From Haloterrigena salifodinae (GTDB lineage Archaea; Halobacteriota; Halobacteria; Halobacteriales; Natrialbaceae), in NCBI RefSeq assembly GCF_003977755.1, contig NZ_RQWN01000002.1:682001-746000 (forward strand): a DNA stretch of 64,000 bases, written 5' to 3'. Below the pieces are notes generated by a model that saw nothing but the letters and a program-made list of their open reading frames with translations, ran no database searches and had not been told where the DNA came from. This document shows, one piece after another, positions 1-64,000 of the stretch. How positions within the stretch are numbered: the stretch's first letter is position 1; each line of letters opens with the position of its first letter. The translations under genes were made by a program, and so were the position numbers.

Positions 1-382
1 ACTATCGGTCCAAACCGAGAACGTCACGGCCGAGACCAACACGATGTACAAATCGACGTACGCTGCCGGCGAGACCGAGCCGTTGACGCTGTCGATCACG
101 AACCAAGAGAACGCCGAGCGCGACTACACGACGGTCGTCCTGCTCGAGCGAATCGAACAGGGGGACGGCGATGAGGTGAACGTTACGGACCGCGACGAAC
201 TCGCTCGAGCATCCGCGACAGTCGCCGACGGCGAGACGCGCGAGCAGTCAATCGAGATTACGCCGACGATGTCCGGCGACGATCTTCGGATCACGGTGTT
301 GCTCTATCAGGGGGAGGTGCCGTCGGAGCCCGCAGCCGAGAACGCCTACCAAACGATGCACCTCCCGGTCGTGGTTGAGTAG
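1..382 (+). CDS. DUF1616 family protein, C-terminal part (cut by window start)
   Basis: The reading frame is open from base 2, so the gene begins before the window; 126 residues are visible. They resemble the C-terminal beta-rich extracytoplasmic domain of haloarchaeal DUF1616 membrane proteins. The visible pattern is a Y-x-x-G-E-x-E-P-L-T-L stretch, then D-Y-T-T-V-V-L-L-E-R, then the closing E-N-A-Y-Q-T-M-H-L segment that ends the domain. The N-terminal membrane helices expected of the family lie outside the window. Function is unknown; DUF1616 genes often sit beside polysaccharide or surface-glycan genes, which fits the glycan operon that follows at 1.3-6.8 kb on the other strand. An internal ATG at 44 is not the start, because the homologous domain begins upstream of it. 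Confidence 0.85.
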   Translation, partial: LSVQTENVTAETNTMYKSTYAAGETEPLTLSITNQENAERDYTTVVLLERIEQGDGDEVNVTDRDELARASATVADGETREQSIEITPTMSGDDLRITVLLYQGEVPSEPAAENAYQTMHLPVVVE

Positions 383-1348
383 GTATAGCCCTGGGATCGC
401 TCACCGTCGCGTACGCGCCATGAACAACGCGTGATCGATCGCCGTCGTCGCCGGACGATCGGTACCGTCGTCGCCGCTCTGCTACCCGTTCTCGTCGACA
501 AACCGCCGTTCCGGACGGCCGGCGTCACAAGGAGACCGCCCACTTACTGTTCGTCGCGCCACTGTGTTAGTTCGTTCTCGCCGCCGTCGCCGACCGTCGT
601 GGCGCTGAGAGCCGCGGCGCACGGGTGCGTTTGCACTCCACACCGTTCACCTGATTACTGGCGTGTACGGTCCGACGCGACCGGAACGGGGTCGTGGTTC
701 GGGTCGTCCTGCTGGCGTTTGCCTCGGCACCACCGGCCAATTACGGCGGCTGTTTCGACCACGTTGTCATCTACCTCTTCGGAAGATCTGCCAGTCTTCA
801 CGGGCGGACTGACGTCGCAGCTCTTCCATCAAATCGAGCTCGTGATCGCCTCACTGTGCTGTGGCTGTCCGAAGAGATCTTGGCCATCGCTGAATCTGGC
901 GCTAGCTGCACGGCCATTTCGAGCTGTAACAGGCGCCTCGAACTGACGCCGAAACAGTCGTTCTCCGTCGATCGTCGACGAGCGCTGACCACGCTGCGAT
1001 CGCCGCGATTGGTTCGATCGGAGGGCTCCGTTTTCGAGAGTCCGCGACTCAGCGTAGTCGATCGCGACTCGAGTTAGACAACGGATCACCGGAACCGTAT
1101 CTGGTGGCCGCGTCCGGGAGACGCCACTCGCTCTCTCGAACGGATAGGAGCAAAGCGACCGGGGGATGGACGGACTCGAGGTCGCCGCTGGGTGCTCGTT
1201 ACGATCGAATCCCACCGACACCACGATGAGAGCGTCCGGTGTCGTCCGTCCTCGCTTGCCTCGAGATGCCGACGCTCGCTTCCGTTGCGACGTCGATGTC
1301 GGTTCGGTCGAAAAAATGGACGGCGAGAGTCGCGGTAACGTCGGTCGC
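383..1348. other. About 1 kb without a convincing gene
   Basis: Several open frames overlap on both strands, but all are rich in R/S/P and have no recognisable motif or credible start. One plus-strand frame (694-1077) has a short natural-looking stretch around residues 50-80 containing T-V-L-W-L-S-E-E-I-L, which could be a relic of a decayed gene. I cannot assign it to a family. Confidence 0.5.
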
Positions 1349-3340
1349 CTACTCGGTGGCCGGCGAGGGCGTACACATCGTCACGTCGCCGTTCGTGTAC
1401 ACGGTGGCCTGGTCCGGGCGACAGAGGCGGTCCACGGTGGCCTGTTCGATCCGACCCTGCCCGTCGGCGTTATTGAAGTAGACCGCCTCGTTCGCGGCGG
1501 TCGTCCGATAGACCACGTAGTTGTGATCGGCGGTCCCGCCCGCTGGGACCGTCGCGATGTCCGTCGACGGATAGGCACCTGTGCGGCTGAACAGCGTCTG
1601 ATACGGATGGTCAGTGTACAGCCCCTGGTCGCGTCGGAGCTCGTCGCCGTCGGGCGAACCGGTCATCTCGCCGATCGAGCCAACCGCAGCTAGTTCCGAC
1701 TCCGTGTAGGCGAGTTGTTCTTGGTGGTCCTCGAAGACCGGGTTGTCGATGTTGCTCTCCGTCGCGAAGAGCATCGCGCCCGGATAGACGAGCGTGAACA
1801 GCAACAGGACGGCGACGACGAGCGCCGGCGCGAGTCCGCGGTCGAGGGTCCGCAGCCCGATCGCGCCGAGAATCGCCATCGGCGCGTAGAGGAACGCGAA
1901 CCAGCGGTTCGGGATGAACGAGTGGATCCCGAACATCGGGAAGCCCATGACGAACACGAGCATGAACGCCGTCGCCAGCAGCAGCGTGAACACCGACTGC
2001 TCGGCCCGGCGCCGGTGGACGATGTACAGGCAGCCGACGAACGTCGCCCCGAGCAGGATGAGGAAGCCGAACTCATTGACGTAGGGGATGATCTCGTCGA
2101 GCAGCGTCGTCGCCGCTTCCGCGGCCCCGGCCGCGTCCCCGCTGGAGCCGCTCGCGATGTTGAGGAAGCCGGCGCTCTCCTTGACCGTTTCACTGAAGTA
2201 CCTCAGCACGGTCTCGAGGAACGAGTCATCGCGGTACGGCGTCAGCGACCAGACGAAGATAGTCAACCCGACGTTGAAGACGACGAGGCCGAGGAGGTTG
2301 ACCGGTTTCTTCGTCCGAAACACGCTCGCGTCGAGTCGCGTCAACCCGAGCGGGCCGATCTCGAAGACCAGCTGGGCGACGAACGCCGCGAGCAGCAACA
2401 CGAGCATGATGAACGTCGATACCTGGTGGGTGAGGATCACTGCGATGCTCGAGAGCAGCAACAGCAAGAAGTCCCTGGTCGTGTACTCGATGCGCATCAC
2501 CCGAAGTAACGCGTACAGCATCGCGAGGAAGAAGACCAGTCCCATGCTCGTGGGGATGAGGTGCAGCCCCCACATCGAGACGTGGCTGGCGAGGGCGTAC
2601 AGCGCCGCCGCCAGCGTTGCCCATCGCTGCGAAACGAGCAGGTTCCCCCCAGCGTAGACGAGCAGCACCGAGATCGGCATCACGAGACCCAGCGTGAGGT
2701 ACAGCGCGCTCCGCAGCGAGACGTCGAACAGCATCGACGAGGCGGTGACCAGCAGGTGGTAGAACGGCGAGGCGTAGTGCTTGTCGTGGGAGATCGCACC
2801 GACTCGACCCTCCGAGACGATCTGCTCGGTCAGCCCCATGTGCGTCCAGACGTCGATCCCGATGAACCCCGGCGTCGCGTACAGCGCGGTGCCGCGAACA
2901 ACCAGCGCGAAGAGGACGATCTGGAACAACAACAGTCGGGCGTTGAAATCCCGGTCGCTCGCGAAGCAGATCTGGCCGACCACGAGGGCCCCGACGACGC
3001 TCGCGAGGACGAAAAACGAAATCGTTCGGGCGCCCTGGTGGACCGCCAGAACGACCAGCGCCGCGAGCCCGAGGAAGACGGCCGTCGGGAGCGCCATCGT
3101 CACCCGAGACGGGAGCGTCAAGCGGATGTCATCGGTCGCCTGCTGTTGGTAATACAGGCGGACGAGATACAGGATACACGCCGTCCCGAGGACCACCGGA
3201 ACGGTGTTGAGGTAGACCTGCGACGCGAAAAATCGCAGCGGGAACAACACCAGTGCGATTAGGAGCCCGCCGATCGCCGCGACGGTGTCGAGTCGCAGCG
3301 GTCGGAGCTCCGAGAGCCGCCCGACCGGATTACGTCCCAT
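1349..3340 (-). CDS. polytopic membrane protein, GT-C glycosyltransferase-like
   Basis: This 663-residue protein has about a dozen hydrophobic helices followed by a soluble C-terminal domain (about residues 540-663). The first large loop after the early helices carries G-I-D-V-W-T-H (D163) and S-H-D-K-H-Y-A-S-P-F-Y-H (residues 184-195). This arrangement recalls the acidic-loop region of GT-C enzymes (PMT/ArnT/oligosaccharyltransferase types), which move sugars from lipid-linked donors on the outer membrane face. It is the last gene of the minus-strand glycan operon and overlaps the stop of the upstream GT4 gene by 11 bases, so it is co-transcribed and probably translationally coupled. The GT-C assignment rests on topology and one loop. 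A flippase or polymerase-like role is possible. Confidence 0.7.
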   Translation of the reverse strand: MGRNPVGRLSELRPLRLDTVAAIGGLLIALVLFPLRFFASQVYLNTVPVVLGTACILYLVRLYYQQQATDDIRLTLPSRVTMALPTAVFLGLAALVVLAVHQGARTISFFVLASVVGALVVGQICFASDRDFNARLLLFQIVLFALVVRGTALYATPGFIGIDVWTHMGLTEQIVSEGRVGAISHDKHYASPFYHLLVTASSMLFDVSLRSALYLTLGLVMPISVLLVYAGGNLLVSQRWATLAAALYALASHVSMWGLHLIPTSMGLVFFLAMLYALLRVMRIEYTTRDFLLLLLSSIAVILTHQVSTFIMLVLLLAAFVAQLVFEIGPLGLTRLDASVFRTKKPVNLLGLVVFNVGLTIFVWSLTPYRDDSFLETVLRYFSETVKESAGFLNIASGSSGDAAGAAEAATTLLDEIIPYVNEFGFLILLGATFVGCLYIVHRRRAEQSVFTLLLATAFMLVFVMGFPMFGIHSFIPNRWFAFLYAPMAILGAIGLRTLDRGLAPALVVAVLLLFTLVYPGAMLFATESNIDNPVFEDHQEQLAYTESELAAVGSIGEMTGSPDGDELRRDQGLYTDHPYQTLFSRTGAYPSTDIATVPAGGTADHNYVVYRTTAANEAVYFNNADGQGRIEQATVDRLCRPDQATVYTNGDVTMCTPSPATE

Positions 3341-4289
3341 GGCTCACCCCCGTGGGCTGCCCCGAGCGGTCGGGGCGTTCGAGGACGCGCCGGTACACTT
3401 CGTGGAGACGGTCTCCCAGCGCCTCGAGGCGCAGTCCATCGATGACGTCGCGACCGTCGGACCGCCCGCGATCGGCGGCGACCCGCTCGAGGCCGGCGAT
3501 CAGGTCGTCGTCGTCGTCGCTGACGACACAGTTGGCCAGGCCGTCGATCGTCTCGCGGACGAAGCCGACGTCGGTCGAGACGATCGGCAGGTTACACGCG
3601 GCGGCCTCTTTGACGACCATCGGTCCGCTCTCGCGTTTCGACGTGACGAGGAGGACGTCGCTGGCGTTCATGTAGTGGGGAATCTCCTCGTAGTCGACGC
3701 CGCAGACCGGGCGCAACTCGAGGTCGGCGTCGGCCCGTTCGACGAGTCGACGCGCCCGGGTGAAGTCCTTGACCCCGCGCTCGGTGTCGTACGGGAAGAG
3801 CGCGATCGGTCGGTCGGTCTCCCAGCCGATGCGCTCGCGAGCCTCCGCCTGTGGAATCGGTCTGAACTGCTCGGTGTCGACGCCGAAAGGGATCACGTGG
3901 TGGTCGGTCTCGAGCGCGTCGGACATGGGTTGACTCGGAACGATCGTAGCGTCCGCGCTGCGGGCCGCGCGTCGACTGAGCCACCGGAGCCACGAGTGGT
4001 CGCTCATCAGGTCCGTGCCCCAGAGACTCACCACGACCGGTCGGATCGGCTGGGCGAACGCGAACGGCGTCGTGAGTCCGTAGTTCGCGTGGATCAGATC
4101 GTACTCGCCCGATCGGATCTCGGAGAGGATGGCCGGGTAGAACCGGGCGTAGTCCGACGGCGATCGGCCGCCGGCGTCGTCCACTCCGGGGACGGTACAG
4201 ACCGTGCAGTCGACGCCGCGCGCTTCGAGGACCGATACTTGGTGGTCGAAAAACGGCCGCGGCGAGGTGACCAACTGGAGTACATTCAT
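3330..4289 (-). CDS. GT4-type glycosyltransferase
   Basis: This 319-residue GT-B-fold glycosyltransferase has an N-terminal acceptor half beginning M-N-V-L-Q-L-V-T and a C-terminal nucleotide-sugar half. The E-x7-E signature of retaining GT4 enzymes is present (E220 and E228, in R-E-S-G-P-M-V-V-K-E-A-A-A), followed by the usual L-P-I-V-S-T-D-V-G. It probably transfers a sugar from a nucleotide donor to a lipid- or protein-linked glycan on the cytoplasmic face. The start at 4289 overlaps the upstream DUF354 stop as ATGA, which fixes it; the frame stays open further upstream but there it only shadows the DUF354 gene. Gene order with a nucleotide-sugar dehydrogenase and a GT-C-like protein points to cell-surface glycan or N-glycan assembly. 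Donor and acceptor are unknown. Confidence 0.9.
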   Translation of the reverse strand: MNVLQLVTSPRPFFDHQVSVLEARGVDCTVCTVPGVDDAGGRSPSDYARFYPAILSEIRSGEYDLIHANYGLTTPFAFAQPIRPVVVSLWGTDLMSDHSWLRWLSRRAARSADATIVPSQPMSDALETDHHVIPFGVDTEQFRPIPQAEARERIGWETDRPIALFPYDTERGVKDFTRARRLVERADADLELRPVCGVDYEEIPHYMNASDVLLVTSKRESGPMVVKEAAACNLPIVSTDVGFVRETIDGLANCVVSDDDDDLIAGLERVAADRGRSDGRDVIDGLRLEALGDRLHEVYRRVLERPDRSGQPTGVSHGT

Positions 4290-5395
4290 GATTCGGTCGG
4301 ATTCGTTGTGGAGGTCGAGCGGCCCGGTTCGGGCGTTTTCGCGTGCGTTTCTAACTGGGCGACGACGAACTCGGTTACGTCGATCCGTTCCGACAACAAC
4401 TGCTGGTGGCGTTGCGTCCACGTTTCGGACGGCTCCTCGAGGACCGATACGGCCCGCTCGAGCCCGCGGACGTGTCGCCGCTCGCCAGTGTACTCGAACA
4501 GGAGACCGTACTCCGACTCGAGTTCCGTCGTGTACCCCAGCGAGAGGGGGTTGACGTAGACCGCCGGCGTGCCGAGGACGGCGGCTTCCGCCGCGGTCGT
4601 CGCGCCCTCGCTCAGAACGACGTCGGCGTACGCGAGCAGGTCGTGCAGTCGCTCGGGGGCCGTCTCGAACGCGTAGTTCGCGAGCTCCGCGGGCGGTTCG
4701 CCCTCGGCCGAGAGCAGGACCTCGACGCCGGCGTCCTCGAGCCGGTCGATGACCTCGCGAGGATCGTCGAATCCGCCGTGGCCAACGTCGTGGGACGCCT
4801 CCCAGCTGCTGAGTCGAACGACGGCGAACCGATCGTCGGGCGACAGTCCGAGCGACTCGAGGACGGTCGGATCCGGCTCGAACCGGTCGGGATGGAGGTA
4901 GGCGAGCTCGTGGTAGCCCGGGTAGCGAACCTGTTTCGAGCCGATCTCCCCCCGATAGCACGACGGCGTGCAGATCACGTCCGCGAACGGGTAGGCGAGC
5001 TTCGTGACGAGCGTCGCGTGTTCGGTGTCATAGAAGACGACGCTCGTCGTCCGCAACACCGACGCAACGTGGGCGGCAGCGACGCCGCCGATCGCCGTGA
5101 TGACGTCCGGATCGATCCGACGAGCCCGGGCCAGTAGTTTCGCCTCGTAGGTCGCCTGGACCGCGGCCATCGAGACTAACGAGTCAGACGCGCCGGCGAG
5201 CACCTCGTGGTCGATGTCGTAGGCCTCGAGGAGGTCGATCGCCACGTCGCTCTCGCGGGCGAAGACGTGGACCTCGTGGCCGCGGGACCGAAGCTCCGCG
5301 ATGGGGTGGCGAAAGAAGTGGACGTGACCCGGGTGCTGGATCGTTACGATGATCCGCTTCGTCCCCGTCGAGGTCGGGTGGGAGTGTGCCGTCAT
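4286..5395 (-). CDS. DUF354 family protein
   Basis: This 369-residue protein of the archaeal DUF354 family has a GT-B/epimerase-like fold. The N-terminus has H-P-G-H-V-H-F-F-R-H (residues 21-30), close to the UDP-GlcNAc 2-epimerase/MurG-type opening. R-Y-P-G-Y-H-E-L-A-Y-L (157-167) and S-E-G-A-T-T-A-A-E-A-A (262-272) are the typical family segments. Family members occur in exopolysaccharide and surface-glycan clusters and are thought to act on nucleotide sugars; biochemical proof is lacking. The gene overlaps both operon neighbours by four bases (ATGA at 4286-4289 and 5392-5395). It could supply an epimerised sugar for the dehydrogenase upstream, or it could be a glycosyltransferase. Confidence 0.85.
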   Translation of the reverse strand: MTAHSHPTSTGTKRIIVTIQHPGHVHFFRHPIAELRSRGHEVHVFARESDVAIDLLEAYDIDHEVLAGASDSLVSMAAVQATYEAKLLARARRIDPDVITAIGGVAAAHVASVLRTTSVVFYDTEHATLVTKLAYPFADVICTPSCYRGEIGSKQVRYPGYHELAYLHPDRFEPDPTVLESLGLSPDDRFAVVRLSSWEASHDVGHGGFDDPREVIDRLEDAGVEVLLSAEGEPPAELANYAFETAPERLHDLLAYADVVLSEGATTAAEAAVLGTPAVYVNPLSLGYTTELESEYGLLFEYTGERRHVRGLERAVSVLEEPSETWTQRHQQLLSERIDVTEFVVAQLETHAKTPEPGRSTSTTNPTES

Positions 5396-6786
5396 AACCG
5401 TCGGTAGACGAACCCCGCTTCGCAGGCCGCATCCTCGTCGAACGATCCCGTCACGTCGACCAGCGCTGGATCCTCGGCGAGTTCGGAGGCTACCGCCTCG
5501 AGGTCGAGTTCCTCGAACTCTGCGTGCGGCGTCGCGACCACGACGGCGTCGAATCCCTCGAACGAGAGACGCTCCTGGACGTCCAGACCGAACGCGTCGC
5601 GGACTGCATCCTCGTCTGCGAACGGATCGAAGCCGGCGATGTCGATATCGTACTCCGCGAGGCGATCGACGACGTCCGCGACCTTCGAGCTTCGGATGTC
5701 ACCGACGCCCGACTTGTACGACAGCCCCAGGACGAGCACGCGACTGTCCCGAAGCGTCTTGTGGCAGTTGTTCAGCGCCTTGATCGTCAGATCGGCGATA
5801 TGGTCGGGGACCGACTCGTTGACGGTCCGACTCGTGCGCACGAGTTCGGGTTCGAACCCTTCGCGAGCCGAGCGGTGGGCCAGGAAGTACGGATCGACCG
5901 GAATGCAGTGGCCGCCGACCAGTCCCGGCCGGTAGTCGTGGAAGTTCCACTTCGTCCCCGCGGCCTCGAGGACCGCCTGCGTGTCGACGTCCATCCGCTC
6001 TAAGGCCATCGAGAGCTCGTTGACGAAGGCGATGTTGAGGTCACGCTGGGTGTTCTCGACGACCTTGCTGGCCTCGGCGACCTCGATCGACGGCGCGCGG
6101 TGGACGCCGGCGTCGACGACCGATTCGTAGAGCGCCGCCACGTCCTCGAGGACCTTCTTGTCCTGAGCGCCGACGACCTTAACGACGTCCGCGAGGCCGT
6201 GTTCCTCGTCGCCGGGCGTCGCGCGCTCCGGCGAGTAGCCGACGAAGAATCCCTCGCCGGCGGTCAGATCGGAGGCGTCCTCGAGTGCGGGTATGAGAAC
6301 CTCGCGCGTCGTCCCCGGGTAGACGGTCGACTCGAGGATCACCGTCGTCCCGGGTTTCATCTTCGAGCCGACGGTGGTCGCGGCGCTCTCGACGTAGTTC
6401 AGGTCCGGCCGATCGTCCTCGTCGATGGGCGTCGGGACGGCGATGATGACGTAATCCGCATCGCCGATCTGGCCGGCGTCGGTCGTATAGGAGATGTCGT
6501 CGTTCTGAACCGCCTCGTCAGAGAGATCACCGGTCGTATCGACGCCGGCCTGTAGCTGCTCGACTGTCGACTCGTCGACGTCGTAGCCGATGACGCGGTA
6601 GTCCGACCGCGCGAAACCGACCGCGAGCGGAAGGCCGACGTAGCCGAGGCCGACGACGCAAATCGTCGCCGCTCGACTGGACTGTTCGTCGGCGTGTTCC
6701 TCGGTCGCGCCCTCGCTGTCCGAGAACGAGTACTCGCTGCGTGCTTCGTCCGCTCGGTTCGTCGTGTCGCTCAGTGTCGTAGTCAT
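5392..6786 (-). CDS. nucleotide sugar dehydrogenase (UDP-ManNAc/UDP-glucose dehydrogenase family)
   Basis: This 464-residue enzyme oxidises a UDP-hexose C6 alcohol to the uronate with two NAD+. It shows the Rossmann motif V-G-L-G-Y-V-G-L-P-L (residues 45-54), the catalytic-cysteine segment G-G-H-C-I-P-V-D-P-Y-F-L (C294) and the C-terminal NAD-domain motif G-L-S-Y-K-S-G-V-G-D-I-R-S-S. The H-C-I-P-V-D-P-Y form is closer to UDP-N-acetyl-mannosaminuronate dehydrogenases (WecC/WbpA group) than to classical UDP-glucose dehydrogenase, but the substrate cannot be fixed by sequence alone. About 40 acidic residues precede the Rossmann domain. It is the first gene of the four-gene operon and supplies the uronic acid donor for the glycosyltransferases that follow. 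Confidence 0.93.
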   Translation of the reverse strand: MTTTLSDTTNRADEARSEYSFSDSEGATEEHADEQSSRAATICVVGLGYVGLPLAVGFARSDYRVIGYDVDESTVEQLQAGVDTTGDLSDEAVQNDDISYTTDAGQIGDADYVIIAVPTPIDEDDRPDLNYVESAATTVGSKMKPGTTVILESTVYPGTTREVLIPALEDASDLTAGEGFFVGYSPERATPGDEEHGLADVVKVVGAQDKKVLEDVAALYESVVDAGVHRAPSIEVAEASKVVENTQRDLNIAFVNELSMALERMDVDTQAVLEAAGTKWNFHDYRPGLVGGHCIPVDPYFLAHRSAREGFEPELVRTSRTVNESVPDHIADLTIKALNNCHKTLRDSRVLVLGLSYKSGVGDIRSSKVADVVDRLAEYDIDIAGFDPFADEDAVRDAFGLDVQERLSFEGFDAVVVATPHAEFEELDLEAVASELAEDPALVDVTGSFDEDAACEAGFVYRRL

Positions 6787-7137
6787 GATTGAGACGGGTT
6801 CTGGACCGTTTGCACGACTGCGTGCAACGGTGGCTGTCAGGACCTGTGCAGCTCTTGGTCTTCGAGCGAACCAAGACGGCTGGGGCGGTTTACTATAGCC
6901 GAGATAAACGATTGCAACAGCTACATCCGACGAGCGACCCGTTTGCTGGGCCTCTTCCCGCCGACGAACCGCCGCTCACGGAAACTGCGACGACAGCGGC
7001 TTAGAAGGGTGTTAAATGGGCTTATACGGATCTATAATGAAGAGGGAAGAGCGCCCACGTACCAATACGGTCGGCGAGATTCCACTGACGTTCCAACGTC
7101 GATAGGCCACCGCCGACCGTCACAGAACCGAATACCC
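6787..7137. promoter_or_regulatory. divergent intergenic region between glycan operon and HTH gene
   Basis: This 351-base region has no gene and must hold the promoters of the minus-strand glycan operon and the plus-strand regulator. AT-rich patches with TATA-like words lie near 6890-6900 (CTATAG) and 7022-7037 (TTATACGG, TCTATAATG). Which patch serves which strand cannot be decided by eye. Confidence 0.45.
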
Positions 7138-7788
7138 ATGGTCTCACTGCCCCAGTTCGGAGTTTCCGTCCCGCTCGCGTCGATGCACGCGCCAGTTCGG
7201 CTCGGTGCGATCCGCACGCCGGATCACCGACTCGACACGCGTGCAATCGTCTCGGCTCTCGTCGGCGATAACGATGTGCTCTCGTCCGGGACGTCACTCT
7301 TGGGGCGGACGTCGACTCTGGAAGTGGCCCTGATCACGGTGCTGTTCTTGCTGGTCAGTAGCCTCGTCGCGATCCGCGTCGCCGAGGGGTTGTCCGACCG
7401 AGACATCAATCTGGCCGCGCTTCAGTCGCGATCAGCGATCGCGAACGGGTCGTCAGAACCGGATCAACGGCGAGGAACGGACCGCTCACCCACCGACGAT
7501 CACCAGTCGTTCGATCGGTATATCGCACCTGACACACCATCAGTACTACTGAGCGACGAGGGGGAGGTCGTTCGCCTGCTCGTCGCAAACGACGGCCGAC
7601 TCCGTCAGCACCGGATCGCCGACGAAACCGATTGGTCGAAGTCGAAAGTCAGTCGGCTCTGCTCTCAGCTGGACGCCGACGGGATCATCGAGAAAGTGTC
7701 GGTCGGCCGGGAGAACGTCATCACCCTGTCCGATCCGTCGACCGACGACTCGACCGAGACGGACGACGTCGAGAACCCCGTCGCATAG
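7138..7788 (+). CDS. membrane-anchored winged-helix regulator (DUF7343-like)
   Basis: This 216-residue protein has one strong transmembrane helix (about residues 62-81) and a C-terminal winged-helix domain (about 135-200). In the helix-turn-helix region, R-L-L-V-A-N-D-G-R-L-R-Q-H-R-I-A is followed by W-S-K-S-K-V-S-R-L-C-S-Q-L, the recognition helix, and then a wing (G-I-I-E-K-V-S-V-G-R-E-N-V-I). This architecture is common in haloarchaea for regulators with an envelope-facing sensor. The start ATG at 7138 (M-V-S-L-P-Q) is chosen because the open frame upstream is basic and uncharacteristic; M16 is an alternative. It is divergent from the glycan operon and upstream of glmS, so it may control either, but there is no direct sequence evidence. 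Confidence 0.75.
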   Translation: MVSLPQFGVSVPLASMHAPVRLGAIRTPDHRLDTRAIVSALVGDNDVLSSGTSLLGRTSTLEVALITVLFLLVSSLVAIRVAEGLSDRDINLAALQSRSAIANGSSEPDQRRGTDRSPTDDHQSFDRYIAPDTPSVLLSDEGEVVRLLVANDGRLRQHRIADETDWSKSKVSRLCSQLDADGIIEKVSVGRENVITLSDPSTDDSTETDDVENPVA

Positions 7789-8368
7789 TCGTTCCGACGA
7801 CGCTCGCCGTTCCCGAATCCGTACGGAAACCCGGGTGGACCCGACTGGCCTACTGACTATTGCTCTACGCGTTCTCCGACCTTGAGCGGCTGAGACGGCG
7901 ATTATCTCCCTGATAAGCGGTCCGACCGCGGTCGAGACGAGGGTCAGTGTTGCTCGCGATATCGGGTTGATCTGTTCGCATTCGTCGGATTGATCGCCTT
8001 GATCTGGTCGTAATTTCGAACCTGAACCGGATTTCCGACCCAAAGAATCGAACGAATGCGGGAATTTGGGCGACATTTTAACTCATTTCAGCGACGATTT
8101 CAACAGCTGAAACGGATTTCAGCCATATACAACCGATAAGCGGTATCTTATTCGTGGTATAGTAATGGGCCGTACGAACGTTGAAGCAAGTAGTGACCCG
8201 GTCCGCCGGCGGTACGGACGGACCTGGGTGTTAGGAAACAATGACACGCACTCCGACCCTCCAGACTGCTGGCTCGAATCGCGTCACGACGACCGCCCGA
8301 CCGACGGCCCGGTTCGCGCTTCGACGGCTGGCCGGCCGAAGGACGCGTCGTCAGACGCCCGCTCGAGC
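7789..8368. other. intergenic region and leader upstream of glmS
   Basis: No convincing gene lies in this stretch. Bases 8085-8165 are AT-rich, with TTTCAG repeated near an imperfect dyad (CAGCTGAAACGGATTTCAG) and TATA-like words (ATATACAA, GGTATCTTATTC), a plausible glmS promoter. That would leave a leader of more than 200 bases. The leader contains a 47-codon open frame (8241-8384) whose TGA overlaps the glmS ATG (TGATG); see findings. Confidence 0.5.
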
Positions 8369-8376
8369 GGAGGTGA
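8369..8376 (+). promoter_or_regulatory. Shine-Dalgarno sequence of glmS
   Basis: GGAGGTGA lies seven bases before the ATG at 8384. It decides the glmS start at M-C-G-I-I against the longer in-frame ATG at 8165. Confidence 0.8.
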
Positions 8377-8383
8377 ACGGCTG

Positions 8384-10192
8384 ATGTGCGGGATCATCGC
8401 CCGCATCGGCCACGGCGACGCGACCGAGACCCTGCTGTCGGGTCTCGAGAACCTCGAGTACCGGGGCTACGACTCGGCGGGGATCGCCGTCCAGAACGGC
8501 TCCGGTGTTAAGGTTCGCAAGTGTTCGGGAGAGGTCGACGAACTCAAGTCGTCGCTCGAGCAGAGCCTCCACGGGAACATGGGAATCGGCCACACGCGCT
8601 GGAGTACCCACGGCCCGCCGACCGACGAGAACGCCCATCCGCACACGGACACGGCGGGCGACGTCGCCGTCGTCCACAACGGCGTCATCGATAACTACGA
8701 CGAACTCCGGGCGGAGCTCCAGGCGCGGGGCCACGAGTTCGACAGCGACACCGACACGGAGGTCATCCCCCACCTGATCGACGACTACCGCGAGCAGTTC
8801 GGCGACACCGAGCGGGCGGTTCGCGAGGCAGTCGAAACGCTCGAGGGGAGCTACGCGATCGCCGCGATCGTCGACGGCGAGGAGCGCGTCTACGCGGCGC
8901 GGGAGGGGTCGCCGCTCGTTCTCGGTCTCGACGACGAGGAGTGGTACCTCGCCAGCGACGTCCCGGCGTTCCTCGAGCACACCGACGAGGTAATCTACCT
9001 CGAGGACGGCGACCTGGTCGTCCTCGAACCCGACGACTACCGGATCACCGATGTCGCGGGGTCGCCGATCGAGCGGTCGGTCGACACCGTCGACTGGGAC
9101 CCGGAGGACGCGGGGAAAGGCGAGTACGATCACTACATGGCCAAAGAGATCGACACGCAGCCGACGGCCCTCTCGAACACGATCGAGGGCCGCGTCGAAG
9201 ACGGCAACGTCGCGTTCGAGGACCTGCCGGCGGGGACGTTCGCGGACATCGAGACCGTCCAGTTCGTCGCCTGCGGCACCTCCTATCACGCGGCGATGTA
9301 CGGGAGCCAGCTGCTGCGCTCGGCCGGCGTCCGGGCCGACGTGCTCCGCGCGAGCGAGTACGACCAGACGGCCGGTCCGGTCGACGAGAACACGCTCGTC
9401 GTCGCGGTCACCCAGAGCGGCGAGACCGCGGACACGCTCGATGCGGTCCGCAAGGCGACTGACCGTGGCGCTCGTTCGCTGGCCGTCACCAACGTCGTCG
9501 GCTCGACGGCCGCCCGCGAGACCGACGACGCGATCTACATCCGGGCCGGGCCGGAGGTCGGCGTCGCCGCGACGAAGACGTTCTCCTCGCAGGCGGTGAC
9601 GCTCGCGTTGCTCACTCAGCGCATCGCCGCCGACGTGCCGACCGCGACGCCGGTCGAGGACCGCGAGGCGATGCTCGAATCGCTCGCAGATCTCCCCGAA
9701 CACGTCGAAACCGTCCTCGAGACCACAAACGCCGAGTCCCTCGCCCGAGAGTACTTCGACAGCGACTCGTACTTCTTCATCGGCAACGGCCTGGGTCACT
9801 CGGTCGCTCTCGAAGGCGCGCTGAAGTTCAAGGAGATCACCTACGAGCACGCCGAGGGGTTCGCCTCGGGCGAGCTCAAACACGGGCCGCTGGCGCTCGT
9901 GACGCCGGAGACGCCCCTGTTCGCGGTCGCGACCGGCGGCGACGACAAGAAGACGAAGACGAACGCGATCGAGGCCCGGACGCGCGGCGCGCCGATCATT
10001 GCGGTGGCGCCGGACGACCATCCGCTCGCCGACGCCGCCGACTGGCAGCTGTCGATCCCCGACACCCACCCCGTCTGGGCCGGGCTGCTCGCGAACGTCC
10101 AGTTGCAACTGGTCTCCTACCACGCCGCCGCCCTGCTCGAGCGACCGATCGACAAGCCGCGAAACCTTGCGAAGAGCGTGACGGTCGAATGA
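8384..10192 (+). CDS. glmS: glutamine--fructose-6-phosphate aminotransferase (isomerizing)
   Basis: This 602-residue GlmS converts fructose-6-phosphate and glutamine to glucosamine-6-phosphate, the entry step to UDP-GlcNAc. The glutaminase domain starts with M-C-G-I-I, so C2 becomes the N-terminal nucleophile after Met removal. It contains R-W-S-T-H-G (72-77) and the N-G oxyanion pair (99-100). Two SIS isomerase domains follow: the first has C-G-T-S (297-300) and T-Q-S-G-E-T (343-348), and the second spans roughly 455-590. The protein ends with the conserved P-R-N-L-A-K-S-V-T-V-E. Length and motifs are normal. The strong Shine-Dalgarno and the N-terminal Cys fix the start. It lies 1.6 kb from the glycan operon, to which it may supply amino sugar. 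Confidence 0.97.
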   Translation: MCGIIARIGHGDATETLLSGLENLEYRGYDSAGIAVQNGSGVKVRKCSGEVDELKSSLEQSLHGNMGIGHTRWSTHGPPTDENAHPHTDTAGDVAVVHNGVIDNYDELRAELQARGHEFDSDTDTEVIPHLIDDYREQFGDTERAVREAVETLEGSYAIAAIVDGEERVYAAREGSPLVLGLDDEEWYLASDVPAFLEHTDEVIYLEDGDLVVLEPDDYRITDVAGSPIERSVDTVDWDPEDAGKGEYDHYMAKEIDTQPTALSNTIEGRVEDGNVAFEDLPAGTFADIETVQFVACGTSYHAAMYGSQLLRSAGVRADVLRASEYDQTAGPVDENTLVVAVTQSGETADTLDAVRKATDRGARSLAVTNVVGSTAARETDDAIYIRAGPEVGVAATKTFSSQAVTLALLTQRIAADVPTATPVEDREAMLESLADLPEHVETVLETTNAESLAREYFDSDSYFFIGNGLGHSVALEGALKFKEITYEHAEGFASGELKHGPLALVTPETPLFAVATGGDDKKTKTNAIEARTRGAPIIAVAPDDHPLADAADWQLSIPDTHPVWAGLLANVQLQLVSYHAAALLERPIDKPRNLAKSVTVE

Positions 10193-10306
10193 CCCCACCC
10201 ACCGCCAACTAACGCCTTTTCTCGAGCGACGTCCCAACTGATTACAACGAAAGCCGCCGGCTTCCGCTTCGGTATCGATGTAACGGACGAGGAGACGAAC
10301 CCGTAC

Positions 10307-11479
10307 TCACCGGACGAGCGCAGTTTCGCCGAGATCGATCCCTCGGAGGACGCGACTACTGGTCAGATACGCGCGGTCGCCGTCGACGGACAGCCGGTCG
10401 ATCCCGTCATCGTGGGCGGTCGTCGCGGCGCGGAAGCGACCGGCGCCCGGATCGATCGTCGCGAGGTGTCCGGACGAGGTACCGACGAGGATCGATCCGC
10501 CGTAGACGGTGAGATCGGTGGTGGCGCGGCCGTACTCCCACCCCTCGAAGTCGAGCGAAGCGATCTTCTCCCACAGGATCTCCCGGTCGTCGAGATCGAT
10601 TACACCGAACTGCGAGTTCCCGGCGTCCGTTTCGAGACAGTAAACCAGACCGTCGTCGGTCGCGGCCAGCGACCGGAACGTTCCGGGATCCTCGGCGGTC
10701 CACTCCAGGCTCCCGGCGTTCGCGTCAACGGCGTAGAGCGTACCACTGTTCGTTCCGAACAGGAGGTCCCGTTGGGAATCGAGGACGAAGTTGAACGACG
10801 GCCCGCCGACACGGTCGCCGTTGTCGAACTGCCAGACCGTCGAGCCGTCGCGGATGTCCAGTTTCGCCGTGTTCCGGTGGTCCCCGACGTAGAGGTGTCG
10901 GCCGGATCGGAGGGTCCGCGGTGACGTGAATCGATCGGACGACGACCACTGCCGCTCACCGGAGTCGATCTCGTAGGCGGACACGTACTGTCCGGCGACG
11001 ACCACGGTCTCGTCGTCCACTATCGGGCGCGCCGGCGAGAACGCGTTCGTGTCCTCGAACCAGAGACGGTCGCCACCGTCTCGACCGGCCGCGACCAATC
11101 GCCCGTGTCGGCCGACCGCGAAGACGGTCTCGTCGCCCACGGCGACCGGTTCCTCGATCGACTGCTCGGACTCGACGTCCCACTCGACCTCGCCCGACCC
11201 GGCGTCGATCCGCTCCACCGTGGTACCGCGCGAGACGTAGAGTTCGTCGCCGGTCGTATCGGTGACGAGTCCGGAGACGCCGCCGAAGACGTCGCCGGTC
11301 CACAGGTAGTGTGACGGTTGCTCCGTTTCGGTCGATTCCTCCGACGACGTTGGCGTCGTCGTTTCCGCGGACGCTTCGCGCCTCGAGTCGGGAGCGAGCG
11401 GGTTGAGCGGCGTCAGTCCGACGGCGGCGCTCACACCGACGCCGGCGGCCGCCCGCGCGAGGAACGTGCGGCGGTTCAT
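10307..11479 (-). CDS. Tat-exported PQQ-like beta-propeller protein
   Basis: This 390-residue protein begins with a twin-arginine signal (M-N-R-R-T-F-L-A-R, then a hydrophobic Ala/Gly/Val stretch to about residue 28). A T/S/E-rich linker follows (about 35-58), then a beta-propeller built of repeats of about 40 residues with W-x-x-x-D/E and L-Y-V/V-Y-C-L-like strands (for example S-G-E-V-E-W-D-V, S-G-E-R-Q-W-S, A-G-S-L-E-W-T). There is no lipobox cysteine, so the protein is probably released or held by its partner. Such propellers scaffold envelope assemblies; the residues of quinoprotein enzymes are not visible. Its start overlaps the stop of the upstream membrane protein gene by four bases (ATGA), so the two are co-translated. 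It is convergent with glmS. Confidence 0.85.
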   Translation of the reverse strand: MNRRTFLARAAAGVGVSAAVGLTPLNPLAPDSRREASAETTTPTSSEESTETEQPSHYLWTGDVFGGVSGLVTDTTGDELYVSRGTTVERIDAGSGEVEWDVESEQSIEEPVAVGDETVFAVGRHGRLVAAGRDGGDRLWFEDTNAFSPARPIVDDETVVVAGQYVSAYEIDSGERQWSSSDRFTSPRTLRSGRHLYVGDHRNTAKLDIRDGSTVWQFDNGDRVGGPSFNFVLDSQRDLLFGTNSGTLYAVDANAGSLEWTAEDPGTFRSLAATDDGLVYCLETDAGNSQFGVIDLDDREILWEKIASLDFEGWEYGRATTDLTVYGGSILVGTSSGHLATIDPGAGRFRAATTAHDDGIDRLSVDGDRAYLTSSRVLRGIDLGETALVR

Positions 11480-12177
11480 CGGTCCGATCCCTCCGTCGTG
11501 GGAGTCGCGACCGCAGACTCATCGGACGAGTACCGGGTGTAGAGTCCGATTCCGGGAAGCGAACAGATCGCGAAGACGACCGCTCGTCCGACGGGGCTCT
11601 CGACGACGAACGCGCCGCTGAGGAGCCAGGTCAGCACGAAGGCAGCCGCGAGTCCGCTCGCGATCGGTTTCAGGAACGCCGAAAGATCTCGGCCGCTCGC
11701 CGAGCGGGTCGACTCGGCACTCGGTCCCGCTGTCGGTAGGGTCGTCTCGCCGACGGTGTCGACCGAGTCGGTTCGGACCGACGGGTCGGTGTCCGCCGTC
11801 CGTTCCGGGTTCGTCTTCGCGTCCAGTTGCTCGCGCAGAGTCATCGCGTCGGTCCTTCGGTCGTCCGTTACGTCGGTGCCCACGTTCGACGATCTCGGCG
11901 GCGACGGCTCCGTCGATTGCAGCGAGTTCCCGCTCCGGGCGGCACCGATGCCGTACGTGGTCAGTCCCGAAACCAGGAAGAACGTGCCGCCGCCAAACAG
12001 CTGCGACCGCGTTTGATTGGGGCGTTCGTATTCGACCGTCGAGCAGTCCTGTCCGTAGTACGTCGTGTCGACGCACGTCGTGCTCGTTTCCGTAACGGTC
12101 GCCGGCTGCGCGAACGCGGCCAGCAGTAACAGGAGTCCCAGTACGATACCGCATCCGCCGATGAACTTGAGTGCCAT
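11476..12177 (-). CDS. uncharacterised four-helix membrane protein
   Basis: This 233-residue protein is not a family I recognise. Helix 1 (about 5-25) has G-G-C-G-I-V-L-G-L-L-L-L-L. A short outer loop with two cysteines (T-T-C-V-D-T-T-Y-Y-G-Q-D-C) leads to helix 2 (about 60-82). A Ser/Thr/Asp-rich loop of about 80 residues is then followed by helices 3 and 4 (about 166-190 and 195-215). The loop cysteines could form a disulfide outside the membrane. The gene is 22 bases downstream of the tail-anchored protein gene and overlaps the propeller gene by four bases, so the three probably encode one envelope complex. Confidence 0.75.
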   Translation of the reverse strand: MALKFIGGCGIVLGLLLLLAAFAQPATVTETSTTCVDTTYYGQDCSTVEYERPNQTRSQLFGGGTFFLVSGLTTYGIGAARSGNSLQSTEPSPPRSSNVGTDVTDDRRTDAMTLREQLDAKTNPERTADTDPSVRTDSVDTVGETTLPTAGPSAESTRSASGRDLSAFLKPIASGLAAAFVLTWLLSGAFVVESPVGRAVVFAICSLPGIGLYTRYSSDESAVATPTTEGSDR

Positions 12178-12199
12178 GGTAGTGGGTTCGGAAGCGCCG

Positions 12200-12667
12200 T
12201 TAGATGGCGACGATTGAGAGAACGAATAGCAGGAAAATCGCCAGCACGACCATCGCGAGAACAGCCGAGCCGTCGCGGTGATCAGTCAGCGACATGACCT
12301 CCTTGCTGTGGTCGCTCGTTCGCTTGTCCAACAGAGCGATCACGTCTTCCATCGGATAGTCGACGAGCGTATCGAGCGTGCGAACGAACTCCAGTACGTA
12401 CTTCTCCGGGTTCGCACCGACGTTGACAGCGACGTTCTTCTCGCCGGTAACGGTGATCTCCGTCACGCTCTCGCGGACAGACCGGAGATCGATCGTGAGC
12501 GATTCGCCGTAACTCGAGACGATGAAGCCGAACCGGAACCCGGTCTTTGCAGTGATCACGCCGCGGCCGGTGTCGTAATAGGCTTCGACGTCGTCGACGA
12601 GTTCGAGCGCACCCTTGACCAGCATGCGAGCTTCTTCGGGCGGTCGCTCCAGCGTTCGTGTGATCAC
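12200..12667 (-). CDS. uncharacterised tail-anchored protein
   Basis: This 155-residue protein has a soluble alpha/beta domain (1-125) and one C-terminal transmembrane helix (about 133-153, V-L-A-M-V-V-L-A-I-F-L-L-F-V-L-S). This topology places the soluble domain in the cytoplasm with the tail in the membrane. The fold is not obvious; alternating strands such as V-I-T-A-K-T-G-F-R-F-G-F and I-T-V-T-G-E-K-N-V-A-V-N-V suggest a beta-rich lipid- or protein-binding domain. The start is GTG at 12667; an internal ATG (residue 15) is the alternative. It is the first gene of the cluster with the membrane protein and the propeller. Confidence 0.75.
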   Translation of the reverse strand: MITRTLERPPEEARMLVKGALELVDDVEAYYDTGRGVITAKTGFRFGFIVSSYGESLTIDLRSVRESVTEITVTGEKNVAVNVGANPEKYVLEFVRTLDTLVDYPMEDVIALLDKRTSDHSKEVMSLTDHRDGSAVLAMVVLAIFLLFVLSIVAI

Positions 12668-13081
12668 GATAGGCTGAGAGTCATCCTAAATTACATATAG
12701 GTGTCGATGATAGACAGTATCAGGCCTCAAAAGCACAATTATTACACATTTGTCCAGAAATTAATTCGGTGGAACGGCGTTGTCTTTTGGCGATACCGAC
12801 CGACAGAGAGGGTCTCGGCCCCGCTCGATCCGTTCGAGGCGCCCCTTCGAAACTCGATAGCGCGTCGCCTCGTCGAATCAAGCCGTACGAGCAGCCGAAC
12901 GATCGTCGATTCGGCCGCAGCGAGAACAGTGATAGAGCGCGCCGGGGCTGCCACGGTCGGCCGTAATTAGTCCGTCGACGGACTGCAGTGAGAGACGCGA
13001 GACCCGTGTTCCGTAGCGGATGATCGCCGTTCGAGTCATTTCGGTGACTCTCGGACGACTACTCGAGGCGCGAGGTCGCTG
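12668..13081. other. intergenic, no gene seen
   Basis: These 414 bases hold the presumed promoter of the envelope cluster at their left edge (AT-rich 12685-12770, with TTACATATAG near 12692). The rest is GC-rich with no coding pattern. Confidence 0.5.
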
Positions 13082-14110
13082 TCAGTCCTCTTCGAGGGTC
13101 AGCGTAATCGTTTTGTCGTTGCCGTTGATCGTGACCGGGTCAGTGGCCGGCTCGTAGCCGTTCGCGTTAGCGGTCACCTCGTACTCACCGTCCTCGAGGT
13201 CGAACTCGGCCTTACCGGTGGCGTCGACGTCTTGTTCACCCACCGTCTCGCTGGAGAAAAACCCGTCTTCTTCGACGGTGACGGTTGCGTTGTTGACAGC
13301 GCCGCCCTCGTCGTCCTGGACGACGACCGTCAAGGTCTGCATGCCGTTGGAATCGCTCGCGTTGCCCCCGTCGCTGTTGTTGTCGTTGTTCTGGCCGCCT
13401 CCGTTGCTATCGTTCGAGCCGTCATCCGTCGACTCGAGGGTCAACGTGGTCGTCTTGTCGTTGCCGTCGATCGTGACCGAGTCGGTGGCCGGCTCGTAGC
13501 CGTTTGCGTTGGCGGTCACCTCGTACTCGCCGTCCTCGAGGTCGAACTCGGCATCGCCAGTGGCGTCGACGGTTTGCGTTTCGTTCGAACCGCTTTCGGG
13601 AGCGACGGTAACGGTCGCGCCGTCGACCGGTGTGCCGTTGGCGTCCACGACGGTCGTCGTCAACGTGTGGGTCTCGTCGCCGCCGCCCGTATCGCTCCCG
13701 CTACCGTCATCGTTCGCGTCGGACCCGTCGTCGCTATCGGCCGCTCCGTCGTCGGCGTCGTCAGCGTTGTCGCCGTCGCCGCCGTCGTTCCCGGTGGAGT
13801 CACCGCTGTCGGTACCGGTTTCGTCGGAACCGCCGGTTTCATCGGTGCTGTTCGAGTCGCCGGCTTTTGTTTCGTTCCCGCCGGCGGAGGTGTTAGAATC
13901 GTCGCTCACAGCGGAACCCGTGTCGTCGGAGCCGCCGGAACCGCCTAACTCGTCGGAGACCGACCCGATCGCGCTGTTGATGGACGTTCCGCTCGCGGCG
14001 AGTACCAGCCCGAGGGCCAGTAACACGATACCACAGACGGTGAGCAGGATCTGGACGGTTTTCTGCGTCGTTTGATCCTCCGTTTGCCGATTTGAGGTGT
14101 TTCCTCTCAT
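13082..14110 (-). CDS. membrane-anchored surface protein with two carboxypeptidase-regulatory-like repeats
   Basis: This 342-residue protein has an N-terminal transmembrane anchor (about 20-45, I-L-L-T-V-C-G-I-V-L-L-A-L-G-L-V-L). A long linker of almost only D/S/G/N/T (about 50-148) follows, then two beta-sandwich repeats (about 149-228 and 255-342). Each repeat follows the pattern of a carboxypeptidase regulatory-like/PEGA-type domain: variable strand, V-D-G-A-T-V-T-V or N-N-A-T-V-T-V, then F-D-L-E-D-G-E-Y-E-V-T-A and N-G-Y-E-P-A-T-D. The second halves of the repeats are nearly identical in protein and DNA. The domains should face outside the cell. The gene appears monocistronic; function is unknown. 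Confidence 0.85.
   Translation of the reverse strand: MRGNTSNRQTEDQTTQKTVQILLTVCGIVLLALGLVLAASGTSINSAIGSVSDELGGSGGSDDTGSAVSDDSNTSAGGNETKAGDSNSTDETGGSDETGTDSGDSTGNDGGDGDNADDADDGAADSDDGSDANDDGSGSDTGGGDETHTLTTTVVDANGTPVDGATVTVAPESGSNETQTVDATGDAEFDLEDGEYEVTANANGYEPATDSVTIDGNDKTTTLTLESTDDGSNDSNGGGQNNDNNSDGGNASDSNGMQTLTVVVQDDEGGAVNNATVTVEEDGFFSSETVGEQDVDATGKAEFDLEDGEYEVTANANGYEPATDPVTINGNDKTITLTLEED
13112..13228 (-). repeat. direct repeat copy A inside the surface protein gene
   Basis: This 117-base segment is a near copy of 13454-13570 at an exact offset of 342 bases and encodes the closing half of the second beta-domain. The few differences are mostly third-position changes. Confidence 0.8.
13454..13570 (-). 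repeat. direct repeat copy B inside the surface protein gene
   Basis: Partner of 13112-13228; it encodes the same segment of the first beta-domain. High DNA similarity points to a recent internal duplication or gene conversion. Confidence 0.8.
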
Positions 14111-14769
14111 AGTTGACGCGGTGGCGTTAGGCGTTCCTCGTCGTCCCTGTTCCCGACGCCGGCGACGGCGACCGGTCGCTGATCGGCGAACCGAACGGTC
14201 GCGTCCGATCGGTCGCCAGCACTGTCTCTGCGGCTCGCTCCGGCGAATACCACTCCGGCGTCTGGTCCGAGTCCGACCGCGGCGGCCGGAGCCCGGTGAC
14301 GGGACCAGCGGGGTGCATTACGTGCCCGTTTAGGACACCAACGGTTCACTATGGCTCTGTTAAGGACGGCTATCGCTCCGCTAAACTGTTGTGATAGCTA
14401 TAACTACGGCGATAAATTCACTCCCTCATCCGTATTGGAGCGCGCTCGAGTTCCTCGATAACCGTCCTGTCGCGCTATCGATCTCGGCGAGCGCTGACGA
14501 GGACCGCGCGTCGCGACCGAACTGAACGAAACGGACGCGAAATACGATCCGCGTCACCCGGAACCGCGTCCGCGGATCGCCGACTCCGCTCCGGGCGGAG
14601 CGTCGCGATCGCGCAGCGTCTCGCGGACCCCTTCGTCATCTCGATCGAAAACAGGCGGTCACGGGGTTTTCCAATACGGCCGATAATCCGTTTTCGCGGC
14701 TGAAATCGGCCGTTTCGTCCGTACCAACTGTGGTTACACGTCTCCGGACAGAACGGTCGAGGCGGGCCA
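14111..14769. other. 659-base intergenic region, no gene seen
   Basis: Open frames here are Arg/Ser/Pro-rich shadows. An AT-rich patch at 14385-14440 (TTGTGATAGCTATAACTACGG) might be regulatory. No tRNA or other RNA structure was recognised. Confidence 0.45.
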
Positions 14770-15576
14770 CTACCGGCGCAGTTCCGCCGCCTGCTCGAGC
14801 TCGAGTCGCACGCGGTTGGCGTCGAACTCGTGGTCGGGACGCAGCCGAACGAAATCCAGAAACCGTCGCGCCGCGAGCAACTCCTCGGGCTCGTAGACCG
14901 ACGCGGCCGCACCGACGGCGTCGGGGGCGCCGATTCGGGGCTCGAGGACCGCCAGCGCGCAGGCCAGATCGTAGGCGGTGGTCTCGGCGACGCGGTCGTC
15001 GTGGACGTTGGTGGCGTCGATGAAGTAGAACTCGCCGTCGCACAGCAGGATGTTCTCCGCGCGCAAGTCGCCGTGGGCCATCCCGTGGTCGCGCAGCGTG
15101 GCCAGGATCTCGAACAGTTCCGGCGCGCGCTCGGCGACCAGCCAGTCGGGCGCATCGTCGAGCGAGCGAAACTCGGGGAGATACTCGAGGGCGAGCACGC
15201 CGAGTCCGTTGACCTCGAAGGCGTCGATCGGCCGGGGCGCGTTGATGCCGATCTCGCGCATGCGCTCGGTCGCCTCGTACTCGTGTTCGACCATCGCGCG
15301 GGGCGTATCGAATCGGCCGAAGAAGCCGTCAGTACCCGCCGACACCGCGCCGACGTTGCGCCCGGCCGTCAACAGCGCGTGAACCAGCGCATTCTGCCGG
15401 GAGACAATCTTGACGAACCACTCGTCGTCGATGACGCAGGGGGTCGACAGCCAGTTGTCGGCCTCCAGAAACTCCACGCGGACCGCCTCGCGGTCGTAGC
15501 GATCCGCCAGCGTCCGGACCACGCGCTCGAGGCGATCCCACTCGACGGTCCCTCGGGCGAGCCGGCGGATGTCCAT
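14770..15576 (-). CDS. RIO-type serine/threonine kinase-like protein
   Basis: This 268-residue protein-kinase-fold protein is related to RIO kinases. The ATP lysine is in W-F-V-K-I-V (K56). The catalytic loop is H-G-D-L-R-A-E-N-I-L (D170, N175), and F-I-D-A-T (D187) takes the place of the DFG metal-binding segment, as in RIO proteins. A winged-helix domain as in RIO2 is not evident; the N-terminal 40 residues are helical. These haloarchaeal proteins are usually annotated as RIO1-family regulatory kinase/ATPase. The substrate is unknown. I chose M-D-I-R-R at 15576; an ATG three codons upstream (15585) is equally possible. The gene stands alone, divergent from the next membrane protein gene. 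Confidence 0.85.
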   Translation of the reverse strand: MDIRRLARGTVEWDRLERVVRTLADRYDREAVRVEFLEADNWLSTPCVIDDEWFVKIVSRQNALVHALLTAGRNVGAVSAGTDGFFGRFDTPRAMVEHEYEATERMREIGINAPRPIDAFEVNGLGVLALEYLPEFRSLDDAPDWLVAERAPELFEILATLRDHGMAHGDLRAENILLCDGEFYFIDATNVHDDRVAETTAYDLACALAVLEPRIGAPDAVGAAASVYEPEELLAARRFLDFVRLRPDHEFDANRVRLELEQAAELRR

Positions 15577-15751
15577 ACCTCGCATGTGGGAGCTTCGAGG
15601 TTAAATGCGTCCCGAACTGTTTCCGGAGCGACGTATCGGCGGTGAATGACACCAGAGTCGGCGGCTGGCGGGGCGAACAGTCGCCGATGCGACCCGCTCG
15701 GACCGGAGAGCAGTATTGTTATCAACAGCGCAACTGAACGACAGGGTACAT

Positions 15752-17173
15752 ATGGACGCGATCGACGACCTCGGCGACGCGATCGAGGCCAGTCGGAACT
15801 TCCTGACGCCGATACGCCTGGGTACGTGGGTCAAGCTCGCGTTCGTCGTCGTCTTCGTGAGTTCGCTCGGGTTTGGGCTCAGCACGTCGGTGCCAGGGAG
15901 CGACGCATTGTCGGTCTCCGGCGATCCGACGAGCGGAGGGTGGCAGATCGAAAACCTCGACGGCGCGGTGCCGACCGACGAAGTCGCCGCGATCGGGCTC
16001 GCCCTCGTCGGACTCGCGCTGTTCGCGTGGCTGTGTTACGCGTTCGTCGCCGCCATCATGGAGTTCGTGTTCCTCGAGTCGTTGCGCTCGAGCGAGGTCC
16101 GCGTGCGGCAGTATTTCGCCGCGAACGCCGGGAAGGGGAGCCGCCTGTTCTGCTTTCGTCTCGGACTCTTGCTCGTCGCCAGCGGGCTCGGTGCGGCACC
16201 CGCTTACTTCGTTGTCGCCGGCGGCGGCAGCCCCGCCGACCTCTCGCCGGGGCTGTTTGGGCTGTACTCGATCTACGGCTTCACGCTGTACCTCTGCTAT
16301 TCGGTCGTGCGCCGCTTTACCGACGCGTTTGTCGCGCCGATCATGCTCCTCGAGGATCGGGGCGTCATCGGCGCCTGGAGCCGATTTTGGGCAACGCTAA
16401 CGACCGACTGGACCGAATACGCGCTCTACCTGGTGTTGTTCTGGTTCCTCTACATCGCGGTCCTGATCAGCGCCTGGATCGTCGTCGGTATCGGTCTCTT
16501 CCTGCTCCTGATCCCCATCGTGATCGTGACGTTCGTACTGGTCCTCCTCGGCCCGATCGGGCTGCTGGTGTTCGTCGTCGTCGGTCCGCTCTCGCTCGCG
16601 GCTGTCCTGCTGTTTATGGGGTTGATCTGGACGCCGATCGCGACGTTCTTCCGGTACTACGACCTCCTGTTGCTCGGCGATACGGACGACGCCCTCGATC
16701 TCGTCCCCGAACAGCGGGCCGCGGTTCGAGGAACTGACACCGCCGCAGTCGGTCGGGACGACCACTGGACCGGAGCCGCCGACGACCCGTCGCGGCGCGC
16801 CGATCGGTCCTCGAGCGACGAGCGAGCGATGGATAACGGCGATCCGTGGGCAGAAACGGATCCCTGGACCGACACCGACGGCGCCGACTCGTGGGACGAT
16901 TCCGACGGTGTTGATTCCGACTCCGGTCCCGATCACGACCCGTGGGGCGAGGCGTCGGACTCCGACCGCGAGAGCGATCCGTGGGACGAGACGGCCGACT
17001 CGAGTAGCACCGATCAATGGGACGACGAAGCCGGAACCGATAGTGACGATCCGTGGGATCGTCCAGTCGAGTCCGGCGAGACGACGCCCTGGGACGAGCC
17101 GACGGAGTCCGACTCGGAGAACGAGACGAACGGAGCGGACGATACCGGCGACGAGGACGATCGAACCTGGTAG
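15752..17173 (+). CDS. polytopic membrane protein with acidic DPW-repeat tail (DUF7544-like)
   Basis: This 473-residue protein has about six membrane helices between residues 22 and 320, then a tail of about 130 residues that is extremely rich in Asp, Ser and Glu. The body resembles haloarchaeal proteins annotated DUF7544 (start M-D-A-I-D-D-L-G-D-A-I-E). The tail contains five D-P-W motifs plus related D-S-W, D-Q-W and T-P-W units spaced 6-20 residues apart, a regular pattern suggesting short linear binding motifs on a disordered cytoplasmic tail. The ATG at 15752 matches the family N-terminus; the frame is open a further 12 codons upstream. Function is unknown. Confidence 0.8.
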   Translation: MDAIDDLGDAIEASRNFLTPIRLGTWVKLAFVVVFVSSLGFGLSTSVPGSDALSVSGDPTSGGWQIENLDGAVPTDEVAAIGLALVGLALFAWLCYAFVAAIMEFVFLESLRSSEVRVRQYFAANAGKGSRLFCFRLGLLLVASGLGAAPAYFVVAGGGSPADLSPGLFGLYSIYGFTLYLCYSVVRRFTDAFVAPIMLLEDRGVIGAWSRFWATLTTDWTEYALYLVLFWFLYIAVLISAWIVVGIGLFLLLIPIVIVTFVLVLLGPIGLLVFVVVGPLSLAAVLLFMGLIWTPIATFFRYYDLLLLGDTDDALDLVPEQRAAVRGTDTAAVGRDDHWTGAADDPSRRADRSSSDERAMDNGDPWAETDPWTDTDGADSWDDSDGVDSDSGPDHDPWGEASDSDRESDPWDETADSSSTDQWDDEAGTDSDDPWDRPVESGETTPWDEPTESDSENETNGADDTGDEDDRTW

Positions 17174-17278
17174 CGCAGCGCTCGAGTCCGCGCGTCGACA
17201 GTCGTTCGGTCGTCTCGATTCGCTCGCCCGCCTCGAGTCTACGGGCCGCTCGTCACACTCTCCGTACTCCGGCGGTGC

Positions 17279-17285
17279 GTTTATT
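17279..17285 (+). promoter_or_regulatory. TATA-like element of acyl-CoA dehydrogenase gene
   Basis: GTTTATTC centred about 27 bases before the ATG at 17309, the spacing expected for a leaderless haloarchaeal transcript. Confidence 0.5.
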
Positions 17286-17308
17286 CTTCATCCCGGCAAG
17301 TGTTGCGT

Positions 17309-18451
17309 ATGGACACGGAGCTACCCGACGAACACCGGATGGTCCGGGAGACCGTCAGGGACTTCTGCGAGACCGAAATCGAGCCGATCGCCCAGGAGAT
17401 CGAGGACGAACACCGGTTCCCCGCTGAGATCTTCGACCAGCTCGCGGACCTCGATATGATGGGCGTTCCCGTCGACGAGGAGTACGGCGGCCTCGGCGGC
17501 GACACGCTCATGTACGCGCTGGTCGCTGAGGAGCTCGGTCGCGTCTCGGGCTCGATCGGACTCTCCTACGTCGCCCACACGTCGTTGGCCTCGAAGCCCA
17601 TCGAGCAGTTCGGCACGCGGGCGCAGCAGGAACGCTGGCTGCGGCCCCTAGCGGAGGGCGAGCACCTCGGTGGCTGGGCGCTGACCGAACCCGACAGCGG
17701 TTCCGACGCCTCGGACATGGACACGACCGCAGAGCGCGACGGCGACGAGTGGGTCCTGAACGGGACCAAGCAGTTCATCACGAACGCCAGCGAGGCGGGC
17801 TCGATTCTCGTCAAGGCCGTCACCGACCCTGACGCCGGCTACGACGGGATTTCGACGTTCATCGTCGACCCCCGCGAGGACGACGGCTTCGAGGTGACGA
17901 CCATCTGGGAGAAGATGGGACTAAACGCCTCGCCGACCTGCGAAATTCGCCTCGAGAACGTCCGGCTTCCCGAAGATCGACTACTGGGTGAGGTGGGAGA
18001 GGGGTGGACCCAGACCAAGAAAACGCTCGACGGCGGCCGCATCTCGATCGCCGCGCTCTCGACGGGACTGGCTCGGGGCGCCTACGAACACGCCAAGGAG
18101 TACAGCAAAGAGCGCGAGCAGTTCGGCCAGCCGATCTGCGAGTTCGACGCCGTCCGCGACAAGATCGTCGACATGCACCGCAAGACCGAGCGCGCGCGCC
18201 TGCTCACGCACCGCGCGGCCCGCACCTACGACAAGGGCGAACCCGTTACCCGCGAGTCCGCGCTCGCGAAACTCGACGCCAGCGAAGCCGCCCGCGAGGT
18301 CGCCGAGGACGCCGTCCAGGTGCTTGGCGGCTACGGCTACACCACCGACTTCGCGCCCCAGCGGTTCTACCGCGACGCGAAACTGATGGAGATCGGCGAA
18401 GGCACCAGCGAGATCCAACACCTCGTCATCGGACGCGAACTGGGGCTCTGA
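17309..18451 (+). CDS. acyl-CoA dehydrogenase
   Basis: This 380-residue flavoenzyme introduces the alpha-beta double bond into an acyl-CoA and passes electrons to ETF. It has the FAD signature A-L-T-E-P-D-S-G-S-D-A-S-D (about 118-130) and the C-terminal signature with the catalytic glutamate in E-I-G-E-G-T-S-E-I-Q. Length and three-domain layout are standard for short/branched-chain acyl-CoA dehydrogenases; chain-length specificity cannot be read. A GTG three codons upstream (17300) is an alternative start, but the ATG lies 27 bases from a TATA-like element. It is monocistronic. A second acyl-CoA dehydrogenase lies at 47616-48761, and a 3-hydroxyacyl-CoA dehydrogenase lies at 39284. Confidence 0.95.
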   Translation: MDTELPDEHRMVRETVRDFCETEIEPIAQEIEDEHRFPAEIFDQLADLDMMGVPVDEEYGGLGGDTLMYALVAEELGRVSGSIGLSYVAHTSLASKPIEQFGTRAQQERWLRPLAEGEHLGGWALTEPDSGSDASDMDTTAERDGDEWVLNGTKQFITNASEAGSILVKAVTDPDAGYDGISTFIVDPREDDGFEVTTIWEKMGLNASPTCEIRLENVRLPEDRLLGEVGEGWTQTKKTLDGGRISIAALSTGLARGAYEHAKEYSKEREQFGQPICEFDAVRDKIVDMHRKTERARLLTHRAARTYDKGEPVTRESALAKLDASEAAREVAEDAVQVLGGYGYTTDFAPQRFYRDAKLMEIGEGTSEIQHLVIGRELGL

Positions 18452-18505
18452 ACGACCTCGAGCCGGAGTCAGGAACGGTGCGACGGTGTGAGGAACGGAA
18501 GCGGG

Positions 18506-19297
18506 TTACTCGAGGGTCTCGAGCAAATCGTCACCGCTCTCGTTGTTCCCGTTGCCGCCGTCGCTCTCTTCGGATTCGGTGCCACTCCCGTCGTCGGATT
18601 CGTTGGCGTCGCCGTTGCCGTCGCTTTCGTTTCCGCCGGCGTTATCCTCCTCTTCCTCGGCGTCCGTGTCAACGGCTTCCATGAGCGAGAACACGTTGTC
18701 CATCTCCTGGTCCCGAACGTACTGCGGGTAGACGCCGATGGTCACGAGTAGGTCGTCGTCGGCTTCGACGGCCTCGGTGACGTGGATGTCGACCTCGAGG
18801 TCGTGCCCGTTGAACGTCGCGTCGGCGCTGAACCTCGATCGCTTCGTCGTCTCGTCGAGGATCGTGATCTCGCCGTCCTCTTCGTGGGAGATGTCGCCGA
18901 TATCGTCGTAGTTCTCCGCGATCAGATCGACGAGTTCGTTCGTCGACATGTCCTCGACAGGGTTGAAGTTCCGGCCCGCGATCCCGATCTGGGGGGAGGT
19001 GAGCACGGTGAAGACGGCGGCGCGCCGACTCCCGAGCGGCGGGAGTTCCACGGACTTCTCGTGGGAGGTCTTGTAGTTCGTTACGGTGATCGTCTCGGAA
19101 TAGGCGCTGACCTCGACCTCCTTTTCGACGACGACCTCGTCGATCGCGGTCTGTTCGTAGCCGGTTTCCTCGCGAACGGCCGGATCGACGCCGGCCGGCG
19201 ACGATTCGTGGCTGTCCATTCCGACCAGTCCCAGACAGCCCGACAGGCTCGCCAGTCCGACGGCACCGAGTCCACCGAGCAGCGCTCTTCGATTCAT
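18506..19297 (-). CDS. DUF6517 family lipoprotein
   Basis: This 263-residue protein has a Tat lipoprotein signal (M-N-R-R-A-L-L-G-G-L, then S-L-S-G-C with lipid-anchor C21). The mature part matches the haloarchaeal DUF6517 family, with conserved V-T-N-Y-K-T-S-H-E-K, V-L-T-S-P-Q-I-G-I-A-G-R-N-F-N-P and D-L-I-A-E-N-Y segments. The last 40 residues are a low-complexity D/E/S/N/G tail. The protein is expected on the outer face of the membrane; function is unknown. It is convergent with the acyl-CoA dehydrogenase gene. Confidence 0.88.
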   Translation of the reverse strand: MNRRALLGGLGAVGLASLSGCLGLVGMDSHESSPAGVDPAVREETGYEQTAIDEVVVEKEVEVSAYSETITVTNYKTSHEKSVELPPLGSRRAAVFTVLTSPQIGIAGRNFNPVEDMSTNELVDLIAENYDDIGDISHEEDGEITILDETTKRSRFSADATFNGHDLEVDIHVTEAVEADDDLLVTIGVYPQYVRDQEMDNVFSLMEAVDTDAEEEEDNAGGNESDGNGDANESDDGSGTESEESDGGNGNNESGDDLLETLE

Positions 19298-19405
19298 CTT
19301 CGAAGCAATGGGAGTTCCGTTCCTATGAATTTATCGAATTTCTGAAATTCTGTTGAATCGATAAGGTGTTTCGAACTCTCGATTCCGAATCCCAAAACTG
19401 CGGTT

Positions 19406-19903
19406 TCAGCGACGAAGATTGCCGAATATATCCGATTCGGCTAGCTCCTCGAATCGATCCGATCGACGGCGGTGAAGTAGTGTTACATACCGGAGCAGTA
19501 CGTATCCGACGACGGCCAATCCGACGGCGACCACGACGCTTCCGAGTACGAGTTGACGGATCGCCACCTGCGCCAACTCGCCGGACAGCGCGTCTCGAGA
19601 GCCCACCGAGTCCGATCCCAGCAGGACGGCTCCGACCTGAAAACTCGAGAGGTACACCACGGGTTTCACGACCGGGTTGAGAACAGCGACGGAGGCGAAA
19701 ATCGCGGGTTTGCTGATCCAGGCCTGTAGCGAGACGAGGACGAAAAACAGCCCGACACCCAGCCCGCCGGTCGGAAGCGCCGTCACGAAGATGCCGATCG
19801 CGAAGCTCGCGGCGATCTGATGGGGAGTATGCTCCTCGCGGAACGCGGCAACGAGTTTCTGGCGGGCGCGATCACGATACCTGGCGAGCCGTTCCCGAAC
19901 CAT
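19406..19903 (-). CDS. DUF2062 family membrane protein
   Basis: This 165-residue protein has the DUF2062 domain. A basic N-terminal segment is followed by T-P-H-Q-I-A-A-S-F-A-I-G-I-F (the family hallmark P-x-x-I-A-x-x-F-A-x-G), then T-G-G-L-G-V and the N-P-V-V-K-P-V-V-Y loop, with three to four membrane helices. DUF2062 proteins are found in bacteria and archaea, often near glycan or lipid genes; activity is unknown. The ATG at 19903 is preferred to an in-frame TTG 11 codons earlier. It lies between gdh and the DUF6517 gene on the same strand, with gaps that suggest separate transcription. Confidence 0.85.
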   Translation of the reverse strand: MVRERLARYRDRARQKLVAAFREEHTPHQIAASFAIGIFVTALPTGGLGVGLFFVLVSLQAWISKPAIFASVAVLNPVVKPVVYLSSFQVGAVLLGSDSVGSRDALSGELAQVAIRQLVLGSVVVAVGLAVVGYVLLRYVTLLHRRRSDRFEELAESDIFGNLRR

Positions 19904-19993
19904 TCGCTCTGTGTGTGGGTTACCAGCGGCGACCAAAAAGATACCGAGAGCGACCGCCTGTTCATCGGCTCGGCTCCGCGGAAAATCGACGGC

Positions 19994-21250
19994 TTACGGG
20001 AACGAGCCGGCTTCCTCGAAGGAATCGGCGACCCGCTGGATCGCGACCACGTACGTCGCGGTGCGGGGGTTGGCGATGTCGTGTTCCTCGATGGTCTCGA
20101 CCAGCGAGTCGAAGGCGTCGACGATGTGGTCTTCGAGCTCCTCGTTGACGCGCTCCTCGCTCCAGTAGAAGCGCTGTCGGTTCTGGACCCACTCGAAGTA
20201 CGAGACGGTGACCCCGCCGGCGTTCGCGAGGATGTCCGGGATCACGAACACGTCCTTGTCCTCGAGGACGGCGTCAGCGTCGGGCGTCAACGGCCCGTTG
20301 GCGGCCTCGGAGATGACGTCCGCTTGCACGTCCTCCGCGAGGTCGGCGTCGATGGCGTTCTCGAGGGCTGCGGGGATCAGGAGGTCGACATCCATCGTTA
20401 AGACGTCCTCGTTGGTGATCTCCTCCTCGCTTTCCTCGTAGCCGACGACGCTGCCGGTCTCGTTCTTGTGATCTTTCGCGGCGACGGGGTCGAAGCCGTC
20501 GGGGTTGTAGATGCCGCCCGAAGAGTCGCTGGCGGCGACAACGGTCGCGCCCATCTCGTCGATCAGTTTGGCGGCGATCCAGCCGGCGTTCCCGTAGCCC
20601 TGGACGGCGACGGTCGCGCCCTCGAGGTCCTTGTCGAGGTAGTCGAAGGCCTCGCGCGCGGCGATGACGGTCGAGCGACCCGTCGCCTCGACGCGGCCCT
20701 CGCTGCCGCCGCTGGCGAGGTTCTTGCCCGTGATCACGCCCGGTTCGGTGGTGTTCTCCAGAGTCTCGTAGGTGTCTTTGATCCAGTTCATCTCCCGCTG
20801 GCCCGTGTTGACGTCGGGCGCGGGGACGTCGCGGTCTTCGCCGATCAGCGGACGGAGTTCCTTCGCGAACGCGCGGGTGATCCGCTCGAGTTCGCTCTCG
20901 GAGTACTCGGCGGGATCGATGATGATACCGCCCTTCCCGCCGCCCAGCGGGATGTCGACGGTCGCCGTCTTGTAGGTCATCCAGCCCGAGAGGGCCTTGA
21001 CCTCGTCGCGGGAGACCTGCGGGTGGTAGCGGATGCCGCCCTTGTAGGGGCCGCGATCGCCGTTGAACTGCGAGCGGAAGGCTTTGAACCGCTCGAGGCT
21101 CCCGTCGTCCATCTCCACGGTGAGGTTCGTCTCGAGCACGCGTTCGGGGTGTTTGAGCCGCTCGATCACGTCGTCCTCGACGTCGAGGTACGCGGCGGCG
21201 TCGTCGATCTGGGACTGCAGACTTTCGAACGGGTTGGTACCCTGGGTCAT
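19994..21250 (-). CDS. gdh: glutamate dehydrogenase (paralogue 1)
   Basis: This 418-residue hexameric-type glutamate dehydrogenase interconverts glutamate with 2-oxoglutarate and ammonia. The substrate domain has [11 protein letters not shown] (68-78) and G-G-G-K-G-G-I (catalytic K106), followed by A-P-D-V-N-T-G. The coenzyme domain has V-Q-G-Y-G-N-A-G (G-x-G-x-x-A/G type). Coenzyme preference cannot be fixed by eye. A second, clearly different paralogue is at 26395-27669, only 5 kb away. Haloarchaea commonly carry several gdh copies with distinct coenzyme and catabolic/anabolic roles. The ATG at 21250 gives the standard N-terminus. Confidence 0.95.
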
Positions 21251-21358
21251 ACCCAGTGATTTTCACGACGGGGGGATAAACGTAGCGAATATCTACCATA
21301 CCTCATGATCGACTATCCACCAAGGTGATTGGTCTCCCCTTGTATTTTGAACGGTCAG

Positions 21359-22225
21359 TCAGTTCTCGTCGTCGGCCGCCGCTCGCTCCTGAATTCGTTC
21401 AGCCTGGGCGATCAGCGGCGCGTCGATCATTTCGCCGTCGACTTCGAAGACCCCATGGCCTTCGGCGTCGGCCTCGCGTTTGGCCTCGAGGACGCGTTCG
21501 GCCCACTCCCGATCAGCTTCGCTGGGAGTGAAAGCCTCGTTGATCGGATCGACCTGAGCCGGATGGATCGCCAGCTTGCCGTCGTAGCCGAGTCGGACGG
21601 AACGGTCGGCGTCCTCGCGGAGCCGCCGCTCGTCCTCGAAGTCGGTTACGAGCGTATCGATCGCCGTACAGTCGTGGGCAGCGGCGGCGATCACGACGCG
21701 CTCGCGAGCGTAGAGCACTTCCGTCCCCTCGGCGCTGCGGGTCGCGCCGATATCCGCCGAGAGGTCCTCGGCGCCGAAGACGAGCGCGTCGGTCGCCCGC
21801 GCGGCGGCGATTTCCGGAGCGGCGAGGACCCCGGCCGCGCTCTCGATCAGCGCGAAGACGGGTAGCGTGAGATCGTACTTCGCGATTTCGTCCGCGAGGT
21901 GGCGGACGTCCGCCGCCGAGGCGACTTTCGGGGCCATGACGCTATCGAGTCGACGATCGACGTCCGGTTCCGCCGGATCGAGAACGGTCTGGAGGTCGGC
22001 CGCCAGCGCCGAGTCGCCCGCATTGACGCGAACGCAAACCTCACAGTCGGGATCGAACGCGGGATCGGTGAGCACCTCGCGGACCGACTCGCGGGCCTCG
22101 TCCTTTCGTTGGGGTGCAACGGCGTCCTCGAGGTCGAACACGATCACGTCCGCTCCGGCGGCGGGAGCCTTGCGAAGCATCTCGGGGCGGTCGCCGGGCG
22201 TGAACAGAACGCTTCTGCGGACCAT
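21359..22225 (-). CDS. HpcH/HpaI aldolase/citrate lyase (CitE-like) family protein
   Basis: This 288-residue TIM-barrel CoA-ester lyase of the CitE/malyl-CoA lyase family has R-S-V-L-F-T-P-G-D-R at the N-terminus (CoA-binding region), F-D-L-E-D-A-V (metal-binding, residues 30-36) and F-G-A-E-D-L-S-A-D-I-G with a conserved acidic pair. The family cleaves malyl-, citramalyl- or methylmalyl-CoA or acts as malyl-CoA thioesterase; the substrate is undetermined. It is next to the replication origin and reads away from it, 108 bases upstream of gdh on the same strand. Confidence 0.9.
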   Translation of the reverse strand: MVRRSVLFTPGDRPEMLRKAPAAGADVIVFDLEDAVAPQRKDEARESVREVLTDPAFDPDCEVCVRVNAGDSALAADLQTVLDPAEPDVDRRLDSVMAPKVASAADVRHLADEIAKYDLTLPVFALIESAAGVLAAPEIAAARATDALVFGAEDLSADIGATRSAEGTEVLYARERVVIAAAAHDCTAIDTLVTDFEDERRLREDADRSVRLGYDGKLAIHPAQVDPINEAFTPSEADREWAERVLEAKREADAEGHGVFEVDGEMIDAPLIAQAERIQERAAADDEN

Positions 22226-22362
22226 ACGCTGTGTCCTCGAGCCACGCCCATAGGAATACGTGTGTCGGTGTCACGCCTCGTGGTGACGGTCGTCGCTGCC
22301 GAAACGAGCGCGCTTCGAGATCGCGGGGCAACCGGTCGAATCACCGAATGGGAGTGATGGAC

Positions 22363-22382
22363 ACCCCCGGTTCAGAGTGAAA
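22363..22382 (-). repeat. ORB-like element 1
   Basis: The minus-strand copy reads TTTCACTCTGAACCGGGGGT, two changes from the majority sequence, both in the G-tail half. Confidence 0.75.
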
Positions 22383-22431
22383 GAAGCAACGGGGCAAGAA
22401 ACGGGCGGTGGACTGTCCCAGTAACGGACGG

Positions 22432-22452
22432 ACCCGTCGTTCAGAGTGAAAC
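22432..22452 (-). repeat. ORB-like element 2
   Basis: The minus-strand copy keeps TTTCACTCTGAA but has one extra A and a changed tail (ACGACGGGT); it is the most divergent copy. Confidence 0.65.
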
Positions 22453-22494
22453 GATCCCGAAAGTGTCGGCCCGTTTCTGACAGGGAGAGATGAC

Positions 22495-22514
22495 TTTCAC
22501 TCTGAACGAGGGGT
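22495..22514 (+). repeat. ORB-like element 3
   Basis: Perfect copy of the majority sequence TTTCACTCTGAACGAGGGGT on the plus strand. Confidence 0.85.
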
Positions 22515-22651
22515 GTTCCTCTGGTTCGACTCCGATAGCAGTGGCAGATTCAGGCCTGAGAAGGGTCTTAAAACGGGAAAATCCGGGATAATCTGAGAGA
22601 TTAGACGTGGAGCCGAGAGACAGTTAGACTGGAGTCGGACTTGAGGGTCCC

Positions 22652-22671
22652 TCCCCTCGTTCAGAGTGAAA
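22652..22671 (-). repeat. ORB-like element 4
   Basis: Minus-strand copy identical to the majority except for the last base (A for T). It points toward lower coordinates and flanks the left side of the AT-rich block. Confidence 0.85.
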
Positions 22672-22737
22672 CGGTGTTCGAGACCGGGGGACCCTATACT
22701 CGACGGTGGGGAGGGAGCGTGCTTGAGGTGTGATGAG

Positions 22738-22860
22738 GTTTCCTGACACGGAATTCCGATTCAAATATTTCAATATTATCATAGAGGTTCCTACTTCTTC
22801 TACCACAAGATATAATACTAATATATCTAGCTCTTTCTAGACTACTAGAAAGAAAGTAGA
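22738..22860. other. AT-rich putative duplex unwinding element
   Basis: About 120 bases are strongly AT-rich (for example AAATATTTCAATATTATC and ATATAATACTAATATATC) in otherwise GC-rich DNA, between ORB 4 and ORB 5, which face outward in opposite orientations. A perfect inverted repeat, CTTTCTAG-ACTA-CTAGAAAG, sits at 22833-22852. Confidence 0.8.
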
Positions 22861-23014
22861 AAGAAGGTTGGAGAGTACTCGGGGATCAGGACGGACGAAG
22901 CCGGTTTGAGGGGATTATCCGTTGCTGGGATCATCTATGAGGTCGCCCAGCAGAATTCAGTGAGCGGGAAGAGTACTGACACGAGGTGACCGACCGGGGT
23001 GTCCGCGATGTCCA

Positions 23015-23034
23015 TTTCACTCTGAACGAGGGGT
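23015..23034 (+). repeat. ORB-like element 5
   Basis: Perfect plus-strand copy of TTTCACTCTGAACGAGGGGT, flanking the right side of the AT-rich block. Confidence 0.85.
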
Positions 23035-23173
23035 CCGGGTCTCCCAGTCGGAGCCAGTGTCCGTCGACCTTCAGTCTGATTCGGGAACGAGATACACTCG
23101 AGCGGTTCCCACCGATACGCTGCCTTTGAGAGCGTCTCGAGTCGGTTTATCAGTCTGAACCACCTTCCACAGA

Positions 23174-23180
23174 TTTATTA
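23174..23180 (+). promoter_or_regulatory. TATA-like element of orc1
   Basis: TTTATTA centred about 27 bases before the orc1 ATG, consistent with a leaderless transcript starting at or near the start codon. Confidence 0.55.
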
Positions 23181-23203
23181 GGTCGCTCTTCGAGCACGGA
23201 GAC

Positions 23204-24487
23204 ATGGCTGATCAGGCAGGGGACCCGCTTTTTCAATCACAGGATCCGATCTTCGATCGGAAAGAACTCCTCCACGTCGGGCACGTCCCCGACGAGGATC
23301 GGATCGTCGGGCGGGACGACGAGATCGAATCTGTCGCCGCCGAGATCGGCGCGATCACGCGCGGCGATCCGCCGAACAACGTGATGATTTACGGGAAGAC
23401 AGGAACCGGCAAGAGCCTCATCTCCCGACACGTCGCGACGCGCGCTCGGAACGCCGCTCAAGGCAACGGTATCGACTGCGGCGTACTCTACGTCGACTGC
23501 TCGGAGGCGAACACGGAGACGCGGACGACGCGCCAGTTGGCGCTCAGTCTCAAGGACGGCACCGACTACCGAGAGAACATTCCGGTTCGGGGCGTCGGGA
23601 CGATGGAGTACTACCAGCACATCTGGGCGATCCTCGAGGACTGCTTCGACGCGGTCGTCGTCATCTTGGACGAGATCGACAAACTGGACAACAGCAACAT
23701 TCTGATGCAGCTCTCGCGGGCCCGCGAGGCCCGAAAGACCGACGCCTACATCGGCGTCATCGGGATCAGTAACAAGGTCAAGTACCGAGAGACACTCGAC
23801 GAGCGCATCGACAGCAGCTTCGGTCACCGTGAACTGTTCTTCCATCCCTACGACGCCTCCCAGCTCCGAGAGATCATGCGCAACCGCGAGGACGCCTTCC
23901 AGCCCGACGTCCTCGCGGACGGAACGATCGAACTCTGCGCCGCCCTGGCGGCGAAGAAACACGGCGACGCGCGGAAGGCGATCGAGATCCTGAAGGAGGC
24001 CGGCGAACTCGCTCGGCGCACCGGGAGCGAGATCGTCTCGGAGGACCACATCAAGCAGGCCCAGGAGGTCGCCGAGATCAACCGGATCGAGGAACTCACC
24101 AGCGGGGCGACCGTCCACGCGAAACTCGCTCTCTACGCGCTGGCGAGTCACATCATCACCGGGGAGCGGGAGACATACAAGACCCGCGAGATCTACGAAC
24201 GGTACGTCGGCATCTGCGATCTCGTCGCGACCGACCCGATCACCGAGAACGGGCTCTACCGCCAACTGAAGGAACAGGCGTTCCTCGGCGTGATCGAGTC
24301 CGAGAAGACCGGCGGCGGCCGCTCGCAGGGAAGTTACCTCCTCCACCGGTTGGTCACCGATCCGAAACACATCGTCAAGGCCGTCCGCCGCGACGCCTCG
24401 CTCGAGGAGCTCCCGACCTACGACCGACTCGCCGAGACCGGACCAGCGACCGGCGGCCGCGATACCGACCTCTCCTCGTTCGACTGA
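23204..24487 (+). CDS. orc1: Orc1/Cdc6 family replication initiator
   Basis: This 427-residue origin-recognition AAA+ ATPase has Walker A G-K-T-G-T-G-K-S (64-71), Walker B V-V-I-L-D-E-I-D (152-159) and sensor 1 G-I-S-N (187-190). A lid domain (about 220-300) and a C-terminal winged-helix domain (about 325-405) bind origin DNA. Archaeal Orc1/Cdc6 proteins bind ORB repeats, melt the AT-rich element and load MCM. The gene lies immediately beside a matching repeat array (five copies upstream, one downstream), so it most likely encodes the cognate initiator of this origin. Haloarchaea encode many Orc1 paralogues; the short N-terminus starting M-A-D-Q-A-G-D-P is typical of full-length active members. 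Confidence 0.96.
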   Translation: MADQAGDPLFQSQDPIFDRKELLHVGHVPDEDRIVGRDDEIESVAAEIGAITRGDPPNNVMIYGKTGTGKSLISRHVATRARNAAQGNGIDCGVLYVDCSEANTETRTTRQLALSLKDGTDYRENIPVRGVGTMEYYQHIWAILEDCFDAVVVILDEIDKLDNSNILMQLSRAREARKTDAYIGVIGISNKVKYRETLDERIDSSFGHRELFFHPYDASQLREIMRNREDAFQPDVLADGTIELCAALAAKKHGDARKAIEILKEAGELARRTGSEIVSEDHIKQAQEVAEINRIEELTSGATVHAKLALYALASHIITGERETYKTREIYERYVGICDLVATDPITENGLYRQLKEQAFLGVIESEKTGGGRSQGSYLLHRLVTDPKHIVKAVRRDASLEELPTYDRLAETGPATGGRDTDLSSFD

Positions 24488-24608
24488 CGGTGGTTGCAAC
24501 ACGGGTCCTTCGTTTTCGATTGGTCATCCCGACAGAGAATGGACAGCACTCGAGCGTGAAACGCAGTCACCCTCATCCAATCTTCACCCCGCCCCCGCTT
24601 CGGACGGC

Positions 24609-24628
24609 TTTCACTCTGAACGAGGGGT
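24609..24628 (+). repeat. ORB-like element 6, downstream of orc1
   Basis: Perfect plus-strand copy of TTTCACTCTGAACGAGGGGT, 121 bases after the orc1 stop, so the initiator gene is enclosed by its presumed binding sites. Confidence 0.85.
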
Positions 24629-24681
24629 GGGGGTCCCACCGCTCGTCGTCTATCGACGGCGAACGATAGCGAACGTTCCGG

Positions 24682-25410
24682 TCACCCCAGGTAGAGATCG
24701 AACGGCGGTTCCAGTCCCGCAGTTCCGGGAATGACGTTGAAGACGAACAGCAGGTAGTACAGCGAGACGACGAGCAACACGGCGCCGACGACCCGATTGA
24801 TCGGACCGCTGTAGCGGGCCAGCGTCCGCGTGACGCGCCGGCCGAAGGGCTGGGAGACGAGGGCGAACGCCAACAGCGGAGCGCCGATCCCCAGCCCGAA
24901 CGCGAGGAAGCCGAGCATGACCTCGAGTTGCGAGTCGAACGCGGGGAAGGCGACCGTCGATCGCCCGAAAAACAGCGCGATCAGCCCCGGGTTACAGGGG
25001 AGGACGGTCGCCCCGAAGAAGAAGCCGTAGCCGAACGCCGACAGCGTCGGGTACCGCGTGTGCGGCGGTTCGATCGTCGGCAGCCGGGCGAATCCGCTCG
25101 GCGAGATGATCAACACCGCGCCAACGACGGCGAGGACGGCGAAGGCGACGGGCGAAACGAAACCGACGGCGTCCGAAACGCCGGCTTCGAAGACGACGGT
25201 CCACAGCAGCCCGACGAGCGCCACGAACGCGAGTACGCCCGCGACGACGAGCCCCCCGAGCACCGCGACGGGCGTGTCGCGGCTCCCCTCGCCGGCCGAG
25301 GCCAGGTAGGCGATGAAGGCCGGATACAGCGGCACGACGCACGTCGCGGTCAGCGGCGTCGCGAGACCGATCAGGAAGAACTCGAGCAGCGCGGCGGTCG
25401 TCGACGTCAT
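24682..25410 (-). CDS. ccdA: CcdA-like cytochrome c biogenesis/thiol electron transfer protein
   Basis: This 242-residue membrane protein of the CcdA/DsbD-beta family has six predicted helices. The two redox cysteines expected in helices 1 and 4 are present: L-T-A-T-C-V-V-P-L-Y-P (C24) and A-T-V-L-P-C-N-P-G (C139). CcdA carries reducing equivalents across the membrane to outer thioredoxin-like proteins. The upstream gene encodes exactly such a partner, a lipoprotein with a C-x-x-C motif, so the pair probably forms one thiol-disulfide module (heme c maturation or protein reduction). The ATG at 25410 gives the family N-terminus; the open frame upstream to 25548 lacks a credible start or homology. 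Confidence 0.9.
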   Translation of the reverse strand: MTSTTAALLEFFLIGLATPLTATCVVPLYPAFIAYLASAGEGSRDTPVAVLGGLVVAGVLAFVALVGLLWTVVFEAGVSDAVGFVSPVAFAVLAVVGAVLIISPSGFARLPTIEPPHTRYPTLSAFGYGFFFGATVLPCNPGLIALFFGRSTVAFPAFDSQLEVMLGFLAFGLGIGAPLLAFALVSQPFGRRVTRTLARYSGPINRVVGAVLLVVSLYYLLFVFNVIPGTAGLEPPFDLYLG

Positions 25411-25548
25411 CTCGGTCGCGCCCTCGCGGTCGGCTTCGGTGTCGGGAATGAAAGAGCGATTGCCGGGCGTCGCGACTCGCTGCGGGACTCGTTGTGCCGG
25501 AGCGACCGATCGAAATCGGCCGCTCGAGTGAGGCGTTTCATCGTGCAA

Positions 25549-26241
25549 TTATGCGCTCGAGTCGTCCGAGTCAGTTGCGTCGCCAGAGTCGTCCGAGTCG
25601 CTCGAGTTACCGGCATCGCTCGAGTTGCTGGTATCGCCCGAATCGTCCGAACCGTTCGAGTCGGCCGGTCCGCAGACGTCTGCGAGGATCGACTCGAGAT
25701 GTTCGGCGTCGACCTTCTTCTCGAGCCTGTATACGCCGTCGCTCGGACAGACGACGATGACCGGCGAGTTCGCGCTGCTGGTCACCTCCCGTCCGAAGTC
25801 CGAGATGAGATCGCTCGTGACCTCGTCGGTTGCGGTTCCGAACCGCCACTCGTAGCCCTCTTCGTTCGCGTAGCTCCGGAGCGTCTCCGGGTCATCGTTC
25901 GAATAGATCGTGAGGTCGACGATCTCGACGTCAGCGTTCGGATAGAGAGCATCGAATTCGCGGTCTTGAGACCGACAGACGGCACAGCCCGTCGAGAACG
26001 TGTGGACGATGACCGGCCGCTCGGCATCCTCGACGCGGAACTCTTCGCCGCTCGTCACGTCGGTCAGCGACGCGGTCCGCCAGGTTGCGTCTTCACTGAC
26101 GTCGACCGCTTCCGGCTCCGGCGCGGACTCCTCGTTTGATTCGTCGTCGGTCCCCGCACATCCCGCGAGGGCGGCGATCGACCCCGCACCGACTACCCGA
26201 AGCATGTTTCGTCGAGGGATCGTATCGCGTCCAATCGTCAT
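25549..26241 (-). CDS. thioredoxin-like (TlpA/ResA-type) lipoprotein
   Basis: This 230-residue protein begins with a Tat-type lipoprotein signal (I-P-R-R-N-M-L-R-V-V, lipobox A-L-A-G-C, C28), then an acidic linker. The thioredoxin-fold domain (about 55-192) carries S-T-G-C-A-V-C-R (C86, C89) as redox motif and a conserved cis-Pro region S-A-N-S-P-V-I-V-V. The last 35 residues are a Ser/Asp repeat tail. It should face the outside, anchored by lipid, and exchange electrons with the CcdA-like protein encoded next downstream. C-A-V-C is an unusual dipeptide between the cysteines compared with the common C-P-x-C of TlpA proteins. Confidence 0.88.
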   Translation of the reverse strand: MTIGRDTIPRRNMLRVVGAGSIAALAGCAGTDDESNEESAPEPEAVDVSEDATWRTASLTDVTSGEEFRVEDAERPVIVHTFSTGCAVCRSQDREFDALYPNADVEIVDLTIYSNDDPETLRSYANEEGYEWRFGTATDEVTSDLISDFGREVTSSANSPVIVVCPSDGVYRLEKKVDAEHLESILADVCGPADSNGSDDSGDTSNSSDAGNSSDSDDSGDATDSDDSSA

Positions 26242-26394
26242 TCTACCGTACCCTAGTGCGGCAGACTAACAATAATTCTGGTACGCGCCTCGATACGTAC
26301 CCGCGCTCGTCGGGCAACGGTTCGTCCGCCGTCGGCACCCGTCGAAAGTCTCGCGTCGCACGGATTGGGCGCGACCGCTCGAGGCAGTACTCGA

Positions 26395-27669
26395 CTACGG
26401 CCAGAACCCGCGGGTCTCGTGGGCGCTCGCAATTCGCTCGAGGGCGACGATGTAGGTCGCGTCCCGCCAGGTCACGTCCCGTGCGTCGTACTCCGTCCGG
26501 ACGTCCTCCCAGGCCGTACACATCTCGCTCTCGAGTTCGTCGTTGACCCGCTCGAGCGACCACGCCCGGCGGTTGATGTCCTGGAGCCACTCGAAGTACG
26601 AGACGGTGACGCCGCCGGCGTTGGCGATAATGTCCGGAATCACGGGAATTCCACGTTTCTCGAAGATGCGCTCGGCCGTGGTTGTCGTCGGCCCATTGGC
26701 CCCTTCGACGATCATGTCGGCCTCGACGTCGCGGGCGTTCTCGCCGGTCAGGACGTTCCCGATCGCGGCGGGGACGAGCACGTCCACGTCCAACTCGAGC
26801 AGTTCCTCGTTCGTGAGCGTCTCGGGCGCGTCGTAGCCCGAAACCATGCCCGGACTCTCGTCGTGGTCCTCGACGTCGGTCGTGTCGAGTCCGTCGGGGT
26901 CGTAGATGGCGCCGTCGACGTCCGAGACGGCGACGACGGAGGCGCCGAGCTCGTCGAGATACCGGGCCGCGTTGGCGCCGACGCTACCGAAGCCCTGCAC
27001 GGCGACGGTCGTCTCCTTGACGTCCCAGTCGTAGTACTTCATGGCCTCGCGCGTGATGATCCCGACGCTGCGGCCCGGCGCCTCCTCGCGGCCGTAGCTG
27101 CCCCCGACGATCGGCGGCTTGCCGGTGACGACGCCGGGCGTGGTCTCGCCCTGTTGCATCGAATAGGCGTCCATGAACCAGGCCATCGTCTGCGGATCCG
27201 TCCCCATGTCCGGCGCGGGGATGTCCGTCATCGGACCGATCACCGGCCGCAGCTCCTCCGCGAAGCGGCGGGTGAGCCGCTCTTTCTCGTCGCTGCTGAG
27301 CTCCTTCGGATTGACGATGATGCCCCCCTTCCCGCCGCCGAAGGGGAGGTCCATCACCGCGCATTTCCAGGTCATCCACATCGAGAGGCCGATGCACTCC
27401 TCCTCGGATACCTCCGGATGGTAGCGCAGGCCGCCCTTGTACGGGCCGCGAACGCTGTCGTGGTGAGCCCGATACCCCGTGAACATCTCGCGGGAGCCGT
27501 CGTCGCGCTCGAGGGGGACCGTCACCCGGTGGACGCTCGTCGGGTGGCGAAGTCGTTCGACGATTCCCTCGTCGACGTCAAGGTGGGCCGCCGCGCGCTC
27601 GAGTTGGTGACGGGCTGTGTCGACGGCGCTCTCCGGCTCGGATTCCGACTGTGGATCTGCGGCTGTCAT
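26395..27669 (-). CDS. gdh: glutamate dehydrogenase (paralogue 2)
   Basis: This 424-residue glutamate dehydrogenase has the substrate-binding [11 protein letters not shown] (75-85), catalytic lysine in G-G-G-K-G-G-I (K114), A-P-D-M-G-T-D and the nucleotide-binding V-Q-G-F-G-S-V-G-A. It differs from paralogue 1 at many positions (for example the A-P-D-M-G-T-D segment and the W-M-T-W-K-C-A-V-M stretch), so the two are old paralogues rather than a recent tandem duplication. The start at 27669 (M-T-A-A-D-P) is chosen; the frame extends far upstream but overlaps the divergent promoter region. It is divergent from an aldehyde dehydrogenase likely to act on succinate semialdehyde, suggesting a shared glutamate/GABA catabolic theme. 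Confidence 0.95.
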
Positions 27670-27880
27670 AGTAGAATCGGGTGGACCGTGATCTGGGTCT
27701 TGCTCAACTTCGGCTAAAACCCTTGGGTCTGCACTCGTCGACGGTTGCTTCGGCACCGATCGCCGACTCCCGGCCTCGAGTACGTTCAGCGAGCCATTCC
27801 CGGCGGACCGGCGCGGTTGTCGCTCCGTCCCTTCCATCGCCACCCCACGTTTGAAGCGCCTCGTCGTGGTCTGGATCCGC
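27670..27880. promoter_or_regulatory. divergent promoter region, gdh and aldehyde dehydrogenase
   Basis: 211 bases between two divergent genes. No clear TATA pair could be assigned; the region is GC-rich throughout. Confidence 0.35.
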
Positions 27881-29281
27881 GTGTCCATCGAAAGCACCAA
27901 TCCGGCGACGGGCGAGGTCGTCGGCACCTTCGACGAGACCTCGAGCGGCGATCGGGAGGCCCACCTCGAGCGCGCGGTCGAGACCTTCGACGAATGGAGC
28001 GAGACCTCGATCGAGCACCGCCAGCAACTGCTGTCCGCGGCGGCCGACATCCTCCGCGAGAACAGCGAAGAGTACGCCGAGTTGATGACCGAGGAGATGG
28101 GCAAGCCCATCGGGCAGGCCCGCGACGAGGTCGAGAAGTGCGCCTGGGTCTGTGACTACTACGCCGAGCACGCCGCCGAGCACCTCGACGACGAAGTCAT
28201 CGCGAGCGAGCCCGAGGCCCGGACGCTCCTCTCCTACGAGCCGCTCGGGCCGATCCTGGCGATCATGCCCTGGAACTTCCCGTTCTGGCAGGTGTTTCGC
28301 TTCGCCGCGCCCAATCTCGCGGCGGGCAACGTCGGGCTCCTGAAACACGCCTCGAACGTCCCCGGCTGCGCGCGGGCGATCGAAGACGTGTTCCGGGAAG
28401 CGGGCTTTCCCGAGGGCGCGTTCACGACGCTGCTGATTAGCTCGAGCGAGATCGACGAGGTGATCGAAGACGACCGGATCGAGGGCGTCACGATCACCGG
28501 CAGCGACGGCGCAGGCCGATCGGTCGCCGAAACGGCCGGCAGCCAACTCAAGAAGAATGTCTTAGAGCTCGGGGGGAGCGACCCCTTCGTCGTCCTCGAG
28601 GACGCGCCCATGGACAAAACCGTCGAGACGGCGGTGCAGGCCCGCCTCATCAACAACGGCCAGTCTTGCATCGCGGCCAAGCGGTTCGTGGTCGTCGACG
28701 AGGTCTACGACGAGTTCCTCGAGCGCTTCGTCGAGGAGATGGACGCCCAGACGGTCGGCGATCCGATGGACGAGGAGACCGATATCGGCCCGCAGGCCCG
28801 CGAGGATCTCGCGGAGGAGCTTCACGAACAGGTCGAGGAGACGCTCGACCAGGGCGGCGAGTGTCGGCTCGGTGGCGAGCCGATGGACCGCGACGGCGCG
28901 TTCTACCCGCCGACCGTCCTCACTGACGTCCCGGAAAACGCGCCCGCAGACCAGGAGGAACTGTTCGGACCCGTCGCGACGGTGTTTCGCGTCCCCGACG
29001 AGGCGGCCGCGATCGAGAAGGCCAACGACACCCGCTTCGGCCTCGGCGCTAGCGTCTGGACCGAGGACTTAGAGCGCGGGGAGCGAGTCGCCCGGCAGTT
29101 TGAGTCCGGAATGGCGTTCGTCAACGAACTCGTCAAGTCCGACCCGCGCTTGCCCTTCGGCGGCGTGAAGGACTCCGGCTACGGTCGCGAACTCGCCCGC
29201 GATGGCATCCGGGAGTTCGTCAACCGGAAGACGATCTGGGTGCAAGGCGACGCGGGAGAGGAAACAGAGATGGTCGAGTAA
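27881..29281 (+). CDS. NAD(P)-dependent aldehyde dehydrogenase, succinate-semialdehyde dehydrogenase type
   Basis: This 466-residue aldehyde dehydrogenase has the fold's conserved M-P-W-N-F-P-F-W (130-137), the general base in L-E-L-G-G-S-D (E229), the catalytic cysteine in [10 protein letters not shown] (C263) and [10 protein letters not shown] near the end. The A-A-K-R-F segment after the cysteine and the overall length fit the succinate-semialdehyde dehydrogenase (GabD) subgroup, which oxidises succinate semialdehyde to succinate; other small aldehydes are possible. The start is GTG at 27881 ([11 protein letters not shown]), matching family N-termini. It is divergent from gdh. Confidence 0.92.
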
Positions 29282-29283
29282 CG

Positions 29284-29481
29284 CTATTCGTCGCGGAATC
29301 GGACCTCGGCGTCGCTATCGCGGCGCTCGTCCGCGTTCTCGGCGTCCAAAAGTTGGTCCTCGGAGTAGCTGAGTTCGACGCCGCCGTTCTCGACCGTCGT
29401 CCACCACCATCGCCACAGCAACCCGTAGACGACCGACGTGACGATCACGTACAGCAACATCGGCTCCGGTGGAAGTGGCAT
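29284..29481 (-). CDS. small single-helix membrane protein
   Basis: This 65-residue protein starts M-P-L-P-P-E-P-M-L-L-Y, has one membrane helix (about 8-26, V-I-V-T-S-V-V-Y-G-L-L-W-R-W-W-W) and an acidic cytoplasmic tail of about 35 residues. The Trp-rich helix end is distinctive. The frame is open upstream to 29607, but the ATG at 29481 gives a natural start directly before the helix. It is convergent with the aldehyde dehydrogenase gene, with only two bases between the stops. Function is unknown. Confidence 0.65.
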   Translation of the reverse strand: MPLPPEPMLLYVIVTSVVYGLLWRWWWTTVENGGVELSYSEDQLLDAENADERRDSDAEVRFRDE

Positions 29482-29806
29482 CGATTTCGTGCTGATCTCG
29501 TCGCGGTTCGGTCGCAGTCCGGTTCTCGCTGCGTCCGCGTCTCCGTTCGCCGTCGACTCGAGTCGTCGCTGCTCGGCCGCCGTTGGTTCGATCTCGCCAC
29601 CCCTCAAATGCGGGGCTGATTCACACTACCACGTCAACTGTTATCAAGGTGTCTGGGGCGGGGAGGTCGGAGCGATGTCGGTTGAGTCGGAGCGAAGGCG
29701 TCGGCACGAGGAAACGCCGCTACCGCGGGTTCCCCGCGACGCGGCGCTCGAGAAGGGAAATGCGACTCGCCGCGGCGCGGTGTCGCTGCGGTCGAGTAGT
29801 GGGCGG

Positions 29807-32506
29807 TCACGTATCGCGGTCGGTCGCGACGGGAAGCGTGAACGAGAACGTCGTTCCGTCTCCGGGCTCGGACTCGACCCAGATCTCGCCGCCGTGGCGC
29901 TCGACGACGCGCTCGCACAGCGCCAGCCCGATTCCGGTTCCCGAGTGTTCGTCGCGGCTGTGTAGCCGCTCGAACACGTCGAAAATGCGGTCGGCCTCGT
30001 CGGGGTCGATACCAATCCCGTTATCCCGAACTGCGACCACACACTCCGCTCCGTCGCGTTCGGCAGTAACGCGAATCCGCGGCGGCCCCTCGCCGCTGTA
30101 CTCGATGGCATTATCGAGCAGGTTCTGGAGGACCTGCCGGATCTGGCTGGGATCGCCCTCGATACGGGGAAGGTCCTCGGCGACGATCGCGGCGTCGTAT
30201 TCCTCGATTTTCACCTGCAAGTCTTCGCGGACGTCCGTGAGGACGTCGTCTAACTCGACCGGTTCGAACGGGTTCGCCTGCGTCTGGACGCGGGAGTACT
30301 CGAGCAGGCCGTCGATCATCTCGCGCATCCGCTCGGCGCCGTCGACGGCGAACTCGAGGAATTCCCGACCCTCTTCGTCGAGATCGTCACTGTAGCGGTG
30401 CTCGATCATCTGCAGGTAGCTCGAGACCATCCGCAGGGGTTCCTGCAAGTCGTGGGAGGCGGCGTAGGCGAACCGCTCGAGGCGCTCGTTGGTCTTCTCG
30501 AGTTGCCGCTGGTACTCCTTGCGCTCGCTGATGTCGACGAGGGTAACGACCGCGCGACTCACCTCACCGTCCTCGTCCCGGATGGGCATGCCGTGATTCA
30601 GGACCGTGCGGCGCTCTCCGTCGAAGCCCTCGATTTCGATCTCGTCTGGATCGGGAACCTCTTCGCCCCGGACCGCTCGAGCGAGCGCCCATTCGTCGGG
30701 GTCGACCGGCTCGCCTGTATCCGCCCACCAGCCGTCGTATCGATCGTACTCGGCGATCGCCTCTGATTCGGCGACTTCCCCGCCCCAGACCGCTTCGGCC
30801 GCCTCGTTCCACTCGAGGATCCGGCCGTCGTCGTCGGCGACGAACACGGCGACCGGGAGCAACTCGATCAGCGTTCGGAGCTCCCGCTTTCGTTCTTCCA
30901 TCGCCCGCTTGCGCTCCCTGCGTTCGGTGACGTCGCGCGATATCGCGAGGACGTACTCGCGATCTAGTTCGACGTGGGAGATGTCGATTTCCACCGGGAA
31001 CGTGGTCCCGTCCTTCCGCCGATGCGTCCCTTCGAAGGTGGTTTCCCCCTCGGTTCGCAGGTCCGCGACGAAGGACTGCCACGCTTCCCGCGTCGGTAGT
31101 TCGGTATCGATATCGGGGACGGACAATTGGAGCAGTTCCGCTCGCGAGTAGCCCAGGGAGCGACAGGCGGTGTCGTTGCTGTCGAGAAACGCTCCCGTGT
31201 CGGGGTCGATCACGAACACGCTGTCGTTGGAGTGATCGAGCAGGGTTCGAAACAGTTCCAACTCCCGTTCGCGCTCCTTGCGCTCGGTGATGTCATTGAA
31301 GTAGACCGAGAGTCCGGTCTCCGATGGATAGATCCTCGCCTCGATCCAGAACCCGAGTAACTCCGAGAAGACTTCGAAGGTCGTCGCCTCTTGGTCTTCC
31401 ATCGCTGCTCGGAGACTCTCCCGGACCTCGTCGGCGGTGGTCGACTCCGGGAACGTTTTCCAGAGGTCTGCTCCGAGCAACTCCTCTTCGGTCACGCCGA
31501 GGAGTTCCGCTGCCCGCTCGTTGACGTACGTAAACCGCCACTGGTCGTCCAGTGCGTAGAACGCATCGGTGACGCGTCCGTAGACCTCTTCCAGTTCGGC
31601 CTCGAGCGTGTCTCGATGCACTCGGAGCTCTCGTTCGCGCTCCTTGAGGTCCGTGACATCTTCGCCCGTCGTGACCACGCGGTCTATCCCCCCGTTCTCG
31701 TCGACGATCGGCGCCGCGTTGACCGACAGCCAGCGCCGGTCACCGCCCGGGAGTTCGATCTGGAGAATCTCGTCGTAGACCGGCTCGCCGGTTTCCAGGG
31801 TCCGGGAGAACGGGTGTTCTTCGATGGGGACTTGATCGCCGTTTTCGTCGTAGACCTCTCGATCCGAGGGCGAGTAGGAGTCGTCGTAGGCGTCGAGGAA
31901 CTCCTTGATCCGCCCGTTCATCCTCGTGACCTCGCCCTCGTCGTCTAACACCTGGATACCGACGGGACTGGTTTCGAGGAGTCGGTCAGTCAAATCGCGC
32001 TCGCGCCGGAGCTGCTGTTCGCGTTCTTTGAGGCGCTGCTCGGTTCGGTTCCGATCGGTGATGTCGCGGACGACGCCCACCGTCCCCTGAAAACCGCCGT
32101 CGGCGGTTTCACCGCCTTCTCGAGGCGCCTCCGACGCCTCGCCGTCGACGAGGAGACTCAGCTGTAACTCGCAGTCGATTTCGTCGCCGTCGGCGGTGTG
32201 CGCCGCGAACTCGATCGCCTCCGCGTCCGGCTCGTCGCTCGAGAGCCGTCGCCGTATCTCCCGACCGATCCGCTCGACATCGTCCTCGTCGAGAAGCAGG
32301 GAGGCGGGTTCACCGAGGAGTTCCTCCCGGGCGTAGCCGGTCATCTCGACGATGGTATCGTTGACAGCGACGAATCGGCCTTCGCGGTCCAGTTGGTAGA
32401 TCCCGTCGTCGACCGAATTCACGAGCGTCCGGTAGCGCTGGAGGGCCTCGGGTGCGTCCGCCTCCTCCCAACAGTTCACGTCGGTTTCCCCCGTCGCTCT
32501 CTCCAT
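29807..32506 (-). CDS. multi-PAS sensor histidine kinase (cytoplasmic)
   Basis: This 899-residue kinase has no transmembrane helix. Five PAS/PAC units are visible (about 22-155, 178-300, 305-420, 428-545 and 555-675); each ends with a D-I-T-D-R/D-V-T-E-R-like linker followed by R/E-rich helices. The HisKA domain contains Y-A-A-S-H-D-L-Q-E-P-L-R-M-V-S, with the phosphorylated histidine. The HATPase domain has N-L-L-D-N-A-I-E-Y-S (N box), D-N-G-I-G-I-D and G-T-G-I-G-L-A-L. The S-H-D-L-Q-E-P-L H box is the bacteriophytochrome/LOV-kinase type. No chromophore cysteine or heme residue is obvious, so signals are undefined. No response regulator is adjacent. The start at 32506 (M-E-R-A-T-G) is preferred over the upstream open frame. 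Confidence 0.93.
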   Translation of the reverse strand: MERATGETDVNCWEEADAPEALQRYRTLVNSVDDGIYQLDREGRFVAVNDTIVEMTGYAREELLGEPASLLLDEDDVERIGREIRRRLSSDEPDAEAIEFAAHTADGDEIDCELQLSLLVDGEASEAPREGGETADGGFQGTVGVVRDITDRNRTEQRLKEREQQLRRERDLTDRLLETSPVGIQVLDDEGEVTRMNGRIKEFLDAYDDSYSPSDREVYDENGDQVPIEEHPFSRTLETGEPVYDEILQIELPGGDRRWLSVNAAPIVDENGGIDRVVTTGEDVTDLKERERELRVHRDTLEAELEEVYGRVTDAFYALDDQWRFTYVNERAAELLGVTEEELLGADLWKTFPESTTADEVRESLRAAMEDQEATTFEVFSELLGFWIEARIYPSETGLSVYFNDITERKERERELELFRTLLDHSNDSVFVIDPDTGAFLDSNDTACRSLGYSRAELLQLSVPDIDTELPTREAWQSFVADLRTEGETTFEGTHRRKDGTTFPVEIDISHVELDREYVLAISRDVTERRERKRAMEERKRELRTLIELLPVAVFVADDDGRILEWNEAAEAVWGGEVAESEAIAEYDRYDGWWADTGEPVDPDEWALARAVRGEEVPDPDEIEIEGFDGERRTVLNHGMPIRDEDGEVSRAVVTLVDISERKEYQRQLEKTNERLERFAYAASHDLQEPLRMVSSYLQMIEHRYSDDLDEEGREFLEFAVDGAERMREMIDGLLEYSRVQTQANPFEPVELDDVLTDVREDLQVKIEEYDAAIVAEDLPRIEGDPSQIRQVLQNLLDNAIEYSGEGPPRIRVTAERDGAECVVAVRDNGIGIDPDEADRIFDVFERLHSRDEHSGTGIGLALCERVVERHGGEIWVESEPGDGTTFSFTLPVATDRDT

Positions 32507-32711
32507 GCGAAAGGAGAATTTATCGAGTCCAATAAGTTCTCTGCACGGGATTCCGACTCGAGCACAAGTGGATTTCCCGACATGTGTTCGCTCCGGACCA
32601 GCGAAAGCTGCGCCGCCGAACCCGGTCACAGTCCCCACGGGTGCGTCTCCGGGGGCGTCTCCCCGTCCTCGAGTCCCAGCGGATGGAGCGCCTCGGTCTC
32701 CTCGAGGGCCG

Positions 32712-33062
32712 CTACGCTACCGTCGAGATCACGTAGAGGTTGATACAGACGGCGAGCGTCCAGGGAACGGCGAGTCCGGCGGGGACGACGGCTCGATAGG
32801 CGAGGGGGAGGAGAGGACGACAGACCAGCCCGATGACGATCGCCAGTCCCTTGAGAACGAACATGCCGACGAAGCCGTAGCCGTCGATCACGCTGCGGGC
32901 GACCGGGTTCGATTCGACTAACCCAAGCCGCAGTCCGGCGAACGTCGTCAGAACGTCCCCGAGCAGCGAGAGTGCGACGAAAACCCACAGCGCGCGCTCG
33001 AGGGCGGCCGGCGAGACCTCGAGCGGGAGTTCGAATCGTGAGTAGGCGCCGTCGGAGCTCAT
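32712..33062 (-). CDS. DUF5658 family membrane protein
   Basis: This 116-residue protein has three membrane helices and the DUF5658 pattern. A-L-W-V-F-V-A-L-S-L-L-G-D-V-L-T-T holds the conserved G-D-x-x-T-T in helix 1, followed by E-S-N-P-V-A-R before helix 2 and G-L-A-I-V-I-G-L-V in helix 2. The start M-S-S-D-G-A-Y at 33062 is natural; the frame extends upstream into the low-quality region at 33.1-33.8 kb. Function is unknown. Confidence 0.82.
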   Translation of the reverse strand: MSSDGAYSRFELPLEVSPAALERALWVFVALSLLGDVLTTFAGLRLGLVESNPVARSVIDGYGFVGMFVLKGLAIVIGLVCRPLLPLAYRAVVPAGLAVPWTLAVCINLYVISTVA

Positions 33063-33169
33063 GGGCTCCCCGCCGGAGTCGAACCGGTCGTCGTGATCGA
33101 GCGTCGGGTGCGTGTCACGGTCACGCAAGGGTTCCACAACTCGTGGTATTGTTATGGGAACCGTAGGCG

Positions 33170-33448
33170 CTACGCCGTCCGCGTAACGCGTCGGTAACCG
33201 GTGCCGAACGTCATCGCGAGAGTCTCGAGGACGACCCAACTTTCGAACCGACGATACAGTTCGTCGTCGGTCGAGCGACTTGGGACGACCGTCAGTAGTC
33301 GGCACGGACCGAGTAGCGATCCTGCTGGGCGAGTCCAGTGAGTCCGTCTCAAACAGGATTTCATGAGGGGTGATCCCGGTGGCACCGAGCCGGTTCCGCC
33401 GGTAGTAGTCCGCTTCGGACGGGTAACCGATCGATACTGGTGTTTGAC
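33170..33448 (-). pseudogene. decayed open frame, probable frameshifted gene remnant
   Basis: Two adjacent minus-strand frames read like natural protein but neither is complete. The first holds Y-P-S-E-A-D-Y-Y-R-R-N-R-L-G-A-T-G, then I-T-P-H-E-I-L-F-E-T-D (around 33437-33330). The second continues as D-D-E-L-Y-R-R-F-E-S-W-V-V-L-E-T-L-A-M-T and stops at 33170. The switch of frame between them, and the absence of a start codon with a good context, suggest a gene broken by an indel and partly lost. I do not recognise the family. Confidence 0.45.
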
Positions 33449-33977
33449 AATGCGAAACTCGAGCGATACGGAGCGCGATCGACACGTCGTTCGTCATCGG
33501 GAGGGCGGAAGCGGCTGCCGGACTGCGTCGGCAACGGCACAGAGGGAAAGAGAGGAGAGCGGTTCGCGTCGACCGCACCGATCTTTGGAGTTCGCCACGA
33601 GGGGATGAGGAGGATCGCGTGCCGTGGGACGCGAACCGATCGGGAGTGAGTCGTACGGGCGGGTGAACGGAGCCGAAGTCGGTCGCGGAAAAGTGCGACC
33701 CGCTTCGATCCGCGCTGCCCGGCCGTACTGCCTCCGTGGTCACCAGCACGGAGACATCGTACGCTGGACGGGCGACTGCCACCAACGCTCGCGTTCAGTC
33801 GTCCAGCTATTATATCGGGACTCGATCCGCGGATCCGAAACGGAAACGGCAACTGCAGGCAGAATCGCTTTCGACGATTTTGCCCTTGTATTCGATCCGA
33901 ATCGACCCTCCCGTGTAGGTGAACATTAGCTTTGCCACCACGCGGGGTGCATCCGAGTTGAACTATCGAGTAGCGGC
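33449..33977. other. intergenic, no gene seen
   Basis: Overlapping Arg/Ser-rich frames only. The promoter of the trypsin-like gene probably lies near 33915-33975. No RNA gene was recognised. Confidence 0.4.
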
Positions 33978-35150
33978 ATGGAACGTACATATACCGAGCA
34001 TCTCAGTCACCGTCTCGCGACGATCCGAGACCGGATCGAGGCAGGCATGGACCGTCGCGAGTTTCTCCGGACCCTGGTTACCGGCGGCTACGGGATTGGC
34101 GTCGCGGGGCTGCTCGGCGTCGACGACTTCCTCGCGGCTGACAACGGCGAGGTCCCGATCGTCACCGCGTTCGTCAGACCCGACCCCGACGACCCGTGGT
34201 CCCTCGAGAAGCGAACGAAGTACGTTCCCGCGGAGTGGTACGCCACCGTCCAGAAAGCGTTCGAGCTAAACGAGTTGCTGGCGCGGACGGCGTTTACCGG
34301 CTACCTCGGCAGCGCCGTCGTCCCCGGCTCCTACGACAGCGCTACCGCGTCCGTTTCCGTCGGCATCTCGAGCGACGCGGGTTCGATTCGCGAGGCGCTC
34401 GACGGCCTCGCCGACGACGTCTCGATCGATATCGAGACGATCATCGACATCGACGATATCGAACAGGGACCCGAGAACCTCGATCCGCAACTGGCGAACT
34501 CCATCACGAACGACGCGGTGCCGACCGGAATCGCCTGCGAAACGGCCAATAGTCTCGCGACGCTCGGACCCACGCTGTACGATCCCGACACCGAACGAGA
34601 GCTGTTCGTGACCGCTGAACACGCCTTTCAGGGCGGTGCAGAGGCGCACAGCGACGAACTCTTGTTGCCGCTCGAGAACAACGATTCGATCGAACTCGGC
34701 ACCGTCGACCGCGCCCATCCGGCCGAGGACGTCGTCGCTATCGAGCCGTACGGAACCGTCGAACCGTCAGACAAGGTCGACACGCCGTCGACGGCCCGCG
34801 TTCGCGGCCAGTTCACGCGGCTCGGACTCGCCGATCTCGTCGCCCGCGACGCGGAACTCGAGAAGGTCGGCGCGGTGACCGGCCACACGGTCGGCAAGAT
34901 TCAGGGGATCGACGCGGTTACCTGCTTCACCGACGACTTCTGTCGCTACGGTCAGATCCGCTGGGGCGGCGAGATGGACCTGACAGACGGCGACAGCGGG
35001 TCGGTGAGCTTCCATTCTGATCCCGAAGGCGAGGACGACGAGGTGCTCATCGCCGGGTTCAACAACGCCCGGACCTGGTGGCCGGGCCAGAGCTACGTCT
35101 GGGGCGTCAGCGCCTACAAAATAACCGAGGAGCACGGCTACTACTTCTGA
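33978..35150 (+). CDS. Tat-exported trypsin-like serine protease-fold protein
   Basis: This 390-residue protein has an internal twin-arginine motif M-D-R-R-E-F-L-R (24-31) followed by a short hydrophobic stretch (34-48), so it is probably exported folded. Residues 55-185 form an unassigned alpha/beta region. From about 185 a trypsin-like domain is suggested by L-F-V-T-A-E-H-A-F (H215), the strand D-V-V-A-I-E (D251) and T-D-G-D-S-G-S-V (S340), in the order and spacing of the His-Asp-Ser triad. C316 and C322 (T-C-F-T-D-D-F-C) could form a disulfide. Two in-frame Met codons precede the Tat motif, so M24 is a possible true start. Substrate and partners are unknown; no protease-inhibitor neighbour is seen. 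Confidence 0.78.
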   Translation: MERTYTEHLSHRLATIRDRIEAGMDRREFLRTLVTGGYGIGVAGLLGVDDFLAADNGEVPIVTAFVRPDPDDPWSLEKRTKYVPAEWYATVQKAFELNELLARTAFTGYLGSAVVPGSYDSATASVSVGISSDAGSIREALDGLADDVSIDIETIIDIDDIEQGPENLDPQLANSITNDAVPTGIACETANSLATLGPTLYDPDTERELFVTAEHAFQGGAEAHSDELLLPLENNDSIELGTVDRAHPAEDVVAIEPYGTVEPSDKVDTPSTARVRGQFTRLGLADLVARDAELEKVGAVTGHTVGKIQGIDAVTCFTDDFCRYGQIRWGGEMDLTDGDSGSVSFHSDPEGEDDEVLIAGFNNARTWWPGQSYVWGVSAYKITEEHGYYF

Positions 35151-35225
35151 CCCGCGCTGTACCGATGATCGTTCACGACCACACGACGTCCGCGTTCGCC
35201 GCCACCGCCAGCCCGCACCGAACCC

Positions 35226-35465
35226 ATGGCAACTGATACCGCATCCGGATCGAACCACGAATCGAATCGCGACCGTCGAACCGTCCGCGGCCTCGTGAGT
35301 ACCGTCCTTCGCCTCCTCGTCGACCTGCTCGTCGCCACGGCCTGGGTCGTCTTCCTGACGCTGTTCTTCCTCGAAGTCGCGTGGCCACGGTGGGCGTTTT
35401 ACGCGCTGCTCATCGCCGGGATCGGCGTCTACGTCACCGTTACGGCGGCGTGGCGTCGCGATTGA
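35226..35465 (+). CDS. small two-helix membrane protein
   Basis: This 79-residue protein has a polar, basic N-terminus (1-22) and two membrane helices (about 30-50 and 55-73) separated by W-P-R-W-A-F. The pattern V-A-T-A-W-V-V-F-L-T-L-F-F-L-E-V is found in conserved small haloarchaeal membrane proteins; function is unknown. The ATG at 35226 gives the complete protein. It is convergent with fbp. Confidence 0.75.
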   Translation: MATDTASGSNHESNRDRRTVRGLVSTVLRLLVDLLVATAWVVFLTLFFLEVAWPRWAFYALLIAGIGVYVTVTAAWRRD

Positions 35466-35471
35466 ACGACT

Positions 35472-35477
35472 AAAAAA
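35472..35477 (-). terminator. T-tract after fbp
   Basis: Six T on the minus strand (A on the plus) 18 bases after the fbp stop, the usual oligo-T form of archaeal terminators. Confidence 0.5.
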
Positions 35478-35494
35478 TTGCCCGACGACGGCGA

Positions 35495-36364
35495 CTACTC
35501 GAGGGCCTCCTCGAGTCGGTCGATCAGGTCGGCGTTGCCGACGTGGACCGGCGTCCGGTCGTGTAACGCGTCGGGTTCGACGGACAGCAGCGACTCGTCG
35601 CCGTTCGAGGACCGCCCCCCGGCGCGTTCGATGACGTAGCCGATGGGGTTGCCCTCGAACTGCAGTCGCAGTTTGCCTTCCGGACTGGACTCGAGGGCGG
35701 GATACGCGAAGACCCCGCCGTAAGTGAGCACCTGGTTGACGTCGGCGATCATCGCGCCGCCGTAGCGGAGTTTAAGCTCGTCCTCGACCTCGCGGGCGTA
35801 GCGCTCGAAGTCCGCGGGCCAGTCGGGGACGCGGCCGCCAAAGCCGTAGACAACCGGTTCGTCGGGCAGGGTGATGTCCCGCTCGATGAGTTGACGTTCA
35901 CCGCCGGTCATCTCGTACTCGGCGACGGTCTCCTCGGTGGCGATCACCATTGTCGTGATCGGCCCGTAGAGGACGTATCCGGCCGCGATCAGGTCCTCGC
36001 CCGGAGCCGGCAGAGCGGCGTCGTAGACGCCGAAGATCGTCCCCATGGCGTTGTTGGACCTGAGATTCGAGGAGCCGTCCAGCGGGTCGACGGCGACCGC
36101 GTAGGCGTCGCTCGAGTCGGGGTCCGCACCGCAGTCCTCGGCTTCGGGGCGTTCTTCGCTGGCGTACTGCCCGACACCGTCGATCGCGGCGAGTCGCTCG
36201 CCGAGCATCTCGTCGGCCCAGACGTCGGCCTCCATCTGGGTCTCGCCGCTGGGGTTCTCCTCGTCGACGGCGCCGCGGCGGCCGATGAGCCCCTGCGTGA
36301 TCTCGGTCGCCGACCGACTGATGGTGGCGACGACGTCCTCGACGACTGGATCGGACACCGTCAT
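35495..36364 (-). CDS. fbp: class 1 fructose-1,6-bisphosphatase
   Basis: This 289-residue FBPase hydrolyses fructose-1,6-bisphosphate to fructose-6-phosphate in gluconeogenesis. Metal and substrate residues are visible: E-E-N-P-S-G-E (35-41), the conserved S-E-E acidic turn (69-71) and D-P-L-D-G-S-S-N (93-100). Late in the protein L-R-Y-G-G-A-M-I-A-D-V-N-Q-V-L precedes the sugar-phosphate site region and G-N-P-I-G-Y. It is shorter than plant/animal enzymes, as usual in haloarchaea. It lies one base downstream of fba, so the two gluconeogenic enzymes are co-transcribed. Confidence 0.96.
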   Translation of the reverse strand: MTVSDPVVEDVVATISRSATEITQGLIGRRGAVDEENPSGETQMEADVWADEMLGERLAAIDGVGQYASEERPEAEDCGADPDSSDAYAVAVDPLDGSSNLRSNNAMGTIFGVYDAALPAPGEDLIAAGYVLYGPITTMVIATEETVAEYEMTGGERQLIERDITLPDEPVVYGFGGRVPDWPADFERYAREVEDELKLRYGGAMIADVNQVLTYGGVFAYPALESSPEGKLRLQFEGNPIGYVIERAGGRSSNGDESLLSVEPDALHDRTPVHVGNADLIDRLEEALE

Positions 36365-36365
36365 C

Positions 36366-37160
36366 CTATTCAGTCTGCTCGAGTGCGGCGTCGGCAGTCT
36401 CCTCCTCGTAGATGACCTTCTCGAGGGCGTCGAGCAGCCGGGTCGGGTCCTCGCGCTGCCAGACGTTGCGGCCGACGGCCAGCCCCGTCGCGCCGGCGTC
36501 GATCACGGCCTCGACGGTCGACAGGAACTCGTAGTCGGAGGTCTTCGAACCGCCGGACATGACGACGTTCATGTCGCCGGCACACTGCACCGCGTGAGCC
36601 ATCGCGTCCTTGCTGCCGGGATACTTGACCTTCGCGATGTCGGCGCCCAGTTCGAGGGCCAGTCGGGTCGCATAGGAGATGGTACCCGGCTTGGTGTCGT
36701 TTTTCAGCCCCTGTCCGCGCGGGTACGACCACATGACCATCGGCAGGTCGTACTCGCGGCCCTTCTCCTGGGCGTCGCGGAACTCCTCGACCATCTCGAT
36801 CTCGTGGTTCGAGCCGCCGTAGACGGTAAAGCCGAGGGCGTCGGCGCCGATTTCGGCGGCGTAGTCGACCGAACAGTTGACCGCCGAGTCCGGCTCGCCC
36901 ATCCAGAGGTTCGACGTCCCGTTTAACTTCAACAGGAGGTTGACGTCGTCCTCGTAGCTGGGATAGTAGCCTTCGGCAATCCCCTTCTGGACGGCCATCG
37001 CGGTAACGGCGTCGTGGGTCGCCGTCTCGAAGACCGTCGATGGATCGAGCTTCTCCGGCACGTCTTCGAAGTCGACGGGCCCGTGCTCGAGCCCGTGGTC
37101 CATCGCGAGAATCAGTGACTTGCCGTCGCGAACGATCGGGGAGTCGTCGATCGGAATCAT
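36366..37160 (-). CDS. fba: class I fructose-bisphosphate aldolase (archaeal DhnA/FbaB type)
   Basis: This 264-residue TIM-barrel aldolase joins dihydroxyacetone-phosphate and glyceraldehyde-3-phosphate. It has A-M-D-H-G-L-E-H-G at the N-terminus (D21), the Schiff-base lysine in A-K-V-K-Y-P-G (K177) and the phosphate loop A-G-A-T-G-L-A-V-G-R-N near the end. W-S-Y-P-R-G (144-149) holds the conserved tyrosine. It forms an operon with fbp (one-base gap), which together convert triose phosphates to fructose-6-phosphate; the latter is also the substrate of GlmS encoded elsewhere in this window. Confidence 0.95.
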   Translation of the reverse strand: MIPIDDSPIVRDGKSLILAMDHGLEHGPVDFEDVPEKLDPSTVFETATHDAVTAMAVQKGIAEGYYPSYEDDVNLLLKLNGTSNLWMGEPDSAVNCSVDYAAEIGADALGFTVYGGSNHEIEMVEEFRDAQEKGREYDLPMVMWSYPRGQGLKNDTKPGTISYATRLALELGADIAKVKYPGSKDAMAHAVQCAGDMNVVMSGGSKTSDYEFLSTVEAVIDAGATGLAVGRNVWQREDPTRLLDALEKVIYEEETADAALEQTE

Positions 37161-37184
37161 CTGTTAGACGGTGCACTAGGCCGC

Positions 37185-37191
37185 TATATAT
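37185..37191 (-). promoter_or_regulatory. TATA element of the fba-fbp operon
   Basis: GATATATAG on the minus strand, centred 27-28 bases before the fba ATG at 37160; this is a strong haloarchaeal TATA box with leaderless spacing. Confidence 0.65.
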
Positions 37192-37275
37192 CTCTGATGG
37201 TCCGGATTATCGAAATTACGTACATTCGTAGTTATTAGCCCGACAGCGCCGCTCGAGTCGACTCGAGCGATCCCG

Positions 37276-38067
37276 TTAGATATCGAGCAGTTCCCGCGCG
37301 TTGTGTCGCCAGCTCCGGACGTGCAAGACGTCGAGGTTGAGGGCGGTGGCGACCGCGAAGGCGCTCACCGTCGCCAGCCGCTCCGCCGATCGAATGCCGG
37401 CCTCGGCCAGGTCGTCGGCGTCGTCGGGACCGACGCCTGTGACGGCGGTCACCGGCGTCGGTTTCGGATACGGCCGCTCGGAGGGTTTGTCGCGCTCGAC
37501 GGCGGCGATCGGCGAGTGCTCGTACTCGAAGGACTGCCAGTCCTCGTCCCCGCTGACCGCGATCCACTCGCGCTCGGCAGCCCCGAGGCCCCGCACCTCG
37601 CTCGAGCGCCGCTCGAGGTCGCCGTCGCCCTCGAACGACCACGGCAGCGAGAACCGTCGTCGCAGCGCGTCCGCGGTCGCCTCGTCGAGCCCCGCGTCGA
37701 GCAACAGCCGGTAGGAGTACTCCTTCTTGCAGACCGCGTCGGGATCGACACCGGCGTTCTCGAGGCGTTCCCGCTCGCTGGACTCGAGTTCGCGGCCACG
37801 ACCGCGGCCGTCGCGGTCGCCTCGTTTCCCATCGTCCGTTCGGCCCTGCGCTGATTCGTCGGCCGACTCGAGATAGTCGTCCTCGTCGAACGCGAGTTCG
37901 ACGTGATCGGCGTCCTCGCCGGCGGCGTCGACGTCGAGATCAACCGAGATGCCGATCCCAAGATCGACCGTTTCGGTCCCGGCATCGGCGTCGGCTGCGC
38001 CGCTGGATTCGCTGTCCCCCTTCCCTCCCCGTTCGGTGACGGCGTCGTTCTTGCTCACACGGTTCAC
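37276..38067 (-). CDS. helix-hairpin-helix domain protein
   Basis: This 263-residue protein has a long acidic, low-complexity N-terminus (1-95) and a C-terminal part with helix-hairpin-helix units. One is around N-A-G-V-D-P-D-A-V with Y-R-L-L-L-D-A-G-L-D-E-A-T-A-D-A-L-R-R-R; a clear one is V-T-A-V-T-G-V-G-P-D-D-A-D-D-L-A-E-A-G-I (about 205-224). HhH units bind DNA backbone non-specifically or mediate protein contacts. No catalytic domain is recognised; similar haloarchaeal proteins carry DUF7409-type names. The start is GTG at 38067, or GTG three codons later (M-S-K-N-D). Confidence 0.8.
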   Translation of the reverse strand: MNRVSKNDAVTERGGKGDSESSGAADADAGTETVDLGIGISVDLDVDAAGEDADHVELAFDEDDYLESADESAQGRTDDGKRGDRDGRGRGRELESSERERLENAGVDPDAVCKKEYSYRLLLDAGLDEATADALRRRFSLPWSFEGDGDLERRSSEVRGLGAAEREWIAVSGDEDWQSFEYEHSPIAAVERDKPSERPYPKPTPVTAVTGVGPDDADDLAEAGIRSAERLATVSAFAVATALNLDVLHVRSWRHNARELLDI

Positions 38068-38168
38068 CAGTTACCGATAGCTCACACCCTCGATCCTTGA
38101 AGGTTACCCTCGGGATGAATGTCTCTTCTACCGAACGGTTCGATTCGGCCCTCGTCGACGGTTCGGGC

Positions 38169-39197
38169 TCAGTCCTCGAGCAGGGGCTCGAGTTCGGCGG
38201 CGAGAGTCTCGCCCATCGTAATCATCGCGTTGTCGCCGGGGTGGACCAGATCGGTCGTCAGCCCGCCGATCGTCGGGAGCAGTTCGGGTCCCTCGAGGAG
38301 GTGGACGTTCTCGTGGGTCGTTTCGGCGACGACCTCGCGCAGTTCCTCGCGGAACCGCTCGCAGAGTTCGGTCTCGCCGTTGCTCCGACAGACGTCCATG
38401 GCGTTGCGAAAGATGGTGATTGCGACGACCGGTTTGTCGGGATGGGCGCTCGCCACGCGGTCGATCAGCCGTTCGGCCCGCTCGCGGAATTCCGCGGGCT
38501 CGAACGTGCCGACCATGTTCACCGAGACCGAGAGCGTCGCGACGTCCCAGTCGTCGCGCTCGGCGATGTGGTCGGCCATCGCGGCGTCGCAGTAGGCGGT
38601 GCCGCAGGAGCCGAGATTGACGAGGTCGGCGTCGAGTCGGCGCGCCGTCTGGTCGACGTAGGTCAGGTGCTCGCCCAGCGGCGCCTCGCCCTCGGTGATC
38701 GAGGTGCCGTAGGCGAGGTAGCGCCGGTCGGGGAGTTCCTCGTTTCGCGGCGGCCGGATGTCGCCCTCGACGCCGTGGTAGACCATCGGCCCGCCGCGGT
38801 GCTCGCCCGGCAACCGGATCCGACAGACGCGGGGATCGAAGGCGAGGTCCTCGACGGCCGACGGCTCGAGGTCGGCGAGTTTCTCCGGCAGCGAGACCTC
38901 GATCGCGGTCGGCTCCGGGCCGACGACGACCTCCGTCGAGCCCTGGATCGGCCCCCAGAAGACGCGGACGGTTCCCTCCTCGGCGCTCCCGCCGGAGACC
39001 GTCGAGAGCGTTACCGTCGCGTCGCCGTCGGGGACGAACCGGAGTTCGACGCCCGCGGGATGGCGCATTCGGGACTGCGCGCCGTCGTTGAGTTCGGTCC
39101 GCACCGATTCCGGAACGCGCTGGAGCAACTGCCCGTCTCGACCCTCGACCGGTCGACGATCGCCGACGTTGTGGAACTGGATGCCGTCCTGTTGCAT
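38169..39197 (-). CDS. SGNH/GDSL-family hydrolase
   Basis: This 342-residue protein has an N-terminal beta-sandwich (about 45-155) and a C-terminal SGNH hydrolase domain. Block I is A-Y-G-T-S-I-T-E-G (nucleophile S166). G-S-C-G-T-A-Y and S-V-S-V-N-M carry the block II Gly and block III Asn, and D-L-V-H-P-G-D contains the catalytic Asp-His. The two-domain layout is like carbohydrate or acyl esterases (CE2/GDSL-type) that deacetylate sugars. There is no signal peptide, so it acts in the cytoplasm. The substrate is unknown. It is transcribed divergently from the 3-hydroxyacyl-CoA dehydrogenase gene. Confidence 0.87.
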   Translation of the reverse strand: MQQDGIQFHNVGDRRPVEGRDGQLLQRVPESVRTELNDGAQSRMRHPAGVELRFVPDGDATVTLSTVSGGSAEEGTVRVFWGPIQGSTEVVVGPEPTAIEVSLPEKLADLEPSAVEDLAFDPRVCRIRLPGEHRGGPMVYHGVEGDIRPPRNEELPDRRYLAYGTSITEGEAPLGEHLTYVDQTARRLDADLVNLGSCGTAYCDAAMADHIAERDDWDVATLSVSVNMVGTFEPAEFRERAERLIDRVASAHPDKPVVAITIFRNAMDVCRSNGETELCERFREELREVVAETTHENVHLLEGPELLPTIGGLTTDLVHPGDNAMITMGETLAAELEPLLED

Positions 39198-39220
39198 AGT
39201 TTACCCGACTTTCCCAGCGG

Positions 39221-39228
39221 CTTATAAT
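39221..39228 (-). promoter_or_regulatory. TATA element of SGNH hydrolase gene
   Basis: AATTATAAG on the minus strand centred about 27 bases before the ATG at 39197. Confidence 0.55.
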
Positions 39229-39283
39229 TCTAGTTCCCGGTTCCTGCCCCTACGTTTACCAGTCGGTGCGTGTAACTCGAGGC

Positions 39284-40138
39284 ATGGTTCGCGACCGAAT
39301 CGAGCGGATCGGCGTCGTCGGCGCGGGAACGATGGGCAGCGGCATCGCGCAGGTCGCTGCGACCAACGGGTACGACGTCGTGATGCGCGACATCGAACAG
39401 GAGTTCGTCGAGAGCGGCTTCGAGACCATCGCGAACAGCCTTAACCGCCTCGAGAGTCGGGACGCCCTCGAGGATGATCCCGAGATGATCCGCGATCGGA
39501 TCGAGGGGACGACGCTCATCGACGACTTATCGGACTGCGACCTCGTCGTCGAGGCCGCCCTCGAGGAGCTCGAGGTCAAGCAGGACGTCTTCGCCGATCT
39601 CGAGCGGGTCTGCGACGAGGACGTGTTGCTCGCGACGAACACGAGCACGCTCTCGATCACCTCGATCGCGAGCGACCTCGAGCACCCCGAACGGGTGATC
39701 GGCCTGCACTTCATGAACCCCGTCCCGATCATGGAGGGCGTCGAGGTGGTCGTCGGCGAGAAGACGACCGAGGCGGCGTCCGAGCTCGCACACGACCTCG
39801 CGGAGGACTTGGAAAAGACGACCTGGGAAGCCGACGATAAACCCGGCTTCGTCACTAACCGCATCCTGATGCCGTGGGTCAACGAAGGGATCCGGGCCTT
39901 CGACGAGGGCGTCGCGACGAAGGAGGACATCGACGCGGGGATGGAACTCGGCACGAACGTCCCCATGGGACCGCTGACGCTGGCGGATCACATCGGGCTG
40001 GACGTCTGCCTGCACGCCTCCGAGACCTTACACGAGGAACTCGGCGATCGCTACAAGCCCGCCTACCTCCTCAAACGGAAGGTCGAGGCCGGCGACCTCG
40101 GCAAGAAGACGGGCAAGGGATTCTACGAGTACGAGTAG
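39284..40138 (+). CDS. 3-hydroxyacyl-CoA dehydrogenase (3-hydroxybutyryl-CoA dehydrogenase type)
   Basis: This 284-residue enzyme oxidises L-3-hydroxyacyl-CoA to 3-ketoacyl-CoA with NAD(P). The Rossmann motif G-V-V-G-A-G-T-M-G-S-G-I-A (10-22) and the catalytic-His segment G-L-H-F-M-N-P-V-P (about 139-147) are intact, as is the C-terminal helical domain with M-G-P-L-T-L-A-D and G-K-G-F-Y-E-Y-E at the end. The single-function length matches Hbd/PaaH enzymes of fatty acid or butyryl-CoA metabolism. An in-frame GTG six codons upstream is a weaker start. The upstream GTTTACC is a candidate TATA. Confidence 0.95.
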   Translation: MVRDRIERIGVVGAGTMGSGIAQVAATNGYDVVMRDIEQEFVESGFETIANSLNRLESRDALEDDPEMIRDRIEGTTLIDDLSDCDLVVEAALEELEVKQDVFADLERVCDEDVLLATNTSTLSITSIASDLEHPERVIGLHFMNPVPIMEGVEVVVGEKTTEAASELAHDLAEDLEKTTWEADDKPGFVTNRILMPWVNEGIRAFDEGVATKEDIDAGMELGTNVPMGPLTLADHIGLDVCLHASETLHEELGDRYKPAYLLKRKVEAGDLGKKTGKGFYEYE

Positions 40139-40263
40139 CGCCGCGGGCGGTAGCCGGTACGAGTCGCGCCCTCGACTCGAGGGACACGAGTTACCGGAGT
40201 CCCACTGATCGACCCGGTTCCGACACCGAATCTTCTTGCCGTCTACAGACGTCGGTTCGCGCA

Positions 40264-41502
40264 ATGAATCGATCGTCCGCCGCCGAATCCGACCCCGAAC
40301 GCGGGTCCGAGAGCGATCGGCTCTCCGACCGCGTCCGCGACATCGAACCCCAGGGGATCCGCGTGATGTTCGAACTCGCTGCCGAGTACGAGCGCGAGCA
40401 TGGGGACGAGGTCGACCTCGTCCACCTCGAGTTCGGCGAACCCGACTTCGACACGCCGGCACACGTCGTCGACGCGGCGTTCAAGGCCGCCCGCGACGGA
40501 GCGACCCGGTACACCTCGAACGCGGGCCTCCCGGCGCTCAGGGAGGTGATCGCCGAGACGCTGTCGTCCGACGGCAATCTGACGGTCGATCCCGAGTCGG
40601 AACTCGTCGTCACGAACGGCGGCGTCGAGGCGCTGCATCTCGCGATCCAGACGGTCGTCGACCCCGGCGAGGAGGTCGTCGTACCGACGCCCGCCTGGCC
40701 GAACCCGATCTCGCAGGCGAAACTCGCCGACGGCGTCCCCGTGGAGGTGCCGATGCCGGCCGAAGAGGGTTTCGAACCCGACGCCGATCGGATCGTCGAC
40801 GCCATCGGCCCGAACACGGCGGCGGTCACGCTGACCTCGCCCTCGAACCCGACTGGCCGGGCGTACGCTGCGGACGCAATCGAACGCGTCGTCGACGCTG
40901 CGGCCGAGCACGACGCCTACGTGCTCGCCGACGAAGTCTACCGGCAACTCACTTACGACGAGATTCCGCCTCGAGTCGCGAGCGTCGCCGACCGCGACGA
41001 CCGGGTGCTCTCGATCGACTCCTTCTCGAAGGCCTATGCGATGACCGGCTGGCGCGTCGGCTGGCTCTCCGGTCCCGAGGACGTCGTCGCGCAGATCGCG
41101 AAGATCCACGAGAGCACGACCTCCTGCGTCAACACGCCCGCCCAGTACGCCGCAATCGAGGCGCTGACCGGACCGCAGGAGCCGTTCCGCGAAATGGTCG
41201 CCGCCTTCCGTTCCCGCCGGGACTACGTCGTCGACCGCCTCGAGTCGATCCCCCGCGTGTCCGTCGCCGAACCTGAGGGGGCCTTCTACGCGTTCGTCGA
41301 CGTGAGCGCGCTCGAGGGGTCGAGCGTGGACGTCGCCAAACGGCTCCTCTACGAGCAGGGCGTCGTCACGGCGCCGGGGCGGGCCTTCGGCGACGGCGGC
41401 GAGGGACACCTCCGGCTGAGCTTCGCGAACGACCGCGACCGGCTCGAACTGGGACTCGATCGGCTCGAGGCGTTGGTTCGAACCGAACTGGGCGCCGAGT
41501 GA
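40264..41502 (+). CDS. PLP-dependent class I/II aminotransferase
   Basis: This 412-residue fold-type I aminotransferase is close to aspartate/alanine-type enzymes of archaea. Visible features are T-R-Y-T-S-N-A-G-L-P-A-L-R (substrate loop), S-N-P-T-G-R (cofactor Asn), L-A-D-E-V-Y (Asp contacting PLP nitrogen, then Tyr), S-F-S-K-A-Y-A-M-T-G-W-R-V-G (Schiff-base Lys) and R-L-S-F-A (substrate-carboxylate Arg) near the end. An extra 30 polar residues precede the core. The amino-acid substrate cannot be read. It is monocistronic, downstream of the 3-hydroxyacyl-CoA dehydrogenase gene. Confidence 0.93.
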   Translation: MNRSSAAESDPERGSESDRLSDRVRDIEPQGIRVMFELAAEYEREHGDEVDLVHLEFGEPDFDTPAHVVDAAFKAARDGATRYTSNAGLPALREVIAETLSSDGNLTVDPESELVVTNGGVEALHLAIQTVVDPGEEVVVPTPAWPNPISQAKLADGVPVEVPMPAEEGFEPDADRIVDAIGPNTAAVTLTSPSNPTGRAYAADAIERVVDAAAEHDAYVLADEVYRQLTYDEIPPRVASVADRDDRVLSIDSFSKAYAMTGWRVGWLSGPEDVVAQIAKIHESTTSCVNTPAQYAAIEALTGPQEPFREMVAAFRSRRDYVVDRLESIPRVSVAEPEGAFYAFVDVSALEGSSVDVAKRLLYEQGVVTAPGRAFGDGGEGHLRLSFANDRDRLELGLDRLEALVRTELGAE

Positions 41503-41581
41503 CCGTTCCGGACGTCGGCGCTGCCGTCTCGAGAGAAGTGAAGAAACGGTCTCCCATCCACTGTCACTGAGCGTACCGCAA

Positions 41582-41719
41582 TCACTCGTTGTCGAACGCG
41601 ACGATTCCCTCGGCGGTGGCGACGAGACAGACGCTATCGGCGAGGGTGACCGACTGGCCGTAGTCGTCGAAGCCGTGGCGTTCGAGGACGGCCCCGCGTG
41701 CGGGATCGACGAGGCGGAC
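41582..41719 (-). pseudogene. 46-codon relic: C-terminus of a PQQ/beta-propeller-like gene
   Basis: The minus-strand frame between a stop at 41720-41722 and the stop at 41582-41584 reads V-R-L-V-D-P-A-R-G-A-V-L-E-R, then Y-G-Q-S-V-T-L-A-D-S-V-C-L-V-A-T and G-I-V-A-F-D-N-E. This strand-like pattern resembles the last blade of a propeller. There is no start codon, and the frame is closed on the 5' side, so only the tail of a deleted or frameshifted gene remains. Confidence 0.55.
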
Positions 41720-41790
41720 CTATTGATTCCCGACGCCGCGACTCCGGATCGCGACCACCGGTCAAACACCCGTTCGATCCACCTCAATGT

Positions 41791-41797
41791 TTTTATA
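41791..41797 (+). promoter_or_regulatory. TATA element of membrane protein gene
   Basis: TTTTATAT in a short AT-rich patch, centred about 27 bases before the ATG at 41821; predicts a leaderless transcript. Confidence 0.6.
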
Positions 41798-41820
41798 TCT
41801 TATATTCTAATGTGGGAAAT

Positions 41821-43107
41821 ATGCGGCCATCCCGCCTCGCGATCGTCGCCCTCCTCTGTCTCGTCGGTCTCGCGGGAATCGCCGTCGTCGCGGGCGCACC
41901 GCCGCCGACGGAACTCTGCGGGGTCTGTAGCTCCGACGTGTCCGACAGGGCGGGGATCGACGGCGCGACCGGGGCGGGGACGCTCGATATCCACGTCGAC
42001 GAACGCGGCGATTCGCTCTGGCGGGCTCGTGTCCCCGTCAACTCCTCGGCCGCCGAGCGATACCGGACCAACGAGAGCGTGCTCGAGGCCGCGGTCGACG
42101 ACGCGTGGACGCCCTATCACGCGGCTGAGGGCGACGTCGGCGCCGTCGAATCGACGCTCGAGGGGGAGACGGTGGTCGTCGAGTACGCCGTCGACGACGT
42201 CGCCAGGCAGGGCGTCGGTGACGCCTGGATCGTCGATTACTTCGCTCTCGGAACGTCGAACGCTCGCTACGGCCGGACGGCCGATCGCGTGACGATCCAC
42301 GCGCCCGAGGGGACGGAAATCACGAACCGCGTCCCGGACGCCGCGGTGGACGAGAATACCGCAACGTGGACGGACGACGCCGAGTTCGACAGGCAGACGT
42401 ACGTCACCTACGGCAGCGGCGGCGTCCTCGGAGCGGCGGCCGGTTACGCCACGATCGGCCTCGAGGTCGGGCCGACGGCCCTCGAGCACGGGGTGTACGG
42501 CGGCGCCGCGCTCGGGCTACTCGTCGGACTCGTCGGCGTTGCAGTCTGTCGAGCCGATCTGGGGATCGCCGTCTTCGACGCCGCGACGCTCGAGCGACTG
42601 ATCGTAACCGTCGGCGCTGTCGGGGCGGCAGGCTTCCTCGTCGTCGGCGTGGTTGCGACCGACGCCGGCCTCGCGCCGGGCGCCGTCGCGCCGGCCTCGC
42701 TCGGGGTCGGGTACGCCCTGCTGGGAAGTGCGGCGCGCCGCCTCGGCCGTCGGCTCGAGACCCGCGGGCTCGTCGGACTATCGCTCCTCGCGACGGTCGT
42801 CACCGGCGGGGTCGCCCTCCTGCTTGCCGGCCCGCCGGTGTACGCGATTCCGCTTTGTTTCGGCGCGGCCACCGCGCTCTGTCTTCCGATCGGGTACGTC
42901 GCCGAGCGCGGACGATTCCCGGTTGCGCTCGTCGCGGGCGCCGCGGTCGCGCCGATCGTCGCGATCGCGAGCGTCGCTCCCGTCTCCGCGTTCGGCTACG
43001 GACCGGCTCTGTACGGCCTCCTCTTGTTGCCGTGGGTCGCGGCCGTCGCCGCCTTCGGCTACCCGCTCGCGCTGCTCGGCCGACGGCTCGCGCTCGGCCT
43101 CGACTGA
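41821..43107 (+). CDS. exported/polytopic membrane protein of unknown function
   Basis: This 428-residue protein has a signal-like N-terminal helix (6-25, followed by A-G-A-P-P-P), then an extracytoplasmic domain with a C-x-x-C pair (E-L-C-G-V-C, C33 and C36). About 160 residues of beta-rich sequence follow, then about seven to eight membrane helices from residue 200 to the end. The extracellular C-x-x-C near the membrane could bind metal or form a disulfide. I do not recognise the family. The ATG at 41821 is fixed by a TATA box 27 bases upstream. Confidence 0.75.
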   Translation: MRPSRLAIVALLCLVGLAGIAVVAGAPPPTELCGVCSSDVSDRAGIDGATGAGTLDIHVDERGDSLWRARVPVNSSAAERYRTNESVLEAAVDDAWTPYHAAEGDVGAVESTLEGETVVVEYAVDDVARQGVGDAWIVDYFALGTSNARYGRTADRVTIHAPEGTEITNRVPDAAVDENTATWTDDAEFDRQTYVTYGSGGVLGAAAGYATIGLEVGPTALEHGVYGGAALGLLVGLVGVAVCRADLGIAVFDAATLERLIVTVGAVGAAGFLVVGVVATDAGLAPGAVAPASLGVGYALLGSAARRLGRRLETRGLVGLSLLATVVTGGVALLLAGPPVYAIPLCFGAATALCLPIGYVAERGRFPVALVAGAAVAPIVAIASVAPVSAFGYGPALYGLLLLPWVAAVAAFGYPLALLGRRLALGLD

Positions 43108-43231
43108 TAAATCGAGGCTGGAGTCGGACCGAACGGCGGTCGGAAAGCGGACGAGCGAGCCGTTCGGCGCGGACCGTTCCGATCGCTGACGCATGCGTAG
43201 CTGTAAGCAGACTGGCGTCGAAGGGCCCGAT

Positions 43232-43489
43232 ATGGGCCGAAACGTCCACCTCAACGACATCGAGCCGGTGCTCGAGGAACTCGATTATCCGGTCTCTCGA
43301 GACGCGGTCGCCGACCAGTGCGACGACGTGACGCTGGTCTTGGCCGACGGCGAGGAGAACCTCGGTGACCTCGTCGCCGGATCGGGCGCCGACGAGTTCT
43401 CGTCGACGGACGATCTGCAATCGGAAGTGTTCAACCTCCTCCCTCGCCACGCCGTCGGCGAGCCCTATCAGTCAGAAGGGGAAGGATAA
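43232..43489 (+). CDS. DUF5789 family protein
   Basis: This 85-residue protein matches the small haloarchaeal DUF5789 family: L-D-Y-P-V-S-R-D-A-V-A at the front, then V-T-L-V-L-A-D-G-E-E-N-L-G-D-L-V, ending S-E-V-F-N-L-L-P-R-H-A-V-G-E-P. It is soluble and acidic; function is unknown. The ATG at 43232 is chosen over an in-frame start 13 codons earlier because the family begins just before the H-L-N-D-I-E-P-V-L segment. Confidence 0.85.
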   Translation: MGRNVHLNDIEPVLEELDYPVSRDAVADQCDDVTLVLADGEENLGDLVAGSGADEFSSTDDLQSEVFNLLPRHAVGEPYQSEGEG

Positions 43490-43675
43490 GCGTACGGAAC
43501 GCCATCAGCGCCGAACCCGGCTCAGCAGACTCGAAGTGGTGGTCTCAGGATCGCCGACCGACTCGAGGTCTCCGGATGGAGGACGGATTGCGCTCACGTC
43601 CCCGTCGACGCGACAGCCGACACCGGATCCGAGAGTCGCGCCGTTAGACGCGTGCGAAACCGACGAGTGAAGCGG

Positions 43676-44722
43676 TCAGTGGTGTAACGGTTTCTCCGCC
43701 ATCTCCTTGCGCAGTTCGGCCAGGTTCGACCGCGAGACGCCGTCCTCGAACTGCTGGAGCAACGCGAAGACCTCGGCTCGAGAGACCTTGACGTCGCCCT
43801 CGCGGACGACGTCCTCGGGTCGCTCTCGAAGTTCGCGGAGCGTCCCGACGGCCAGCAGGTAGGGAATCGCCCACGCGGAGAGCCGGTTACCGTGGTGTTC
43901 GGGGACGACCTCGAGGTACCGTTGGGCGTCGTCGAGGTAGCGCTCGGCGCGGCCTGTCACCCGCTTGATGACGTTCGTGACGCCACCGTGGTGGGCCTCG
44001 TCGGTGACCGCCTCGACGTCGACGTTCTCCGCCGCGAGCCACTCGGCGGGGAGGTAGACGTTGTTCTCCTCGTGGTAGTCGTCCTCGACGTCTTTCGCGA
44101 TGTTGACCAGTTGCAAGAGGAGGGCGAACGAACGGGCGTTCTCCCGCATCTCATCGGCCCGCTCTCGGGAGGTGCCGCGGGCGACCAGCCCGGTGATCAG
44201 CGTCCCGACGGTGCCGGCGGCGTACCAGCAGTACTCCTCGAGTTCCTCGACGGTCTGTAAGCGCAGTCCGCCCTCGGTGGCGTAGCGGTCGGTGAACATC
44301 GCCATGCCGTCGACGAGTTCCCGAACCGGTTCGCGCATGATCTCGCGGGGCTCGTCGGCAAGCGACTCGAAGGTCCTCAGCACTCGCGGCGTCTGGGCGA
44401 CGACCTCCCAGTCGTCGCCGCGTTCCTCGGGGAGCCACGGCTCGACGTCGGTCATGAACTCCGAGACGGTTCGGTCGGCATCCGGATCGAGCACGCGATC
44501 GTATTCGGTGAGCAATTCCGTCTGCGTTTCCGGCGGAATGTGTCCTGCGTCTTCGATCGTGTCGGCGACCCGACAGAGGAGGTATCCCAGACAGATGTGT
44601 CTCGCCATCGGCTCCTCGAGCCGATCGATCGTTATCGAAAAGGTCCGCGAAACGCCGTGAACCGCGTCGTAACACCACTCCAGGTCGGCGTCAGTTGGAG
44701 GTTCGGGCTGGCCCGTGGTCAT
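43676..44722 (-). CDS. squalene/phytoene synthase family protein (squalene synthase-like)
   Basis: This 348-residue enzyme of the head-to-head prenyl synthase family has both Asp-rich Mg-diphosphate motifs: D-T-I-E-D (54-58, in C-R-V-A-D-T-I-E-D) and D-V-E-D-D (211-215, in N-I-A-K-D-V-E-D-D-Y). The first motif and the V-Y-L-P-A-E-W segment resemble squalene synthase more than phytoene synthase. Squalene is a major neutral lipid of haloarchaea, made from two farnesyl diphosphates. No other isoprenoid gene is adjacent. It is divergent from an SDR gene. Confidence 0.9.
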   Translation of the reverse strand: MTTGQPEPPTDADLEWCYDAVHGVSRTFSITIDRLEEPMARHICLGYLLCRVADTIEDAGHIPPETQTELLTEYDRVLDPDADRTVSEFMTDVEPWLPEERGDDWEVVAQTPRVLRTFESLADEPREIMREPVRELVDGMAMFTDRYATEGGLRLQTVEELEEYCWYAAGTVGTLITGLVARGTSRERADEMRENARSFALLLQLVNIAKDVEDDYHEENNVYLPAEWLAAENVDVEAVTDEAHHGGVTNVIKRVTGRAERYLDDAQRYLEVVPEHHGNRLSAWAIPYLLAVGTLRELRERPEDVVREGDVKVSRAEVFALLQQFEDGVSRSNLAELRKEMAEKPLHH

Positions 44723-44899
44723 CTACTCGAGTCCATTTCGACCTCTCCCGGGAAAAACACCCCGGTCGCGGCGTGTTCTTCCGGTCGACGTGAACGTCGG
44801 CGTCCAAACCCGGGGACGGGAGAGGGGCGGCGAGAGCGCGCCGGCGGCCCGGCAGTTCCCGCCGCAATTCGTTTCCCGCCGCGCGGCCAAAGCGCGGTC

Positions 44900-45541
44900 G
44901 TGACTCGGAACGTACTCGTCGCCGGCGCACACGGACAGGTGGGACAGCACGTCACCGAACTGCTCGCCGAGCGCGGCGACACCGCTCGAGCGATGGTCCG
45001 CGATCCGGACCAGACCGACGAGGTGGAAGCACTGGGCGGCGACCCCGTCGTCGCGGATCTGACCGAGGACGTCGCGGACGCGGTCGAAGGCTGCGACGCG
45101 ATCATCTTCGCCGCCGGCTCGGGCGGCGAGGACGTCTACGGCGTCGACCGCGACGGCGCGATCAACCTGATCGACGCCGCCGAAGACGCGGGAATTGACC
45201 GCTTCGTCATGCTCAGTTCGATGGGCGCCGACGACCCGGAGTCGGGCCCTGACGCCCTCGAGGACTACCTGATCGCCAAGGCCGAGGCCGACGAGTACCT
45301 CCGACAGAGCGACCTGCAGGAGACGATCGTCCGGCCGGGCGAACTGACGACCGACTCCGGAACCGGGACGGTCGAAGTCGGCGACGACATCGGGCTGAAC
45401 GCCGGCAATATCCCCCGCGAGGACGTCGCCCGGACGCTCGTGGTCGCGCTCGAGCACGACGAACTGATCGGTGAGACGTTCGAACTCCTCTCGGGCGACG
45501 AACCGATTGAGGAGGCCCTCGAGACGATCGCCCCGCGATGA
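44900..45541 (+). CDS. NAD(P)-binding SDR/NmrA-like protein
   Basis: This 213-residue atypical short-chain dehydrogenase has the glycine-rich motif V-A-G-A-H-G-Q-V-G-Q (7-16), D-G-A-I-N-L-I-D-A-A, F-V-M-L-S-S-M-G-A-D and a D-Y-L-I-A-K-A-E-A-D segment in the place of Y-x-x-x-K. It resembles NAD(P)H-binding epimerase-like proteins of stress or quinone metabolism; substrate is unknown. The start is GTG at 44900 (M-T-R-N-V-L-V-A); the frame is open far upstream but shadows the divergent gene. Confidence 0.88.
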   Translation: MTRNVLVAGAHGQVGQHVTELLAERGDTARAMVRDPDQTDEVEALGGDPVVADLTEDVADAVEGCDAIIFAAGSGGEDVYGVDRDGAINLIDAAEDAGIDRFVMLSSMGADDPESGPDALEDYLIAKAEADEYLRQSDLQETIVRPGELTTDSGTGTVEVGDDIGLNAGNIPREDVARTLVVALEHDELIGETFELLSGDEPIEEALETIAPR

Positions 45542-45598
45542 CGAGAGACGGACGAGTACGCTCGTGTTGCCCCGACGAACCGTCCGTCGTCGCCGCGG

Positions 45599-46249
45599 TC
45601 AGAGCACCGTTCGAACGAGACGCGACTCCGCCTTCTGGAGGTGTTCCGCCGTAGTACTGCGCGCACAGTCCAGTTCCGCGGCCACGTCTTCGATCGTCGC
45701 CTCGCGCGGGGTCTCGTAATAGCCCACCGCCTTCGCGGTGGCGAGCGTCTCCCGCTGGCGCGACGTGAGCGCGGCGTCGACGGTCTCCCGCGGCGTGTCG
45801 TACTCCCCGACGCGCTCGACCGCGACGTCGATCCCGTCCGGAACGGCCGCCAGCGCCGCCCGGAGCGCGTCGCCCTCACCGACGACCCCAAAGCGTACCC
45901 CGCCGTCGTCCTCGTAGGTCAATGGTGGGAGGACAACCAGTCCGTCCCGCGTGAACGCGCCGTACAGCGTCCGTTCGACTTCGGTCGTCCGACCCTGCGT
46001 GTAACAGTAGCACCGCCGTTCGTCGATTCGGGTGACGCCGAACGACTCGATCTCGGGAATCGACTCGAGCGCGTCGGCGAGACGTTCGGGATCACCGACG
46101 ACGTAGAACAGGATCGCGGGGACGTTGACGTCCGTGGTGTTCCAGTGAAGCATCCGGACGCGGTCGACGAATTCCCGTTCCGTCATGGCCGTGTGCACCG
46201 GATGGATTTCGCGGTCCGTCGGCCGGACGGTCAGCCGGAGATACCTCAT
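45599..46249 (-). CDS. HTH_10 (Bat-type) transcriptional regulator 1
   Basis: This 216-residue regulator has an N-terminal sensor-like domain starting M-R-Y-L-R-L-T-V and a C-terminal helix-turn-helix of the bacterio-opsin-activator type. The pattern L-T-S-R-Q-R-E-T-L-A-T-A-K-A-V-G-Y-Y-E-T-P-R is followed by I-E-D-V-A-A-E-L-D-C-A-R-S-T-T-A-E-H-L, the typical T-x-x-Q/R-x-E-x-L-x-x-A-x-x-x-G-Y-Y signature. It is divergent (85 bases) from the solitary nuoH, so it may regulate that gene and itself. It is paralogous to 58632-59294, which has the same M-R-Y-L start. Confidence 0.9.
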   Translation of the reverse strand: MRYLRLTVRPTDREIHPVHTAMTEREFVDRVRMLHWNTTDVNVPAILFYVVGDPERLADALESIPEIESFGVTRIDERRCYCYTQGRTTEVERTLYGAFTRDGLVVLPPLTYEDDGGVRFGVVGEGDALRAALAAVPDGIDVAVERVGEYDTPRETVDAALTSRQRETLATAKAVGYYETPREATIEDVAAELDCARSTTAEHLQKAESRLVRTVL

Positions 46250-46334
46250 CGGTCGGCGGTTCGGTCGGCGATAACATAAAAGTCCGAATATGTATCGCAG
46301 AACCGGACTCCGGGAGCGACTCGAATCGTCGCGT

Positions 46335-47393
46335 ATGACGTTACTCCCCGAGGCGATAGCACGGACGCTGTTCGGTGCCTCGCCGACCGCACTGGAACGG
46401 GCCGTCGCCGCGATCACGGCTGCCGGTCTTGTCGCGCTGATTCCGCTGACGTGTGCGGCGATCGTCATCTGGGCCAAGCGCAAGGTAACGGCCGCGTTCA
46501 CTGACCGGATCGCCCCGAACCGGCTCGGGCCGTTCGGAACGCTGATTATCGTCGCCGACGCCATCCGCCTGCTCTCGAAAGAACTGATCGTCCCGGAGGG
46601 CGCCGACCGCCCGGCGTACGACCTCGGACCGGTCCTCGTCGTCTTCTCGGCCGTCATCGGGTTCGCGGTCGTTCCGATGGGGTCGGTCGATGGCGTCACC
46701 GTCCAGTTGGCAGACCCCGAAACGGGGCTCGCGTACGTCTTCGCGGTCGCGTCGCTCGCCACGCTCGGGCTGGCGATGTGCGGCTACGCGTCGGCGAACA
46801 AGTACTCGATGCTCGGCGGCCTGCGCGTGGTCGCACAGAACATCGCTTACGAGATCCCGCTGGTCGTCACCGGGATGTCGGTCGTGATCTTCGCCGGCAC
46901 GCTCCGGACGAGTGAGATCGTCGCTGCCCAGCAGACGACGCTCGTCGAACTCGGTGGGCTGGCGATCCCGTCGTGGTACGCGATCGTCAACCCCTTCGCG
47001 TTTGTCCTCTTCCTGCTCGCGAACCTCGCGGAAGTAGGGCGCAATCCCTTCGATACGCCGGAAGCGCCAACTGAACTCGTCGCCGGCTACCAGACAGAGT
47101 ACTCCTCGGTCTACTTCGTGCTCGTCTATATGGGTGAGTTCGTGCACGTCTTCCTGGGCGGTGCGCTCGTCGCGACGATCTTCCTCGGCGGACCGGCCGG
47201 TCCGCTCCTCCCTGGATTCGTCTGGTTCCTCGTCAAGATCTGGGCTGTGTTCCTGTTCACGCAGTGGGCCCGCTCCGCGCTGCCGCGGGTCCGGATCGAC
47301 CAACTCATCGAGATTGGCTGGAAGGGACTGCTCGTCCTCTCGTTCGCCAACCTACTGCTCACGGCCATCGTCGTCGGTCTCCTGGCCCCCTGA
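46335..47393 (+). CDS. nuoH: NADH-quinone oxidoreductase subunit H-like protein, solitary
   Basis: This 352-residue protein with about eight helices belongs to the NuoH/ND1 family, which forms the quinone chamber of complex I and of related hydrogenase and Fpo complexes. Conserved loops are intact: D-R-I-A-P-N-R-L-G-P-F-G near helix 1 and R-N-P-F-D-T-P-E-A-P-T-E-L-V-A-G-Y with Q-T-E-Y-S after it, plus S-M-L-G-G-L-R-V-V-A-Q. No other nuo gene lies nearby, although nuoH normally sits inside a nuo/fpo operon. The start is ATG at 46335; an ATG 15 codons earlier (46290) would add a basic extension. It is downstream of a divergent HTH_10 regulator. Confidence 0.92.
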   Translation: MTLLPEAIARTLFGASPTALERAVAAITAAGLVALIPLTCAAIVIWAKRKVTAAFTDRIAPNRLGPFGTLIIVADAIRLLSKELIVPEGADRPAYDLGPVLVVFSAVIGFAVVPMGSVDGVTVQLADPETGLAYVFAVASLATLGLAMCGYASANKYSMLGGLRVVAQNIAYEIPLVVTGMSVVIFAGTLRTSEIVAAQQTTLVELGGLAIPSWYAIVNPFAFVLFLLANLAEVGRNPFDTPEAPTELVAGYQTEYSSVYFVLVYMGEFVHVFLGGALVATIFLGGPAGPLLPGFVWFLVKIWAVFLFTQWARSALPRVRIDQLIEIGWKGLLVLSFANLLLTAIVVGLLAP

Positions 47394-47615
47394 AGACGGG
47401 TGTTGGGAAGGGAGAATACCGAGCCGACGCCGCGAGGAATCAGCGGTGTCCGTGTCTCGAGACGATCGCTCCGAACTGAGCGTCGCTCGCGGCTCGTTTC
47501 GGCTCGGAGCCGCCGTTCCCCGGCCGTCGTAGTCGGGCTTGTTTCGCCCGACCGAGCGTCGAAACCGTCCGTGCGGAACGATACCACTAACAACGCCCAC
47601 CTCGATAGCTCGCGC

Positions 47616-48761
47616 ATGGACTTCTCACTCTCACCCGAACAGGAGCAGATCCGCGACATGGTGTCGGAGTTCGTCGACGAGGAGGTCGTCCCGATCGCCG
47701 ACGAGATCGACCACGACGACGAGTTCCCCGCGGACCTCGTGAGCGAGATGGCCGAGCTGGGGCTGATGGGGATGCCGTTCCCCGAGAAATACGGCGGTGC
47801 CGGGCTCGATTATCACTCCTACGCGATCGGCCTCGAGGAAATTTCCCGCGGTTCGGGCGGCCTCGGCACGATCGTCGCCGCCCACACGTCGCTGGCTGGA
47901 AACATGCTCTACGAGTTCGGCGACGAGTCCCAGAAGGAGGAGTACCTGACGCCGCTGGCGGAGGGTCGAGATATCGGCGCGTTCGCGCTTTCGGAAGCGG
48001 GCGCGGGCAGCGACGTGCCGGCGATGGACACCGTCGCCGAGAAGGACGGCGACGAGTACGTCATCAACGGCGGCAAGCTCTGGATCTCGAACGGCTCCGT
48101 CGCCGACACGGTCACCCTCTTCGCGAAGACCGATCCCGAGGCGGGCAACAAGGGAATCTCCTCCTTTATCGTCCGGCCCGAGGAGGACGACGGCTTCATC
48201 GTCGAGGGCACAGAGGAGAAACTCGGCGACAAGGGGTGTCCGACCGCCGAACTCCGGTTCGACGACCTCCGGATTCCGGAATCGCGACGGCTCGGCGAGG
48301 AGGGCGAGGGCTTCGTCCACGCGCTGAAGACGCTCAATGGCGGTCGGATCACCATCGCCGCCCGCGGGGTCGGCATCGCCCGCGCGGCCTTCGAGGAGGC
48401 CCGCGACTACGCCAACGAGCGCGAGCAGTTCGGCCAGCCTATCGGCGAGTTCCAGTCGATCAAGCACAAGCTGGCCGATATGGACACCAAGATCCAGGCC
48501 GCCAAGATGCTCATGCACAAAGCCGCGGACAAGAAGATCCGCAGCGAGAACTACATCAAAGACGCCTCCCAGGCCAAACTGTACGCCTCAGAGGTGAGTC
48601 GCGAGGTCGCCAACGAGGGGATCCAGATCCACGGCGGCTACGGCTACACCAAGGACTTCGCCGCCCAGCGGTTCTACCGCGACGCCAAGCTCAACGAGAT
48701 CTACGAGGGCACCAGCGAGGTGCTGCGGAACACGATCGGCGACCAACTGCTTGAGGAGTAA
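47616..48761 (+). CDS. acyl-CoA dehydrogenase
   Basis: This 381-residue acyl-CoA dehydrogenase starts M-D-F-S-L-S-P-E-Q-E. The FAD region A-L-S-E-A-G-A-G-S-D-V-P (about 121-132) and C-terminal N-E-I-Y-E-G-T-S-E-V with the catalytic glutamate are present; the closing G-Y-G-Y-T-K-D-F-A-A-Q-R-F is standard. It is about as similar to butyryl-CoA/short-chain enzymes as to the enzyme at 17309-18451, differing in the FAD loop (E-A-G-A-G-S against E-P-D-S-G-S). It transfers electrons to ETF. It is monocistronic. Confidence 0.95.
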   Translation: MDFSLSPEQEQIRDMVSEFVDEEVVPIADEIDHDDEFPADLVSEMAELGLMGMPFPEKYGGAGLDYHSYAIGLEEISRGSGGLGTIVAAHTSLAGNMLYEFGDESQKEEYLTPLAEGRDIGAFALSEAGAGSDVPAMDTVAEKDGDEYVINGGKLWISNGSVADTVTLFAKTDPEAGNKGISSFIVRPEEDDGFIVEGTEEKLGDKGCPTAELRFDDLRIPESRRLGEEGEGFVHALKTLNGGRITIAARGVGIARAAFEEARDYANEREQFGQPIGEFQSIKHKLADMDTKIQAAKMLMHKAADKKIRSENYIKDASQAKLYASEVSREVANEGIQIHGGYGYTKDFAAQRFYRDAKLNEIYEGTSEVLRNTIGDQLLEE

Positions 48762-48821
48762 GACGACCAGCGATCGCCGATCGAGTACCTCCCGTCCGGC
48801 CGTCTGCTCGGACGCCTCCCG

Positions 48822-49466
48822 TCAGTAGAGCGGGCGACTTTCGTCGGCGCCGTCGGTCGAGCGGGGGACGGAGAGCGTCGCGGCGACGTGAGCCAGACCG
48901 AACAGCGCGACGGTGATCGCCGCGAGAAGCAGTCCGGAAACCGGGAGCAAACCGGACGCAGAGGCCGCCAGCAGGCCGACGCCCGCGCCGATCGCCCCGA
49001 CGTAGTACTCGCTGTTCGAACGCACAACTGATCCGTGAGGGGCGCCGTCGGTCGACCGGTCGTCGCCGGCGGTAGCGTTCGCTGCGTCGAGATACGGGCG
49101 AAAGATCTCGAGTCGATCGGTCGGGTGAACGATGCCGCGGGGTTTGTCGTACTCGATGATCCCCTCCTTGTCCAGTTTCGGCAGATGGCTCTGGTACAGC
49201 GGGATGTAGACGCGCTGGCGCTGGGTCGAGGTTAGGTTTTCGACGGTCGTCTCGTTTTCTTTCGCCGCGACGAGTTCGGCGATGTCGCGCATCTTGACGG
49301 AGTCCGTTTCCGTTCTGTCCAGCAGATAGGCGATCACGTCTCGTCTGCGATTCGTCTGGAGGATGTGGAAGATCTCGTCCTGAGAGAGTTCGCGCGGCTC
49401 GTCGGATCGTGAATCCCCGGAGGACTCTATCGAAGGGCGGGATCGACGTCCTACGTTTCGCACCAT
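48822..49466 (-). CDS. DUF7344-type winged-helix protein with C-terminal membrane helices
   Basis: This 214-residue protein has a winged-helix domain at about residues 26-115. The visible pattern is L-S-Q-D-E-I-F-H-I-L-Q-T-N-R-R-R-D-V-I-A, then R-V-Y-I-P-L-Y-Q-S-H-L-P-K-L and G-I-I-E-Y-D as the wing. Two membrane helices follow near the C-terminus (about 156-172 and 178-198). This matches the common haloarchaeal DUF7344 regulators, which may act near the membrane. It reads toward the acyl-CoA dehydrogenase gene (convergent). No ligand is known. Confidence 0.83.
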   Translation of the reverse strand: MVRNVGRRSRPSIESSGDSRSDEPRELSQDEIFHILQTNRRRDVIAYLLDRTETDSVKMRDIAELVAAKENETTVENLTSTQRQRVYIPLYQSHLPKLDKEGIIEYDKPRGIVHPTDRLEIFRPYLDAANATAGDDRSTDGAPHGSVVRSNSEYYVGAIGAGVGLLAASASGLLPVSGLLLAAITVALFGLAHVAATLSVPRSTDGADESRPLY

Positions 49467-49785
49467 TCAGTAATTGAGAAGGAATTTGACCAAACATAAA
49501 CCTTCCCTACCGATTTGTGCAATTATTCATACACTGGTCCGCAGTTGAATCTAGTATGTTGCCGATCGTCCGCGATTACTAACAGATTCGCGACCGACGT
49601 CTCGGCGTCGGAGGCGTTCGTTAGCGGTATTGTTCAAAATTCGGCCGTTCGGACTTGTCTCCTCTCAAGAGTCTATGTTTCGCCGAATAGGAGTTAAATC
49701 TAGACTGGATTTCATATCCAAAATTATCTTATTTCGGAGTGTTGTTGGTTAAATGACAATACCAGGTAGCGTTGTCTAAATGTTA
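49467..49785. other. AT-rich intergenic region
   Basis: About 320 bases unusually AT-rich for this window (for example CCAAAATTATCTTATTTCGG), with no gene. It contains the promoter of the minus-strand DUF7344-like gene (around 49480-49500, ACATAAAC) and the end of the frameshifted small gene. It may be foreign or relaxed sequence. Confidence 0.45.
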
Positions 49786-49948
49786 TTACTGGGACGATAT
49801 ATTCCACGCTATTTCTCCGATGACTCCGCCGACGGTCGCGGTCAGCGAGGGGACGACGTCGACTCACAACGAACTGCGTCGTAGAGAAAAACAAGACGAG
49901 CGCAACGCCGACCGCAGCCACCCGGTTTCGGCCGTCAGTGACAGACAT
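49786..49948 (-). pseudogene. small two-helix membrane protein gene with +1 frameshift
   Basis: The minus strand starts M-S-V-T-D-G-R-N-R-V-A-A-V, with a hydrophobic helix V-G-V-A-L-V-L-F-F-S-T-T-Q-F-V-V. At about 49862 the frame turns Arg-rich, while the neighbouring frame continues naturally as D-V-V-P-S-L-T-A-T-V-G-G-V-I-G-E and I-A-W-N-I-S-S-Q, then TAA at 49786-49788. Total length is 3n+1, so one extra base breaks an otherwise complete protein of about 53 residues. It may be a true pseudogene or a sequencing error. Confidence 0.6.
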
Positions 49949-49987
49949 CCGTCGACGAGTCGGCGTCGAACGAGGCGACCGTACGGG

Positions 49988-50287
49988 CTACTCGCTCGAG
50001 TCGTTGCCCCCGAGACAGTCCCGAACCCACTCGTAGTGGTTTCGGACCCGCCGCTCGCCGGCCTCGGTGAGCGCGTAAACGTCGTACAGCCCTTCGGTGT
50101 GTTTCTCGACGAAGCCCGCGTCCTCGAGTGCCGACAGCGAGCCGTAGAACGACTTCGGCTCGAGGTGCTCGTCGTAGTGGGACTCGAGGCGCGACTTCAG
50201 CTGCTGGCTGCGCAGTTCGCCGTCCTCGGAACCGGCTAGTAGGAAACAGATGTCGCGGCGGCGCCCGCTCCGGAGCCACTTGCTCAT
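49988..50287 (-). CDS. PadR-like winged-helix regulator
   Basis: This 99-residue single-domain regulator of PadR type starts M-S-K-W-L-R-S-G-R-R-R-D-I-C-F-L-L. The helix-turn-helix Q-Q-L-K-S-R-L-E-S-H-Y leads to K-S-F-Y-G-S-L-S-A-L-E-D-A-G-F-V-E-K, with wing G-L-Y-D-V-Y-A-L-T-E-A-G. PadR proteins are mostly repressors sensing small molecules. Complete and intact; no dimerisation extension is visible. It is the neighbour of the DUF3267 protein gene on the same strand (52-base gap). Confidence 0.87.
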   Translation of the reverse strand: MSKWLRSGRRRDICFLLAGSEDGELRSQQLKSRLESHYDEHLEPKSFYGSLSALEDAGFVEKHTEGLYDVYALTEAGERRVRNHYEWVRDCLGGNDSSE

Positions 50288-50339
50288 ACTCGTCTTCGAT
50301 CGACCGAACGCTCGAGCGTTACGGTTCCGGTCGCGGCCG

Positions 50340-51266
50340 TCAATTGATCCGACCGAGGACGAAGACGCGATAACACTCCCGAATCCCCGCCCACGCGAGT
50401 CCGCCGGCGACCGCGGCGGCGAGTCCCGCGGCGGTTCCGAACTCGAGGAGGACCGCCCCCGCTCCGGAGGCGAGTTCGTGACGGAAGAGGAACCACCGGG
50501 TTCCGGGCTCTCCGATCACGACGGTCCCCGAGCCGATGGCCAGCGAGACGAACACCGTCGCGACGAGCGCGGTCGCGAGCAGCGCCAGCGTCCCGACGGC
50601 GCCGACGACGATCCGCGAGAGGAATCGCATTCCCGGTCGGCGGCCGTCCTCGGCGGGCGTGGACCTCGAGCCGTAGATCCCGAACCCCTGCGCGTCGCCG
50701 TCGGGAAGCGGACCGACGCGGACGTCCGCGGGATACTGCAGGAGAACGCCGGCCATCCGGAGGTCGCCGATCGATCCCGCGGCGTTGGCCGCCAGCGGAA
50801 CGATCACCAGCGGCGAGGGGCGGACGACCATCGCCGCCAGCCCGACGGCTGTGATGCCGACGAACGGCGCCAGCAGGGCGACAAGCAACTGGTTGCGCGC
50901 GTAGCTCGTCCCGTCGGTCTTCGCGTAGGCGTACGGGAGGACGAAGTACGCGACGTCGACCCCGTAGCCGACGTCGCCTCCGTAGCGGGCCATGAAGACG
51001 CCGTGGAGCAGTTCGTGGGGGACGACGATCAGCGCGACGAGGCCCGCCGAGGCAACGAGCCAGGGCAGCGCGTCCGGCGGCGCGAACACCGGTACGACGA
51101 TCGGCTCGAGCGAGGTGCCGAGAATCGCCGCGCGGACGTGGCCGAACAGGTAGGCGAAGCCGAAAAAGCCGACCGCGGAGACGACGACCCACTGAACGGC
51201 GACCGACCGCGTGCGTCGGAACGTCGCGATCAGGCGCGGGGACTCGCGAGGCTCCGTCCGGTTCAC
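50340..51266 (-). CDS. DUF3267-type membrane metalloprotease-like protein
   Basis: This 308-residue polytopic protein has about six helices. The zinc-protease motif P-H-E-L-L-H-G (H84-E-L-L-H88) lies at the end of helix 2, as in DUF3267/site-2-protease-like membrane proteins. L-L-V-A-L-L-A-P-F and N-A-A-G-S-I-G-D-L-R-M provide the P-F and G-D-x-R segments typical of that fold, where the Asp is the likely third ligand. It may be an intramembrane protease; no substrate is known. The start is GTG at 51266. Confidence 0.87.
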   Translation of the reverse strand: MNRTEPRESPRLIATFRRTRSVAVQWVVVSAVGFFGFAYLFGHVRAAILGTSLEPIVVPVFAPPDALPWLVASAGLVALIVVPHELLHGVFMARYGGDVGYGVDVAYFVLPYAYAKTDGTSYARNQLLVALLAPFVGITAVGLAAMVVRPSPLVIVPLAANAAGSIGDLRMAGVLLQYPADVRVGPLPDGDAQGFGIYGSRSTPAEDGRRPGMRFLSRIVVGAVGTLALLATALVATVFVSLAIGSGTVVIGEPGTRWFLFRHELASGAGAVLLEFGTAAGLAAAVAGGLAWAGIRECYRVFVLGRIN

Positions 51267-51395
51267 GACCGGAGTCTCTCGTGGGACCGAAAAATCGGTA
51301 CCGATTCCCGCGCTCGAGCGATTCGACCCGCTTCGGGCGCGCCGACTGCGAAGGAAACCGATAACTTCCCGGTCCTCGACCCGCGAGTGGCCGAC

Positions 51396-51707
51396 ATGAG
51401 CGACGAGACTGACGACCGAACCGCCGCGGAACAGGGGATCAGGGCGACGTACACGGAGACCGAGTCGGAACGCCGCCTCGCGTTCGAGGTCACCGACGAC
51501 GCCGCGGCGGCCCGCCCGGGTGCGACCGCCGCGATCGCACAGAACACCGAGGGCTACGCCATGCTGAAGGTGCGACCGACGGCCGACGGCGACGAACTCG
51601 AGCGCTACTACGGGTTCGACATGGCCTTAGACCACGCCGCGGAGTTGCTCGGCGTCGCCCCCCACGATCTGCCGGTGCCCGCGGCGGCCGACGACATGGG
51701 GATGTGA
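51396..51707 (+). CDS. conserved small acidic protein
   Basis: This 103-residue soluble protein starts M-S-D-E-T-D-D-R-T and has a compact alpha/beta look: E-R-R-L-A-F-E-V, T-E-G-Y-A-M-L-K-V-R-P-T, L-E-R-Y-Y-G-F-D-M-A-L-D-H-A-A-E-L-L-G and a C-terminal P-A-A-A-D-D-M-G-M. It looks conserved and well formed, with haloarchaeal codon use, but I do not recognise a family. It is divergent from the DUF3267 gene and convergent with the next small gene. Confidence 0.75.
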   Translation: MSDETDDRTAAEQGIRATYTETESERRLAFEVTDDAAAARPGATAAIAQNTEGYAMLKVRPTADGDELERYYGFDMALDHAAELLGVAPHDLPVPAAADDMGM

Positions 51708-51777
51708 CCACGCCGGGCGCCGTCTCCCCGTCGTGCCGGCGCTCCGCGAGTCGATCCGCCGGTCGACGCGAACGTGG

Positions 51778-52092
51778 TCAGAGGACGATCGCGTAGACGA
51801 ACAGCAGCCCGAAGTAGCCGAGCACCACCGTGCCCAGCGCGAACAGCCGGGCCCGTCGCACCGTCGGCCGTTCTTCAAGGTAGGCCCGCTCGAACGCGGC
51901 CCGTTCGCGGTCGGAGAGCCGATCCGGGTGGTCGTAGCCTCGGTGGAGCGCCTCGAGGCGCCGCTCGCGAAACGCCCGGTCGCAGTAGGGACACTGCGCG
52001 GCCGGCTCGTCGCCCCGGAGGTCGATCTCCGCGTGGCTCGCGGCTCCGCCGTCGGTATCGGCGGTCGACCGCGATCGGTCGGTCGGGTACAC
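51778..52092 (-). CDS. small zinc-finger-like protein with membrane tail
   Basis: This 104-residue protein has a C2H2-like zinc finger, C-P-Y-C-D-R-A-F-R-E-R-R-L-E-A-L-H-R-G-Y (34-53) plus D-H (54-55), with C34, C37 and histidines at 50 and 55. A basic/acidic linker and one C-terminal membrane helix (about 84-103, L-F-A-L-G-T-V-V-L-G-Y-F-G-L-L-F-V-Y-A-I) follow. The finger would be cytoplasmic and tethered to the membrane. The start is GTG at 52092. Function is unknown. Confidence 0.8.
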   Translation of the reverse strand: MYPTDRSRSTADTDGGAASHAEIDLRGDEPAAQCPYCDRAFRERRLEALHRGYDHPDRLSDRERAAFERAYLEERPTVRRARLFALGTVVLGYFGLLFVYAIVL

Positions 52093-52254
52093 ACCGTCCC
52101 CTACGCGACCGTCACGTATTGATCTCTGCCTTTGTTTCAGCGACCGCGACTCGAAGGCGATCAGGCGGCGTCCGCCCGCAATCGTCTTCCCGAGAAGCGG
52201 GACGAAGCGGGAACGATAAATACGCGGAGTCGAACGGTGTAGACGAGAATAGCC

Positions 52255-53703
52255 GTGGCAACCGAATCAGCGTCGTTTCCCCGTCCGATCGGCACTCGAC
52301 AGCGCTTCTCCGCACTACTGACAGCGACCGCGCTGGGGGTCTACCTCTTGTTGATCGTCGGCGCGACGACCTCGTTGACGAACGCGACCGCGGCGTGTTC
52401 GACCTGGCCGACCTGTCACGCACCCGTCGATCCGCTGAGTCAGACCCAACTCCTCGTCGCGTGGGGCCACCGGATCGCGGCCGTCATCGTCGGCCTGCTC
52501 GTCGCCGCGACGGCCGTCACCGCTGTCCTCGGTGACGTCTCGCGGCGCGTCACGGCGGCGATCGTCCTCGGCGCCGCCCTCTACGTGGTACAGGTCGGTG
52601 TCGGCGCCGCGACGGCGATGTCCGGCCCCGCGGCGATCGTCCCCGGCCTCCACCTCTCGCTCGGCCTCGTGATCTTCGGGACGGTCGTCCTCGCGCTCGC
52701 CTGGGATCTCGAACTCGCCACCGGCAGCGACGACGACATGATCGATCCCGAACCGCTCGAGGAGGGCGCGGTCAGCGAGGGTGCGGCCGGCGGCGACCGC
52801 ACCCTTCCCGAGGGCGGGCTCGCTCGAGCCCGGCTCACCGCGTTCGCGTACTTCAAGATGATGAAACCGCGGCTGATGTGGCTGCTCTGTCTGGTCGCCG
52901 CCGCGGGGATGGCGCTGGCCGCCGGCCCGTCGCTCGACCGCTACACCATTCTGGCGACGCTCGGCGGCGGCGTCCTCGCCATCGGCGCTTCGGGAACCTT
53001 CAACCACGTCCTGGAACGCGACGTCGACCGGAAGATGTCCCGCACGTCGGACCGCCCGCTGGCGACCGACCTGATTCCCGTTCGCAACGCCTTGGCCTTC
53101 GGCGGGCTGTTGACCGTCGCCTCGCTGAGCGTCTTCCTGACGATCAACCGGCTGGCGGCCGCACTCGGCCTCGCGGCGATCATCTTCTACAGCGTCGTCT
53201 ACACCCTCGTCCTCAAGCCCAACACCGTCCAGAACACGGTCATCGGCGGGGCTGCGGGTGCGCTCCCAGCGCTGATCGGCTGGGCCGCGGTCACTAACGA
53301 GATCGGGCTTCCGGGGCTGGCGCTCGCGGGCGTGATCTTCCTCTGGACGCCGGCGCATTTCTACAACCTCGCGCTGGCCTACAAGGACGACTACGCCCGC
53401 GGCGGCTTCCCGATGATGCCTGTCGTCCGCGGCGAGACCGAGACGCGAAAGCAGATCATCTACTACCTCGCGGCGACGCTCGTGAGCACGGTCGCACTGG
53501 CCTGGATCGCCAACCTCGGCGCGCTCTATGCGGCGACGGTCGTCGTCTTCGGCGGGATCTTCCTCTGGACCGCCGTCAGGCTCCACTTCGAGCAGACCGA
53601 GGCCGCGGCGTTCCGCTCGTTCCACGCTTCGAACGCCTTCCTCGGGGCCGTCCTCGTCGCGGTGCTGGTCGACGCACTCGTCCTGACCGGCTCGCTGTTC
53701 TGA
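52255..53703 (+). CDS. ctaB: fusion of half CtaA (heme A synthase-like) and CtaB/CyoE protoheme IX farnesyltransferase
   Basis: This 482-residue membrane protein has two parts. Residues 20-155 carry four helices like half of CtaA, with C48 and C54 (A-A-C-S-T-W-P-T-C-H) and heme-ligand-type histidines in W-G-H-R-I (H72) and G-L-H-L-S (H133). After a 45-residue acidic linker, residues 195-482 form a UbiA-type prenyltransferase with K-M-M-K-P-R, the Asp motif N-H-V-L-E-R-D-V-D-R-K-M and R-T-S-D-R-P-L, and a second Asp-rich loop Y-K-D-D-Y. It farnesylates heme b to heme o for terminal oxidases. The fusion suggests channelling toward heme a. The start is GTG at 52255. Confidence 0.92.
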   Translation: MATESASFPRPIGTRQRFSALLTATALGVYLLLIVGATTSLTNATAACSTWPTCHAPVDPLSQTQLLVAWGHRIAAVIVGLLVAATAVTAVLGDVSRRVTAAIVLGAALYVVQVGVGAATAMSGPAAIVPGLHLSLGLVIFGTVVLALAWDLELATGSDDDMIDPEPLEEGAVSEGAAGGDRTLPEGGLARARLTAFAYFKMMKPRLMWLLCLVAAAGMALAAGPSLDRYTILATLGGGVLAIGASGTFNHVLERDVDRKMSRTSDRPLATDLIPVRNALAFGGLLTVASLSVFLTINRLAAALGLAAIIFYSVVYTLVLKPNTVQNTVIGGAAGALPALIGWAAVTNEIGLPGLALAGVIFLWTPAHFYNLALAYKDDYARGGFPMMPVVRGETETRKQIIYYLAATLVSTVALAWIANLGALYAATVVVFGGIFLWTAVRLHFEQTEAAAFRSFHASNAFLGAVLVAVLVDALVLTGSLF

Positions 53704-53810
53704 GTCGCCGATTCGCTCCATTCTCTTTACTCCAGCCAGTCTGTGAACCGATCGACCGCTCCACGGTAGCAGCGACTCCTTCGGACTGATCGCGGAAACG
53801 GTACCAGTTC

Positions 53811-55439
53811 TCACGCCGGCGCCGAATCGAAACCGGACTCGAGCGCGTCGATCGCCTCGTCATCGCCCGCCACCAGAAGGCTGTCGTCGGCCTCGAACCG
53901 GAACTCGAGCGGCACGTCCGTGACGATCTCGCCGTCGCGCTCGACGGCAACGAGGATGCAGTCGCTCTCCGGGATCGTCGTCTCGCCGAGGGTCCGGCCC
54001 GCGAACCGCCCGGACTCGAAGCGGACGACCGTCAGCTGACGGTCGTAGGAGAGGATCTCCTCGCGGAGGACGTCCAGCGCGAGCAGTCGACCGCTGATGT
54101 CGGGGAGGGTGAGCACGTAGTCGGCGCCTGCCCGCCGCAGCTTCCGCTCGCTGTCGGCGTCGTTGGCACGGACGACGACGTCGAGGTCGTCCGCGAGTTC
54201 GCGCGCGACGAGCGCCGACAGGATGGCCTCGTCGTCGCTGCCGACCGCGACGACGAATGCCGTCGCCGTCTGGAGGTCGGCTCGCTCGAGGACATCCTCG
54301 TCGGTCGCGTCGCCGACGACGTCGACACCCGGCAGTTCCTCACGGTCGATAACGGTACAGGCGACGCCGGCCGCACGGAGGCGCTCGCTGATCGTCGAGC
54401 CGACCTCGCCGTGACCTGCGACGACCACCCTCGGGTGGGACGTCCGGGCGGGTGCAGTGTGGCTCTCGAGTTCCTTCAGCGTCGACTCGTCACCGGCGAC
54501 GAGCAATACGGTGTGTTCGTCGATCTCGAGGTCCGGTGACGGCTCGCTGACGAACGCGCCTCCCTTCCAAAGGCCGACGAGGATCACGTCCGTCGCCTCG
54601 AGAACACCGAGCTCGGCGAGGGTCTTTCCGCAGACGGTGCTCTCCTCGAAGACCGAGAGTTCGACGAGAGAGACGCCGTCGCCGAGGCTCGTCACGTCGC
54701 TGACGCGCGGATCGATCTCGGCCCGGACCCGTTCGGCGATCCGACGACCGAGCAGGTGTCGCGGCGTGACGACGGTGTCGGCGCCCGCGTAGCGGAGCGG
54801 GCGCTCGAGCGACCGGTCGCTACAGAGGGCGACGACGCGAACGTCCGCGGTCCGCTCTCTGACGGCGAGGACGGCGCTTGCGGCCGCCTCGTCGGCGGTG
54901 TCGATCACGACCGCGGCCGCGTCGTCGACGTTGGCTCGCTCTAAGTCCTCGACCGCAGTGGGATCGCCCCGAATCACGGACGTTCCCGCCTCGTCGAGGG
55001 CCAGCGCCTCCGACTCGTCCTCGACGACCACGAGGTGATCGACGCCCCGGCTCTCGAACTCGTCGACGAGGCGCTCGCTGCGCGAGGAGTAGCCACAGAC
55101 GAGGACGTGGTCCGCCAGTTCCGTGGTGCGCGGCGCCGTCGGGGAGAACGACTCCTCGAGGATCGGCTGGAAGACGTAGGGGACGACGATGAAGAGGACG
55201 AGGAACGTCCCGAGGTCCATCGCCATCACGAAGAGGTTCCCCAGCGGGGACCCCCACGGCGAGTCGGAGCCGTAGCCGGTCCCCGTGAACGTCTCGATGA
55301 CGACCTGCGTCGAGTGGAAGTAGCTCTGCGAGCGGCCCTCGACGGCGACCATGACGTAGTGGTACAACAGCGACGTCAGGACGATGAGGGCCAGTACGCC
55401 GCCAATCGTCTTCGCGGCGCGCCGTTGCCAGCGTTCCAT
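53811..55439 (-). CDS. potassium channel with two RCK/TrkA domains (filter TGTGYG)
   Basis: This 542-residue protein has a two-helix pore: helix 1 at 12-32, selectivity filter T52-G-T-G-Y-G57, helix 2 at 68-90. Two RCK modules follow, with Rossmann starts H-V-L-V-C-G-Y-S (about 111) and R-V-V-V-A-G-H-G-E-V-G (about 334), each followed by a TrkA-C-like domain. In MthK-type channels RCK domains bind nucleotide or Ca2+ to gate K+. The filter has G-T-G-Y-G rather than the common T-V-G-Y-G. A paralogue at 60806 has the same register with V-G-F-G. It is monocistronic on the minus strand. Confidence 0.9.
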   Translation of the reverse strand: MERWQRRAAKTIGGVLALIVLTSLLYHYVMVAVEGRSQSYFHSTQVVIETFTGTGYGSDSPWGSPLGNLFVMAMDLGTFLVLFIVVPYVFQPILEESFSPTAPRTTELADHVLVCGYSSRSERLVDEFESRGVDHLVVVEDESEALALDEAGTSVIRGDPTAVEDLERANVDDAAAVVIDTADEAAASAVLAVRERTADVRVVALCSDRSLERPLRYAGADTVVTPRHLLGRRIAERVRAEIDPRVSDVTSLGDGVSLVELSVFEESTVCGKTLAELGVLEATDVILVGLWKGGAFVSEPSPDLEIDEHTVLLVAGDESTLKELESHTAPARTSHPRVVVAGHGEVGSTISERLRAAGVACTVIDREELPGVDVVGDATDEDVLERADLQTATAFVVAVGSDDEAILSALVARELADDLDVVVRANDADSERKLRRAGADYVLTLPDISGRLLALDVLREEILSYDRQLTVVRFESGRFAGRTLGETTIPESDCILVAVERDGEIVTDVPLEFRFEADDSLLVAGDDEAIDALESGFDSAPA

Positions 55440-55542
55440 ACGTCACCATTCGCCGGCCGGATCAAGAAGCTGTGACGACCGAAACAGTCTCCGTAGCGAA
55501 CGTGCGCGATACCCACACACGTGCGGACGATAGCCTCCGGTC

Positions 55543-56547
55543 TCAGTCGTCGGCCCCGCGGGCCGCGTCGATCCGCTCGAACTGCTCGTCGCTGAGGTCG
55601 ACCTCGACCGCGCCGACGTTCTCCTCGAGTTGCTCGGGCGTTCGTGCGCCGACGATCGGGACGCAGGTGAAGCGATCCTGATCCATCAGCCAGCGCAGCG
55701 AAACTTGGGCCGGAGAGGCGTCGACTTCGTCGGCGACGGACTCGACGGCCTCGAGGACGTCCCAGGCCTGCTCGGTCGCGTAGTAGTCGTCGAACATCTC
55801 GTCTAAGCTGCCGCGAGAGCCGTCGGGCGCCTCGACGGAACCGTCCTCGGCGCGGTCGTACTTGCCGGTCAGGAAGCCGCCCGAAAGCGGCGAGTAGGGG
55901 CAGACGGCCAGATCCTGATCGGCGCAGACGTCGAGGTAGTCGCCGACCTCGTCGTACTGGGCCGCGTTGACCATCGGCTGGGTGACGTCGAATCGCTCGA
56001 GGCCCTCGACGTCGCTGGTCCACAGCGCCTTCGTCAGCTTCCAGGCGGCCATCGAGGAGGCGCCGAGGTAGCGGACTTTCCCCTCGCGGACGAGCTCCGT
56101 GAGCGTCTGCATGGTCTCCCGGATCGGCGTGTCCTCGTCCCAGCGGTGGATGTAGTAGACGTCGAGGTAGTCCGTGCCGAGTCGCTCCAGGGTGCCCTCG
56201 ATCTGGGCGCGGATGTGCTTGCGCCCGAGACCGGAGTCGTTCGGTCCGGGTTCACCCCGGCCGTCGAAGGGGAAGTAGACCTTCGAGGCGATGACGACGT
56301 CCTCGCGGTGGATGTCGCGGTCCGCGAGCCACTCGCCGATCCACTCCTCGCTGGTGCCGTTGGGATCGCCGTAGACGTTCGCGGTGTCGATGAAGTTGAT
56401 GCCCTGCTCCCATGCCGCGTCGAGCAGGTCGTGAGCTTCCTCACGGTCGGTTTCGACGGTGCCGCCGCTCTCCTTCGCGAAGCGCCAGGTACCGAAACAC
56501 AGTCTTGAAACGGTCGTACCCGTGTTACCGAGGGTCGTGTACTCCAT
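55543..56547 (-). CDS. aldo/keto reductase
   Basis: This 334-residue TIM-barrel NADPH oxidoreductase has the catalytic tetrad in place: D54 and Y59 (F-I-D-T-A-N-V-Y-G), K89 (V-V-I-A-S-K-V) and H134 (V-Y-Y-I-H-R-W). The NADPH loop is P-I-V-G-A-R-T-P-E-Q near the end. It resembles the bacterial/archaeal AKR11-12 (YajO/Tas-like) group. The substrate is an aldehyde or ketone that cannot be specified. The start at 56547 (M-E-Y-T-T-L-G) is standard. A second AKR lies 1 kb away (57542), different in sequence. Confidence 0.93.
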   Translation of the reverse strand: MEYTTLGNTGTTVSRLCFGTWRFAKESGGTVETDREEAHDLLDAAWEQGINFIDTANVYGDPNGTSEEWIGEWLADRDIHREDVVIASKVYFPFDGRGEPGPNDSGLGRKHIRAQIEGTLERLGTDYLDVYYIHRWDEDTPIRETMQTLTELVREGKVRYLGASSMAAWKLTKALWTSDVEGLERFDVTQPMVNAAQYDEVGDYLDVCADQDLAVCPYSPLSGGFLTGKYDRAEDGSVEAPDGSRGSLDEMFDDYYATEQAWDVLEAVESVADEVDASPAQVSLRWLMDQDRFTCVPIVGARTPEQLEENVGAVEVDLSDEQFERIDAARGADD

Positions 56548-56656
56548 GCGCGGCGGTTTCGGCGCGAACGGCAAAACGGATGCGGAACCGGCGAACCGCG
56601 AGCGGTTCAATCGCCGCTGTCCACACCCGGGACGGCCGCGATCCATTTGCAGGAGC

Positions 56657-57445
56657 CTACGCTGTTTCGCGTGTGTTCGGGACGAACAGCCGGGTGAACA
56701 GTCCCGGATTCGGTTCGTACCGCAGGCGAAGGAGGGCCAGATCAACGGCGAGTTTCGCTCCGAGGAGCAAAAGGAAAAACCCCCAGCCGACGACGCCACG
56801 TCCAATATCAAATACTATCGTTCCGGCATAGACAGGGACCAACAGTAGCAACACGACGAACCAGACGCCGGCGATGCGAATCGGCAGTTCCGCTAGCATC
56901 GCCGCGGAGTATTGATCGACGAGTCGCCGAGAGAGGAAGTCGCGACCGAGTACGGACAGCTGGATCACCGAGGCGATCGCGGCGGTCACGAGTCCCTCGA
57001 GCGTGTACGATATCGCGATGTACCCAACGATCGATTCCACAGCGGGTCGCCCCTCGATCACGACCCCAGTGTTCGGAAAATCCAAAAACGCACGCGAGAG
57101 CAGAAACCAGATGATCGCGACGAGAGGGACGCTAGCAGGGATATACCGCGCGTTTCGGTACCGAAGCGGCGGCAGCGATCGAATTGGTCTGAAAGATTCA
57201 CCGGGTACAGGGAGTGGTACCGGCCCGGGATACGATCCACCACCTTTTTCCTCAGGTTTGGAGTCTCGCTGTCCGAACAACGCGACGACGTAGTATCCGA
57301 GAAGCGTTACGCCGATTTCGACCCAGTAGACGAACAGCGCTTGAAACGGCCGCCAGCCGAAGCCGATCAGCCCCGCGATCGGCAGAGCGTTCACAACAAA
57401 GAGTAGCAGTGTTTCTATTCGACGGCCCGTCTTCGATCCGGACAT
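56657..57445 (-). CDS. DUF6498-like polytopic membrane protein
   Basis: This 262-residue protein has about six helices. W-R-P-F-Q-A-L-F-V-Y-W-V-E-I-G (start of helix 2) is the hallmark of DUF6498 proteins. A polar, Pro-rich loop (about 67-98) follows, and later helices include G-R-G-V-V-G-W-G-F-F-L-L-L-L. Function is unknown. The start M-S-G-S-K-T at 57445 is favoured because an AT-rich TATA-like stretch lies 14-30 bases upstream; ATGs at 57475 and further upstream are alternatives. The AT-rich promoter is unusually marked for this window. Confidence 0.75.
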   Translation of the reverse strand: MSGSKTGRRIETLLLFVVNALPIAGLIGFGWRPFQALFVYWVEIGVTLLGYYVVALFGQRDSKPEEKGGGSYPGPVPLPVPGESFRPIRSLPPLRYRNARYIPASVPLVAIIWFLLSRAFLDFPNTGVVIEGRPAVESIVGYIAISYTLEGLVTAAIASVIQLSVLGRDFLSRRLVDQYSAAMLAELPIRIAGVWFVVLLLLVPVYAGTIVFDIGRGVVGWGFFLLLLGAKLAVDLALLRLRYEPNPGLFTRLFVPNTRETA

Positions 57446-57541
57446 TCTTATAAATAAAAATATATTTACACCCATTAAAAATTCCCGCAAATCGATAGCA
57501 AGTGCGATAGGTTGTGCCCCCTCCGACGGCTGACCGCGGTG

Positions 57542-58531
57542 CTACCAGCGGTGGTGGACGTGCTCCGCGACGTACTCCTCGTAGACGTCCCGAGCCGCGC
57601 CGTGGGCCTGATTCGACAGCGCGTCAAGGTCTGAGACCGCGGCGTTCGAACGGACGTGGTCCGGCGAGGTCGTGCCGGGGATGACCGTCGAGACCGCCTC
57701 GTGGTCGAGGATCCAGCGGAGCGTGAACTCGGCCGTCGAGCGGTCCTCGGGAACGTGGGGCTCGAGCGCTTCGAGGGCGTCGTGGCCCGTTTCGTAGGGG
57801 ACACCCGCGAACGTCTCGCCGACGTCGAAGGCCTCGCCCTCGCGGTTGAAGTTGCGGTGGTCGTCCTCGGCGAACTCCTGGTCGCGCTCGAGCGCGCCGG
57901 TCAGCAGGCCCGACGCGTAGGGGACGCGGACGATGACGCCGATATCGTTTCGCTTTGCCTGCTCGAAGAACAGCTCGTTCGGGCGCTGGCGGAACAGGTT
58001 GAAGATGATCTGGACCGTCTCGACGACGTCGTACTCGATCGCCTTCAGGGCTTCCTCGACCGTCTCGACACTGACGCCCGCGTGGGCGATCTCGCCCTCC
58101 GATTTGAGCCGCTCGAGGGCGTCGAACGTTTCGGGCTGGTAGTAGGCCTCGGTCGGTGGACAGTGCAGTTGTAGGAGGTCCAGCGTCTCCTCGTTTATGT
58201 ACTCCTGGCTCCGAGCAACGAACTCGGAGATGTTCTCGTAGTCGTACCGATCCGCCTCGTGGGGATCGAGTCGCCGGCCGGCCTTCGTCGCGACGAAGAC
58301 GTCGTCGTGGGCGTCGCGTTCGTCCAAGACGTGGCCGATGTGTCGCTCGCTGCGGCCGTCGCCGTAGACGTCCGCCGTGTCGATGAAGTCGACGTCCGCC
58401 TCGAGGGCGGCGCGAACGACCTCGCGGCCGGTTTCGTCGTCGACGTCGCCCCAACTGCCGCCGATGTTCCAGGTGCCGAGGCCGACCTCAGAAACGTCGT
58501 AGCCGGTCGAACCGAGCCGTCGATGGTTCAT
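57542..58531 (-). CDS. aldo/keto reductase
   Basis: This 329-residue AKR has the tetrad D51, Y56 (F-I-D-T-A-D-V-Y-G), K83 (V-F-V-A-T-K-A) and H123 (L-L-Q-L-H-C-P). Near the C-terminus A-V-S-T-V-I-P-G-T-T-S provides the NADPH phosphate-binding loop. The protein starts M-N-H-R-R-L-G. It is typical of haloarchaeal sugar or aldehyde reductases, with the substrate unknown. It is upstream of the DUF6498-like gene on the same strand, and near the other AKR and the second HTH_10 regulator. Confidence 0.93.
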   Translation of the reverse strand: MNHRRLGSTGYDVSEVGLGTWNIGGSWGDVDDETGREVVRAALEADVDFIDTADVYGDGRSERHIGHVLDERDAHDDVFVATKAGRRLDPHEADRYDYENISEFVARSQEYINEETLDLLQLHCPPTEAYYQPETFDALERLKSEGEIAHAGVSVETVEEALKAIEYDVVETVQIIFNLFRQRPNELFFEQAKRNDIGVIVRVPYASGLLTGALERDQEFAEDDHRNFNREGEAFDVGETFAGVPYETGHDALEALEPHVPEDRSTAEFTLRWILDHEAVSTVIPGTTSPDHVRSNAAVSDLDALSNQAHGAARDVYEEYVAEHVHHRW

Positions 58532-58631
58532 GTGTGTTCGATGCGGATAGTCTCGGGTATGCCTTGCCTTCGGGGCAATCCGGACAGTTCGATCCCGCGA
58601 CCCCGCGGGATGGCGCGACGGACCGTCGCTC

Positions 58632-59294
58632 TCAGAACGGTCCGCCGTGGACGAGCCCTTCCATGACCGTTCGTTCGGCCCGCCGGAGCAACTCCCCCGC
58701 CGTCCCGCTCGAGCAGTCCAGTCGATCCGCAACGTCCTCGAGGGACCCGTCCCGGGTCGTGTGGTAGTAGCCGCAGTCGACGGCCGCGGAAACGGCTTCG
58801 AACTGGCGCTGGGTCAAATCAGCCCGCGTGTCGATTCGCCCGGCACGGTACGTCCCGACCGAACGGACGTCGACGCGCGCCGTATCGGCCACGTCGTCGA
58901 CCGCCGTCTGGATCGCTTCGTCGGGACCGACCGCCGTCAGTCGTATCGTCCCGTCGTCGCGGAACGCTACCGGCGGGATGATGATCAGCCCCGGTTGTTC
59001 GACCGCGTCCACGAACGTTCGGTCGGCCCCCGTCAGCGACTCCCGCACGTACAGGTAGAAGGAATCGTCGCGACACGGTGCGAGCTCGTAGTCGAGCACC
59101 GTGGGGGCGTCCTCGAGGGCGGGCTCGTAGGGGACTCGCGGACCGTCGATGTAGAACAGCATCGCGTACTCGTCGCCGTACTGGTGGCCGTAGAGCAATC
59201 TCGATGCAGTATACCCCTCGTGTTCAACGATGAACTGGTGCATCGGATGCTGCTCGGCCGTCGGTCGCTGCAGGGTCACCTCGAGATAGCGCAT
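58632..59294 (-). CDS. HTH_10 (Bat-type) transcriptional regulator 2
   Basis: This 220-residue paralogue of 45599-46249 also starts M-R-Y-L, here M-R-Y-L-E-V-T-L. Its C-terminal HTH has L-T-Q-R-Q-F-E-A-V-S-A-A-V-D-C-G-Y-Y, then T-T-R-D-G-S-L-E-D-V-A-D-R-L-D-C-S-S-G-T-A-G-E. The N-terminal domain carries a short, variable sensor-like fold. It is divergent (153 bases) from the RnfC/PduS-like gene. Each HTH_10 protein of this window faces a membrane electron-transfer component, so local regulation is plausible. Confidence 0.88.
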   Translation of the reverse strand: MRYLEVTLQRPTAEQHPMHQFIVEHEGYTASRLLYGHQYGDEYAMLFYIDGPRVPYEPALEDAPTVLDYELAPCRDDSFYLYVRESLTGADRTFVDAVEQPGLIIIPPVAFRDDGTIRLTAVGPDEAIQTAVDDVADTARVDVRSVGTYRAGRIDTRADLTQRQFEAVSAAVDCGYYHTTRDGSLEDVADRLDCSSGTAGELLRRAERTVMEGLVHGGPF

Positions 59295-59447
59295 TTCGCT
59301 GCTCGAGATACGTCCGCTGGTGCCTACAAAGCTACCGTCTCGACGGACCGCCGGACGGCGGATCGAACGCCGCCACGGGGTGTTATAAACACCCCTCATA
59401 GGTGCGGATCAAGTCGAACGATCGTTCCGGACAATGCTCCGCGTGTC

Positions 59448-60572
59448 ATGACGACTCCACGTATGCGGCCGACTCGTGACGCGGAGTGGCCGGACGTTCG
59501 AACCGAGGGGAGCGACCTGATCCGGTCGGCCGGCGTCGCGGGCGCGGGCGGCGCCGGCTTTCCGTCCTACGCGAAGTGGACGAACCTCGACGCGGTCGAT
59601 TCCCTCCTGGTGAACCACCAGGAGAGCGAACCGAACTACTGCATCGACAAGTGGCTCGGAAAGACCCGCGCGGAGACGTTCGCCACGCTGTTCGACGCGC
59701 TGCTCGACCAGGCGTTCGATCTGATCGTCGTCAGCGCGAAGTGGAAGGATCGCGACGAGTACGTTCGGGCCCTCGAGGCCGAGACTGCCGACACGGTGAT
59801 CCGGCCGGATGAACTCCCCCTCGACAGGGACGCGGAATCGGGCGTCGTGTTCGCCTACACGGAGAACGAGTACCAGTACGGGATGGAGAGCGTCCTGCTC
59901 AAGACCGTCGACGGGACGGTTATCGGAACCGATCTGCCGACCGATCACGGCTGGCTCGTCCAGAACACCGAAACCCTGTCCAATATCTCTCGGGCGTTCA
60001 CCGACGGTGAGCCAGTGACCCACAAGTACGTCCACGTCAGCGGCGACGTGCCGCGGGATCGATTCCTCGAGGTTCCGATCGGCACGCCCGCGAGCGAACT
60101 CCTGTGCGCGGCCGACTGTCCGCCCGACGCGCTCCCCGCAGACGCGGTGATCGCCGACGGCGGGCCGGGCTGGTGTTTCCCGGTTGATTCGGCACTCGAC
60201 GAGTACGGCGTCCGCAAGCACACGAACTGCCTGCTCGTCCTCGACGAGGAAACCGTCGCGGAAAACACGTACGGCGAGGGCCGAATCGACGTGCTCGAGG
60301 CGGACGAGTGGAGCGACCGGGAGGCTGAAACCGAGCCGACCGCGACGATCGAGCCGTCCTACGTCCGGGTTCCGCTCGCGACGAACCCGGAGCCGGACGT
60401 CGTGAACCCCGCCGAACCGGTCGTCGAGGTCGGCGATCGCGTCGACGTCGGCGACCGGATCGCGAGCCCCAGTTCCGACGGGATCAGTATCCCCCAACAC
60501 GCGTCTATCGCCGGCGAGGTGACGGTGGTGTCCGAGTCTAGTATCGAGATCGAACCCCACTCGAGCGCGTAG
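59448..60572 (+). CDS. RnfC/PduS-like SLBB-domain protein lacking the 4Fe-4S domain
   Basis: This 374-residue protein starts M-T-T-P-R-M and contains the NuoF/RnfC glycine-rich motif G-V-A-G-A-G-G-A-G-F-P-S-Y (29-41) and N-H-Q-E-S-E-P-N-Y (56-64), as in RnfC and PduS. An SLBB-like region (about 190-285) follows, and a C-terminal barrel-sandwich segment ends V-G-D-R-V-D-V-G-D-R-I-A and Q-H-A-S-I-A-G-E. Its cysteines are scattered (C65, C224, C228, C245, C263) with no C-x-x-C-x-x-C cluster, so the ferredoxin domain of RnfC/PduS is absent. FMN or NADH binding remains possible. No other Rnf gene is near. Confidence 0.85.
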   Translation: MTTPRMRPTRDAEWPDVRTEGSDLIRSAGVAGAGGAGFPSYAKWTNLDAVDSLLVNHQESEPNYCIDKWLGKTRAETFATLFDALLDQAFDLIVVSAKWKDRDEYVRALEAETADTVIRPDELPLDRDAESGVVFAYTENEYQYGMESVLLKTVDGTVIGTDLPTDHGWLVQNTETLSNISRAFTDGEPVTHKYVHVSGDVPRDRFLEVPIGTPASELLCAADCPPDALPADAVIADGGPGWCFPVDSALDEYGVRKHTNCLLVLDEETVAENTYGEGRIDVLEADEWSDREAETEPTATIEPSYVRVPLATNPEPDVVNPAEPVVEVGDRVDVGDRIASPSSDGISIPQHASIAGEVTVVSESSIEIEPHSSA

Positions 60573-60601
60573 CGGGCCGCTGCGGTCCCCACTCTAGACC
60601 T

Positions 60602-60796
60602 CTATCCGCTGTCGCCCGCGCTCCGAAACGGCAGCGAGATGTCCTCCTCGCGGAACTCGATCGGCTTCTCCCGTTCGTTCCCGGTCCGGCGGACGGAGAT
60701 GCGATCGTCGCCGGTATCGAGCGTGAACTCCTCCTCGCGGTATTCAACGGATGATACGGTCCGAGTTGGGAAGTTACATAGGGACGCAACGGGCAC
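60602..60796 (-). CDS. small hypothetical protein
   Basis: This frame of up to 64 residues ends with a natural-looking beta-rich stretch: Y-R-E-E-E-F-T-L-D-T-G-D-D-R-I-S-V-R-R, then P-I-E-F-R-E-E-D-I-S-L-P-F. The possible start is a GTG at 60796, 9 bases from the divergent channel start at 60806; a shorter real protein is possible. It looks like a conserved small haloarchaeal protein, but no family is recognised. Confidence 0.5.
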   Translation of the reverse strand: MPVASLCNFPTRTVSSVEYREEEFTLDTGDDRISVRRTGNEREKPIEFREEDISLPFRSAGDSG

Positions 60797-60805
60797 GGTT
60801 CCCCA

Positions 60806-62431
60806 ATGAAGGACTGGTGGCGTCGAATCGGCCTCTCGCTGGGCGCCGTTTTCGCTCTCGTTCTCGTTTACGCGAAACTCTACCAGTTCGGAATGGCCGC
60901 CTTCGAGGGAGACCAGAAAACGTACGTCGGCTCTGTGCAGACCGTGGTCGAAACGCTAACCACGGTGGGCTTCGGCGGCGACGCGCCGTGGGATAGCACC
61001 GTGATGAACCTCTTCGTGATCGGCATGATCCTCACGGGCGTTTCCCTCGTCTTCCTCGCCCTGCCGCTGCTCGTCGTCCCGCTCTTTCAGGAGGCCCTCG
61101 AGGACCGTCCGCCGGAGTCGACCGGCCTCACCGACCACGTCGTCATCTGCGGCTATTCGCCGCGATCGGACGTGCTCGCAGACGAACTCGAGGCGGCAAA
61201 CATCCCGTACGTCTTCGTCGACGACGACCCCGAACTCGTCGTCGACCTCACGAACGACGGGACCGAGGCAATCTACGGCGAACTCGACCAGGAGGAGACG
61301 CTCCGCGCGGCCAACGCCGGCGAGGCGCGGTCGCTCGTCACCGACGTCGACGACGAGACCAACGCGGTCGTGATCCTCACCGCCCGGGAGTTCTCGAGCG
61401 ACCTCACGATCGTCAGCGTGGTCGAGGACGAGGACGTCGCGAGCTACCACCGCTACGCCGGCGCCGACGAGACCGTCCGCCCGCGGCGGGTGCTCGGCCA
61501 GAGCCTCGCGACGAAGGCGACGACGACGCTGTCTGCCGAACTTCGAGACACGATCGAACTCAGCGAGGACCTCTCGGTAACTGAACTGCTCGTCCAGGAC
61601 GACAGCGACCTTGTCGGCCGGACGGTTGCGGAGTCGGGGATCCGGGACCGGATGGGGATCACCGTCATCGGCGCGTGGTTCAACGGCGAGTTCGTTCCCG
61701 TTCCGGGTCCCGACCACCGGATCGACGGCAACACGATCCTGCTTGTCGCGGGCCGGCGAGACGACCTCACGGAACTGAAAGCGCGGACGGTCTCGACGCT
61801 CGAGCACCGGCCCGAAAACGTGATCGTCGGCGGTTACGGCGTCGTCGGCCGGACCGCGGTGGAGACGCTGGCGGGCAACGGCGTCTCGACCACCGTCGTC
61901 GACCTCGCGGACCAACCCGGCGTGGATATCACCGGCAGCATCACCGACGAGGACGTCCTCGAGACCGCCGGCGCGGACGAGGCCCGCTCGGTCCTGCTGA
62001 CCGTCAACGACGACGCGACGACGATCTACGCGACGCTGGTTCTCAAACAGGTCACTCCGGATATCGAGATCATTGCGCGGGCCAACGAGACGGAGAACAT
62101 CCCGAAACTCTACCGCGCCGGCGCGGAGTACGTCCTCTCGCTGTCGACGGTGACCGGTCGGATGCTCGCCTCCGTGCTGATCGAGGACGAGGAGATCCTC
62201 ACGCCCGAGACGCAGTTCGAACTCGTCCGGACGACCACGCCCCAGATCGCCGGGAAGAGCCTCGGGGAGGTCGACCTGCGGGCGCGGACCGGCTGTACCG
62301 TCGTCGCCGTCGAGCGCGACGGCGAACTGTTGACCGACCTCGGCCCGGAGTTCGTCGTCAACACGGACGACGTGTTGATCGTCGCCGGCGACGACGAGGC
62401 GATCAACCGGTTCGTCGCACTGGCCTGCTGA
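60806..62431 (+). CDS. potassium channel with two RCK/TrkA domains (filter TTVGFG)
   Basis: This 541-residue paralogue of 53811-55439 has two pore helices (about 8-30 and 68-92) with filter T52-T-V-G-F-G57. Two RCK modules follow with Rossmann starts H-V-V-I-C-G-Y-S-P-R-S (about 112) and N-V-I-V-G-G-Y-G-V-V-G (about 340). The V-G-F-G filter departs from the K+ consensus T-V-G-Y-G; G-F-G filters also occur in K+ channels, so K+ selectivity is still likely. Dual RCK modules suggest gating by nucleotides or cyclic dinucleotides. A TATA-like TTACATA is about 30 bases upstream of the ATG. Confidence 0.9.
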   Translation: MKDWWRRIGLSLGAVFALVLVYAKLYQFGMAAFEGDQKTYVGSVQTVVETLTTVGFGGDAPWDSTVMNLFVIGMILTGVSLVFLALPLLVVPLFQEALEDRPPESTGLTDHVVICGYSPRSDVLADELEAANIPYVFVDDDPELVVDLTNDGTEAIYGELDQEETLRAANAGEARSLVTDVDDETNAVVILTAREFSSDLTIVSVVEDEDVASYHRYAGADETVRPRRVLGQSLATKATTTLSAELRDTIELSEDLSVTELLVQDDSDLVGRTVAESGIRDRMGITVIGAWFNGEFVPVPGPDHRIDGNTILLVAGRRDDLTELKARTVSTLEHRPENVIVGGYGVVGRTAVETLAGNGVSTTVVDLADQPGVDITGSITDEDVLETAGADEARSVLLTVNDDATTIYATLVLKQVTPDIEIIARANETENIPKLYRAGAEYVLSLSTVTGRMLASVLIEDEEILTPETQFELVRTTTPQIAGKSLGEVDLRARTGCTVVAVERDGELLTDLGPEFVVNTDDVLIVAGDDEAINRFVALAC

Positions 62432-62473
62432 GTCCGCTTCGAACGCACTGATACGCCGATCTTCGACGCGAGC

Positions 62474-63430
62474 CTATCGGAACGACGGCAGCACGTCCTC
62501 CTCGTAGAGTTCGATCGCCTTCTCCTGTTCGTCCCCGACCTGGTGGAAGTAGACGTGGTCGTAGCCGGCCTCGAGCGCCTCTTCGATGCTGTCGATGTGG
62601 GCCTGCGCGTCCGGTTCGGTCGTCGTCCCGGCCTCGGCGATGTCCTCCTTCTCGACCATCTGGGCGGCCTGCTCGAAGTGGGCCGGCGTCGGCAGTTCTT
62701 GGCCGAGTTCGCCCGGAATCGATCCGTTGGGCCACTGCTCGTAGATCGTCTCGATCGCCGCCGCCTCGCTATCGGCGTAGCAGCCGTGCAGTTGCGTGTA
62801 CTTGGGGCCGTCGCCGCCGGCGTCCTCGTAGGCCTCGACGGGCGCTCCCTTCGGGCCGGAACACCAGAGGCCGTCGGCGTTGTCGGCGGTCCACTTCGCG
62901 GTCTGCGGACCGAACGCGCTGGCGATCGTCGTCGGCTGTTCGTCGGGACAGGTGTAGAGTCGAGCGTTCTCGACCGTGTAGTGTTCGCCGTGGTGGCTCG
63001 TCGTCTCGCCGGTCCAGAGCTTTCGCATGACGTCCATCGCCTCGTCCAACAGCTCGAGGCGGACGTCGTGTTCCGGCCAGCGCTCCCCGGTGACGTGCTC
63101 GTTCAGGTTCTCGCCGGTGCCGACGCCGAAGGTGAAGCGGTCGCCGAACAGTTCGTCGACGGTGGCGACGGCGTGGGCGACGTTGACCGGGTGGATCCGA
63201 ATCGTCGGACAGGTGACGCCGACGCCGACCTCGATGTCGTCGGTCTCGTTGGCGATCGCGCCTAGCGTCGACCAGACGAAGGGAGACTCGCCTTGCGCCG
63301 AGACCCACGGGTGGAAGTGGTCCGAAATGGAGAGGAAATCGAACCCCGCTTCCTCGGCGCGCCGGGCGATGTCGACGAGTTCGTTCGGGCCGTGCTCCTC
63401 GCTCGAGAGGGTGTATCCGATTTGGGGCAT
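62474..63430 (-). CDS. F420-dependent LLM-class oxidoreductase (TIGR03557-like)
   Basis: This 318-residue luciferase-like TIM-barrel protein has M-P-Q-I-G-Y-T-L-S-S-E-E at the start, F-L-S-I-S-D-H-F-H-P-W (F420 contact loop, about 32-42) and V-G-T-G-E-N-L-N-E-H (about 103-112), which are hallmarks of F420-dependent glucose-6-phosphate-dehydrogenase-like LLM enzymes. Haloarchaea make F420, supporting the assignment. The substrate is unknown. It reads convergently with the K+ channel gene. Confidence 0.92.
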   Translation of the reverse strand: MPQIGYTLSSEEHGPNELVDIARRAEEAGFDFLSISDHFHPWVSAQGESPFVWSTLGAIANETDDIEVGVGVTCPTIRIHPVNVAHAVATVDELFGDRFTFGVGTGENLNEHVTGERWPEHDVRLELLDEAMDVMRKLWTGETTSHHGEHYTVENARLYTCPDEQPTTIASAFGPQTAKWTADNADGLWCSGPKGAPVEAYEDAGGDGPKYTQLHGCYADSEAAAIETIYEQWPNGSIPGELGQELPTPAHFEQAAQMVEKEDIAEAGTTTEPDAQAHIDSIEEALEAGYDHVYFHQVGDEQEKAIELYEEDVLPSFR

Positions 63431-63537
63431 TCCCGAGCCGGTACCACGAATCGGCGGGTAACGGTTGACCCTGCGAGGGCAAGAAGTTCCGACGACCGCC
63501 GCTCGTAGCGACGATCCGCGGTAGCGTCGTTGGAAAC

Positions 63538-63640
63538 CTAATCTTTCATCTCGAGCAACGAGAGGACGCCGTCCCAGTCCCCTCGCTCGTACGTTCTCAC
63601 CCTGTACTCGTCGATGCGCTCCGAGTGTCCCTGCCCGCCA
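63538..63640 (-). pseudogene. relic of a GNAT acetyltransferase N-terminus
   Basis: The minus strand reads R-I-D-E-Y-R-V-R-T-Y-E-R-G-D-W-D-G-V and L-S-L-L-E-M-K-D, then a TAG stop at 63538. This matches the opening strand and helix of haloarchaeal GNAT enzymes (Y-R-V-R-x-Y-E-x-G-D), but the frame ends there and the rest of the acetyltransferase is absent. No start codon with normal context precedes it. It appears to be a truncated, decayed gene. Confidence 0.5.
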
Positions 63641-63844
63641 TCGGCTATAGATCGATGGAGCGGCCCTTCATTATGCGGAGGGATGGCCGACCCCGACCCC
63701 TCCCCCGTTTCGTGTACGGTACCGATATGCCGGACAACTACGTCAGATCTCGTTAGCGCGGCTCGAACCCGTCGACGCGACCGCGGTTCGCTGCGAGATA
63801 CAGACGACAACAGCTTTCGAAGTGGAGCCACTGACTGGGAACGA
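63641..63844. other. intergenic, no gene seen
   Basis: About 200 bases separate the GNAT relic from the metallophosphoesterase gene. No clear promoter word was seen; the region is GC-rich. Confidence 0.4.
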
Positions 63845-64000
63845 ATGGCCACCGAGACCGATGACGGCGACGACGATCGGGTCTACTACGTCATCAGCGA
63901 CCTCCACATCGGCGGCGACGAACAGCTTGAGGACGTCGAGTTTCTCGACGAGTTGCGCTCCTTCCTCGAGCGGCTGGAACGGACCGACGAAAACGCGGAG
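63845..64000 (+). CDS. metallophosphoesterase (cut by window end)
   Basis: The first 52 residues are visible: a short acidic start (M-A-T-E-T-D-D-G-D), then V-Y-Y-V-I-S-D-L-H-I-G-G-D-E. The D-x-H of the calcineurin-like phosphoesterase fold (first metal-binding block) is present. The remaining metal ligands (G-D, G-N-H-D/E, H) lie outside the window. Substrate unknown. The ATG at 63845 is the first in the frame, with the D-x-H at the expected distance. Confidence 0.85.
   Translation, partial: MATETDDGDDDRVYYVISDLHIGGDEQLEDVEFLDELRSFLERLERTDENAE

Follow-up and report, generated by a model that had tools for sequence, protein, structure and literature searches.

A haloarchaeal RnfC/PduS-like flavoprotein with predicted FMN and NADH sites and no iron-sulfur module

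In a 64,000-nucleotide stretch of the 4.96 Mb genome of the haloarchaeon Haloterrigena salifodinae (hereinafter the window), we analyzed a gene whose product combines the flavin and NADH motifs of RnfC with the domain order of PduS and carries no recognizable 4Fe-4S cluster motif. As far as sequence and a structural model can tell, this flavoprotein functions in the manner of an RnfC/PduS-type NADH-flavin head. On balance, we favor the view that it is a soluble NADH-oxidizing FMN protein, built like PduS without the ferredoxin module, in which electrons pass directly from the flavin to an acceptor. RnfC, PduS and NuoF couple the flavin to Fe-S clusters, and NqrA has lost both; a family with a flavin/NADH site but no clusters would, if this reading is true, show the action of the flavin module alone and correct the 'NADH dehydrogenase subunit' label given to such genes. 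Beyond the initial annotation of the gene as an RnfC/PduS-like protein without an Fe-S domain, the present analysis shows that the domains follow the PduS order, that the protein belongs to a haloarchaeal family with a paralogue in this genome, that many members of this family carry a CxxC tail, and that the gene is linked to a regulator and an operator-like repeat.

Domain architecture and predicted structure

The open reading frame starts with the ATG at 59448, its stop codon ends at 60572, and the predicted protein consists of 374 residues; the nearest named relative that we found comes from Haloterrigena salina (93% identity). Comparison of the query with six orthologues indicates purifying selection (dN/dS 0.24-0.38). 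The features of the gene are listed below, with counts that refer to the 63 distinct relatives in the family set.

59448..60572, + strand: flavoprotein gene, RnfC/PduS-like, without Fe-S module (374 aa; Pfam, model and family alignment)
59541..59576, + strand: FMN Gly-rich loop, residues 32-43 (GAGGAGFPSYAK); GG[AGS]G[FS]PxxxK in 63/63; F38 and K43 match the NADH-holding Phe and Lys of complex I
59613..59633, + strand: residues 56-62 (NHQESEP), counterpart of the complex I Glu-Ser-Glu triad; N[HN]QESEP in 63/63
59871..59891, + strand: residues 142-148 (YQYGMES); YxxGxE in 59/63; E147 is Glu in 63/63
60012..60167, + strand: SLBB-like part, about residues 189-240, limits approximate (alignment to the PduS SLBB and RnfC; weak Pfam SLBB in two relatives)
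60156..60179, + strand: family signature DGGPGWCF, residues 237-244; W242 in 63/63, C243 in 56/63
60273..60347, + strand: short linker, about residues 276-300, at the place of the PduS dicluster ferredoxin module (alignment to PduS)
60354..60557, + strand: C-terminal barrel-sandwich domain, about residues 303-370 (Pfam RnfC_N at 318-365; alignment)

The Pfam search detected, both above cut-off, Complex1_51K (the Nuo51 FMN-binding domain; residues 25-181, E 8.4e-17) and the barrel-sandwich domain RnfC_N (residues 318-365, E 6.9e-8). For SLBB, no match to the query was listed at E up to 1; among three relatives scanned, the match was weak in two (E 0.14 and 0.015) and none was listed for L052. 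The profile alignment to RnfC and the superposition over model residues 3-271 both traverse this part of the query, in agreement with the initial annotation, which had described an SLBB-like part as retained. The barrel-sandwich domain that it named is likewise present, but its position had to be corrected: it is C-terminal as in PduS, whereas in RnfC it comes first.

The AlphaFold2 model, computed from a 28-row family alignment, has a mean pLDDT of 90.8 and a pTM of 0.89, with residues 1-11 below a pLDDT of 50. In the PDB, three RnfC chains give the top sequence matches and the next places go to NADH-binding flavin subunits from complex I or from hydrogenases; a Foldseek search with the model also ranks RnfC chains first (8rbm_C, E 5.5e-16). 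With VIA-align, the rows of which covered model residues 5-283, the comparison with Azotobacter vinelandii RnfC (8ahx_C) yields a Z-score of 23.8 with an rmsd of 3.0 over 247 residues, spanning model residues 3-271, and complex I chains score about 19-20. The structural comparison with RnfC that the annotation had proposed thus returns an RnfC fold. PduS has no place in the VIA-align list, and nothing is inferred from its absence.

The flavin and NADH site

The Gly-rich site of the NuoF/RnfC type, on which the annotation had drawn, is kept throughout the family, and the four exceptions to YxxGxE consist of Phe for Tyr in three members and Ser for Gly in one. E59-S60-E61 aligns with Glu95-Ser96-Glu97 of complex I and E147 with the NADH-contacting Glu185. 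Complex I Asp94 presumably corresponds to Gln58 of the flavoprotein, and the NADH-stacking Phe205 is without an aromatic counterpart, its place being occupied by Leu163 in the query and by Leu or Val in the family. The Phe, the Lys, Glu185 and Glu95-Ser96-Glu97 are described as holding NADH in complex I (passages of PMC11677225), and RnfC is described as binding FMN non-covalently, with NADH stacked on the FMN (passages of PMC9588780 and PMC11889175). A model without an FMN/NADH pocket, which would have spoken against the annotation, was not obtained: the predicted structure has the RnfC fold, and the positions equivalent to the FMN/NADH-holding residues of complex I are conserved. Together, the motifs and the fold argue for the earlier suggestion that the protein may bind flavin and NADH, and we predict FMN and NADH as its ligands.

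Absence of iron-sulfur clusters

With the C-terminal tails left out, CxxCxxC was found in 0/63 family members, as was the NuoF N3 cluster motif CGxCxxC. The CxxCxxC controls were positive, namely PduS and two of four NuoF-like proteins encoded in the query's genome, and the motif is present in 13/13 RnfC- or NuoF-type proteins from other archaea of the phylum. The statement that no 4Fe-4S cysteine cluster is seen is confirmed, and the corollary that the protein cannot relay electrons via ferredoxin clusters as RnfC does is supported. Of the five cysteines of the query, four (220, 224, 243 and 261) lie within the SLBB-like part or C-terminal to it. Position 243 is occupied by Cys in 56 of the 63 members and by Ser in the other seven, C261 is Cys in 44/63, and the remaining three, including 220 and 224, are not conserved; on these grounds, a hidden cluster on 220/224/243/261 was rejected.

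A conserved Fe-S partner gene nearby, which would have told against the annotation, was not found either. No 4Fe-4S, CxxCxxC or 2Fe-2S pattern occurs in the 11 genes called in the window around the flavoprotein gene (about 10 kb upstream and 3.4 kb downstream) or among the called genes of six orthologous 17-kb loci, and the called neighbors include no RnfB-like Fe-S gene; genes were called with a home-made heuristic. The neighbor motif search gave hits only to a less strict rubredoxin-like pattern, at a distance of about 6 kb, in two loci (L023 and L024).

Comparison with RnfC, PduS, NuoF and NqrA

The flavoprotein departs in defining features from RnfC, PduS, NuoF and NqrA. PduS of Ilyobacter polytropus (P0002) shares with it the Gly-rich loop and the order FMN domain - SLBB - barrel-sandwich, the two sequences being 30% identical over residues 38-268 and 31% identical in the C-terminal domain, but contains a 4Fe-4S dicluster module (Fer4_17) between the SLBB and barrel-sandwich domains that the query lacks. 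Because the query aligns to PduS on both sides of this module, its architecture is that of PduS without the ferredoxin module; the family may descend from PduS or may have reached the same domain order by another route. The C-terminal location of the barrel-sandwich domain in PduS and its N-terminal location in RnfC were described earlier, together with the cobalamin reductase function of PduS and possible corrin binding by the SLBB domain (passages of PMC1796856). The PduS gene of I. polytropus adjoins microcompartment genes, whereas the query locus is not a microcompartment or diol dehydratase operon.

RnfC is the best match by sequence and fold, and the FMN/NADH motifs are common to both proteins; unlike the query, RnfC has an N-terminal barrel-sandwich domain and two C-terminal 4Fe-4S clusters and is a subunit of a membrane complex. 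This ordinary arrangement, with the barrel-sandwich domain first and two cluster motifs last, is found in 11 of 13 archaeal RnfC/NuoF-type proteins, and against the NCBIfam rnfC model the query scores 102.8 bits, under half of the cut-off of 245.95. NuoF/Nqo1 and related diaphorase subunits resemble the query in the FMN/NADH domain and SLBB part but have the N3 cluster and no barrel-sandwich domain, the reverse of the query, which scores 27.3 bits against the NuoF model (cut-off 558.65). NqrA, described as the RnfC equivalent of Nqr that has lost its redox cofactors (passages of PMC11889175 and PMC9588780), is without Fe-S clusters like the query; it lost FMN as well, however, whereas the query family keeps the flavin motifs in 63/63 members, and only one of 28 family members matches the NqrA model (E 0.00045). 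The model of PrdC, a proline-reductase-associated protein, is matched by 28/28 members scanned, with 82.7 bits for the query against a cut-off of 490. Haloarchaeal proteins annotated as 'NADH dehydrogenase' or its subunit, in seven plasmid records, belong to the same family (50-58% identity) and are uncharacterized as far as we found; some family members end in a CxxC...CxxC tail.

Family distribution, second copy and C-terminal tail

In an even sample of 292 haloarchaeal genomes, a family match at E up to 1e-10 was found in 42, of which G033, G153 and G300 contain only fragments, and a match is present in 15 of 41 related genomes, that in G033 being a fragment. Seven haloarchaeal plasmid records contain a match, one annotated as 'NADH dehydrogenase' and three as 'NADH dehydrogenase subunit', and a Thermoplasmata bin contains a single member (L052). 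In a tree of the 63 members, built by a quick method with SH-aLRT as its support measure, the query falls within a 13-row clade with support 99. Fragmentary or frame-broken copies (G153, G300, G033 and L054) suggest recurrent loss of the gene, and together with the patchy spread they indicate that the flavoprotein is dispensable in many species. A search of titles and abstracts, with most subscription journals outside its reach, yielded no publication on the family.

The C-terminal tail (YWxxCxxCG...VCxxC) is present in 26 of the 63 members and absent from the query; a Tyr, a Trp, a Gly and the four Cys of the tail do not vary across 17 aligned sequences, and two tailed members scanned (L038 is a tailed member) gave no Pfam match to it. 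The tree requires at least seven changes between presence and absence of the tail, a count that cannot separate gain from loss; the tail sequence shared across separate clades suggests repeated loss. Modeled alone (53 residues, pLDDT 80.7, pTM 0.50), it shows no significant structure match (best E 0.24). Identification as rubredoxin was rejected, no rubredoxin being among the 50 best matches listed; the top matches among those listed are mostly zinc-binding domains, and we tentatively describe the tail as zinc-knob-like.

The genome of the query encodes a second copy (L016, 59% identity). This paralogue type (L016 and relatives, e.g., L038:7905-9134) is located downstream of 3-dehydroquinate synthase II in 12/12 loci, the synthase having been identified by Pfam in one locus (E 9.4e-135) and by clustering in the others. 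The two genes are 195-255 bp apart in 11 loci, against 2,069 bp in L047; given these distances, a role in aromatic amino acid metabolism was set aside and no function was drawn. In L047, the interval (5835-7905) holds about 2 kb of extra DNA, possibly a mobile element. A mini-ORF with its stop codon overlapping the start codon (ATGA) precedes the paralogue type in 13 of 20 rows, duplicates included. A five-codon mini-ORF that overlaps the query start in this manner was found in none of the other 11 clade rows listed and was dropped.

Gene neighborhood and a putative dedicated regulator

The neighbors in the window include two aldo/keto reductases, an HTH_10 regulator, a TrkA-type protein and a luciferase-like protein, and no neighbor is common to all clades compared. 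The region is flanked, at a spacing of a few kb, by genes for two TrkA_N/TrkA_C proteins (53811-55439, - strand, 542 aa, and 60806-62431, + strand, 541 aa). The regulator and the intervening promoter features are the following.

58632..59294, - strand: divergent HTH_10 transcription regulator (HVO_0513_N + HTH_10; 220 aa; Pfam); divergent neighbor in 11/13 clade members
59384..59389, + strand: TATA-box-like TATAAA, beginning at -64 from the start codon (sequence)
59394..59407, + strand: operator-like inverted repeat CCTCA-TAGG-TGCGG, at -54; 9-10 of 10 positions in 11/13 clade members

The regulators of the 11 clade members are 67-100% identical, and the same 11 members carry the repeat CC[GT]CA-N4-TGCGG at -54 or -55 of the start codon, 10 bp downstream of the first base of the TATA hexamer. 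In the two clade members that have no such regulator within about 1.4 kb, the repeat scores 8 of 10; among 2,600 single-base shuffles, 9 of 10 was reached in 20. Since the clade sequences share common descent, conservation of the repeat cannot by itself count as independent proof. In the nine genomes searched, TAAA-N4-repeat has a single occurrence per genome, always at the flavoprotein gene, and a reversed control pattern has none; because the pattern was built from these very sites, finding them is expected, and the result lies in the absence of further ones.

Regulator copies at 75-100% identity are found in exactly six of 41 genomes, those with the query-type gene, and the next best match in these 41 genomes is at 44%. 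As a co-occurrence marker, the regulator was nonetheless rejected: distant HTH_10 relatives, detected in 31/41 genomes at E up to 1e-20, are widespread, and the linkage therefore rests on adjacency. Judging by these sequence patterns, the divergent regulator probably switches transcription of this copy via the promoter repeat, which it is predicted to bind; the position of the site just after the TATA box would suit a repressor.

Possible mechanism and alternative explanations

In the mechanism that we favor, hydride transfer from NADH would reduce the bound FMN, as it does in RnfC and NuoF, and FMNH2 would pass its electrons straight on to a diffusible acceptor with no Fe-S wire. The flavin, lacking a neighboring cluster, would be the sole redox center and would have to meet the acceptor directly; the acceptor would either dock on the face freed by the missing module or be held by the SLBB-like and barrel-sandwich domains. 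Candidate acceptors include a soluble ferredoxin, a corrinoid, a quinone, oxygen and a thiol/disulfide, the latter with a possible route through C243. In favor of this reading we count the first rank of RnfC in both sequence and fold, the confident model, the invariant motifs, the lack of CxxCxxC where the controls have it, the alignment to PduS on either side of the Fe-S module, the purifying selection and the linked regulator with its repeat; against it, the lack of an aromatic counterpart of Phe205, the presumed counterpart Gln58 of Asp94, the lack of a linked acceptor gene and the patchy spread with its broken copies.

A further point against NADH-FMN chemistry is NqrA, a relative that gave up every cofactor yet persists as a structural subunit (passages of PMC11889175 and PMC9588780). 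By this analogy, the flavoprotein might be a non-redox scaffold or ligand-binding sensor that kept the fold and lost the chemistry; we consider this quite unlikely, since a scaffold would not need the flavin and NADH motifs that are invariant in all 63 members of a diverse family. The PduS-like domain order, the corrin-binding potential of SLBB in a known cobalamin reductase (PMC1796856, in part) and the location of one relative (L057) near a methylmalonyl-CoA mutase gene would instead fit a minimal corrinoid reductase, in which cobalamin is bound by the SLBB-like and barrel-sandwich domains and is reduced by FMNH2 with no cluster in between. The query, however, lacks the Fe-S module of PduS, and apart from the L057 mutase no cobalamin genes were recognized by eye near the listed loci, so that this possibility appears rather unlikely. 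Alternatively, the protein could stand in as the NADH-input head of an Fe-S complex whose genes lie elsewhere, such as the haloarchaeal Nuo without NuoEFG, with the partner supplying the clusters. Passages of PMC8305020 describe the absence of NuoEFG and treat NADH reoxidation in haloarchaea as an open question; the main text of that paper mentions neither RnfC nor SLBB. Four of the seven plasmid relatives are annotated as 'NADH dehydrogenase' or a subunit thereof, but this annotation is automatic, no Fe-S gene is found among the called neighbors of the query and six orthologues, and Nuo is described as typical of haloarchaea, whereas the family occurs in only 42/292 genomes. We therefore regard such a role as very unlikely, and the patchy distribution also argues against the flavoprotein being a general answer to NADH reoxidation in haloarchaea.

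The direct flavin-to-acceptor reading can be extended, speculatively and with considerable doubt on our part, to a distinct archaeal class of cluster-free NADH-FMN reductases that arose by loss of a PduS-type ferredoxin module. Members of such a class would use an exchangeable acceptor, perhaps via the mostly conserved Cys243 or, in tailed members, via the metal-binding knob of the tail, and the query copy would form a one-target regulon with its own HTH_10 switch.

NuoF-like genes elsewhere in the genome

The genome of the query (G000) encodes four NuoF-like proteins at other loci (L090, L091, L092 and L093) that are a mirror image of the flavoprotein. All four keep the NuoF Fe-S region (Pfam NADH_4Fe-4S), and in all four the FMN Gly-rich motif is degenerate, with GRGRGD or GRGWGD replacing GRGGAGFP; L091 and L092 have lost cluster cysteines as well. 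A ferredoxin-domain gene adjoins each of these four genes.
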